A stretch of DNA of 37,879 bases, from assembly GCA_903844815.1 (NCBI GenBank), contig CAIMVD010000073.1, positions 1-37,879 on the forward strand, given 5' to 3'. The notes under the pieces are model-generated. The model saw nothing but the letters and a program-made list of their open reading frames with translations. It did not search any database and was not told the DNA's origin. A program made the translations under genes and the position numbers. This stretch comes from an uncultured Bacteroidota bacterium. Lineage in GTDB: Bacteria; Bacteroidota; Bacteroidia; Bacteroidales; VadinHA17. This document shows positions 1 to 37,879 of the stretch, one piece after another (the first letter of the stretch is position 1; each line of letters begins with the position of its first letter).

Positions 1-26
1 CGCCAGCGGATGAAACAAAGAATGCT

Positions 27-54
27 GGCGCCGATTTGCAATCGGTGCCTTTTA
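27..54 (+). terminator. Putative rho-independent terminator (hairpin plus T-run)
   Basis: A 10-bp stem (27-36 pairing with 40-49, one G-T wobble) closes on a 3-base loop and is followed by TTTTA on the plus strand. It would end a plus-strand transcript entering from outside the window, convergent with the GH92 gene that stops at 65. A second inverted repeat, CGCCAGC at 1-7 with GCTGGCG at 24-30, shares bases 27-30 with this stem, so the two hairpins exclude each other. It could instead be part of a dispersed palindromic repeat. Confidence 0.5.
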
Positions 55-64
55 TCATTTGATA

Positions 65-2296
65 TCAGTCATTCAAACCCGACGGCGGTGCATCTTCCGG
101 AGCGGCACCCCAAGAATAATCAGGCCGGGAACCCATTTCAAGTACAAGTTCTCCCCCATTTTTAATATCATCCCAGCTGAACCAGGGCTTATTCCATTCC
201 TTGCCGTTGAGTTTCGCACTCTGAACATATTTATTCTGAGCGCTGCTCTTCTTTGCAGTAATCTTGAATTCCTTATTATTCTGAAGCTTAACAGTAACAT
301 CTGTAAAGACCGGACTTCCGATATTGAATACGGGCATGCCAGGGGTTACCGGATAAATTCCTATGCTTGAAAAGACAACAAAGCCTGAGAGCCCTCCTCC
401 ATCCTCATCGCCCGGGATGCCGAATGGAGTATTGGGGAACCAGGTGTCAAGGAGCATGCGGACTCTCTTCTGCGTCTTCCAGGGCTGACCGGCATAGTTG
501 TAAAGGTAAGGTATGTGAAGGCTTGGTTCATTGCCCATTACAAACTGACCTACCTGACCGGTAGCATCAGGGAATTGTGCGAGAAATGCATATTTGCTCA
601 TGCCGAGGCCCTCAATGAAAAGGCGGTCGAGTTTTGAAGTGAATTTCTCCCTCCCTCCAAGCAAACCTATCAGGCCCGAGACGTCGTGCGGAACATCCCA
701 GAGGTAGGTCCATCCATTGTTCTCGTCATAATAATCGCGGGCACCCATACCGCCCGATAATTTAGGATCAAAATCTTTCACCCAGCTTCCTTCTGCAGTT
801 CGCGGGGCAAAAAAGCCGGTCTCATGGTTATAAAGGTTTTTAAAGTTGTTCGACCGTTTAAGAAAATACTCATAATCGTCTTTTTTATCGAGGGCTTTTG
901 CAAGCTGTGCCAGGCACCAGTCGTCGTAACTGTGCGCCAGGGTAATAGCAACGGCCTGACGTTTTTCAAATGAATGTACCTGGCTGACAGTCTCCTTTTC
1001 TCCGATTCCGAGAGCCGGAAAATAACCTTTTTCGAGATAAAAAGTATCGAGCGAACACATAGGGCCGTTTCTCCATGGAAGCATGGTCGCCTTCATTGCA
1101 TTCTTTTTCAGTCCTTCATAAGCCTTGTTTATATCGAAATTCCGGATTCCTTTGAAGTATGCGTCAGCAACTATGGCAGCGGAATGGTGGCCGTTCATGC
1201 ACGGATTATCTCCGAAGAGAATAGGAAAGGAAGGCATCCATCCGCTCTGTTCATACATTCTTATATACGATTGAATTTTAACGCTTTCCAGTTCGGGATT
1301 TATCAAGGCATGGAGCGGATGTGCGGCCCGGTATGTGTCCCACATCCAGTCGTCGTTATAAAAAGCAGTATCGTTGTCGTTATGAATTTTATTATCAAAA
1401 CCGCTGTAATAACGGCCATCCTCTGAAATATTAACCATCCGTTCATAAGTCCTGTACAAAGCCGTATAAAATGATTTTTTCTGATCCAAGGTACCTCCTT
1501 TTACATTAATTTTTCCAAGGGCCGAGTTCCACTTATCCCTTCCTGCAGTTTTTAATGCATCAAAATCCCATTGGGGTATCTCCTTTTCAAGGTTCTTCCT
1601 CGCCTGTTCGGCATCGACAAATGAAACTCCCATTTTTACACTGGCTTTTTCCTTTTCAGGAAGGTCGAAAGTCAGTGAAAGCGATGGTTTTGAACCTCCT
1701 GACGACATAATTTTTTCAGCCGAAAAGCTTTTTTCTGCCTTCAGGTAGAAAAAAACTTTGACTTTATCCTCATAAAGCTCATAGCCTTCAATAGTATTAT
1801 TATCAATAACATTGAAGGAGCCTTCGGTTGTAATTCCGAGCATCAGGTTTTTCTTTTCTGCTTTATTCCAGCCAATCCTGTAGAATGATGATTTTTCACC
1901 AACTGTAAATTCCAGGTCAATATCCGGGTTTTCGAGCCAAACTGAATAATAATATGGCGTGCAAACCTCATAATCATGATCATAATAACTTTCCCACTTG
2001 CGTCTGTCGCCTAATGTCTCTCCCGATGCCGGCATAAGCAACCCGGCAAATCCGTTCCGGTGTCCGCAAAGGATGAATGGGAAACCACTTATCTTTTCAG
2101 CCTGGTAATTTCCGGGAGTACGGGAAATGCGCATCATACTGTTTGGAAGGCTCACAAGTGGAATTGTAGTCTGAAGCAAAGGACTTATCCCTCCGATATT
2201 GGGATTAACATAGTCGACAGGATCAATGTTTCGGGTACTGCACGATATTGCAAGAAGGCTTGCTGACATTAAAAGTAAAAAGACCGGTCTTTTCAT
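65..2296 (-). CDS. GH92 family alpha-mannosidase, lipoprotein
   Basis: Exo-acting alpha-mannosidase of glycoside hydrolase family 92; known members are calcium-dependent, inverting, and trim alpha-mannosides from N-glycans and related mannans. The protein has 743 residues, the usual family length. It starts with a lipoprotein signal (LLAISC, lipid-modified Cys19), so it should be anchored in the outer membrane or face the periplasm. The family signatures are present: DDWMWDTYRAAHP in the middle, GNEPSLH with the probable general acid Glu590, and GDEDGG with Asp630 and Asp632 as the candidate base region, followed by FSSIGIYPVTPG. It is divergent from the transglutaminase-like gene, with 93 bp between them, and it stops just after a hairpin. 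The linkage specificity (1,2 / 1,3 / 1,4 / 1,6) cannot be told from sequence by eye. Family assignment is very secure. Confidence 0.95.
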   Translation of the reverse strand: MKRPVFLLLMSASLLAISCSTRNIDPVDYVNPNIGGISPLLQTTIPLVSLPNSMMRISRTPGNYQAEKISGFPFILCGHRNGFAGLLMPASGETLGDRRKWESYYDHDYEVCTPYYYSVWLENPDIDLEFTVGEKSSFYRIGWNKAEKKNLMLGITTEGSFNVIDNNTIEGYELYEDKVKVFFYLKAEKSFSAEKIMSSGGSKPSLSLTFDLPEKEKASVKMGVSFVDAEQARKNLEKEIPQWDFDALKTAGRDKWNSALGKINVKGGTLDQKKSFYTALYRTYERMVNISEDGRYYSGFDNKIHNDNDTAFYNDDWMWDTYRAAHPLHALINPELESVKIQSYIRMYEQSGWMPSFPILFGDNPCMNGHHSAAIVADAYFKGIRNFDINKAYEGLKKNAMKATMLPWRNGPMCSLDTFYLEKGYFPALGIGEKETVSQVHSFEKRQAVAITLAHSYDDWCLAQLAKALDKKDDYEYFLKRSNNFKNLYNHETGFFAPRTAEGSWVKDFDPKLSGGMGARDYYDENNGWTYLWDVPHDVSGLIGLLGGREKFTSKLDRLFIEGLGMSKYAFLAQFPDATGQVGQFVMGNEPSLHIPYLYNYAGQPWKTQKRVRMLLDTWFPNTPFGIPGDEDGGGLSGFVVFSSIGIYPVTPGMPVFNIGSPVFTDVTVKLQNNKEFKITAKKSSAQNKYVQSAKLNGKEWNKPWFSWDDIKNGGELVLEMGSRPDYSWGAAPEDAPPSGLND

Positions 2297-2389
2297 ATTC
2301 TTATTCTTATGTTATTTGATACAAAACAAGTATTACGACAAGATAGTCAAAAAACAATTATTTACCTTTATATGATAAAAAACTGATCC

Positions 2390-3832
2390 ATGAACAAAAC
2401 AGGAATTTTTCTTTCAGCCTTACTGCTCATGTCCGGCTGTGCCACGCGAACCGGTTCGAACTACGAAGGTGTGATAAAAAAAATAAGTGTAAAGCTTGCC
2501 AATGGTGACCTAAGCGAGGTATTGAACCTTGCCGACTCTCTGAAAAGAACGAACATTGATGGATCAGTAAATTTCATGAAAGCTGACTCTCTGGCTCAAA
2601 TCGCTGAAAGAATAGCGATTGACTTTTGCGTTACTGAAGATGAGGTAAAAAGCCAGATTGAAAAAAAGACGGGCTCTTTTTCCAAAGAGGAAAAGAACAT
2701 TTGGGAAGAAAAGGGATGGCTTGAATACCGTATTCTGGATGGCCGGAAAATGTATTTCAACAGGGCTGTTTCAAACATGAATCTGTTAAGGAAGTTCTAT
2801 AGCAGTACCGAAGACCGGAAAATTGGAAACCCACCTGATGCGGAGACCTCATTCCGGCTGAAACATACCACCGGGGTGATGAGGGAGTCTTCAGGCGTGA
2901 ATGATCCCGTAGTACCTGTCGAAATGAGAATTATTTATACAATTACAGTTGATCCGGATGTGGTTCCGGAAGGTGAAATAATAAGATGCTGGCTGCCATG
3001 GCCAAGGAGTGATCAGCCCCGTCAGGACAGAGTAATGCTGCTTGCCGCTTCCCAGCCTGATTATACCATTTCACCCGACAGCGCCATTCACAGTACAGTC
3101 TATATGGAAAAACCAGTTCAAAAGGGCATGCCGGCAGTCTTTCAGATTACCTATTCATACCGGTCAAAAGGGCAATACTTTAATCCTGAAGCAATAAAAT
3201 CACTAGCTTACGAAAAAAGCTCTGAAATTTTCAGAAAATATACTGCAGAAGAATTACCTCAGATAAACTTAAGTTCAGCTGTACGGCATCTTGCCGACAG
3301 CATTGCCGGTAATGAAAAAGATCCCAGAGCTGTTGTCCGGAAAATATATTTATGGTTTAAGGAAAATATTCCCTGGGCCGGGGCTCTTGAATACTCTATA
3401 ATGCCGGATATTCCTGAATACGTTTTAAAAAATAAGAGAGGTGATTGCGGCATGCAGACCTTCCTGTTTATGTCGATGCTTCGAAGCCAGGGAATACCTG
3501 TCAGGTGGCAGAGTGGCTGGATGGTACCGCCCGACGCTGAGAACCTTCACGACTGGTGCGAAGTATATTATGAAGGAACAGGATGGGTTCCGGCAGATAT
3601 ATCCTACGATCTTCAACCTTCTGAAAAACCCGAAGAGAAGGAGTTTTATAAAACAGGTATCGACGCCTACAGGCTTATAGTTAACGCCGGAGTATCGGGT
3701 CGGCTGTACCCTGAAAAGAAATATTTCAGGAGCGAGCCCTTCGATTTCCAGAGGGGTGAAGTTGAATGGAAGGGAGGAAATATTTACTTTGACAAATGGA
3801 ACTATGATATGAAAATAGAGTATCTTAAGTGA
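2390..3832 (+). CDS. Transglutaminase-like (cysteine protease fold) lipoprotein
   Basis: Secreted lipoprotein of 480 residues with a C-terminal transglutaminase-like core. The signal peptide ends in the lipobox LMSGC (Cys17). The papain-like triad is visible as Cys353 in GDCGMQ, His387 in LHDWCEVY and Asp403 in VPADISYD. Residues from about 175 to 270 look like the beta-rich domain that often precedes this core. Bacterial members are usually peptidases or amidases rather than cross-linking enzymes; the substrate here is unknown. It sits between two GH92 genes and lies 58 bases ahead of the second one in the same direction. A role in handling glycoprotein peptide, alongside glycan trimming, is an inference from this context. 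The domain call is secure; the function is not. Confidence 0.85.
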   Translation: MNKTGIFLSALLLMSGCATRTGSNYEGVIKKISVKLANGDLSEVLNLADSLKRTNIDGSVNFMKADSLAQIAERIAIDFCVTEDEVKSQIEKKTGSFSKEEKNIWEEKGWLEYRILDGRKMYFNRAVSNMNLLRKFYSSTEDRKIGNPPDAETSFRLKHTTGVMRESSGVNDPVVPVEMRIIYTITVDPDVVPEGEIIRCWLPWPRSDQPRQDRVMLLAASQPDYTISPDSAIHSTVYMEKPVQKGMPAVFQITYSYRSKGQYFNPEAIKSLAYEKSSEIFRKYTAEELPQINLSSAVRHLADSIAGNEKDPRAVVRKIYLWFKENIPWAGALEYSIMPDIPEYVLKNKRGDCGMQTFLFMSMLRSQGIPVRWQSGWMVPPDAENLHDWCEVYYEGTGWVPADISYDLQPSEKPEEKEFYKTGIDAYRLIVNAGVSGRLYPEKKYFRSEPFDFQRGEVEWKGGNIYFDKWNYDMKIEYLK

Positions 3833-3890
3833 TTCTTTAACAATAACGTAATCCTGAAAAAACCAAACTCTGACATACAATAAAAACTAT

Positions 3891-6080
3891 ATGAAGGCTT
3901 TGTTTTTTCTGCTTTTATTCCCGGCAGCAGCAGCGGCACAGGCGCCCTTAAAATACGTTGATCCCCTGACAGGCACAGGAACAGCAACCACCGTCAGCGC
4001 TCTCCGTCACAGTGAATCTCTGTCGGAGGCAAAGGGACAGACCTTCCCGGGCGTGGGACGACCTTTTGGCATGACACAATGGACACCCGAAACGCGTCTT
4101 ACAGAATTAAAATGCGTTTCGCCTTATTATTATTCCGACAGCCGGATTACGGGTTTCCGCGGAAGCCACTGGATGAGCGGAAGCTGCACACAGGATTATG
4201 GAAGCATGACCCTGATGCCATTTATTGCAACAAAGCCTGATACTGTTAAAATCTATCCTTCTTCGATATTCAATCATAAAAACGAGACTTCCAGGCCCAA
4301 TTATTATTCCGTTGTGCTCGACGATTACGGAATCATGGCCGAAATAACCGGATCGAACCGGTCAGGGATGATGAGGCTGACATATACAGGCGAAAAGGTA
4401 AATTGTCTCTTTATCAGATCGAACAGCGATGAGAACCAGGGAAAGATCTGGTACGACCGTCAGAGAAATGAAATAATCGGTTATAATCCGGTCCACCGGA
4501 TATACCAGGGGAGCGGAAAACCGGCAGGATTCAGCGGCTATTTTGTGATCGCCTTCGATAAGCCTTTCAGAATAATACCCCGGGGTGAAAACCTTCAGAA
4601 TATCATAATAAGCTTTGGAGAGGAAAAAAATGTAATTGTCCGCATCGGAACCTCATTTACAGGACAGGATGCTGCCCGTAAAAATATGGAGAAAGAGATT
4701 CCCGACTGGAATTTCGACAGGTTATCGGCAGAAACTGAAGATATCTGGAACCGGACATTAAGCAAAGTAAAAGTAAAGGGCGGTTCTGATATGGATTTAA
4801 CAAAATTCTATACGGCCCTCTATCACTGCTACCAGCTGCCAAGAATAGTAAGCGACATCGACGGAAGCTACCAGGGATTTGCCGAAGACACACTTATTCA
4901 CAACACCGGCGGTTTCAATTATTATGACGATTTTTCAATGTGGGACACTTACAGGGCTCTCCATCCCCTCATGACCCTCCTGGAACCTGAACGGACAACC
5001 GATATGGTGAGGTCTCTTATCCTGAAAGCCGAACAGGGAGGCTGGATGCCCATCTTCCCCGCATGGGGAAGCTATACGGCAGCCATGATCGGCGATCATG
5101 CAAGCACAATGATATCCGATGCATGGGTAAAGGGAATACGAGGGTTTGATACTGAGAAAGCATACAAATATATGCGTCAGAACGCCTTTGATTCTCCTTC
5201 AAAAGAGGACTATCTCTCAGGAAAAGGAAGGAGAGCCCTTAAAAGCTATCTCCAATACGGGTTTATCCCGCTGGAAGATAGTGTATGGGATGCATTCCAT
5301 AAAAGAGAACAGGTCTCCAGGACGCTCGAATACGCCTTAGACGATTATGCCCTTGCCATTTTTGCCAGACACCTGGGAAAAACCGATGATTACAAAGAAC
5401 TGATGAAGCGCTCAGAAAACTACCGAAATATTTTTGACAGGAAGACAGGCTATGTAAGGGGAAGATACGCCGACAGAAGATGGGTAACGCCTTTTGATCC
5501 GGATAAAAAGGCTAACTTCATCTGCGAAGGAACACCCTCTCAGTATACCTGGTATGTACCACATGATGTAACAGGACTTATCAGTCTGATGGGCGGAAAG
5601 AAAGTATTTCTCTCAAAACTGAATAGCTTCTTCGAAAATGGCCATTACTGGCATGGTAATGAGACTGACCAGCAGGCACCTTTCATGTTTGCCATGGCAG
5701 GAGAACCGGCAAGCACCTGGAAATGGACACATAGAATTATATCAGAAGAATATGGCACCGGTCCCGGAGGTCTGAGCGGAAATGATGATTCCGGCCAGAT
5801 GTCGGCCTGGCTTGTTTTTGCAATGATGGGATTCTACCCGGTCTGCCCGGCTTCCAATCAATACATAATTACTATTCCAGGCTTTGATGATGTAAGTATT
5901 TCACTTCCGGGTGGAAAAGTCTTCTCTGTAAAAACTCTGAACCGCAACAACGAAAACAAATATATTAGCCATATAACCAAAAACGGGAAGAATTATAAAA
6001 GTATGGTTATCACACATGAGGATATTACTGCCGGAAATAATTTTGTATTCTATCTTGACTCAATCCCTCCCGGCCGGTAA
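3891..6080 (+). CDS. GH92 family alpha-mannosidase, secreted
   Basis: Second GH92 enzyme, 729 residues, with an ordinary Sec signal (MKALFFLLLFPAAAAAQA, cleavage near residue 18) and no lipobox Cys, so probably periplasmic or secreted. Signatures: DDFSMWDTYRALHP, HGNETDQQAPF with the candidate acid Glu591, and GNDDSGQMSAW with Asp632 and Asp633, followed by MMGFYPVCP. Compared with the upstream GH92 protein, the first acidic position of the D-x-D pair is Asn631. The two proteins therefore belong to different GH92 subgroups and probably differ in linkage preference. The C-terminus is convergent with FeoAB, with only 13 bases between the stops and no clear terminator. It probably shares a transcript with the transglutaminase-like gene. 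Confidence 0.95.
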   Translation: MKALFFLLLFPAAAAAQAPLKYVDPLTGTGTATTVSALRHSESLSEAKGQTFPGVGRPFGMTQWTPETRLTELKCVSPYYYSDSRITGFRGSHWMSGSCTQDYGSMTLMPFIATKPDTVKIYPSSIFNHKNETSRPNYYSVVLDDYGIMAEITGSNRSGMMRLTYTGEKVNCLFIRSNSDENQGKIWYDRQRNEIIGYNPVHRIYQGSGKPAGFSGYFVIAFDKPFRIIPRGENLQNIIISFGEEKNVIVRIGTSFTGQDAARKNMEKEIPDWNFDRLSAETEDIWNRTLSKVKVKGGSDMDLTKFYTALYHCYQLPRIVSDIDGSYQGFAEDTLIHNTGGFNYYDDFSMWDTYRALHPLMTLLEPERTTDMVRSLILKAEQGGWMPIFPAWGSYTAAMIGDHASTMISDAWVKGIRGFDTEKAYKYMRQNAFDSPSKEDYLSGKGRRALKSYLQYGFIPLEDSVWDAFHKREQVSRTLEYALDDYALAIFARHLGKTDDYKELMKRSENYRNIFDRKTGYVRGRYADRRWVTPFDPDKKANFICEGTPSQYTWYVPHDVTGLISLMGGKKVFLSKLNSFFENGHYWHGNETDQQAPFMFAMAGEPASTWKWTHRIISEEYGTGPGGLSGNDDSGQMSAWLVFAMMGFYPVCPASNQYIITIPGFDDVSISLPGGKVFSVKTLNRNNENKYISHITKNGKNYKSMVITHEDITAGNNFVFYLDSIPPGR

Positions 6081-6093
6081 AGTGAAGAAATGT

Positions 6094-8550
6094 TCAGGTA
6101 AAAAACAGGCTCCCCACCTGGAATACAGTAAATGACATTATCCAGGCTATTCCTGTAGTGTAAAATACAGTGAAGGCGGCCCATTTCCAGCTGCCTGATT
6201 CTCTTTTTATTGCTGCAACGACACCCACGCACGGGAAATAAATAAGGATGAAAAGCATAAATGAAAACGCCTTTAGAGGAGTGAACATCACACTGCCATC
6301 GGAGGCTTTCTGTGTCTGAATCTTTTCCACAAGGGAAGTTTTGCCTGATTGGCTTCCGGACTGGAAAATTACTCCAAGCGTACTCACAACAACCTCCTTT
6401 GCTGCCAGTCCTGAGAGGAGGCTTGCACTTAACCGCCAGTCAAAACCCAGGGGCTTCATAACCGGTTCAATAAAATGGCCAATAATCCCCATAAAGGATT
6501 TTGACTGCCGTTCCGCTTTCTGTTCCGACAACAGCCTGGTAACCGCTTCATTTTTAAGGCTTTCAGGTGATGACGAGGCCGTTATATCAGCAATTTCCTT
6601 ATCATAATCCTTCGAAAAATCAACCCTTTGCGGGAAAGTACTCAGTACCCATACAATGACCGATGCTACAAGGATAATACTGCCTATTTTCCGAAGATAA
6701 AGCCCCGTTCTGAACCAGACATGTTTCACAACGCTTCGTGCAGTTGGCATCCTGTAAGGAGGCAGTTCCATCACAAAAGGAATCTCTTCCTTCCTGAAAA
6801 AGACCTTCCGCAAAATAAGTGTCGACAGAACCGCGAAGAGAATTCCTATGAAATATAGCAGGAAGAGTACAGATCCCTGATTCTTCGAGAAAAATGCAGT
6901 AATGAAGAGGATATAAACGGGTAACCTTGCACTGCACGACATAAAAGGGGTTATAAGCATCGTTATCAGACGATCCCTCCTGCTCTCAATTATCCTGGTG
7001 GCCATTATTGCAGGTACATTGCATCCGAATCCCATAAAAAGCGGAATAAAGGATTTTCCGTGCAATCCGATTTTATGCATCATCCTGTCCATAATGAAGA
7101 CAGCACGGGCCATATAACCAGTATCTTCCATGAATGAAATGAATAAAAAGAGTATGATGATATTGGGCAGGAAAACAATCACACCTCCCACACCGCCAAT
7201 TATCCCATCAATAATAAAATCATGGAACAACCCCGGTGAAAGAAACGAAGAGACCATCTCAGCGGCTTTCATAGTGCCAAGTTCCATCCAGTGTTTAGGA
7301 TAGCCTCCTAACCTGAATGTTGCGAAAAAAGTCAGCCACATGAATAAAACAAAAATAGGTATCCCTAGATATTTGTTCGTAATGTAATTATCAATGATTT
7401 TTGTTTTTTGCTGCTTACGCAACTTGCTCAGTTTTAGTGTCTCCTTAAGGGCTCCTGAGATGAATCCATACCGTAAATCGGTAATTACAGTTTCAAGAGG
7501 CTCAGAGTATAGCTTTTGAAGCTTCTGCGATTCCTTTCCTGCTGTTTTAATAATTTCTTCCGGATTTATACACCTGCCAATATTCACAGAGTATTCAGTA
7601 TCGTTCTCAAGCAATTCTATCGCCAGATAACGGGAGGAGATAATATTTGTAAAGAGACTGTTCTCTTCAATTTTTATCTTCGACTGAATAGCCTGTAATG
7701 AGTTTTCTATCTCATAGCCATAATTAATGTGTATATGCCTCACTACAGGCTCCCTGTTCTCATACACTTCAATTATCTTATCGAAAAGCGGCCTGATCCC
7801 TTTGCCCCTGGAACTAACAGTAGGCACAATGGGCACACCTATTAACTCCCCAAGCGACTTATGATCTAACTTATCGCCTTTTTTCTCGAGTTCATCGTAC
7901 ATATTAAGAGCGATGACCATCTGGACACCCATATCGATAAGCTGGGTGGTCAGGTAGAGGTTTCTTTCAAGGTTTGAGGCATCGATGATGTTAACAACTA
8001 TATCCGGCTTATTTTCCAGTATATAATTTCTTATGTAAATCTCTTCGGGAGAATAGCTTTTTATTGAATACGTACCGGGTAGGTCGACTATCGAAAAAGA
8101 ATATCCGGAGTGCTTAAAGACAGCCTCCTTGGAATCGACAGTTACCCCTGCATAATTTCCGACTTTCTCCCTCGAGCCCGAAGCACAGTTAAAAAGGGTT
8201 GTCTTTCCGGAATTGGGGTTGCCAACAAGTGCAACCTGGATATTCCTTGAACGACTTGTAAACGAACCATTTTCAGTCTCACTTACCAGAATTCCCCCTG
8301 AATGAAGAGTTTCTTCCTGACTGCCGTCCCTGACAACCTCAATGAGCTGAGCCTCACTGTTCCGCAGGAGAATATGGTAGCCCATTAACTTATACTCTAC
8401 GGGATCGCGTAAGGGAGCCTTTTTTACCACCGATATCTTCTTACCCACAACAAATCCCATCTCAGACAACCGCTGCCTGAACTGGCCTCTTCCCTTAATC
8501 TTGAGAATTATCCCCTCATCTCCTTCATCGAGATCGTATAATGTTGTCAT
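6094..8550 (-). CDS. feoB: Fused FeoA-FeoB ferrous iron transporter
   Basis: Inner-membrane Fe(II) importer in which the cytosolic SH3-like FeoA domain (about residues 1-75) is joined to FeoB. The FeoB G-domain shows G1 GNPNSGKT (110-117), G3 DLPG (156-159) and G4 NMYD (216-219). It is followed by the multi-pass membrane part with two gates, including the conserved GFGCNVPAIMATR with its Cys. The total is 818 residues, which suits a Bacteroidales FeoAB fusion. The frame can be extended 16 codons upstream to a TTG, but the ATG at 8550 begins right at the FeoA domain and is preferred. No feoC or Fur-type regulator is adjacent. A 7-bp repeat array lies about 55 bases upstream of the start. Confidence 0.96.
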   Translation of the reverse strand: MTTLYDLDEGDEGIILKIKGRGQFRQRLSEMGFVVGKKISVVKKAPLRDPVEYKLMGYHILLRNSEAQLIEVVRDGSQEETLHSGGILVSETENGSFTSRSRNIQVALVGNPNSGKTTLFNCASGSREKVGNYAGVTVDSKEAVFKHSGYSFSIVDLPGTYSIKSYSPEEIYIRNYILENKPDIVVNIIDASNLERNLYLTTQLIDMGVQMVIALNMYDELEKKGDKLDHKSLGELIGVPIVPTVSSRGKGIRPLFDKIIEVYENREPVVRHIHINYGYEIENSLQAIQSKIKIEENSLFTNIISSRYLAIELLENDTEYSVNIGRCINPEEIIKTAGKESQKLQKLYSEPLETVITDLRYGFISGALKETLKLSKLRKQQKTKIIDNYITNKYLGIPIFVLFMWLTFFATFRLGGYPKHWMELGTMKAAEMVSSFLSPGLFHDFIIDGIIGGVGGVIVFLPNIIILFLFISFMEDTGYMARAVFIMDRMMHKIGLHGKSFIPLFMGFGCNVPAIMATRIIESRRDRLITMLITPFMSCSARLPVYILFITAFFSKNQGSVLFLLYFIGILFAVLSTLILRKVFFRKEEIPFVMELPPYRMPTARSVVKHVWFRTGLYLRKIGSIILVASVIVWVLSTFPQRVDFSKDYDKEIADITASSSPESLKNEAVTRLLSEQKAERQSKSFMGIIGHFIEPVMKPLGFDWRLSASLLSGLAAKEVVVSTLGVIFQSGSQSGKTSLVEKIQTQKASDGSVMFTPLKAFSFMLFILIYFPCVGVVAAIKRESGSWKWAAFTVFYTTGIAWIMSFTVFQVGSLFFT

Positions 8551-8603
8551 CTGATAATATAAACAGCAGTTTAACCCTGAATACCGGAGAATGTTCAAAA
8601 GGA

Positions 8604-8638
8604 AGTCGGGAGTCAGGAGTCAGGAGTCAGAAGTCAGA
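8604..8638. repeat. Heptamer tandem repeat AGTCRGR, copy A
   Basis: Five consecutive 7-bp units are visible: AGTCGGG, AGTCAGG, AGTCAGG, AGTCAGA, AGTCAGA. The array lies between feoB and the YhcH-type gene. A second array with the same unit order occurs at 10323. Confidence 0.9.
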
Positions 8639-8677
8639 AGTTTGGTGGAATTCTGAACAGTCGTTATCCGAACCGCA

Positions 8678-9292
8678 TTAATCAATTTTTACTTTTACAA
8701 CAACTTTCCGGACTTTTGCGTTTTCGCTGACTTTGACCCCGGGCCTGTGAATATCTGAGGGCAGGAAGATAAAAAACCTGTCGGACGTTGCTTTTATTTC
8801 CTGACTCTTTCCAACTGTATAGAACGCAATGTCATTTCCTTCGTTGTACTCGCTTGTAATTTTTCCGATTTGGGATGCCGGAGCCAGCCCGATCATTTCA
8901 GATCCTGCCGCAACATATTGTATATCAATATATTTTTTATGGCTCTCGTACTTTGCATCTTCATTATTCTTTGTGGCATACTCACTGACTGTGACATAAA
9001 GGTTATCTCCGTCAAGATCGTAACGCTTAAGTTCCAGTTTATTAAGGTCGTTATTCTTAAGAAATAGAAATGCTTTGTTCCAACGCTCTTTATTCCTGAA
9101 ATAAGCAATGGCAAATTCCCTTTTATCAATTGAAGCGTCGGGTTTTACTGCCCAGCCGTTCAACCACTCCTCCTGCGAAAACCAGCTTTCAACTTTTTTG
9201 CTGCTCCATTTCGAAGGATCCGGAGAGCTGTTGAATCCTGCTGAGCCAAAAAATACTGAAAACAGCATCACGATAATTATTAGTTTCTTCAT
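8678..9292 (-). CDS. Exported YhcH/YjgK/YiaL (DUF386, NanQ-like) family protein
   Basis: Member of the YhcH/YjgK/YiaL family, metal-binding cupin-like proteins. The E. coli member NanQ opens or anomerises sialic acid, and others are linked to sugar catabolism. The motifs are ESHKKYIDIQ (Glu116, His118, Asp123) and FLPSDIHRPGV (His182), the usual metal and active-site region. Most family members are cytosolic and about 150 residues long. This one has a signal peptide (MKKLIIIVMLFSVFFGSAG) and an N-terminal extension, 204 residues in all, so it acts outside the cytoplasm. The frame continues 34 codons upstream, but that part does not look coding and the ATG at 9292 starts the signal peptide. 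A substrate released from glycans is an inference. It is divergent from the secreted gene at 9575. Confidence 0.85.
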   Translation of the reverse strand: MKKLIIIVMLFSVFFGSAGFNSSPDPSKWSSKKVESWFSQEEWLNGWAVKPDASIDKREFAIAYFRNKERWNKAFLFLKNNDLNKLELKRYDLDGDNLYVTVSEYATKNNEDAKYESHKKYIDIQYVAAGSEMIGLAPASQIGKITSEYNEGNDIAFYTVGKSQEIKATSDRFFIFLPSDIHRPGVKVSENAKVRKVVVKVKID

Positions 9293-9355
9293 AAAATCAA
9301 ATATTAACAACATTTTTACCGAAACGCGTTCAGTGAGAGTTAAAAAATCACCTTT

Positions 9356-9363
9356 CAAATTTA
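9356..9363 (-). promoter_or_regulatory. Possible -7 box TAAATTTG for the YhcH-type gene
   Basis: Read on the minus strand this is TAAATTTG, an exact match to the Bacteroidota -7 consensus TAnnTTTG, 63 bases ahead of the ATG. No TTTG -33 box is found at the expected 19-21 base spacing, so this is weak. Confidence 0.3.
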
Positions 9364-9574
9364 TTTTACTCAGTTCGGTATATTTTGGTTCCAAAACTAC
9401 TAAAAACCCGGCAGCATCGAAATAAAACGAAAATCCTTTTTTGGAAATAAGTACATAAAAATCTAAATTTACAAAACGGAAAAAACCAATTAAAGTTAAA
9501 AGAGCTAAGAGTAAACCAGGTTAGTATTAAATTTTCAGAAAACATAATATTCCAAATAACAAAACATAAGAATA

Positions 9575-10303
9575 ATGATTTCAAGAATATCCGCGACCGC
9601 AGTAATTTTGCTCCTTGCAATTAATACAGTTTGCGCTCAGCAGACCAATATACTTCAGCAGGGAGTCACTGCCGAACAGAATTTGAAGGCAATAGTTAAT
9701 GTCTCTCCCTATTCGCCCGGAGGAACCGGCTTTGATACAAGATATGAAGGAACAAAAGGCACTCCTAGATTGTATGATACGCTGCTTCCTTCAATACTGA
9801 AAATCAAGGGACAGAAGGATTACTTCGAGCTTGAAACTGATATTGATCCCGTAAACAACTCACTGATTTTCTCCTATCCGAAAGGAACTAAGCTTCAGGC
9901 TATCCCTGCTGACATGGTTACAGAAGTGATAATTACGAAGGCGGGTGAAAATCTTGTATACAGAACAGCCGAAGGCAACAAGTTTGACAAGTCAATTAAG
10001 GACAATAAGTTTTATCAGGTGCTGACTGAAAAACCTTATCTTTTCATTAAAATGCCTGTAAAGACTTTTACCAAGGCAGATTTCAAGGGCCCTTACAGCA
10101 GCGACAGGAGATATGATGAATATGAAACCAAGTTCCGGTACTATATTCTTACCCCCGACGGTGTATTTAATAAGATTCAGCTGACAAAAAAGTCCCTGGC
10201 AAAGCTCTTCCCCGGAAAAAAGGATGTAATCAATAAGTTTCCCGGGGACGGAACCTATGCCAGTGATGAACAACTTATCATGGCAATTTTAGGAAAGTTA
10301 TAG
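9575..10303 (+). CDS. Secreted protein of unknown function
   Basis: 242 residues with a clear Sec signal (hydrophobic ATAVILLLAINTVCAQQ, cleavage near residue 21). I do not recognise a family. The mature part is mixed alpha/beta in appearance, contains no Cys, and has a Lys-rich C-terminal half ending in a segment (KKDVINKF, DEQLIMAIL) that looks helical. It is probably periplasmic. It sits alone on the plus strand, divergent from the YhcH-type gene and followed about 20 bases later by the second heptamer array. The AT-rich leader (9395-9574) contains no clear promoter box. Coding status is supported by the signal peptide and consistent codon use; function is open. Confidence 0.75.
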   Translation: MISRISATAVILLLAINTVCAQQTNILQQGVTAEQNLKAIVNVSPYSPGGTGFDTRYEGTKGTPRLYDTLLPSILKIKGQKDYFELETDIDPVNNSLIFSYPKGTKLQAIPADMVTEVIITKAGENLVYRTAEGNKFDKSIKDNKFYQVLTEKPYLFIKMPVKTFTKADFKGPYSSDRRYDEYETKFRYYILTPDGVFNKIQLTKKSLAKLFPGKKDVINKFPGDGTYASDEQLIMAILGKL

Positions 10304-10322
10304 ACCAGACGTTTAGCCTATA

Positions 10323-10388
10323 AGTCGGGAGTCAGGAGTCAGGAGTCAGAAGTCCGAAGTCAGAATACCGGAGATCTGACTCCCGACT
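10323..10388. repeat. Heptamer tandem repeat copy B with inverted end
   Basis: Six 7-bp units (AGTCGGG, AGTCAGG, AGTCAGG, AGTCAGA, AGTCCGA, AGTCAGA; 10323-10364) are followed by a 10-base spacer. Bases 10375-10388 (TCTGACTCCCGACT) are the exact reverse complement of an AGTCGGG-AGTCAGA unit pair. The transcript could fold into a stem, in several registers because of the repeats. The first four units are identical to those of copy A at 8604. Confidence 0.9.
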
Positions 10389-10832
10389 CCTAGCATACCT
10401 TTTCCATAAGAATATCTATTATGTCAAGAATAGTAATATGAAATGGCATCTGGTAATATAATTAAGGTTCAAGTGTATGTGCCGAAAGGGATTGCGAAGT
10501 AGTTTTCTGTTCATTAACACGAAAGCTTGAGCGTTGGCTCGTGTTGGCTAGCAAATGTGCTTACGACTGTTGGCTGGCAATTATCCTGCTTATGCAAAAT
10601 CATTAATCAATATTTTAAAAATTTGTTATCCATTGCACAATGATCCACACACTCGCTGCGGTTGTATTGGTCGAAATGGCATTCCTCAAAACCATTCACC
10701 AAACACAAATGCAGTGTAATAAGCGCTTCTAATCCTTTTTATGATGTGTAGGTGTATTCAGTCATTTAGTCGCTTGTTTATCTAAAAGTTTATCTAAGAA
10801 TTGTCTAAAATTCATCTAGGTGGTGCATTTAG
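10389..10832. other. Gene-free accessory stretch
   Basis: No convincing gene is visible. GTTGGCT occurs three times (10533-10539, 10543-10549, 10569-10575). On the minus strand there is a 17-codon reading frame from an ATG at 10815, whose stop overlaps another ATG at 10765. The second frame stays open to 10607 apart from one TAA at 10739. These are too short and broken to call as genes and may be eroded sequence belonging to the restriction-locus scar next door. Confidence 0.4.
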
Positions 10833-11922
10833 TTACACTTTTCTTTTCCAAATCGTTTTTCTGTTGGTGCCGGTGTTTATTATGCTTTGGTCTCTTTTCG
10901 ACATATCATAGACAAGATTCCGCACTTTGTTTTCTTTCTGGTTTTCATCTAATACCCCAGGTAAAATATCTAATATGAGCCGGTCAATATCATTTTTTGA
11001 TGCCGAGCCATAACGGTCAATGAAGTCAAGAATTAAGTCCTTATAATGTTGGTCTTTAAATCCCCTGTTTTTTATATAATCCGCCTTTTGGTCTGTTTTT
11101 TCAGCCACTTTTCTTATACAATGCATCAACAGCCAATATGAAAGGACAGTAAAAATGTTCATAATCCTTTTCTGCTTTGTCTTTATCACGCAACACCCAT
11201 GTGATACAGGATACTGCAGGAGCAATATAATGTTCTGATTCCGGTTTGCCGAGCAACAGGATAGCTGTGCGGGTGATTTGTCCATTGATGGCAATTTTAG
11301 CTTTGTTAAGAAAAGTAGTGTCGTCCCAGGTATCCATTTCGCTGGCAAGACGGGGATTTTTCATTTTGAAATTCTGACGTGCCTTATGAATGGCCACAGG
11401 ATCTAAATCATTTAGTGTTGCTCCGGCACAAATTCTGAAACTCCAGTCAATACGAATGGCTTGCTTGCGGATGCGTTCCAGTTCCGAAAGGTTAAGTGGA
11501 ACCAATTGCTCACCGTCTCTGCCGTAATAATGCCCTTCCCACGCCACCGGAATACCCTGCGGTGCAGCCGGAATCTGAAACATCAGCACTCTGCCCTGCG
11601 GGAGGTTCAATTCATATATTTCAACAAAGGTGATGCGGTTGGTGGTTTTGTCACCGATTTCACCCTTCAGGCTATCTAAATACGGACGATTATTTTCGCG
11701 GTAATGTGTGTATACAATGTTACGTTGGTTGTTTTCTATGCCAAACACCATCCAGGCTTCGGATTTTCCTTTTAAGTTGGCTTCGTTGCACAGAGCAGAA
11801 AAGTATTTCCCGATTCTAGAGAAATCATAACCGATTTTGGCTTCTTTAAACTCTACAACTTCCGTTTCAGCGGGTAGCGCTCGAAGTTCATTCAGCTTAT
11901 GTATGAGTTCTGATTCGTTCAT
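10833..11922 (-). pseudogene. AlbA_2-type DNA-binding/ATPase protein, internally deleted
   Basis: The 5' part (11922 down to 11101) encodes an AlbA_2 (Schlafen-like) domain: ETEVVEFKEAK near residue 20 and EAWMVFGIEN near residue 60. It runs on into the RecG-like ATP-binding family sequence, then stops abruptly at KKSG after 273 residues. The family's usual C-terminal tail is present just downstream in another frame (from about YIKNRGFKDQHYKDLI to WKRKV, ending at 10833). Intact members are roughly 500-600 residues, so the histidine-kinase-type ATPase middle part is missing: an internal deletion that also shifted the frame. The start follows the hsdS remnant by 6 bases. Such genes often sit inside type I restriction loci. 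The shortened 273-residue product might still be expressed. Confidence 0.75.
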
Positions 11923-11928
11923 CTTTTA

Positions 11929-12210
11929 CTAATTCATTTTTCCCGTTACAGCTTTGGATATCATGGCTTCCCTGTATTCCTTTATCAGCTCCATTTCTCT
12001 TTCGACTTTCCAGATGACAATGTCCAAGTTGAAGGTTTAGGTTTTGATGTATTCGACTATGCGTTTTTGTTCTTCGATTGGTGGAATAAGAAGCTTCATA
12101 AACTTTAGAGCATCCGCAAAGATTACATCAATAGTGTTTGAATTACTTTCCATTTTAATTAAATCCAAAAAAATATTTTGCTTCAGTAAAAATAGTCTTG
12201 ATAAACTCTT
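11929..12210 (-). pseudogene. hsdS: Type I restriction specificity subunit (hsdS) 3' remnant
   Basis: Not a complete reading frame. The minus strand reads as the C-terminal end of an HsdS target-recognition domain and its spacer helix: SRLFLLKQNIFLDLI, then LLIPPIEEQKRIVEYI, then IKEYREAMISKAVTGKMN and a stop. One in-frame TAA at 12037-12039 interrupts it between the EEQKRIVEYIK helix and the rest, and an upstream stop at 12211 ends the homology. The PPIEEQ.RI and VTGK signatures are characteristic of HsdS. hsdM, hsdR and the 5' part of hsdS are absent, so this is the scar of a lost type I restriction-modification locus. Bases 12211-12383 upstream are AT-rich with no gene. Confidence 0.8.
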
Positions 12211-12383
12211 TTAAAACAATCTTTTTTAATCTGAAAAAGTGGGTCAATGATTTGTATAGGGGGTTGGAGCGATTGTGTATTTAAACTCATACATTAAATT
12301 TCTCTATTTTAGTCAATCATTTTATTAATACTGTCTTTTTACACTTGCTGCCAACAAATAACTTAAAAAACAAAAGTGGAACA

Positions 12384-13256
12384 TTAAAGGGATCGATCAT
12401 TATCGCGCAATGGAACTTCCCTTATCTTCTGAACAAGGCGAACTGCCTGAACGGCTTCCTTTACATCATGCACCCTGAGAATATCAGCTCCGTTAAGCAG
12501 GGCAACCGTATTAAGGGCTGTTGTCCCGTTAAGCGCTTCTTCAGCAGTAACTTCAAGTGTCCTCCATATCATGGTTTTTCGGGATAAACCTGCCATCAGG
12601 GGCAGTCCTGCAACCGAGAAATCACCAAGTCTGCAGAGCAATTCAAAATTTTGTTCAGTATTCTTTGCAAACCCGAATCCAGGATCAATTATTATATCCT
12701 TCACCCCTTCCGACTGAAGTCTGAAAATTCTTTCCCCAAACCACCTGAGAATATCGGCAACAACATCATCATAAACCAGGTTATCCTGCATTGTCCGTGG
12801 CGTGGCTCTCATATGCATAAGAATATAAGGCACATTCAACTCTCTTACAACACCGTACATCTTACTGTCGGCCTCTCCTCCCGAAATGTCGTTTATAATA
12901 TGCGCTCCCCAGTCTTCTACCGCCTCCCTCGCCACAGATGATCTGAAAGTATCAACCGAGATGATTGCTTCGGGAAACTCCCTGACTATAATCTTAACGG
13001 CTTTACGGACCCTGTTTATTTCTTCTTCTTCCGGAATATCTTCAGCCCCCGGACGTGAGGAATAACCTCCGACATCAATTATCCCGGCACCCTCCCCGAG
13101 CATTTTAGCAGCAGCTCCGGCTATTTCAGAGTCAGAGTTGTACCTGCTACCCTTATAAAACGAATCGGCAGTAACATTCATAATGCCCATTACGACAGGA
13201 GTTTGAAGGTCGAGTAACCGTCCGCCTGCATTAATATATCGTGGCTTATTATTCAA
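12384..13256 (-). CDS. folP: Dihydropteroate synthase
   Basis: Condenses 6-hydroxymethyl-dihydropterin pyrophosphate with p-aminobenzoate to make dihydropteroate in folate synthesis; cytosolic, target of sulfonamides. Length is 290 residues, normal for the family. Signatures: GIMNVTADSF (24-33), DVGGYSSRPGA (61-71), SVDTF (100-104), NDISGG (122-127), DPGFGFAKN (191-199), GLSRK (223-227) and LRVHDV (260-265), which together cover the pterin and phosphate sites. The gene stands alone: it follows the accessory scar and is itself preceded by an AT-rich gene-poor stretch. In many Bacteroidota folP is followed by a diadenylate cyclase gene; that neighbour is absent here, and the region downstream of folP is instead the restriction-locus scar. 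Confidence 0.96.
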   Translation of the reverse strand: MNNKPRYINAGGRLLDLQTPVVMGIMNVTADSFYKGSRYNSDSEIAGAAAKMLGEGAGIIDVGGYSSRPGAEDIPEEEEINRVRKAVKIIVREFPEAIISVDTFRSSVAREAVEDWGAHIINDISGGEADSKMYGVVRELNVPYILMHMRATPRTMQDNLVYDDVVADILRWFGERIFRLQSEGVKDIIIDPGFGFAKNTEQNFELLCRLGDFSVAGLPLMAGLSRKTMIWRTLEVTAEEALNGTTALNTVALLNGADILRVHDVKEAVQAVRLVQKIREVPLRDNDRSL

Positions 13257-13907
13257 ATCAGGAGTTTTTTATTAGCCGAAATTAGTGATTTTTGAATTAC
13301 AAGCTACTATCTATTACTTTCCGGGCTAGTGACAACTTATAGTAATTATTTTGCATTTAAAATGATTTCGGATTTCGGAATGATCAGATTACTGTTTTAA
13401 ATCCGTAACACAGAATCCGCAATCTTCACAAAGTAATTGTTTCTGTCCAAAGCAATTCATCGGTACAATTTGCCAGATTACCTTTTAAATTGCAATAGGT
13501 AGGTATTCAACAATCCGTTTCCTTAATCGAAAATAAATTATTATGTAACAAAAAAAAAAACATAATTTTGAGATAACGCTGCATTGTTCACTTCATCTTC
13601 TAAATAGAGCCTTTAGGTGAAAAAAGACTTGGAAATATTACATCTGGGAAATGTTTCCAATATTGTTTTCTGCCAAGCCGACGGAAGCAACAGGTTTTGA
13701 TATCATAGCAAAAACAATAACACTATCTGACAGATATAAAATTCCAGTAGCTGGAAGTAAAATGAAAAAAATCAATTACAAAATAAACAACTTCTCCAAA
13801 TACAAAGTATTCAATAGTTTGTGAAGTAAACTAATATAATATATCGGATTTTTACAAAATAAAGTTGATAATTGTGTTCTCGTTTTGGAACTTTGTAACC
13901 GATAAAT
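13257..13907. other. A+T-rich gene-poor stretch
   Basis: No secure gene. It holds an 11-base A-run at 13550-13560 bracketed by ATTATG and CATAAT, and one short plus-strand frame at 13651-13824 (listed separately). A loose promoter match (GTTG at 13864, GAACTTTG at 13888) lies ahead of the Cys-rich peptide gene. Base composition is visibly more AT-rich than folP or tmk on either side. Confidence 0.5.
13651..13824 (+). CDS. Short open frame, coding status doubtful
   Basis: A 57-codon frame from ATG to TGA. The frame is also open for another ten codons upstream of the ATG. The product would be basic (many Lys in the C-terminal third), with no signal peptide or recognised motif. It could be a small gene of the adjacent peptide/propeller block, a decayed remnant, or chance in AT-rich DNA. 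Confidence 0.2.
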   Translation: MFPILFSAKPTEATGFDIIAKTITLSDRYKIPVAGSKMKKINYKINNFSKYKVFNSL

Positions 13908-13931
13908 ATGTCCAACTTAATACCATTAAAG

Positions 13932-14213
13932 ATGAAACCTTTGGTAAAGTTTGTAACAATCTTATTCTTTGGCTTATTTATAGCCAATACCCCATTGTCT
14001 TCAAAGGAAGATGTTTATTATGGCCCCACCGGCAGCGGAGCTGTTATCACCTGCTCTGATGGCAATCACGGAAGGTGCTTCATGGAGTACGCAAACTGGT
14101 GCTCATATTACACGGTAGTTACTCTCGAATGCAAATGGACCGGCTACCAATCCAATTTTTGCAACATCATTCTGGTAAAGTTATACAATATTTGTTTTGA
14201 CTATTTACTTTAA
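13932..14213 (+). CDS. Small Cys-rich secreted peptide precursor (unrecognised)
   Basis: 93 residues: a hydrophobic signal (about 4-22, KFVTILFFGLFIANT) followed by a short mature part with six Cys (41, 49, 57, 67, 77, 88) and many aromatic and Gly residues (YYGPTGSGAVITC, CKWTGYQSNFC). The frame also has an ATG eight codons earlier at 13908, but the ATG at 13932 opens directly onto the signal peptide. I cannot place it in a named family. The arrangement of a small Cys-containing exported peptide followed by a 6-bladed propeller lipoprotein resembles the NVEALA-type peptide loci of Bacteroidales, without the NVEALA motif itself. Disulfide formation and a signalling or toxin role are inferences. 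The last 16 residues are hydrophobic and may be a poor ending or a membrane-active tail. Confidence 0.6.
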   Translation: MKPLVKFVTILFFGLFIANTPLSSKEDVYYGPTGSGAVITCSDGNHGRCFMEYANWCSYYTVVTLECKWTGYQSNFCNIILVKLYNICFDYLL

Positions 14214-14373
14214 CAGGAGGTGTATTCTAGATCTAAATTATGAAGATAAGCCCGGGAACTTCTCACTTCCCCCTGTGAGAGACACAACAATTCTAATCAC
14301 AAAAATGCCTGCAAAATATTTAGCTATATATACTTTAACATAGTAAATAATTATTTGTCAGATTTTTATTAAA

Positions 14374-15555
14374 ATGCTGCTTTCAAAAGTTCAATATTTA
14401 AGGGGTGCAAGACTCTCATTAACCATTGCTCTTATTGGTCATCTTATTTTTTTCAACCGGTGTAAAGAAGCGGACAGGATGGAGGAAATGCATGCACTCA
14501 ATGAAGGGACTACATTTGAAATAGATCTATCCAATACTTCTGAAACGTCCTTTTTCAACATTTTTGATTCAGTAGAACTTGTTAAGCTTGAGACTACTCC
14601 AAATTCAATAATCAAAGAGGTAACCAGAATTATCCCGTACATGAATGAGATGTTCATTCTGGATGCCACTCAAAACTCAGTGCTTCGGTTTGACAATAAC
14701 GGAAAATTTCTCACAAGAATACAGAAGATTGGCAATGGACCAGGTGAGTTTACTCTTTTGTATGATATTAATATAAATCACTTTAGCGAAAACCTGGAAC
14801 TACTTAATCCCCGGGGAGAATTATTAGTCTTCAGCCGGGATGGTGAGTTTATTCATTCCTTTGCTATTCCACTCCTTGCCTCAGATAAATTTGCTATTCT
14901 TACTGATGACATTATTCTCTTTTATTCCATGTTCGAACCAAAGAAACTTTCTTATTTTTCCAGGAAAAGGAATAAAATAATAAAACAGGAGTATGAATTT
15001 CCTGAAAAAATTGTAAGCACTCCCCTGATATCATCCAAATCCTCTCCTTTTAACAGGACCGATTCTACTACTATATCCTTCTTCCAGGGCTTTACGAATG
15101 ATATCTATAAGGTCACACAATCCGGATTAAGTCTCAGATTAAGATGGAATTTCGCTAATAAGAATTTTGATTATCACAAACTTCCCGAGGGAGGAGACTT
15201 CGAGTATTACACAAATTATTTAAGAAACAGCAAGTACGTTCATAGTTTTAATTATTATCTGGAAGACAGTACTCTAATCCTAACGAGGTTCATCTTTGAC
15301 AAGACCTGGCATACTTTGATTCTCAACAAAAAGACACAAGCATACAGGATAATTAGGAGATTTACTGAAAAGCTTGTCCCTCCGGCAAATCCTGTGCTTT
15401 TTGATAGAGGAATTATAACGGCTATTGATCCGATGATGATACAGATAATTATAAATGAAAAAGTGCTTAATAATAAGAATCTTAAAATATTGAGTGGATT
15501 GGATGCCAGAGATAATCCGGTTGTGGTAAAATACTATTTAAAGCAAAACCAATGA
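14374..15555 (+). CDS. 6-bladed beta-propeller (DUF5128-type) lipoprotein
   Basis: 393 residues. The N-terminus is basic then hydrophobic (LSLTIALIGHLIFFNRC) and ends in a Cys, giving a weak lipobox, so it is probably a lipoprotein. The body fits the Bacteroidota 6-bladed beta-propeller family: a leading blade around FDSVELVKLET (residues 67-77), IPYMNEMFILDATQNSVLRF, and the typical KIGNGPGEFTLLYDI loop near residue 120, with repeated beta-strand segments to the end. Such propellers bind ligands or partner proteins on the cell surface; none has a well-established enzymatic role that I can name. It overlaps the thioredoxin-fold gene by the four bases ATGA, so the two are translationally coupled. 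The peptide gene lies 160 bases upstream in the same direction. Confidence 0.8.
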   Translation: MLLSKVQYLRGARLSLTIALIGHLIFFNRCKEADRMEEMHALNEGTTFEIDLSNTSETSFFNIFDSVELVKLETTPNSIIKEVTRIIPYMNEMFILDATQNSVLRFDNNGKFLTRIQKIGNGPGEFTLLYDININHFSENLELLNPRGELLVFSRDGEFIHSFAIPLLASDKFAILTDDIILFYSMFEPKKLSYFSRKRNKIIKQEYEFPEKIVSTPLISSKSSPFNRTDSTTISFFQGFTNDIYKVTQSGLSLRLRWNFANKNFDYHKLPEGGDFEYYTNYLRNSKYVHSFNYYLEDSTLILTRFIFDKTWHTLILNKKTQAYRIIRRFTEKLVPPANPVLFDRGIITAIDPMMIQIIINEKVLNNKNLKILSGLDARDNPVVVKYYLKQNQ

Positions 15556-16142
15556 AGAAATATCTGGTATCAATTTTGGTCATTTCGGTACTTACCTTTG
15601 TGCTGGTATCAATTTTTTCTTTACAACAGTTTAATCAAAGGAGAATGCTTAAGAAAACACCTGTTGAAACCTTCTATTTTAACGATTTACTGCAATCCTC
15701 AATATCAAACGAATGTGTTGAAATAATTAATCCTCTGGTCTATAAAGGAAATGATACAGTAAACAAAAATTATTTTTTCGATCTTATCAGGGATAAAACT
15801 CTTGTATTCAGATTTTCAGGGGAAGCGTGCAATACCTGTATAGAATTCGCTTTGGAAGGACTTAAAAAAAAATTTGTTGACTTTGCCACAAATGACAGAA
15901 TCCTTTTAATTGGTTCAAGTATAAACGAACGAATAAAGGAACATTATTATGGAAAGCCCGTTATTAGTTTTTATTCTTCAAACTTGGGCATTCCAATAGA
16001 AGAGTATAATATTCCATTTATGTTCATTGCCGATAAAGACAGAATAGTCAAGATGATTTTTGTTCCTGAAAAAACTATGCCGGAATTATATGAACTTTAT
16101 TTAAATACAGTTTATGAACGGTATTTCTCAGGTTCTCAATGA
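15552..16142 (+). CDS. Membrane-anchored thioredoxin-fold protein with CxxC
   Basis: 196 residues with an N-terminal membrane anchor (about 4-23) and an extracytoplasmic domain. A thioredoxin-like active site, FSGEACNTCIEFAL, carries Cys93 and Cys96 directly after a beta strand (TLVFRF). A later strand-loop with IPFMFIADKDRIVKMIF matches the cis-Pro (IP) and C-terminal beta-hairpin of the TlpA/AhpC-TSA type of fold. A redox or disulfide-handling role for the Cys-rich peptide two genes upstream is attractive but inferred. The start codon overlaps the propeller stop. The family is not one I can name more exactly. No terminator follows. Confidence 0.7.
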   Translation: MKKYLVSILVISVLTFVLVSIFSLQQFNQRRMLKKTPVETFYFNDLLQSSISNECVEIINPLVYKGNDTVNKNYFFDLIRDKTLVFRFSGEACNTCIEFALEGLKKKFVDFATNDRILLIGSSINERIKEHYYGKPVISFYSSNLGIPIEEYNIPFMFIADKDRIVKMIFVPEKTMPELYELYLNTVYERYFSGSQ

Positions 16143-16540
16143 TGATAATTTAACAAATTCCGGCTTTCAGGGATAAGTATTTTTTACTTACAAAGAAAAC
16201 AAGAGGTAACACAAAGGAAATAAGTGATTTCAGATATAATCATTACTCCGTTTTTATTTAACGAAATCAATGAGTGACTCTAAGACCCTCGTATTTCAAT
16301 AAAAAGAATCAACTTAATTCCTCTTCAACATATTCAAAATCTAACTGTTTTTACTATTTCTTCCAAAAGGTAACAGATGGATTCTTCTCCTTTCTCAATT
16401 TAACCAGGGTAAAAGGAGAAAAATCGTGTATAATTCAAATCTGTCAACGTAGTAGTAAATTATGTTCCAATTAAGTTTCCATACATTTTATTCTTTGGCA
16501 ATGCATTATTACATTTGTGCTGAAAGAAAATGATGACCAC
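16143..16540. other. Gene-free A+T-rich intergenic stretch
   Basis: No gene seen. Bases 16190-16220 (ACTTACAAAGAAAACAAGAGG then TAACACAAAGG) look like a decayed copy of the CACAAAGG-type repeat found intact at 32820-32917. A 9-bp inverted repeat, TTCTCCTTT at 16385-16393 with AAAGGAGAA at 16412-16420, could form a hairpin but has no T-run. Confidence 0.45.
16510..16517 (+). promoter_or_regulatory. Possible -7 box TACATTTG ahead of tmk
   Basis: Exact match to TAnnTTTG, 23 bases before the tmk ATG. A TTTG lies at 16494-16497, but the spacing (12 bases) is shorter than the usual 19-21, so the -33 assignment is doubtful. Confidence 0.35.
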
Positions 16541-17227
16541 ATGAAGCTTTTTGTAATTGAAGGAGTTGACGGAGCTGGCAAATCGACGCAGATAAAATTG
16601 TTAAAGGAATTCTTTTCTGAAAAGGGTTATAACTGTGAATATCTGCATTTTCCCAGAACCGAAGCTCCTTATTTCGGGGAACTTATTGCAAGATTTCTCA
16701 GGGGAGAATTCGGCAAACTCGGCGATGTTGACCCCTACCTTGTTGCCATGCTCTATGCCGGCGACAGGAAGGATGCTTCTGACATGTTGAGCCGATGGCT
16801 ATACGAAGATAAGATAGTACTGCTCGACAGATATACTTACTCGAATATTGCCTACCAGTGTGCAAAGCTTGAGGATAAACAATCACAGGACCGGCTCAGG
16901 GAATGGATTCTTAACCTCGAGTTTGAACATTTCAATATTCCGAAACCCGATCTTAATATCTTTCTTGATGTGCCGTTTGCTTTCACCGAGAAGAAGCTGA
17001 ATAGTTCAAGAACAGGAAACGACCGTTCATATCTCAATGGATCAACCGACATTCATGAAGAAAGCATGGCCTTTCAGAAAAAAGTAAGGGATATTTATTT
17101 AGACGTAGCCGGATCGGACAAGGGTCTGGAAGTTGTTAACTGCAGCAGCAGCGATGATGAGATGTTACCTCCCGGCGAGATTTTCAAGCTCATTTTAAAA
17201 ATATTAATGAACCGAAACCTAATTTGA
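16541..17227 (+). CDS. tmk: Thymidylate kinase
   Basis: Phosphorylates dTMP to dTDP for DNA synthesis; cytosolic. Length is 228 residues, slightly longer than the usual 205-215. The P-loop is GVDGAGKST (8-16); the DR-Y motif appears as LLDRYTYSNIAYQ with the substrate-binding Arg; NIFLDVPF precedes the lid region around SSRTGNDRSYLNG. The frame can be read from a GTG eight codons earlier, but the ATG at 16541 puts the P-loop strand right at the N-terminus as in other Tmk proteins. It is followed after one base by the BT_3928-family gene, so it heads a tight operon with tpiA. Confidence 0.95.
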   Translation: MKLFVIEGVDGAGKSTQIKLLKEFFSEKGYNCEYLHFPRTEAPYFGELIARFLRGEFGKLGDVDPYLVAMLYAGDRKDASDMLSRWLYEDKIVLLDRYTYSNIAYQCAKLEDKQSQDRLREWILNLEFEHFNIPKPDLNIFLDVPFAFTEKKLNSSRTGNDRSYLNGSTDIHEESMAFQKKVRDIYLDVAGSDKGLEVVNCSSSDDEMLPPGEIFKLILKILMNRNLI

Positions 17228-17228
17228 A

Positions 17229-18359
17229 ATGAAGATAGTGAAATTAGCATGCAGGATAATTATTGGACTTACGTTTATGTTTTCCGGAATTGTAAAGGCT
17301 ATTGATCCTCTAGGTTCAGCTTATAAGTTTCATGATTATTTTCACGCTTTCAATCTCGGTTTTTTTGACAAGCTCAGTCTTCCGCTTGCAATTTTACTCT
17401 GCACCGTCGAATTTATTGCAGGATTTTCAGTTATAACAGGTATTAAGCAAAAGACAGGAACAGTGCTCGCATTTTTGCTGATGCTTTTCTTCACCCCTCT
17501 AACTTTTATACTTGCACTGACAAACCCTGTTTCTGATTGCGGATGTTTTGGCGATGCAATCAAACTCACAAACTGGCAAACCTTCGGTAAAAATATTATA
17601 CTGATTATTCCGGCAATAATCCTTTTTGCTGAGAGGAAAAAGGTTAAACCTTTTTTCAGATCCGGGAAGGAATTGATTATGTTGTTTTCAGCAATAATCA
17701 TTTTCCTGGTCTTTTCTGTCAGCAACCTTATTTTGCTTCCAGCCATCGATTTTCTGCCCTACAGGGAAGGCGTAAGAATTGCCGATCAGATGGTAGTGCC
17801 TGAAGGAGCAGCTTCTGATGTGTATGCAACAACCTTTATTTATGAAAAAGAGGGAACCCGCAAAGAATTCACTTTAAGCAATTATCCTGCAAACGACAGC
17901 ACCTGGAAATTTATAGAGCAGAAATCAGTGCTTGTTAAAAAGGGCTATGAGCCTCCTGTTCACGACTTCAGGATCTCCACTTTAAAGGGAGAAGATATTA
18001 CGGAACAACTGATTAGCGGACAGAACTATGCGCTTCTGATGATCACGAAGAAACTTGGGGAGGCAGATAAAAAACATCTTACAGCAGGATTTGAGCTCGG
18101 GAAAAGTGTATTGATCAGGGGAATCGATTTTTATGTGGTTACGGCATCCGGATCAGATGAATTAAACACTTACGATAATGGGCTTATGTTTTGTTCAGCC
18201 GATGAAACAACACTAAAGACGATGATAAGGGCTAACCCGGGATATATTCTGATCAGCAATGGAACCATTGCAGGAAAATGGTCATGGGCAACTGTTCCTG
18301 ATGCTGATTGGTTCGTAAAATATCAGTCCGGAAATAATCCCGGAGTAATGAATAAATAA
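17229..18359 (+). CDS. BT_3928-family DoxX/MauE-like membrane protein
   Basis: 376 residues. The first half is a four-helix DoxX/MauE-like membrane domain (helices near 5-22, 50-70, 78-97, 118-135) with the conserved DCGCFG loop (103-108; Cys104, Cys106). A fifth helix near 148-172 leads to an extracytoplasmic domain of about 200 residues that resembles a thioredoxin-type fold at its end (GYILISNGTIAGKWSW) but has no CxxC. This architecture matches the BT_3928 family that sits next to tpiA in Bacteroidales. The biochemical role is not established; a redox or quinone-linked function is suggested by DoxX and MauE relatives. It starts one base after tmk and ends 55 bases ahead of tpiA. Confidence 0.85.
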   Translation: MKIVKLACRIIIGLTFMFSGIVKAIDPLGSAYKFHDYFHAFNLGFFDKLSLPLAILLCTVEFIAGFSVITGIKQKTGTVLAFLLMLFFTPLTFILALTNPVSDCGCFGDAIKLTNWQTFGKNIILIIPAIILFAERKKVKPFFRSGKELIMLFSAIIIFLVFSVSNLILLPAIDFLPYREGVRIADQMVVPEGAASDVYATTFIYEKEGTRKEFTLSNYPANDSTWKFIEQKSVLVKKGYEPPVHDFRISTLKGEDITEQLISGQNYALLMITKKLGEADKKHLTAGFELGKSVLIRGIDFYVVTASGSDELNTYDNGLMFCSADETTLKTMIRANPGYILISNGTIAGKWSWATVPDADWFVKYQSGNNPGVMNK

Positions 18360-18414
18360 TTAGGTGGATAATACGTTAATATACTTTATAAATAATTATT
18401 AAAACAGTTGAAAA

Positions 18415-19173
18415 ATGAGAAAAAAAATTGTCGCCGGAAACTGGAAAATGAATATGGATCTGGAAGAAGGCCTTAAGTTCGTCGGATCAATTGACAAGTA
18501 CTTTAAAGAAAATCCGCCGGAAAAAGGCAGTGTCATACTATGCACTCCATTTATACATCTCGCAGGTGCTGCTCAGATTCTCAAACAAGGCAAGATCTCA
18601 CTTGGTGCTCAGAACTGTGCTTCAGAGGCTTCAGGTGCATATACAGGCGAAGTTTCAGCATGGATGATCAGGAGTACCGGTGCTGAATATGTTATTATCG
18701 GCCATTCCGAAAGAAGGTCATACTATAACGAAGACGACAAGTTGATTAACAAAAAGACTCTTCTTGCAATTAACAGCGGTTTGAAAGTAATTTTCTGTAT
18801 TGGCGAGGTTCTCGCCGAAAGGGAATCCGACAAACATTTTCTGATTGTAAGAAGGCAGCTTGAGGAGGGTTTATTCACTCTCAGTCCCGAGCAGATGGAT
18901 ATGATTGTGATCGCTTACGAACCGGTATGGGCAATAGGAACTGGTCTGACAGCTTCACCCGATCAGGCTCAGGAGATGCACAAATACATCCGCGACCTTA
19001 TTAAAGAAAAATACGGAAGCGATTGTGCCAAAAAAATGCCGATTCTCTATGGTGGCAGCTGTAAACCATCGAATGCGGCTGAGATTTTCTCAAAACCCGA
19101 CGTTGACGGCGGGCTTATAGGAGGAGCAGCCCTTAAGAAAGAGGATTTCACTGCAATAGTTGAAGCACTCTAA
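18415..19173 (+). CDS. tpiA: Triosephosphate isomerase
   Basis: Interconverts dihydroxyacetone phosphate and glyceraldehyde 3-phosphate in glycolysis; cytosolic (beta/alpha)8 barrel, normally a homodimer. Length is 252 residues, standard. Catalytic residues: Lys11 in AGNWKMN, His97 in IIGHSERR and Glu169 in AYEPVWAIGTG. The phosphate-binding end shows LYGGSCKPSNA and GGLIGGAAL. It is the third gene of the run that starts at tmk and is followed after 11 bases by the very large secreted protein gene. Confidence 0.98.
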   Translation: MRKKIVAGNWKMNMDLEEGLKFVGSIDKYFKENPPEKGSVILCTPFIHLAGAAQILKQGKISLGAQNCASEASGAYTGEVSAWMIRSTGAEYVIIGHSERRSYYNEDDKLINKKTLLAINSGLKVIFCIGEVLAERESDKHFLIVRRQLEEGLFTLSPEQMDMIVIAYEPVWAIGTGLTASPDQAQEMHKYIRDLIKEKYGSDCAKKMPILYGGSCKPSNAAEIFSKPDVDGGLIGGAALKKEDFTAIVEAL

Positions 19174-19184
19174 ACAAATATTTT

Positions 19185-22100
19185 ATGTCAGGAAAGCTGG
19201 CTATATTGACCATTGTTCTGATGCTTATCAGCCCGTTGTGCCTGCATTCACAGGTAAGATCGGCTTTTAAGGGCGATGCTTCGTCTTTCAGAAAAGAGCT
19301 CACTAACTACATGGGCCCTAACCTGAAGGACGACCAGACAGCAAATCTTAACAAATTTCTTGTCCGATGGGACAGTGCGTCCTTCAGCAGCGACAACATG
19401 GGCAGAATAATGGACATAGCGAGCCAGCTTTCTTCACGTTTATTAAGACCTTCCCCCCACTTCAGCGACTTCCTTCTGACCCTTAATGCCTTTCTCGACT
19501 TCAAAATAGACGCACTATCGTTCACTAACTGGCTGAACGGTCTTAGCGAAATCGCCTTTAACCCCCGAATTTCTAATGAAAATTTAGAAAGGTATTTCAA
19601 AAATACCTTTTCGATGCTAAAGGAAAACGTACTTTTCGATTCAGGCTCCGTTAAATGGCTGGTAAAGAACCGGAATCTTGAATTTCGTCACGACACAGTC
19701 TTTTGCGTCTCAGTGAAAGATGCTACGCTCACGTGTTACACTCAGAAGGACAGTACCGAAATTTACAATGTCAGCGGTATTTTCTATCCTGAAATCCAGC
19801 AATTCAGAGGAACAGGCGGCAAAATCACATGGGAAAAAGCAGGCTCACCTGATGTCTATGCCGAGCTTGGGAAATTTACAATCAATACAACAAAAAATAA
19901 TTTCACCTTCGATTCAGTAAGGTTTGTTAATCCTGCGTGGTTCAGGAAAAGTGTAATTGGATCCCTTACCGATCAGGCAATTACTTACACAAACAAGGAC
20001 AAGGCAACTTTCCCGAAATTCGAATCATATACAAAACAGTTTCAGATTAAAGATTTATATAAGGGGGTTAATTTTGAAGGAGGCCTTTCATTTGAAGGAG
20101 CCACAGTAAAAGGAACCGGTGCGAATTACAATCCGGCAAAATTAACATTATTCCGAAATGACACCCTTTATATCAAAATCAGATCTCAGGAGTTTATGTT
20201 TACCAAGAACGGACTTAACAGCCAGTCGGCTGCAGCATCCCTATACTTGTCAGGCGACTCCATTTACCACTCAAACATAGGCTTTTCGTACGTTTCGGCA
20301 ACACGACAGGTGAACCTTTACCGAAATAACAATCCTATTTCGAAAAGCCCGTATTACAATACCTTCCATAGTCTTGACATGTACTTTGAATACCTGTCAT
20401 GGAATATGAACGAATCAAAGATTATTCTTTCAAGAGCCAGGGGCGCCTCTATCGGAAAGGCTCAATTCGAATCCTCTTCATTCTTTAATTCCGATTATTT
20501 TATGAGCCTGATGGGCCATGACGATTACCATCCTCTGAACCGCATCATCAAATTCTCAGAGTTCTATTATTCCGAGACATTCCCTGTAATGGAGTTTGCA
20601 AAATGGCTCAACAAATCGGAGGAGGGAGTAACAGGATTATGCATCGAACTCGCCAACAGGGGTTTTGTTTTTTATGACCGTTCCACCGATCAGGTAACTA
20701 TAAAAAAGAAAACCAGGGACTTTCTCGCCTCGTTCGCCAAAAAGAAGGATTATGATGCACTCAATATAATCAGCGAAACAAAGGCTCCTGTCGATAATGC
20801 CTCAATCAATCTGAAAGATTTCAAGCTGACAATAAACGGAGTATCAGGAGTTGTGCTCAGCGATTCCCAGAAGGTTGCAATTTTTCCATATAACAAACAG
20901 CTTATCGTTGGAAAGAACAGGGACTTTAAATTCAATGGGGTGGTAAAAGCAGGTCTTTTTACCATTTTTGGCAACAATTTCAGTTTCAGTTACGACACTT
21001 TCAATATCAGGCTTAAGAATGTCGATTCAATCAGGACAGCTGTTGAGACCAGCGAGAGGGATGTATATGGAAATAAGTATATTGAAAATCTCCGGGGACT
21101 TATTCAGTCAGGATCTGCAAATCTTTACATCGATAATCCGGGCAACAAGTCAGGACTGAATAGTTTTAAACAGTACCCGATTATTGATGTAATAAGTGAT
21201 ACTTACATTTTCTATGACAGACTGGCCGGGTTGGATGATGTTTATAAAAGAAAGGATTTCTATTTCAGGATGGATCCTTTCAGTTTTGAGAACATCGATC
21301 ACCTGTCGAAGGAAGACATTAGAATGTCGGGCGAATTTGTCGGAGGAAACATACTGAAGACGACCCGGCAACAGCTGACGGTCCAGGAAAACAGATCGCT
21401 AGGTTTCGATATGGCAATCCCTGCCGGAGGAATAGAAATTTACGAAGGCAAAGGAAGGCTTTTTGATTCTATTACAATGAGCGACAAGGGTCTTATGGGA
21501 AGCGGAACCCTTAAGCACCTTACGTCGGTCACAAACTCTGAACTTTACAGGTTTTTTCCCGATTCAATGCTGACAAAAGCTTCGGAATTCTCAATTTCAA
21601 AGGATGAAACCGGCTTATTCCCCCCGCTCGATGGTAAGGATGTAACTATTAAATGGCTTACCAGAACGGATGAATGGATAGCATCAAATTCGAAAGATAA
21701 GAGTTTTGGCATGTTCGCAAATGGAACAACTCTTGACGGGTCAATCATACTCACTCCCCTTAAACTTAACGGGAAAGGGATTGTTAATATGGAGGATGCA
21801 AAGGTCACTTCAAATCTTTTCAATTTCAGTGCAAACAGCATAAAAGCCGATACTGCCAACTATAATTTAAAATCGCAAACCGCAGCCGGCGGTTATGCTT
21901 TCATTGCTGAAAATGCAAAGACGGATATCAATTTCGATTTGAAAATAAACAGGTTCAGCCTGAATACAGACTCGTCGATGGTCAAGTTCCCCGAAATCCA
22001 GTATATATGCACAATGACTGATTTTACGTACGATATCGGGAAAAGAGTTCTCAGTATGGAGCAAAAGGGGAAAATGAACACAGGCCTCCTGCCTCCTGAC

Positions 22101-23675
22101 AAACTGCTGAGAGTAAACTTCGCAGGCCTTGATAAACCTACTTTCTTTTCCACAAATAATATGAGCGATACAATTTCCTTTATGGCGCTTAAAGGCAGCT
22201 ATCACCTCGATCAGGAATATATTGAAGCCGAAAACATTAACTACATCCATATTGCCGATGCTCTTATCCAGCCTGGAAACGGGAAGATAACCATCGACAG
22301 GAGGGCAAAAATAAGGCAGATCGACAGTGCGGTTATAGCACTAAATAACAAACATATACTTCATTCCGGAAAGATCAGTATTGAGTCATCCAAACGTTAC
22401 TCGGGCAGCGCTGTTTATGATTACGTGAGTGAAAACAAGGAGGTCCAGCAAATCTCTTTCCCTGAACTGTCGGTTGATACCCTTACAACAACCGCAAAAG
22501 GTTATATTCCCGTTATGCAGAATTTCAGGCTTAGTCCTGCATTTACCTATACAGGTGATGTTAAAATTTCGTCCGGATCGGACCTTCTTACTTTTACCGG
22601 TGCAGCGGGCATCGATCAGAACTGCAACGGGCTTAAGAGCTTTAATATCAAGTTCAGGTCGGAAATAGATCCTGAGAATATAATGATCCCTGTTAGTGAG
22701 AAACCCAGGGACGGCAACGATAATCTTGTTTACTCAGGTTCATATATTGCAACAGATTCGCTGCATATTTATCCTGCCTTCCTTTCCGCGGAAAGATCAT
22801 ATGCCGACATTCCAATTGTAAGCTCCTCAGGCTGGCTATATTATGAGAAAAGTCAGGGAAGATACCTCATAACCTCACGCGAGAAGATTGCTGACCCCGG
22901 ACTTCCCGGCAATCAGATTGCATTTGACAAGAATTACTGCGTAATTTCGTCGGAAGGCAGGATCAATTTAGGATCTGATTTTGACCTGTTTACTATGTCA
23001 GGCGCAGGCAAGGTTATTCATAGCATTGATTCAAATAAGATCAGTATCGAAACGATTCTTGCCTTTCACTTTCATTTCTCAAATGCGGCACTCAGGATAA
23101 TGTCGGATGATGTAAGACTAATCCCATCTCTTAATCCAGTCCCGCTTAGTACAGATCTTTACAGCAAGGGCATGAAAGACCTTATGGGCGTTTCGGCTGC
23201 GACATCGCTGAAAGGAGATCTCGACTTGTTTGGGGCCACCAGAAGCATGCCAAAGGAATTCAACTACGAATTATTGCTCAGCGATGTAAATATGACATGG
23301 AATGATGAATCATCTTCATTCAGGTCAACCGGGAAAATCGGTGTAGGATTCATTGGCCAGCAGCCAATGAACGTATACCTCGACGGTTATATCGATATCC
23401 AGCGCCGGCGGTCGGGCGATATGATTGACATCTATCTTAAAGCCAGCGCATCGGTTTGGTATTATTTCTCCTACTTCCGGGGAGTTTTGATGACCCAGTC
23501 GTCAAACAGCACTTATAATAACCTGATAGCCACTACGAAGATAAACGACAGGAAGCATCCTGATTCTTCAGTAAGGGTACCATATACTTACATGATATCT
23601 TCAGAGGACAGGCTTAACAAGTTCCTCAGGAGAATGAGAGGTACGGATAACGGAGAAGATCAGATCAATCAATAG
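19185..23675 (+). CDS. Very large secreted beta-rich protein of unknown function
   Basis: 1496 residues with a Sec signal (LAILTIVLMLISPLCLHSQ, cleavage near residue 22) and no lipobox. Residues about 25-180 look helical. The rest is dominated by alternating beta strands rich in Ser, Asn, Asp and Tyr, with recurring phrases such as ADTANYNLKS (about 886-895) and KGSYHLDQEYIEAENINYIHI (near 1006). These resemble long beta-helix or AsmA/OstA-type periplasmic scaffolds, but I cannot assign a family. There is no C-terminal secretion-domain signature (no T9SS-type ending), so it may remain periplasmic. It follows tpiA by 11 bases and its last 11 bases overlap the end of the opposite phosphoesterase gene. 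It has no frameshift and its codon use resembles its neighbours, so it is a stable chromosomal gene rather than an import. Confidence 0.8.
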   Translation: MSGKLAILTIVLMLISPLCLHSQVRSAFKGDASSFRKELTNYMGPNLKDDQTANLNKFLVRWDSASFSSDNMGRIMDIASQLSSRLLRPSPHFSDFLLTLNAFLDFKIDALSFTNWLNGLSEIAFNPRISNENLERYFKNTFSMLKENVLFDSGSVKWLVKNRNLEFRHDTVFCVSVKDATLTCYTQKDSTEIYNVSGIFYPEIQQFRGTGGKITWEKAGSPDVYAELGKFTINTTKNNFTFDSVRFVNPAWFRKSVIGSLTDQAITYTNKDKATFPKFESYTKQFQIKDLYKGVNFEGGLSFEGATVKGTGANYNPAKLTLFRNDTLYIKIRSQEFMFTKNGLNSQSAAASLYLSGDSIYHSNIGFSYVSATRQVNLYRNNNPISKSPYYNTFHSLDMYFEYLSWNMNESKIILSRARGASIGKAQFESSSFFNSDYFMSLMGHDDYHPLNRIIKFSEFYYSETFPVMEFAKWLNKSEEGVTGLCIELANRGFVFYDRSTDQVTIKKKTRDFLASFAKKKDYDALNIISETKAPVDNASINLKDFKLTINGVSGVVLSDSQKVAIFPYNKQLIVGKNRDFKFNGVVKAGLFTIFGNNFSFSYDTFNIRLKNVDSIRTAVETSERDVYGNKYIENLRGLIQSGSANLYIDNPGNKSGLNSFKQYPIIDVISDTYIFYDRLAGLDDVYKRKDFYFRMDPFSFENIDHLSKEDIRMSGEFVGGNILKTTRQQLTVQENRSLGFDMAIPAGGIEIYEGKGRLFDSITMSDKGLMGSGTLKHLTSVTNSELYRFFPDSMLTKASEFSISKDETGLFPPLDGKDVTIKWLTRTDEWIASNSKDKSFGMFANGTTLDGSIILTPLKLNGKGIVNMEDAKVTSNLFNFSANSIKADTANYNLKSQTAAGGYAFIAENAKTDINFDLKINRFSLNTDSSMVKFPEIQYICTMTDFTYDIGKRVLSMEQKGKMNTGLLPPDKLLRVNFAGLDKPTFFSTNNMSDTISFMALKGSYHLDQEYIEAENINYIHIADALIQPGNGKITIDRRAKIRQIDSAVIALNNKHILHSGKISIESSKRYSGSAVYDYVSENKEVQQISFPELSVDTLTTTAKGYIPVMQNFRLSPAFTYTGDVKISSGSDLLTFTGAAGIDQNCNGLKSFNIKFRSEIDPENIMIPVSEKPRDGNDNLVYSGSYIATDSLHIYPAFLSAERSYADIPIVSSSGWLYYEKSQGRYLITSREKIADPGLPGNQIAFDKNYCVISSEGRINLGSDFDLFTMSGAGKVIHSIDSNKISIETILAFHFHFSNAALRIMSDDVRLIPSLNPVPLSTDLYSKGMKDLMGVSAATSLKGDLDLFGATRSMPKEFNYELLLSDVNMTWNDESSSFRSTGKIGVGFIGQQPMNVYLDGYIDIQRRRSGDMIDIYLKASASVWYYFSYFRGVLMTQSSNSTYNNLIATTKINDRKHPDSSVRVPYTYMISSEDRLNKFLRRMRGTDNGEDQINQ

Positions 23676-24171
23676 CTTTTCCTCTTTCGCCCAGTTCAAT
23701 GAGCTCCATATCGTGAATCCTGCTCCCGGTGATCTGAAACCTCAGGGCAGTCATGAACACATGGAATCCTATATACCCGGCTGCACCGGGATTTACATAC
23801 AGGAAATCCTCCTTTTTATCATACATTACCTTTGCGATATGCGAATGGCCACAAATAAACAGATCAGGGTGCAACTCCCTTAAATGCGGAAAGACCCTGC
23901 GGTCGTAATGTCCGGGTGTCCCTCCAATATGGGTCATCAGAACATTCACCTCTTCAGCCTTAAAGATGAGATACTCCCCATAAACAACCCTGACAGGTGT
24001 ACCATCGATATTCCCATATACAGCCCTCAGGGGCCTAAACCTGGATAAGGTATCAGCAGTCTCAATATTTCCGATATCACCGGCATGCCATATCTCATCA
24101 CAATCCTTAAAATGCTCAAATAGTCTGGGATGTATCCAGCCATGGGTATCAGAAATGAGGCCTATCTTCAT
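23665..24171 (-). CDS. YfcE/MJ0936-type metallophosphoesterase
   Basis: Small calcineurin-like phosphodiesterase of 168 residues, normal for this family. The dinuclear metal site is complete: Asp8 and His10 (SDTHG), Asp32 (GDIGN), Asn54 (GNID), His81 (THIGG), His109 and His111 (GHSH). E. coli YfcE hydrolyses model phosphodiesters; the natural substrate here is unknown. The frame extends nine codons upstream, but that part is the translated heptamer repeat at 24172-24192, so the ATG at 24171 is the start. Its 3' end overlaps the large secreted protein gene by 11 bases, tail to tail. It is divergent from rsmE. Confidence 0.93.
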   Translation of the reverse strand: MKIGLISDTHGWIHPRLFEHFKDCDEIWHAGDIGNIETADTLSRFRPLRAVYGNIDGTPVRVVYGEYLIFKAEEVNVLMTHIGGTPGHYDRRVFPHLRELHPDLFICGHSHIAKVMYDKKEDFLYVNPGAAGYIGFHVFMTALRFQITGSRIHDMELIELGERGKAID

Positions 24172-24192
24172 GTTTCGGGTTTCGGGTTTCGG
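24172..24192. repeat. Heptamer tandem repeat GTTTCGG x3
   Basis: Three perfect 7-bp units (24172-24178, 24179-24185, 24186-24192), followed by AAAC. The array abuts the start codon of the phosphoesterase gene, on whose strand it reads CCGAAAC three times and occupies the position of a ribosome binding site. The unit sequence differs from the AGTCAGG arrays, but the period is the same. Confidence 0.9.
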
Positions 24193-24256
24193 AAACAACT
24201 GCTCTAAGTAACAGAAAGCTTTTTAAAAAGTAATGAGAAGATAAATCCAAAATATT

Positions 24257-24264
24257 TACTTTTG
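24257..24264 (+). promoter_or_regulatory. -7 box TACTTTTG ahead of rsmE
   Basis: Exact match to TAnnTTTG, 15 bases before the ATG at 24280. No TTTG is found 19-21 bases upstream, so only the -7 part is supported. A start so close to the ATG would give a very short leader. Confidence 0.4.
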
Positions 24265-24279
24265 AACAAATTAACTGAT

Positions 24280-24984
24280 ATGCAGATTTTCTACGCTCCT
24301 GAAATAGCAGGAGATCTTTATTCTCTCGACGAAAACGAATCACGGCATTGTATCAAAGCCTTAAGGATGACTAAAGGCACTCCTGTAAAACTCATCGACG
24401 GAAAGGGGAATTTATTTGAAGGAATCATTAGCGATCCTGATCCGAAAAGATGTACAATCACAGTTACCGGGTCAATTCCTGATTTTGAAAAAAGAAAGTA
24501 CCGGCTTCATATAGCCATTTCGCCGCTTAAAAATCCTGACCGGTTTGAGTGGTTCATTGAAAAAAGCGTTGAGATAGGAGTCGATGAGATAACTCCGCTA
24601 ATCTGCCGGAACACTGAAAAACCCGGTATTAAGGAGGAAAGAATAAATAACCTGATCATTTCGGCAATGAAGCAGTCGCTCAAGGCATCCCTTACAATAC
24701 TGAATCCTGCCTGCCCTTTTGAAGACTTTATTTACAAACCTTTCACCGGAAAACGAATGATTGCTCACTGCAACAGTTCAATTGACAGGAAAAAGATTTC
24801 AGATACTTGCTTCAGGAATGATAATGTACTCATGCTCATAGGACCTGAAGGTGATTTCAGTCATGATGAGATCAGGAAGGCTGAAGAAAATGGTTTTATT
24901 TCCGTTCACCTTGGCAGGAGCCGGCTAAGAACAGAAACGGCAGGCGTTGCCGCCTGCCATTCCGTTTATTTTATTAACCAGTGA
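24280..24984 (+). CDS. rsmE: 16S rRNA (uracil(1498)-N3)-methyltransferase
   Basis: SPOUT-class methyltransferase that modifies U1498 of 16S rRNA using S-adenosylmethionine; cytosolic. Length is 234 residues, typical. The N-terminal PUA-like domain shows ESRHCIKALRMTKGTPVKLIDGKG. The C-terminal trefoil-knot domain shows EKSVEIGVDEITPLICRNTE, the SAM-binding LIGPEGDFSHDEI and LGRSRLRTETAGVAA. The usual GPEGG is GPEGD here, which I take as normal variation. The frame begins six codons earlier at TTG, but the ATG at 24280 fits the family N-terminus. It is convergent with the Arc-like gene, with six bases between the stops inside a perfect palindrome. Confidence 0.95.
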   Translation: MQIFYAPEIAGDLYSLDENESRHCIKALRMTKGTPVKLIDGKGNLFEGIISDPDPKRCTITVTGSIPDFEKRKYRLHIAISPLKNPDRFEWFIEKSVEIGVDEITPLICRNTEKPGIKEERINNLIISAMKQSLKASLTILNPACPFEDFIYKPFTGKRMIAHCNSSIDRKKISDTCFRNDNVLMLIGPEGDFSHDEIRKAEENGFISVHLGRSRLRTETAGVAACHSVYFINQ

Positions 24985-24995
24985 AAATTTTCACT
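24980..24995. repeat. 16-bp perfect palindrome spanning two convergent stops
   Basis: AGTGAAAATTTTCACT is its own reverse complement. It contains the TGA of rsmE (24982-24984) and, on the other strand, the TGA of the Arc-like gene (24991-24993). Confidence 0.85.
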
Positions 24996-25191
24996 CCCCG
25001 GTTTGTACCGGAGTTGATTCTTTTTTACCATTTTCTGAATTAATTTTCCATCTGCCTGATTTTCTCAGAGCCTGATCGAGAATATATTCAATCTGGCCGT
25101 TGGTACTGCGGAACTCATCATCGGCCCATTTTTCAAGAGCTTTAAACTTTTCAGGATCAATCCTCAGGACAAATGACTTCTTTTCGCTCAT
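24991..25191 (-). CDS. Arc-family (ribbon-helix-helix) small protein
   Basis: 66 residues. MSEKKSFVLRIDPEKFKALEKWADDEFRSTNGQIEYIL fits a ribbon-helix-helix fold: a short beta strand with alternating residues (SFVLRI), a helix, then a second helix beginning at Ser29-Thr30. Proteins of this type bind DNA as dimers, or act as small partners of the upstream gene product. The C-terminal 20 residues are charged and probably disordered. A 21-codon upstream extension overlaps the SPFH gene and is rejected; the ATG at 25191 follows the SPFH stop after one base, so the two are cotranscribed and probably coupled. Whether it regulates its own operon is unknown. Confidence 0.8.
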   Translation of the reverse strand: MSEKKSFVLRIDPEKFKALEKWADDEFRSTNGQIEYILDQALRKSGRWKINSENGKKESTPVQTGE

Positions 25192-25192
25192 A

Positions 25193-26047
25193 TCAGTTAT
25201 GCAGTGTACCTGCATTAAGTACAGGCGTGGCATCCTTGTCACCGCAGAGTACAACCATCAGGTTGCTGACCATGGCTGCCTTCTTCTCTTCATCAAACTC
25301 AACAATTTTCTTGTCGGAAAGCTGTTCCAAAGCCATCTGAACCATTGATACAGCCCCCTCAACAATCTTGAACCTGGCCGAAACAACAGCTGATGCCTGC
25401 TGTCGCCTGAGCATTGCATTTGCTATCTCTTCGGCATAGGCTATGTAGTTGATTCGCGCCTCAATAACATTAATGCCGGCTATTTCAAGCCTCTCCCGGA
25501 TTTCCCTTTCAAGTTCGTGGTTTACCTCTTCTCCCCCGCTGCGAAGAGCAATAACAGCTTCGTGATCCTCAAAATTATCATAGGGATACAAACCTGCAAG
25601 CTTTCTCAAAGCTGCATCACTCTGAACAAGAACGAAGTGCTGAAAATCATCTACTTCAAAAACTGATTTAAAAGTATCTTCTACTTTCCATACAAGAACC
25701 AGTCCGATTTTGATCGGATTTCCGATCTTGTCATTGACTTTTATTGGTTCGCTGTTAAAGTTACGGGCCCTTAACGATACTCTCCTTGTAATATAGAACG
25801 GATTCACCCAGAAGAATCCGTTTTCCTTTATGGTACCCTTATATGCCCCGAAAAGCACCATCAAGGTGGAGGAATTTGGATTCACAACCTTGAATCCGGT
25901 GACAGAAACAATGAACAGTAGCGTGAGAACCACTCCTAACAAGATTGATTCAAAAGCAAATCCGGCAATCGCACCGCAAATCGACAATATTGCAACCGAC
26001 AGGGCAAGATAACCGGAATAAGGTTTGACTGTAAATTCTTTTTTCAT
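25193..26047 (-). CDS. SPFH/Band 7 domain membrane protein
   Basis: 284 residues. Two adjacent hydrophobic segments (about 12-30 and 32-51) form a hairpin or double-pass anchor, followed by an SPFH (stomatin/prohibitin/flotillin) domain: STLMVLFGAYKGTIKENGFFWVNPF (60-84), ARNFNSEPIKVNDKIGNPIKI, and the helical end ERLEIAGINVIEARINYIAYAEEIANAMLRRQQA. Proteins of this type form oligomeric membrane scaffolds; the cargo here is unknown. It forms a two-gene unit with the Arc-like gene, one base apart, and has a well-formed promoter immediately upstream (26073-26104). No NfeD or FtsH partner gene is adjacent. Confidence 0.92.
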   Translation of the reverse strand: MKKEFTVKPYSGYLALSVAILSICGAIAGFAFESILLGVVLTLLFIVSVTGFKVVNPNSSTLMVLFGAYKGTIKENGFFWVNPFYITRRVSLRARNFNSEPIKVNDKIGNPIKIGLVLVWKVEDTFKSVFEVDDFQHFVLVQSDAALRKLAGLYPYDNFEDHEAVIALRSGGEEVNHELEREIRERLEIAGINVIEARINYIAYAEEIANAMLRRQQASAVVSARFKIVEGAVSMVQMALEQLSDKKIVEFDEEKKAAMVSNLMVVLCGDKDATPVLNAGTLHN

Positions 26048-26072
26048 AGTTAATGATATTAATTTGATATCT

Positions 26073-26104
26073 CAAAGATACTATTTTGCTATGAATTATG
26101 CAAA
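26073..26104 (-). promoter_or_regulatory. Bacteroidota-type promoter for the SPFH gene
   Basis: On the minus strand, TTTG (26104-26101), a 20-base spacer, then TATCTTTG (26080-26073). Both boxes match the TTTG / TAnnTTTG consensus exactly with normal spacing. The -7 box ends 25 bases ahead of the SPFH ATG. Confidence 0.65.
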
Positions 26105-26142
26105 TAAAAAGAGAGTATTTCTTATACCCTCTTTTTCGAAAA

Positions 26143-26340
26143 TCAATTCTCCCTTCGGATTCTTTCAATAAGCTTTTCTGTAAGCTTTTTCCGGGGAATA
26201 GTTTTAATCTGCCTCAGAGTTTGAATAACATCATAGAACTCGGCATTAAATCCCCATGCATCTTCATAAAGATCGGTATCTTCAACCCTGATTTTGCTGT
26301 AGGAGATTAAAGGTGTAGAAGTTAATACCATAGGCTTCAT
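26143..26340 (-). CDS. Small protein of unknown function (65 aa)
   Basis: 65 residues, no signal peptide or membrane segment. It has an N-terminal strand-like part (MVLTSTPLISYSKIRVEDT), a central EDAWGFNAEFYDVIQTL that looks helical, and a basic C-terminal helix (KTIPRKKLTEKLIERIRREN). The regular amphipathic pattern and charge distribution look like a real small protein rather than a shadow frame, and no better frame competes on either strand. I do not recognise a family. It lies upstream of, and in the same direction as, the SPFH gene, and is divergent from yggS. Confidence 0.55.
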   Translation of the reverse strand: MKPMVLTSTPLISYSKIRVEDTDLYEDAWGFNAEFYDVIQTLRQIKTIPRKKLTEKLIERIRREN

Positions 26341-26443
26341 TGTTTTTATTTTCTGTAAAACGACCCTTATTTGTTATTATTGCGCTCACGGATGTCAATT
26401 GTTTTTACTTTTACTATTTTTATAATCTGAAACTTTATTGAGA

Positions 26444-27118
26444 ATGCCTGACCCGGAAGCTAATATTTCATATTTAAGAACAAGGATCCCCGGATCTGTT
26501 AAGCTTATTGCTGTCTCCAAGACAAAAAGAGCAGATGAGATAATTAGGGTTTACAACTGCGGACAGAGGCTTTTCGGTGAAAACAGGGTTCAGGAGCTTT
26601 TAGAAAAGAAGGCACTCCTTCCTGAAGATATTGAATGGCATCTCATTGGCCATCTTCAGACAAACAAGGTTAAATATGTGGTACCCTTTATCGGTATGAT
26701 CGAGTCTGTTGATACTTACAAACTTCTTTCAACCATAAACTCAGAATCCCGGAAAATTAACAGGATTACCGATTGCCTGCTGCAAATCCACATAGCCGAA
26801 GAAGAAACAAAATATGGTTTCAGTATTAAGGAACTCACCGAAATTGGAGATTCGGGAGCGTTTAAAGATCTTAAAAATCTCAGGATTTGTGGTGTTATGG
26901 GAATGGCTACCTTCACAGACGACGCCGATCAGGTAAGGAAGGAATTCAGTTTCCTCAGGGAGTGCCGCAACAGAATTAAGACTAATTTCTTTGCTTCAGA
27001 AGATTATTTCAGGGAAATCTCGATGGGTATGTCGGGCGATTATGAGATAGCAATCGAAGAAGGCAGCACAATGTTAAGGATTGGAAGTCTTCTATTCGGC
27101 GAGAGAATAAAAAAATAG
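26444..27118 (+). CDS. yggS: YggS/PROSC family pyridoxal phosphate homeostasis protein
   Basis: PLP-binding, single-domain TIM-barrel protein with no known enzymatic activity; it buffers PLP and affects amino-acid and vitamin B6 balance. Length is 224 residues, standard. PLP-binding Lys26 is in LIAVSKTKRA; other signatures are FGENRVQELLEK, WHLIGHLQTNKVK, then ISMGMSGDYEIAIEEGSTMLRIGS, which binds the phosphate. The frame can begin two codons earlier at TTG, but the ATG at 26444 is the better start. It stands alone on the plus strand, convergent with the helical protein gene (11 bases between the stops). Confidence 0.95.
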   Translation: MPDPEANISYLRTRIPGSVKLIAVSKTKRADEIIRVYNCGQRLFGENRVQELLEKKALLPEDIEWHLIGHLQTNKVKYVVPFIGMIESVDTYKLLSTINSESRKINRITDCLLQIHIAEEETKYGFSIKELTEIGDSGAFKDLKNLRICGVMGMATFTDDADQVRKEFSFLRECRNRIKTNFFASEDYFREISMGMSGDYEIAIEEGSTMLRIGSLLFGERIKK

Positions 27119-27129
27119 CATGATGGTCT

Positions 27130-27651
27130 CTATCTGCTTAGAACCTTAATAAGTTCCACCGAAAGTTTCTTTTTATCCTCCGTTTCATTTATTGAACCTT
27201 CCTTAATAATTTTTGTCAATTCAATTAATTTCTCATCAGCAATCTGTTCAGCAGATTCTTCAATGACTGTAAAGCATTCAATGGCAGTAAGGTAATCACT
27301 TTGGGTAAAAATCACTGCAAGGTTGTTCAGGAATTCAGAATAATCAAGGCCTGACTGCCAGCAAGATGCGACAAGCATCCTCAGAGTTTGGGGCTTCCAT
27401 GGTTTATTAATCTCAGTAATTACCTCATTGCAAGCCGATTGATCTTTAATGTCGTTCATAAACTCCTCAACTGATTTTCGGACAGACTGATCTTCAGTTC
27501 TGTTATACATTTCGGCCAAAAGAGCAATAGCGCCTTCAAAAGGAGGCTCATCCCGGAGCAATCTAACTGCCTCCGCTATCAGCAGGTTATCTTTTTTTTC
27601 CAGTATCCTGGAAAGTTGTTCCAGTTTTTTTTCCGATCTGATCATATACAT
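27130..27651 (-). CDS. Helical repeat-like protein of unknown function
   Basis: 173 residues, acidic to neutral, without signal peptide, so cytosolic. It consists almost entirely of amphipathic helices in pairs (for example KKLEQLSRILEKKDNLLIAEAVRLL, SVRKSVEEFMNDI, YLTAIECFTVIEESAEQI), which suggests a HEAT-like or ARM-like solenoid. No catalytic motif is visible and I do not recognise a named family. It is divergent from the lipoprotein gene at 27762. Coding status is well supported by codon pattern and length. Confidence 0.7.
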   Translation of the reverse strand: MYMIRSEKKLEQLSRILEKKDNLLIAEAVRLLRDEPPFEGAIALLAEMYNRTEDQSVRKSVEEFMNDIKDQSACNEVITEINKPWKPQTLRMLVASCWQSGLDYSEFLNNLAVIFTQSDYLTAIECFTVIEESAEQIADEKLIELTKIIKEGSINETEDKKKLSVELIKVLSR

Positions 27652-27761
27652 AATTTACAACAAAGTTAGAAATACCTTATTTACTTATGGCTGTTTTTGA
27701 AAAATAAAAATAAAATACTACTTTAGTCGTCAATTACATATGACACTTAAATATTTCGATC

Positions 27762-28679
27762 ATGAATAAAAAAACTGAGATTGGATCAGGGATTTTAATT
27801 TGGGTTCTTCTCCTTGCCGGTATACTTTCCGGATGCAAGGGTGGAAAAAAGCCAGCCGGTGAAGAGACGCAAATCACTGTGCCCACTGAAAATGCAGCTG
27901 TTATTGAAGATTTTAAGAAGGCAAAGACTATCTTTAATGCACTGCCGTCTCCTCTTGAATCAGCAATGCTTGTCAAATCTTCGGGCAGCAAGTTCGATGT
28001 TGCACTTCTCAACCCGATAGGGAACGACAACAAGTATGTGACAAATAAAAGTATGGCTCTGAACCTGGGAATATATACCTGTGACCTGAGTTTCACCAGT
28101 CTGTACGAAAAAACGCAGCTGATAATAGATTATATGAACTCTGCAAAAAAGATGGCAGACGGACTTGGTATTCTTAAGGTTATCGATCAGCCGACAATCG
28201 ACAGGCTTGAAGAGAATATAAATAACAGTGAAATCGTTATGGAAATCATTAGCGATACTTACATGAATTCAAATTCATACCTTGAAGAGAACGGACAATC
28301 AGCCATTTCGACTATGGTGCTTACAGGAGGCTGGTTTGAAGGACTTTACATTTCAACACAGCTTATCGACTTCAAAAATTTCAATGATAATAAGCTTGTC
28401 GGCAAAATAATCGACCAGAAGCTTTCAATCGATATTCTCCTTAACCTTCTCGAAAGCAACAAGGGTAATCCTTCAATTGATGAGATTATTTTGCAGGTTC
28501 AGAAACTTAAGGTAATCTTCGATAAGGTAACCATTACCAGTTCGCAAATAAAGCCTGAATATGACAAGGCGTCGAACAGCACCATGCTTAAATCGGATGT
28601 CAAAACAAATATGACTCCTGAAGTGTTCAGGGAATTGACAGCCGCTGTTGCAGAAATAAGAAGTTCATTCGTAAAATAA
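27762..28679 (+). CDS. Lipoprotein of unknown function
   Basis: 305 residues with a lipoprotein signal ending LAGILSGC (Cys25), followed by KGGKK. The mature protein is mostly helical after an initial part with strand-like segments (SAMLVKSSGSKFDVALLNP), and has no recognisable catalytic motif. It contains stretches such as LGIYTCDLSFTSLYEKTQLIIDYMNSAKKMADGLGI and SAISTMVLTGGWFEGLYIST that look well ordered. It is followed after seven bases by a small secreted protein, with which it forms a two-gene operon ending at a strong terminator. A shared envelope role is inferred from this pairing only. Confidence 0.75.
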   Translation: MNKKTEIGSGILIWVLLLAGILSGCKGGKKPAGEETQITVPTENAAVIEDFKKAKTIFNALPSPLESAMLVKSSGSKFDVALLNPIGNDNKYVTNKSMALNLGIYTCDLSFTSLYEKTQLIIDYMNSAKKMADGLGILKVIDQPTIDRLEENINNSEIVMEIISDTYMNSNSYLEENGQSAISTMVLTGGWFEGLYISTQLIDFKNFNDNKLVGKIIDQKLSIDILLNLLESNKGNPSIDEIILQVQKLKVIFDKVTITSSQIKPEYDKASNSTMLKSDVKTNMTPEVFRELTAAVAEIRSSFVK

Positions 28680-28686
28680 CCTAACC

Positions 28687-29130
28687 ATGAGAATAACCAG
28701 AATTATCCCGATCCTTGCCTTCTTCATGATTGTTACGACTTTCAGTGCAGGGGCACAGTGCAAAGCGTTCGCAAAAAAAGTGTGTCTCCCCGAGCTTGGA
28801 GCGTATACGCACGACGGTAATTACCATGCAGCTGTTCTTGTGGAAGGAGAAGAAGCTGAACTATATAAAACATTTTATTCCGATATGGATTACAGGATTG
28901 CAATTTGCGGGGAGGAAAAGTTACCCGTGGTGGAATTCAAAATAATAGACGCGAATAAAAATGTACTATACTCCAACAAGGATGCAAATTTCGCCAAGAC
29001 CTGGGATTTCAAACTTCAGGCGAGTCAGCAGCTCAAGCTAATCATAAGAGTAGCTCCATCGGACAAGCCTTCCGAAACACCTGCAAGCGGATGTGTATCA
29101 ATTATGTTTGGATTTAAGGTGAAAAAATAA
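28687..29130 (+). CDS. Small secreted beta-sandwich-like protein of unknown function
   Basis: 147 residues with a Sec signal (IPILAFFMIVTTFSAGAQ, cleavage after residue 23 or so). The mature part starts CKAFAKKVCLPELGAYTHDG, contains four Cys (24, 33, 74 and 136), and is otherwise strand-rich (YRIAICGEEKLPVVEFKIID, LKLIIRVAP, CVSIMFGFKV). The paired Cys suggest a disulfide-stabilised periplasmic fold. I cannot name a family. It is the second gene of the operon with the lipoprotein at 27762. Confidence 0.72.
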   Translation: MRITRIIPILAFFMIVTTFSAGAQCKAFAKKVCLPELGAYTHDGNYHAAVLVEGEEAELYKTFYSDMDYRIAICGEEKLPVVEFKIIDANKNVLYSNKDANFAKTWDFKLQASQQLKLIIRVAPSDKPSETPASGCVSIMFGFKVKK

Positions 29131-29192
29131 CCTAACATCATTAGGTACACAGGGAATGGTTCCGGCCATACCTGAACCAATTGACGATATTT

Positions 29193-29231
29193 AAAGACAG
29201 GGAATGGCTTTGGTCATTCCCTGTCTTTTTT
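29193..29231. terminator. Strong bidirectional rho-independent terminator
   Basis: A perfect 14-bp stem (29193-29206 with 29215-29228, core GACAGGGAATG) with an 8-base loop, ending in TTTTTT on the plus strand and in TTTAAAT on the minus strand. It lies between the convergent plus-strand lipoprotein/secreted protein operon and uvrA, and can serve both. Confidence 0.88.
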
Positions 29232-29254
29232 ATACATATTTCCTGCACTTATTC

Positions 29255-32041
29255 TCAGCCCAATTTATGGGAGAGGTATTTACCCGTATATGATTCCCTG
29301 CATTTTGCCAGATCTTCGGGCCGGCCCTCGAAGACCAGATACCCGCCACTCTCACCACCTTCGGGACCAAGATCGATAACCCAGTCGGAGCTTTTAATAA
29401 CCTCCTGATTATGTTCAATAAGCACAACAGAATGTCCATGATCGACAAGAGCATTGATTGACTTAAGAAGCTTATTGATATCATGAAAGTGAAGTCCGGT
29501 TGTCGGCTCATCGAAAATAAAAAGAACATGACCGATACTTTTTTCCTGGCTCAGGAAGAAGGCGAGCTTTACACGCTGACTTTCTCCACCTGAAAGAGTA
29601 CTTGATGACTGCCCCATTTTAATATATCCAAGCCCTACATCCGAAAGAGGCTTTAGCTTGTCGATTATTTTTTTCTCTGACCTTCCGGGATGCTCTCCAA
29701 AGAATTCAATCGCATCATCAATTGTCATCTCAAGCATATCATAAATGTTTTTCCCATGATACCTCACCTCGAGGACATCCTTCCTGAATCTCATTCCTTT
29801 ACAGGCTTCGCAAGTCAGTTCAACGTCGGCCATGAACTGCATTTCAACCCTTATAATGCCTTCTCCCTGGCACTCTTCGCATCGTCCACCTTCAATGTTG
29901 AACGAAAAATGAGATGCCTTGAAGTTATTCTGAACCGATGCCTGAAGCTCACTGTAAAGTTTCCTGATCTCATCGTATGCTTTAAGGTAGGTAACCGGAT
30001 TCGAACGGCTCGACTTTCCGATTGGATTCTGGTCGACAAGCTCAATTGAAGTAATCCCCGCTATATCTCCGGAGATCTCATTATACTGCCCGGTTTTAAG
30101 ATTATTACCGGTGATTCTGTTCGATAAAGCTTTAAAAAGAATATCCGACACAAGGCTCGATTTGCCTGATCCGCTCACCCCCGTTACAGCAGTAATTACA
30201 TGAAGCGGGAACTTAACAGTAAGGTCCTTCAGGTTATTCTCCCTTGCTCCCTTTATCTCAATATAACTATGCCATTTCCTACGTTGCTCAGGCACCGGCA
30301 CGAGTAGTCTTCCGCTCAGATAGCCTGCAGTAAGTGACTTATTATCAGTTGAAAGATCAAGTCCTCCATGGTAAACAACTTCTCCTCCAAGCCTGCCTGC
30401 CTCGGGACCCATATCAATGATCTCATCGGCGGCCCTGATTATCTCTTCTTCATGTTCAACTACAATTACAGTATTTCCAAGGTCGCGAAGTTCTTTAAGT
30501 ACTTTAATAAGAAGGTTGGTGTCTCTTGGGTGAAGCCCGATACTGGGTTCATCAAGGATATACATTGAACCGACCAGGTTGCTGCCGAGAGAGGTGGAAA
30601 GGTTTATCCTCTGTGATTCTCCGCCTGAGAGAGTCGCTGAGAGCCTGCCCAGAGTGAGGTAAGGAAGTCCGACATCAACAAGAAATTTGAGTCTCATGGT
30701 GATTTCCTGAAGTAGTCTTTCGGCTATCTTCTCATCTGACGGGTCAAGTACAAAATTAATGAATTCATTATACAGGTTTCCCACCGGAGTTGAGACCAGT
30801 TCATGAATTGATTTGCCGGCAACTTTAACGTACCCCGCTTCTTTTCGTAACCTTGATCCATGGCAGCCAGGACATATAGTTTTCCCCCTGTACCTGCTAA
30901 GTAAAACCCTGTACTGGATCTTGAACTTCTTTTCTTCAAGATGTTCGAAGAAGCGGTTTAGCCCGTAGAAATACTTATTCCCCTTCCAAAGCAATTCTTT
31001 TTGACTTTCAGTAAGCTGATAATAAGGCTTATGTATGGGAAAATCAAACTGGTCAGCATTTAAAATAAGCCGTTCTTTCCACTTCTTCAAAGTTTCTCCT
31101 TTCCAGCATACTATTGCATCCTCATAAACGGAAAGGTTCTGATTCGGAATAACCAGGGTTTCATCAATACCTATGACTTTTCCATAGCCTTCACACAGAG
31201 GACAGGCGCCAACCGGATTATTGAAACTGAAAAGATACTCGGAAGGTTCCTGAAAAATAATCCCGTCCTCCTCGAACATATTAGAAAAATTCTCTCTAAC
31301 AGTCACTTCCTCTTCTTCCTGAATAACAATCTGGCAATAACCTTTTCCGGTTTGGAATGCGGTCTGAGCCGATTCTGCCGCCCTGCTGAAATCATCGGCA
31401 GTATGATTCAAAATCAGTCTGTCGATGACTATATTGATTTGTTGTCCTGATTTAAAACTGCCGGCTGCATCGGGATCGTCTGTTTTTACAAATTTCCCGT
31501 CATACTCCACGCGGTTAAACCCCTGTTTAGCAAGAAAAGCGAAATACTCTGCAGAAGATATTGTTTCGGGAATTTCACCCGAAGAAGTAATTACAACCCT
31601 CGTCCCTTCAGGCAGAGCTGCGAGAAAATCGACAATGTCGTCGGCACTGTGTTTTTTCACTTCGCGACCTGAAACAGGCGAATAAGTTCGGCCGATCCGG
31701 GCATAAAGGAGCCTCATATAGTCATAAATTTCGGTTGATGTTCCAACCGTTGACCGGGGATTTCTCGAATTGACCTTCTGTTCGATTGCTATTGCCGGCG
31801 GAATCCCGCTTATGAAGTCCACTTCAGGTTTATTCATCCTGCCGAGAAATTGCCTGGCATAGGATGAGAGACTTTCAACATATCTTCTCTGGCCTTCAGC
31901 ATATATCGTATCAAACGCCAGAGATGATTTACCCGAACCTGACACACCTGTTATCACAACCAGCTTATTCCTTGGAATATCGACACTTATATTTTTCAGA
32001 TTATGTACCCTGGCCCCTCTTATTTCAATTCTCCCCTGCAT
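29255..32041 (-). CDS. uvrA: Excinuclease ABC subunit A
   Basis: DNA damage sensor of nucleotide excision repair; dimeric ABC-type ATPase that loads UvrB. Length is 928 residues, close to the usual 940. The first Walker A is GVSGSGKSS (32-40), the second is [10 protein letters not shown] in the C-terminal half. Each half has the signature LSGGESQR and a Walker B ([22 protein letters not shown]). Zinc modules are ACPLCEGYG with CPGCHGSRL, and CEECQGEG with CEACKGMRF. The UvrB-binding region ([27 protein letters not shown]) is intact, so it is a canonical UvrA rather than the shortened UvrA2 type. It shares the bidirectional terminator at 29193-29231 and has its own -7 box upstream. Confidence 0.98.
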
Positions 32042-32079
32042 TCCTGTCTCCTGTAAATTGTTAAATTTCTATTAAAACT

Positions 32080-32087
32080 CAAAAGTA
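32080..32087 (-). promoter_or_regulatory. -7 box TACTTTTG ahead of uvrA
   Basis: On the minus strand TACTTTTG matches TAnnTTTG exactly, 38 bases before the uvrA ATG. A TTTG occurs 12 bases further upstream, shorter than the normal spacing. No LexA-type SOS box was recognised. Confidence 0.4.
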
Positions 32088-32191
32088 ATACTTTAAGATC
32101 AAAAAAATTACTTTCTTTGTATTACTAATAACCACAAAAAGGAGGACTGCCTATTGAAATAACTCTACTCGTTTAACTAAAAGAGAGAGCT

Positions 32192-32779
32192 ATGAATAAA
32201 TCGATTTCCGATTATGAACTCATAACAAGGTTCATAAAAGGCGAGCAGACCTGTTTCGAACATTTAATCCGCCGTCATAAAAACAAAGTCTTTGCATATA
32301 TAAGTCTGTATATACGCGATCAGGCTTTAGCTGAAGACATTTTCCAGGATACCTTCCTTAAAGTGATTCAGTCAGTCAAATCGGGTAAATACGAGGATAA
32401 TGGCAAGTTCATTTCATGGGTGATGAGGATTGCGCATAACCTGATCATCGACCATTTCAGAAGGTTAAAACAGCTAAACACTATTTCAAATGATGATTAC
32501 GATTCTGATATTTTCAACTCCAGAAAACTGACCGATGATAATATTGAGGACAGTATGATAAAAAGGCAGATTCAAAAGGATATCAGGAAAATGATCAGTC
32601 TTCTTCCCGACGACCAGCGCGAAGTGGTTATACTCAGGCATTACGCAGACTTAAGCTTCAAGGAAATAGCTGACATCACAGGGGTTAGCATTAATACTGC
32701 TCTCGGAAGAATGAGGTATGCTCTTATCAACCTCCGGAAAACTATGGAAGAGAAGAAGATAAGCCTTACGATCAGCTAA
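32192..32779 (+). CDS. ECF-type RNA polymerase sigma-70 factor
   Basis: 195 residues with the two sigma domains of the extracytoplasmic-function class. Region 2 spans about 22-93 (FEHLIRRHKNKVFAYI, AEDIFQDTFLKV, WVMRIAHNLIIDHFRR) and region 4 about 130-185 (LPDDQREVVILRHYADLSFKEIADITGVSINTALGRMRYAL, with its helix-turn-helix). No anti-sigma factor or outer-membrane receptor lies next to it, so it is not a FecI/FecR-type pair. Its target promoters are unknown. It is divergent from uvrA, 150 bases away, and convergent with the DUF1015 gene across a repeat-rich gap. No TAnnTTTG box was found in its leader. Confidence 0.93.
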   Translation: MNKSISDYELITRFIKGEQTCFEHLIRRHKNKVFAYISLYIRDQALAEDIFQDTFLKVIQSVKSGKYEDNGKFISWVMRIAHNLIIDHFRRLKQLNTISNDDYDSDIFNSRKLTDDNIEDSMIKRQIQKDIRKMISLLPDDQREVVILRHYADLSFKEIADITGVSINTALGRMRYALINLRKTMEEKKISLTIS

Positions 32780-32819
32780 TCCGGGTAAATTAAGACTCCT
32801 TCAGGAAATAAATAATCCT

Positions 32820-32917
32820 TTTTGACCTTTGTGAAACCCTTTGTGACCTTTGTGTTTAAAAGCATTTCGATTAAACACGAAGGACTCAAAGGTTAGCACA
32901 AAGGACACTAAGGTTTA
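32820..32917. repeat. Intergenic inverted repeat of CCTTTGTG / CACAAAGG units
   Basis: The left arm repeats CCTTTGTG three times with slight changes; the right arm carries ACGAAGGACT, CAAAGG and CACAAAGG. The centre folds as a 13-bp stem (one wobble pair; about 32847-32859 with 32871-32883) with an 11-base loop. It fills the gap between the convergent sigma factor and DUF1015 genes and may act as a transcription barrier. A decayed copy is seen at 16190-16220. Confidence 0.8.
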
Positions 32918-32920
32918 ATT

Positions 32921-34171
32921 TCAGTCAAGAAGATGGATTACGAGTCCGCTCCTCAACTTTGGCTCGAACCAGGTTGTTTTTGGTGGCATAATGTTTCCCG
33001 AATCGGCTATTGTTATCAACTGACTCATTGAAACCGGATAGAGCGCAAAGGCAACCTTCATCTCGCCACTATTGACTCTCTTTTCGAGCTCTCCGAGACC
33101 GCGTATTCCTCCGATAAAATCTATCCTTTTCGATCTCCTCAGATCCTGAATGTCAAGAACAGGGCTCAAGATCTGGTTTGTAAGAATCGTCACATCCAGA
33201 ACATCAATAGGATCATCATCGTTAAAGGTTCCTTCCCTGGCCGTAAGGCTATACCAGATTCCTTCAAGGTACATAGAGAAGTTGTGAAGTTTCTCAGGCT
33301 TACAGATGCTTGTTCCCTTTTCTTCTATTATGAAAGAATTATCCAACCTGGCAAGGAACTGACCCGGGGTTAATCCGTTCAGATCCTTTACAGTCCGGTT
33401 ATAATCAATGATTCGCAGCTGGTTATCAGGAAAGTGCACGGCCAGAAAGAAATTATATTCTTCTTTTCCCGTATGATTCGGATTGGCATCCCTCTTTTCT
33501 TTGCCCACCAGGGCTGCGGCTGCTGTCCGGTGATGACCGTCAGCAACATAAGTACAGGGAACCTTTTCGGCGAAAAGCTTTTCGATAAGCTTATTTGTTT
33601 TAGAGTCCTTTATCACCCAGAAATGATGGCCAAAGCCGTCTTCGGCTGTAAAATCATAAACCGGTTTTTCATCGGCAACGATTTTACTCACAATTTCATC
33701 AATCTCAGCAACAGCGGGATAAGTAAAAAAAACAGGTTCTATGTTGGCATTGTTAACGCGGACATGAACCATACGATCCTGTTCCTTGTCGGGACGTGTA
33801 AGCTCATGTTTTTTGATCACCCCACTGAGATAATCATCCACCGAAGCACAACCGGCAATGCCATATTGGGTCCGGCCTTCCATTGTCTGGGCATAGATGT
33901 AGAAATGCGGCTTTTCGTCCTGTACAAGCCATCCATTCGTCTGCCATAAGCCGAAATTTTCAACTGATTTATTGTACACCTCGTCTGAATGAGTATCGGT
34001 TCCTGCCGGGAGGTCAATTTCGGACCTTGTAATATGCAGTAATGAACATTCTTTTCCTTCAGCCATCTGCGCGGCTTCTTCAGTATTCATCACATCATAA
34101 GGCAGACAGGCCAGATCTTCGGCCAGGGCATAAGGAGGCCTTAGCCCCCTGAAAGGTTTAACAACTGCCAT
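32921..34171 (-). CDS. DUF1015 family protein, in serine operon
   Basis: 416 residues, cytosolic. Matches DUF1015: MAVVKPFRGLRPP at the start, CLPYDVMNTEEA, and the signature YVADGHHRTAAAAL in the middle, with LRRSKRIDFIGGIRGL near the end. The family has no established reaction that I can name, but it is repeatedly encoded beside serA and serC. Here it is the last gene of serC-serA-DUF1015, 19 bases after serA. Since no phosphoserine phosphatase (serB) is in the operon, a role in the last step or in control of serine synthesis is a reasonable but unproven inference. The His pair in GHHR could bind metal or phosphate. Confidence 0.9.
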   Translation of the reverse strand: MAVVKPFRGLRPPYALAEDLACLPYDVMNTEEAAQMAEGKECSLLHITRSEIDLPAGTDTHSDEVYNKSVENFGLWQTNGWLVQDEKPHFYIYAQTMEGRTQYGIAGCASVDDYLSGVIKKHELTRPDKEQDRMVHVRVNNANIEPVFFTYPAVAEIDEIVSKIVADEKPVYDFTAEDGFGHHFWVIKDSKTNKLIEKLFAEKVPCTYVADGHHRTAAAALVGKEKRDANPNHTGKEEYNFFLAVHFPDNQLRIIDYNRTVKDLNGLTPGQFLARLDNSFIIEEKGTSICKPEKLHNFSMYLEGIWYSLTAREGTFNDDDPIDVLDVTILTNQILSPVLDIQDLRRSKRIDFIGGIRGLGELEKRVNSGEMKVAFALYPVSMSQLITIADSGNIMPPKTTWFEPKLRSGLVIHLLD

Positions 34172-34190
34172 ATCTTTTTTTTAAAGATTA

Positions 34191-35111
34191 TTAATTATTT
34201 ACTTTAAATTTCTCGTTTCCTGTTTTGAAATAATCGGCGATCTGCCGTGCCGCCGCAACACCTGCATTAATATTCGCCTCTTCGGTCTGTGCGCCCATTT
34301 TCTTTGCAGTGAAGATATATCTTCCCTTATACTTCTCCTCGAATAGCGCTTTACAGTCGGGTTCAACATCGGAGAGATAAGCCAAATCGTGGCGGTCTTC
34401 AAAAATCTTCAGAAGGCCTTCTTCATTGATTACCTCCTTGCGTGCCGTGTTTATCAAAACAGCATTCTCTGGCATCAATTTAAGAAGATCGTAGCCTATA
34501 GATTTTTTTGTTTTATCATTTGCAGGAATATGAAGAGAAACGTACTGGCAGGAAGAATAAAGCTCCTCTGCACTTAAGCAGGGTGTAATACCGTTATTCC
34601 TGATCTCTGCTTCGCTGACAAAGGGGTCGTAGGCAAACACTTTCATGCCAAATCCTTTTGCAATTTCAGCAACATACCTGCCAACATTTCCGTAGGCATG
34701 GATTCCTATCGATTTGCCTCTGAGCTCACTGCCCGACTTCCCGGCGAACCCGTTACGAGCCTGGTAAAGCATCATCTCGAATGCCAGTTCGGCAACGGCA
34801 TTTGAGTTTTGTCCCGGCGTATTCATGGCTATAACCTTGCGGGCTGTACAGGCGACAAGATCAAGATTGTCGTAACCCGCGCCTGCGCGAACCACTATTT
34901 TAAGCTTCCTGGCTGAATCAAGGACTTCAGCTGTGACCAGATCGCTTCTGACTATCAATGCATCGGCGTCGGCTACAGCGGCAAGCAATTCAGAAACACT
35001 CTTGTAGTTTTCAAGTAATACAAGCTCATGACCTTCAGATTCAGTGACATCACGAATTTTCGCGACGGCAACAGGAGCAAATGCTTTATCTGTGGCAACT
35101 AATACTTTCAT
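34191..35111 (-). CDS. serA: D-3-phosphoglycerate dehydrogenase, type III (Lys variant)
   Basis: First step of serine synthesis: oxidises 3-phosphoglycerate to 3-phosphohydroxypyruvate with NAD. Length is 306 residues, with no C-terminal ACT or ASB domain, so it is the short type that should lack serine feedback. The NAD fold shows GIHAYGNVGRYVA (136-148) and YDPF. Active-site Arg224 is in NTARKEVI and the acidic residue is around DVE (248-250). The usual catalytic His of TPHIGA is Lys271 here (TAKKMGAQTEEAN), as known for the Lys-containing type III enzymes of Bacteroidota and Entamoeba. Second gene of the operon, 53 bases after serC. Confidence 0.93.
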   Translation of the reverse strand: MKVLVATDKAFAPVAVAKIRDVTESEGHELVLLENYKSVSELLAAVADADALIVRSDLVTAEVLDSARKLKIVVRAGAGYDNLDLVACTARKVIAMNTPGQNSNAVAELAFEMMLYQARNGFAGKSGSELRGKSIGIHAYGNVGRYVAEIAKGFGMKVFAYDPFVSEAEIRNNGITPCLSAEELYSSCQYVSLHIPANDKTKKSIGYDLLKLMPENAVLINTARKEVINEEGLLKIFEDRHDLAYLSDVEPDCKALFEEKYKGRYIFTAKKMGAQTEEANINAGVAAARQIADYFKTGNEKFKVNN

Positions 35112-35164
35112 GTTGTTGACTTTTTAAAAAAAAATACATAAAATCCAATGAACCGAACGAAAGT

Positions 35165-36235
35165 TTAGCTCTTCGATTCAAATTCTTTCATAGCGTTTAT
35201 GAGTGCTTCTACGCTCTCCCTTGGAAGTGCATTATAGGTAGAAGCGCGGAATCCGCCTACGGAGCGGTGACCCTCGATGCCAAGGATACCTTGTGCTTTG
35301 GCGAAGTCGCCGAACGGCTTTTCAAGCTCCTTATAGTTTTCCGACATTACAAAACAGATATTCATCAGCGATCTGTCTTCGGGATCAGCGATAGTCGGTA
35401 CAAAAAGTTTGTTTCTTTCGATCTCGTCATAGAGCAGGGTAGCTTTTTCAATATTTTTTTTCTGCATGGCCTTAACTCCTCCCAGATCCTTGAGCCATTT
35501 CAATGTCTGCTGAGCGGCAAAAATAGCAAATACCGGAGGTGTATTGAACATAGATTCTCCTTTAATATGAACCCGGTAGTCGAGCATCGAAGGAATCGGG
35601 CGGGTCACCTTGCCCAGTATATCTTCTTTTACAATCACGAAAGCAACGCCTGCAGGGGCAAGGTTTTTCTGTGCACCACCATAAATGATCGCATATTTTG
35701 AAACATCAACCGGACGGCTGAAAATATCTGATGACATGTCGGCTACAAGTGGTATTTTAACATCCAGGTCCTTTTTGAGTTCGGTACCGTAAATTGTGTT
35801 ATTCGATGTTATGTGAAAATAATCGGCATCTTCAGGTATAGTGTAATCCTTTGGAATATAATTGAATAGCTTTTCTTTTGAAGAGGCTACTTCGACTGCT
35901 TCTCCAAATAGTTTAGCCTCCTTAAGTGCCTTGCCAGCCCACTCGCCTGTATTGAGGTATGCCGATTTTTTATTCATAAGGTTCATCGGCACCATCGCAA
36001 ACTGAAGGCTCGCACCTCCTCCAAGGAAAAGAACCTGATATCCTGCGGGGATCTCGAGCAATTCCTTAAAAAGGGCAACTGTATCATTCATACATGCAAC
36101 AAACTCCTTGCTGCGATGGGAAATTTCAAGAATTGACAATCCTGTTCCCGCAAAATCTTTTATTCCTTCAATAGTCTTGTCAATAGTGTACTGTGGAAGA
36201 ATTGACGGACCTGCATAAAAGTTGTGTTTTTTCAT
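35165..36235 (-). CDS. serC: Phosphoserine aminotransferase
   Basis: Converts 3-phosphohydroxypyruvate and glutamate to phosphoserine and 2-oxoglutarate; PLP enzyme, cytosolic; the same enzyme can also act in pyridoxine synthesis. Length is 356 residues, standard. The PLP Lys is Lys190 in [12 protein letters not shown]; other signatures are [10 protein letters not shown] at the start, ISHRSKEF (38-45), [15 protein letters not shown] and [17 protein letters not shown]. First gene of the serine operon. A 106-base AT-rich gap separates it from comB; no exact TAnnTTTG box was found in it. Confidence 0.97.
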
Positions 36236-36341
36236 GATGAAAATATTATGGTTAATAATTGAAATTTCTAAATGTGAATAAATAAAATATCTTACAAATA
36301 AACGGCAATTACGTTAATTAATTAACACTAAACTTAATTTA

Positions 36342-37064
36342 TTATAACAAACTATCAACAAGAACCCCGTTTTTCATTACAGGGATCTTATCTGTAAAGT
36401 CAGGTGTCAGGCAAAATCCGATGCAATCGTCAAGCTTTTTATCCCTCAATCGTGTTCGTTGGGCTGCTTTATCGATATAACCATTCAGGTCAGGAGCTGC
36501 CAGCGACCACAGGTCGACTGCAGCAATTGTTGAATCGCATATTGTTGAATAAAGTCCTGTCCCCAGAAGGTTTTGGGCAATGGCACCTGCGCAGACTGTA
36601 TCTTCAATATTAAATCTGTTTTTCCATCCGGCACAGAATAAGAGGACATCCTTCTCCTGAAGTGACAACCATTTTGAAATGGCTGTTATGTTAAGGAATG
36701 ATCCGATTACTGTTAATCTGGCCCGGGAGGCAAGAGTTATGATCCCTGTGCCATTGGTTGTGCTGTAGACTATGGTTCTGCCTTCTACCTTTTCTTTAGT
36801 GAAATTAAAAGGGGAATTACCAAAGTCAGCAAAGTCAAGGACAAAACCATCCCGTTCGGCTGCAACAAGGTATCCCCTGGTCTTGTATTCCCTGGCAACT
36901 TCAGCCTCTGCAACAGGAATAATCTCCGAAGCTCCGTTGGCAAAAGCAGTAATTATAGCTGATGAAGCACGCAAGACATCGATAATCACAACAATCGATT
37001 CGCGGTGCTCATCTGCTTCAAACAGGGCGGGTGAAAAGCATGTCTCAAGGTTTCTTACCGCCAT
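36342..37064 (-). CDS. comB: 2-phosphosulfolactate phosphatase (ComB) family
   Basis: 240 residues. Matches the ComB family, Mg-dependent acid phosphatases: IIDVLRASSAIITAFANGA (27-45), GNSPFNFT, and STTNGTGIITLA. In methanogens ComB works in coenzyme M synthesis; in Bacteroidota no coenzyme M pathway is expected, so the real substrate may be different. It starts one base after the gcvT stop, so the two are probably cotranscribed. Placed next to the serine operon, which lacks serB, a phosphatase is notable, but it points to no specific activity. Confidence 0.85.
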   Translation of the reverse strand: MAVRNLETCFSPALFEADEHRESIVVIIDVLRASSAIITAFANGASEIIPVAEAEVAREYKTRGYLVAAERDGFVLDFADFGNSPFNFTKEKVEGRTIVYSTTNGTGIITLASRARLTVIGSFLNITAISKWLSLQEKDVLLFCAGWKNRFNIEDTVCAGAIAQNLLGTGLYSTICDSTIAAVDLWSLAAPDLNGYIDKAAQRTRLRDKKLDDCIGFCLTPDFTDKIPVMKNGVLVDSLL

Positions 37065-37065
37065 A

Positions 37066-37879
37066 TCAACTCTTTTTATAAATCGGAAGAGTAACTACAG
37101 TTGCTTTTATATCCTTATTTCTAATCCTTATAAATATTTCGGTTCCCTGCTTCCAATAACCTTTCGCAAGATAGGCCATTCCTATGCCCTGCTTCATCAC
37201 AGGCGACATGGTGCCCGATGTCACTTCTCCTATAATTTCACCTGATGCATTTACCACTTCATAATGCTGCCGGGGAATCCCACGTTCCGTCATAACGAAT
37301 CCTGTCAGTTTCCTCTTTATACCATTTTCTTTCTGTCCAAGAAGCAGTTCACGATCGATAAATTCTTTCCCGGGAGTAAATTTTGTAATCCAGCCAAGAC
37401 CAGCTTCAATTGGCGAAGTCAGGTCGTTAATATCATTACCATAAAGGCAGAACCCCATCTCAAGTCTCAATGTATCACGTGCTCCCAGACCTGCAGGCTT
37501 AATGCCAAATTCAGCGCCTGCTTCAAAAACAGCATTCCAAAGCTGCTGGCCATCCGGGTTCCTTACATATATTTCACAGCCGCCTGCACCTGTATACCCT
37601 GTTGTCGAAAAGATAACCCCTTCGATTCCGGCAAAACTGAGTTCTTTAAAGGTATAGTATTCCATATCCACGACTGTTGTATCGGTAAGCTTTTGCATAG
37701 CCTTCAGTGCAGACGGGCCCTGAATTGCCAGCTGGGAGTATTCGTCCGAAACATTTATAAGATCAATTCCCTCCTTAAGTCCAAACTCAACCGAGTTCTT
37801 AAGACACCAGTTCCAGTCTTTTTCAATATTTGCAGCATTTACAACAAGAAGATATTTTTCTGCATTGAAGCGGTAAATA
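37066..37879 (-). CDS. gcvT: Aminomethyltransferase (glycine cleavage T protein), 5' part missing
   Basis: T protein of the glycine cleavage system: transfers the methylene group from the lipoylated H protein to tetrahydrofolate. Only the C-terminal 270 residues lie in the window; the start is beyond the right edge. Visible signatures: YRFNAEKYLLVVNAANIEKD near the edge, SQLAIQGPSA, TGYTGAGGCEIYV, LGARDTLRLEMGFCLYGNDI, and SPIEAGLGWITKFT, then the C-terminal barrel with GEVTSGTMSP and GIGMAYL. It has the expected end for a family of about 360 residues. It is followed by comB after one base. Confidence 0.96.
   Translation of the reverse strand, partial: IYRFNAEKYLLVVNAANIEKDWNWCLKNSVEFGLKEGIDLINVSDEYSQLAIQGPSALKAMQKLTDTTVVDMEYYTFKELSFAGIEGVIFSTTGYTGAGGCEIYVRNPDGQQLWNAVFEAGAEFGIKPAGLGARDTLRLEMGFCLYGNDINDLTSPIEAGLGWITKFTPGKEFIDRELLLGQKENGIKRKLTGFVMTERGIPRQHYEVVNASGEIIGEVTSGTMSPVMKQGIGMAYLAKGYWKQGTEIFIRIRNKDIKATVVTLPIYKKS

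What the first reader, a model, noticed from the sequence alone, without database searches (positions are those of the whole stretch)
13932..16142. Candidate peptide system: Cys-rich secreted peptide, propeller lipoprotein, membrane thioredoxin
Three adjacent plus-strand genes encode a small exported peptide with six Cys, a 6-bladed propeller lipoprotein and a membrane-anchored CxxC thioredoxin-fold protein. The last two overlap by ATGA. The block is more AT-rich than folP and tmk on either side. A plausible working model is a secreted, disulfide-bonded peptide whose oxidation state is handled by the thioredoxin-fold protein and which is bound by the propeller at the surface. The arrangement resembles NVEALA-type loci but the peptide lacks that motif. 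The peptide-processing model is inference.
Basis: partly seen in the sequence, partly recalled or inferred. Interest (0 to 1): 0.75.

Follow-up and report, generated by a model that had tools for sequence, protein, structure and literature searches.

The report
Secreted disulfide peptide, propeller, thioredoxin cassette
Three neighbouring genes, for a small exported cysteine-rich peptide, a propeller-shaped protein and a membrane-anchored disulfide-type enzyme, form a mobile module that recurs in Bacteroidota bacteria and probably makes and recognises a secreted peptide whose task is still unknown.

Summary
The 93-aa six-Cys peptide has relatives in 4 of 116 other genomes of its GTDB family and in G282 of another family; all share four Cys. 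The other two Cys are lost together in two relatives, suggesting they pair. L022, L023 and L103 keep the order peptide, propeller, membrane CxxC protein. The CxxC protein models confidently (pLDDT 90.8) as a thioredoxin fold. Of 35 small CxxC genes examined, the window's included, 29 have a propeller nearby, 24 an exported Cys-rich small ORF, 23 both, and 8 a signal peptidase I gene. A Phocaeicola plasmid carries NVEALA peptide, propeller, redoxin and lepB side by side. In the window the cassette is an AT-rich insertion of about 3.2 kb between folP and tmk, which are direct neighbours in 26 of 26 relatives; a LytTR gene upstream, whole in three relatives, is a broken remnant here. The own genome also pairs GG-leader six-Cys peptides with propellers, some beside VKOR-thioredoxin fusions. 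Best reading: a secreted disulfide peptide with its own thiol oxidoreductase and a partner propeller. The enzyme's action and the propeller's role are inferred.

The parts
13295..16479 (.). Inserted stretch of about 3.2 kb between folP and tmk (ends estimated from where sequence shared with relatives stops and resumes)
   Evidence: folP and tmk are 77-395 bp apart in 26 of 26 relatives that hold both, among 29 other loci fetched; GC 34% of the gene block against 42-46% for the flanking genes
13641..13824 (+). Broken remnant of a LytTR-only regulator gene: two pieces in different frames, with about 44 codons of the relatives' gene missing between them
   Evidence: tblastn of the L022 and L021 LytTR proteins (the L023 result was cut off in the output); PF04397 in L022 at E 1e-14
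13864..13895 (+). Candidate promoter GTTG-N20-GAACTTTG ahead of the peptide; L022 has TTTG-N20-GAATTTTG at the same place
   Evidence: alignment; Bacteroidota -33/-7 consensus is recalled; weak
13932..14213 (+). Exported Cys-rich peptide precursor, 93 aa, Cys at 41, 49, 57, 67, 77, 88; N-terminal hydrophobic signal
   Evidence: homologues and invariant Cys; codon pattern
14374..15555 (+). PF17170 (DUF5128) six-bladed propeller, probably a lipoprotein
   Evidence: Pfam 131.8 bits, cut-off 22.9; lipobox canonical only in relatives (by eye)
15552..16142 (+). Membrane-anchored thioredoxin-fold protein with CxxC (C93, C96) and invariant P155
   Evidence: AlphaFold2 pLDDT 90.8 with helix 2-35; Foldseek; alignment of 24 members

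Best explanation
The block is a moving gene cassette that makes one disulfide-bonded secreted peptide. The precursor is exported by Sec and cut by a signal peptidase (inferred from the signal; a separate signal peptidase gene lies near several related loci, not here). Its Cys pair in the cell envelope, with the anchored thioredoxin-fold protein as the dedicated thiol oxidoreductase or isomerase (fold shown, role inferred). The propeller is the peptide's partner; most likely it recognises the peptide at the producer's own surface, as immunity or receptor protein (inferred). The peptide most likely acts between bacteria (inferred). The LytTR regulator gene that stands upstream in three relatives has decayed in the window.
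For: Peptide frame conserved with four invariant Cys in six sequences; C57 and C88 present together in the window, L021 and L022 and absent together in L023 and L024. Thioredoxin fold, CxxC and Pro invariant in 24. Linkage: 29, 24 and 23 of 35 small CxxC genes with propeller, Cys-rich exported ORF, both; without the five seed loci 24, 19 and 18 of 30; such ORFs number 3 in 171.6 kb of background. Signal peptidase I near 8 of 35 (five of the eight confirmed by Pfam). Phocaeicola plasmid with the same series, annotated by others. Own genome: 12 of 20 propellers with a Cys-rich peptide upstream against 7 of 117 control genes, p 7e-8; C39-like/VKOR/thioredoxin fusions in two of these clusters and a third by model. 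Precedent: bacteroidetocin loci need a thiol oxidoreductase gene for full activity (PMC6671954, passages).
Against: No binding or redox result exists. The peptide's structure prediction failed (pLDDT 52). Many propellers have no detected peptide (8 of 20 own, 40 of 51 entries elsewhere). GG core and propeller similarity do not correlate (rho -0.08, p 0.72), which gives no support to one-to-one pairing. The own genome's second CxxC-propeller pair (L049) has no Cys-rich ORF directly upstream. Bacteroidetocin producers seem to lack an immunity protein, so immunity is not a given. The peptide criterion was set after seeing examples.
Confidence: 0.5

Rival explanations
1. Peptide signalling: the peptide is a pheromone, the propeller its surface receptor or carrier, and the LytTR protein the transcription regulator of the response.
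For: A LytTR-only gene stands directly upstream in L021, L022 and L023; its weak best NCBIfam match is AgrA, far below cut-off. ECF-sigma-like genes lie near some propellers of the own genome (L049, L052; recognised by eye).
Against: The regulator is broken in the window while the other three frames stay intact; no histidine kinase or other transducer was seen in the cassette; LytTR genes were not looked for in the wider set beyond the loci, where only these three loci matched.
Confidence: 0.25
2. The peptide is not an effector but a substrate or metal-binding part of an envelope redox or stress system formed by propeller and thioredoxin.
For: Some CxxC-propeller pairs have no detected peptide: 6 of 29 with propeller. 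The fold is also close to peroxiredoxins by E-value.
Against: Peptides beside the module differ widely and no Pfam family matched five of six tested; related peptides are NVEALA members; other clusters use secretion of GG-leader peptides by C39 exporters. Diversity of this sort is unusual for a fixed substrate.
Confidence: 0.15
3. The window's copy is a decaying, perhaps silent remnant of the cassette.
For: LytTR remnant; less canonical signal site and lipobox than in relatives (by eye); scarce distribution, 4 of 116 other family genomes.
Against: All three frames are intact and keep the six Cys, the CxxC and P155. This rival concerns only this copy, not the module.
Confidence: 0.1

Closest known systems
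NVEALA loci of Bacteroidales (Pfam PF14055; e.g. Phocaeicola vulgatus plasmid NZ_CP096966.1)
   Same: Sec-type small Cys-containing peptide, then 6-bladed propeller, then CxxC protein; the plasmid's redoxin is in the same family as the window's (E 4e-36)
   Different: Window peptide lacks the NVEALA motif and the Pfam match; no lepB or transglutaminase-like gene in the cassette; only the signal region aligns in profile comparison. In many NVEALA loci the CxxC protein is another, lipoprotein-like one that my model does not match (by eye)
Bacteroidetocins (PMC6671954, passages seen)
   Same: Bacteroidota secreted Cys peptide with a thiol oxidoreductase in the cluster; deletion of that gene lowers activity
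   Different: GG leader, C39 ABC transporter, four Cys and a TM protein; the word propeller does not occur in the text; no immunity protein
GG-leader peptide clusters of Bacteroidetes (TIGR04149-like; PMC4573289, passages seen)
   Same: The own genome has such peptides beside propellers
   Different: Exported by C39 transporters, not Sec; own peptides score below the TIGR04149 cut-off
MauD/MauE of methylamine dehydrogenase (PMC7794033, passages seen)
   Same: MauE is speculated there to help form disulfides; a MauE-domain gene lies beside a related module in L198
   Different: No methylamine dehydrogenase was sought or seen; the MauE-domain gene after tmk in the window is a conserved neighbour (103 of 114 family genomes have the gene), not part of the cassette

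Membership tests
NVEALA peptides (PF14055) | NVEALA motif before the mature part | tested here: not met
   absent from the window peptide and L021-L024; L103 has VVSEALA
NVEALA peptides (PF14055) | Pfam profile match | tested here: not met
   no match for the peptide or anywhere in the own genome at E <= 1
NVEALA peptides (PF14055) | profile-profile relation beyond the signal | tested here: not met
   only signal-region columns align: probability 88 with L103 in the alignment, 37 without it
NVEALA peptides (PF14055) | gene context with propeller and CxxC protein | tested here: met
   PF17170-type propeller tagged in 10 of 30 NVEALA loci, further propellers TolB-like
Bacteroidetocins | double-glycine leader and C39 ABC transporter | tested here: not met
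   signal-type N-terminus; no such gene among the ORFs at 11.5-18.5 kb
Bacteroidetocins | thiol oxidoreductase in the cluster | tested here: met
   by fold and CxxC only
Bacteroidetocins | kills other Bacteroidota | not testable with these tools
   needs an assay
DUF5128 six-bladed propellers (PF17170) | profile match above cut-off | tested here: met
   131.8 bits, cut-off 22.9
Membrane-anchored TlpA/ResA-like thioredoxins | N-terminal anchor, thioredoxin fold, CxxC and conserved Pro | tested here: met
   Foldseek ResA and CcmG TM 0.55-0.58 on target length, 0.43-0.46 on query length; no Pfam family above cut-off
Membrane-anchored TlpA/ResA-like thioredoxins | redox action on the neighbouring peptide | not testable with these tools
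   needs biochemistry
TIGR04149 GG-leader peptides (own-genome clusters) | score above curated cut-off 25 | tested here: not met
   four of the eleven GG peptides were tested: 20.2, 20.5, 13.6 bits and no match

The most novel reading that the evidence does not exclude
Bacteroidota hold a phylum-wide, mobile system of diverse disulfide peptides for which PF17170 and TolB-like propellers are the dedicated recognition proteins. It uses two production lines: Sec export with an anchored thioredoxin, often with its own signal peptidase and a transglutaminase-like lipoprotein, and C39 export with a VKOR-thioredoxin fusion. The peptides, alike in little but their Cys, would decide which cells recognise or antagonise each other.
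Probability: 0.35. Interest if true: 0.85.

Novelty: new variant of a known kind. Interest (0 to 1): 0.62.

Why it matters
Propellers of this kind exist in many copies in some genomes (21 matches in this one, the window's included) and are named only after their fold. Their linkage to exported Cys-rich peptides and to disulfide-type enzymes gives them a testable role. The plasmid copies in Phocaeicola from human faeces suggest that the system moves in the gut. Ten paper searches listed no paper that by title or abstract treats NVEALA peptides or the function of DUF5128 or TolB-like propellers; one hit holding BF3164 once (PMC1887533) was not opened, and most subscription papers are not held.

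Tried and rejected
Peptide structure prediction: pLDDT 52, not used. NVEALA membership by profile: only the signal aligns. Co-divergence of GG cores and propellers: none seen. Viral contigs: no relative. PADLOC: no match. Solved structures by sequence for the propeller: NHL-repeat proteins and one putative exported protein at low scores. Repeats flanking the insertion: none convincing. The first genome-contig scan with the single peptide found nothing; the second, with alignment A1, gave the four family members again.

Of the ten other genomes only G282 was kept. Seven of the ten loci were opened; L060, L067 and L068 were not, but have stops inside the match.

Controls to read with care: five of the seven control positives are genes of the module itself (a TolB-like propeller in L048; CxxC genes in L112, L115, L126, L131), and the 51 entries called other genomes hold duplicates, seed loci and two own-genome copies (L104, L150). 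In the PF17170 sample alone (L134-L163) 7 of 35 entries have a peptide. One own-genome propeller at a contig start was left out for lack of upstream sequence. The signal peptidase model was built from the five loci that then match it; outside module loci it also hit L007, a chance locus, and the own housekeeping gene (L164, L165). An early note of mine gave the window's -33 box as TTTG; it is GTTG.

Full report
Observation. The three frames lie where stated and the last two overlap by ATGA. The middle one is a PF17170 propeller. The third has no Pfam match above cut-off but a confident model, mean pLDDT 90.8: a helix at 2-35, then a thioredoxin fold. Foldseek gives 2-Cys peroxiredoxins the best E-values (from 9.5e-7, TM 0.4-0.5) and ResA and CcmG better TM-scores on the target length (0.55-0.58; 0.43-0.46 on the query length). 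C93, C96 and P155 are invariant in an alignment of 24.

The peptide is real. A search of 117 family genomes found the own copy and four convincing relatives, G101, G103, G050 and G090 (E 2e-21 to 8e-6). The named records behind them are Bacteroidales or Bacteroidetes metagenome bins. Of 393 order genomes one more was convincing, G282 (L103). All six share Cys 41, 49, 67 and 77, and I39, G47, T70, G71 and N86. C57 and C88 of the window are both present in L021 and L022 and both absent in L023 and L024, as expected of a pair; in L103 the alignment there is unsure. Third codon positions differ most between the window and three relatives.

Neighbours. In L022 and L023 the order is LytTR-only gene, peptide, propeller, CxxC gene. 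L021 has LytTR gene and peptide and then ends. LytTR was confirmed by Pfam in L022, in the other two by likeness to it. L103 has a signal peptidase gene, then peptide, propeller and CxxC gene. In the window the LytTR gene is a remnant: a piece like residues 13-28 in one frame, followed at once by residues from 73 on in another.

Insertion. About 3.3 kb lie between the starts of folP and tmk in the window. Thirty loci around the gene after tmk were fetched, one of them the window's own. Of the 29 others 26 hold matches to both folP and tmk, and in all 26 these are 77-395 bp apart. G050, which has the cassette on another contig, is among them with 148 bp (L189). In G103 the cassette lies between a polyphosphate-kinase-like and an amidase-like gene (names by eye). 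It is AT-richer than its flanks in both genomes: 34% GC against 42-46%, and 38-43% against 51-53%. No convincing flanking repeats were found, so the route of transfer is unknown.

How general is it? The CxxC family matched in 25 of 393 order genomes and 9 of 188 phylum genomes, the own genome counted in both; a few matches are larger TlpA-like proteins. I examined 43 regions: 38 fetched and five known. In 4 of 43 no ORF of the family was found again; 35 of the other 39 are small CxxC proteins. Of these 35, 29 have a propeller on the same strand within 2.5 kb, 24 an exported Cys-rich small ORF within 3.6 kb, 23 both, and 8 a signal peptidase I gene within 3.6 kb; without the five seed loci 24, 19, 18 and 7 of 30. 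The same ORF criterion gave 3 in 171.6 kb of background. Five of the eight signal peptidase genes were confirmed by Pfam, as was one more beside a propeller in L142. In L111, L112 and L114 the order is peptide, CxxC gene, propeller. A Phocaeicola vulgatus plasmid reads NVEALA, 6-bladed propeller, redoxin, lepB, O-antigen ligase, hypothetical, transglutaminase, propeller. A P. dorei plasmid has NVEALA, propeller and a protein of the same CxxC family, E 1e-30. Lipoproteins in L131, L117 and L124 are related to the plasmid's transglutaminase (E 2e-34, 4e-28, 3e-16).

A second production line in the same genome. Of 20 own propellers with at least 250 bp upstream, 12 have a Cys-rich peptide upstream, 11 with a GG leader and the window's with a signal; 7 of 117 control genes do (Fisher p 7e-8). 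Five of those seven controls are module genes themselves. Ten of the eleven GG cores have exactly six Cys and one has four; leaders are 47% identical on average, cores 24%, shuffled cores 21%. Two clusters hold fusions of a C39-like domain, VKOR and a thioredoxin domain, with C39 ABC exporters and HlyD; L054 matches the fusion by model. Two different disulfide-type enzymes thus stand beside Cys-rich peptides that share the propeller.

Against. In the other loci 11 of 51 propeller entries had a detected peptide upstream; in the PF17170 sample alone 7 of 35. GG core and propeller likeness do not correlate. The own second CxxC-propeller pair (L049) has a small HTH-like ORF directly upstream, not a Cys-rich one. 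Among the 35 small CxxC genes 6 lack a propeller and 11 a peptide, some of them near a contig end. The peptide criterion was made after seeing examples.

Mechanism. Shown: conserved peptide, fold, linkage, insertion. Inferred: Sec export, disulfides, action of the CxxC protein on the peptide, binding by the propeller, use between bacteria. The bacteroidetocin paper gives the precedent: four-Cys GG peptides, a thiol oxidoreductase gene whose deletion lowers activity, the statement that Bacteroides lack the general disulfide machinery, and no sign of an immunity protein (PMC6671954, passages).

Verdict. The module is real, wide and mobile. By sequence the peptide is not an NVEALA member; by context it works like one. 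Whether it serves antagonism with self-recognition or signalling is open.

Noticed in passing
L048, L049, L050, L052, L053, L054, L047 (own-genome contigs): Eleven GG-leader peptides, ten with exactly six Cys in an otherwise unlike core, each just upstream of a PF17170 propeller; some beside C39-like/VKOR/thioredoxin fusions and C39 ABC exporters.
   Followed up: partly
L103 3237-3899, L106 2175-3041, L108 735-1487, L124 437-1321, L126 802-1473, L142 368-1243: Signal peptidase I genes beside the module, confirmed by Pfam. The own genome has only one such gene, at another place.
   Followed up: partly
L117, L124, L131 and L248 11710-13602: Transglutaminase-like lipoproteins recur near the module and are related to the one on the Phocaeicola plasmid.
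   Followed up: partly
L111, L112, L114, L115: Another peptide type with a CC and two further Cys near the C-terminus stands directly before the CxxC gene; in L111, L112 and L114 the propeller follows. The divergent gene looks like MoeA (by eye).
   Followed up: no
window 17229-18359; L198 542-1033: The gene after tmk is a BT_3928-type MauE-domain protein, found in 103 of 114 family genomes; a separate MauE-domain gene lies beside a related module in L198.
   Followed up: partly
L049 6551-9340: A 929-aa TPR-CHAT protein lies between two propeller loci of contig C196.
   Followed up: no
whole genome G000: The assembly has 6.37 Mb in 411 contigs, more than any family genome listed (1.9-5.3 Mb among those shown); contamination is given as 3.78%.
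   Followed up: no
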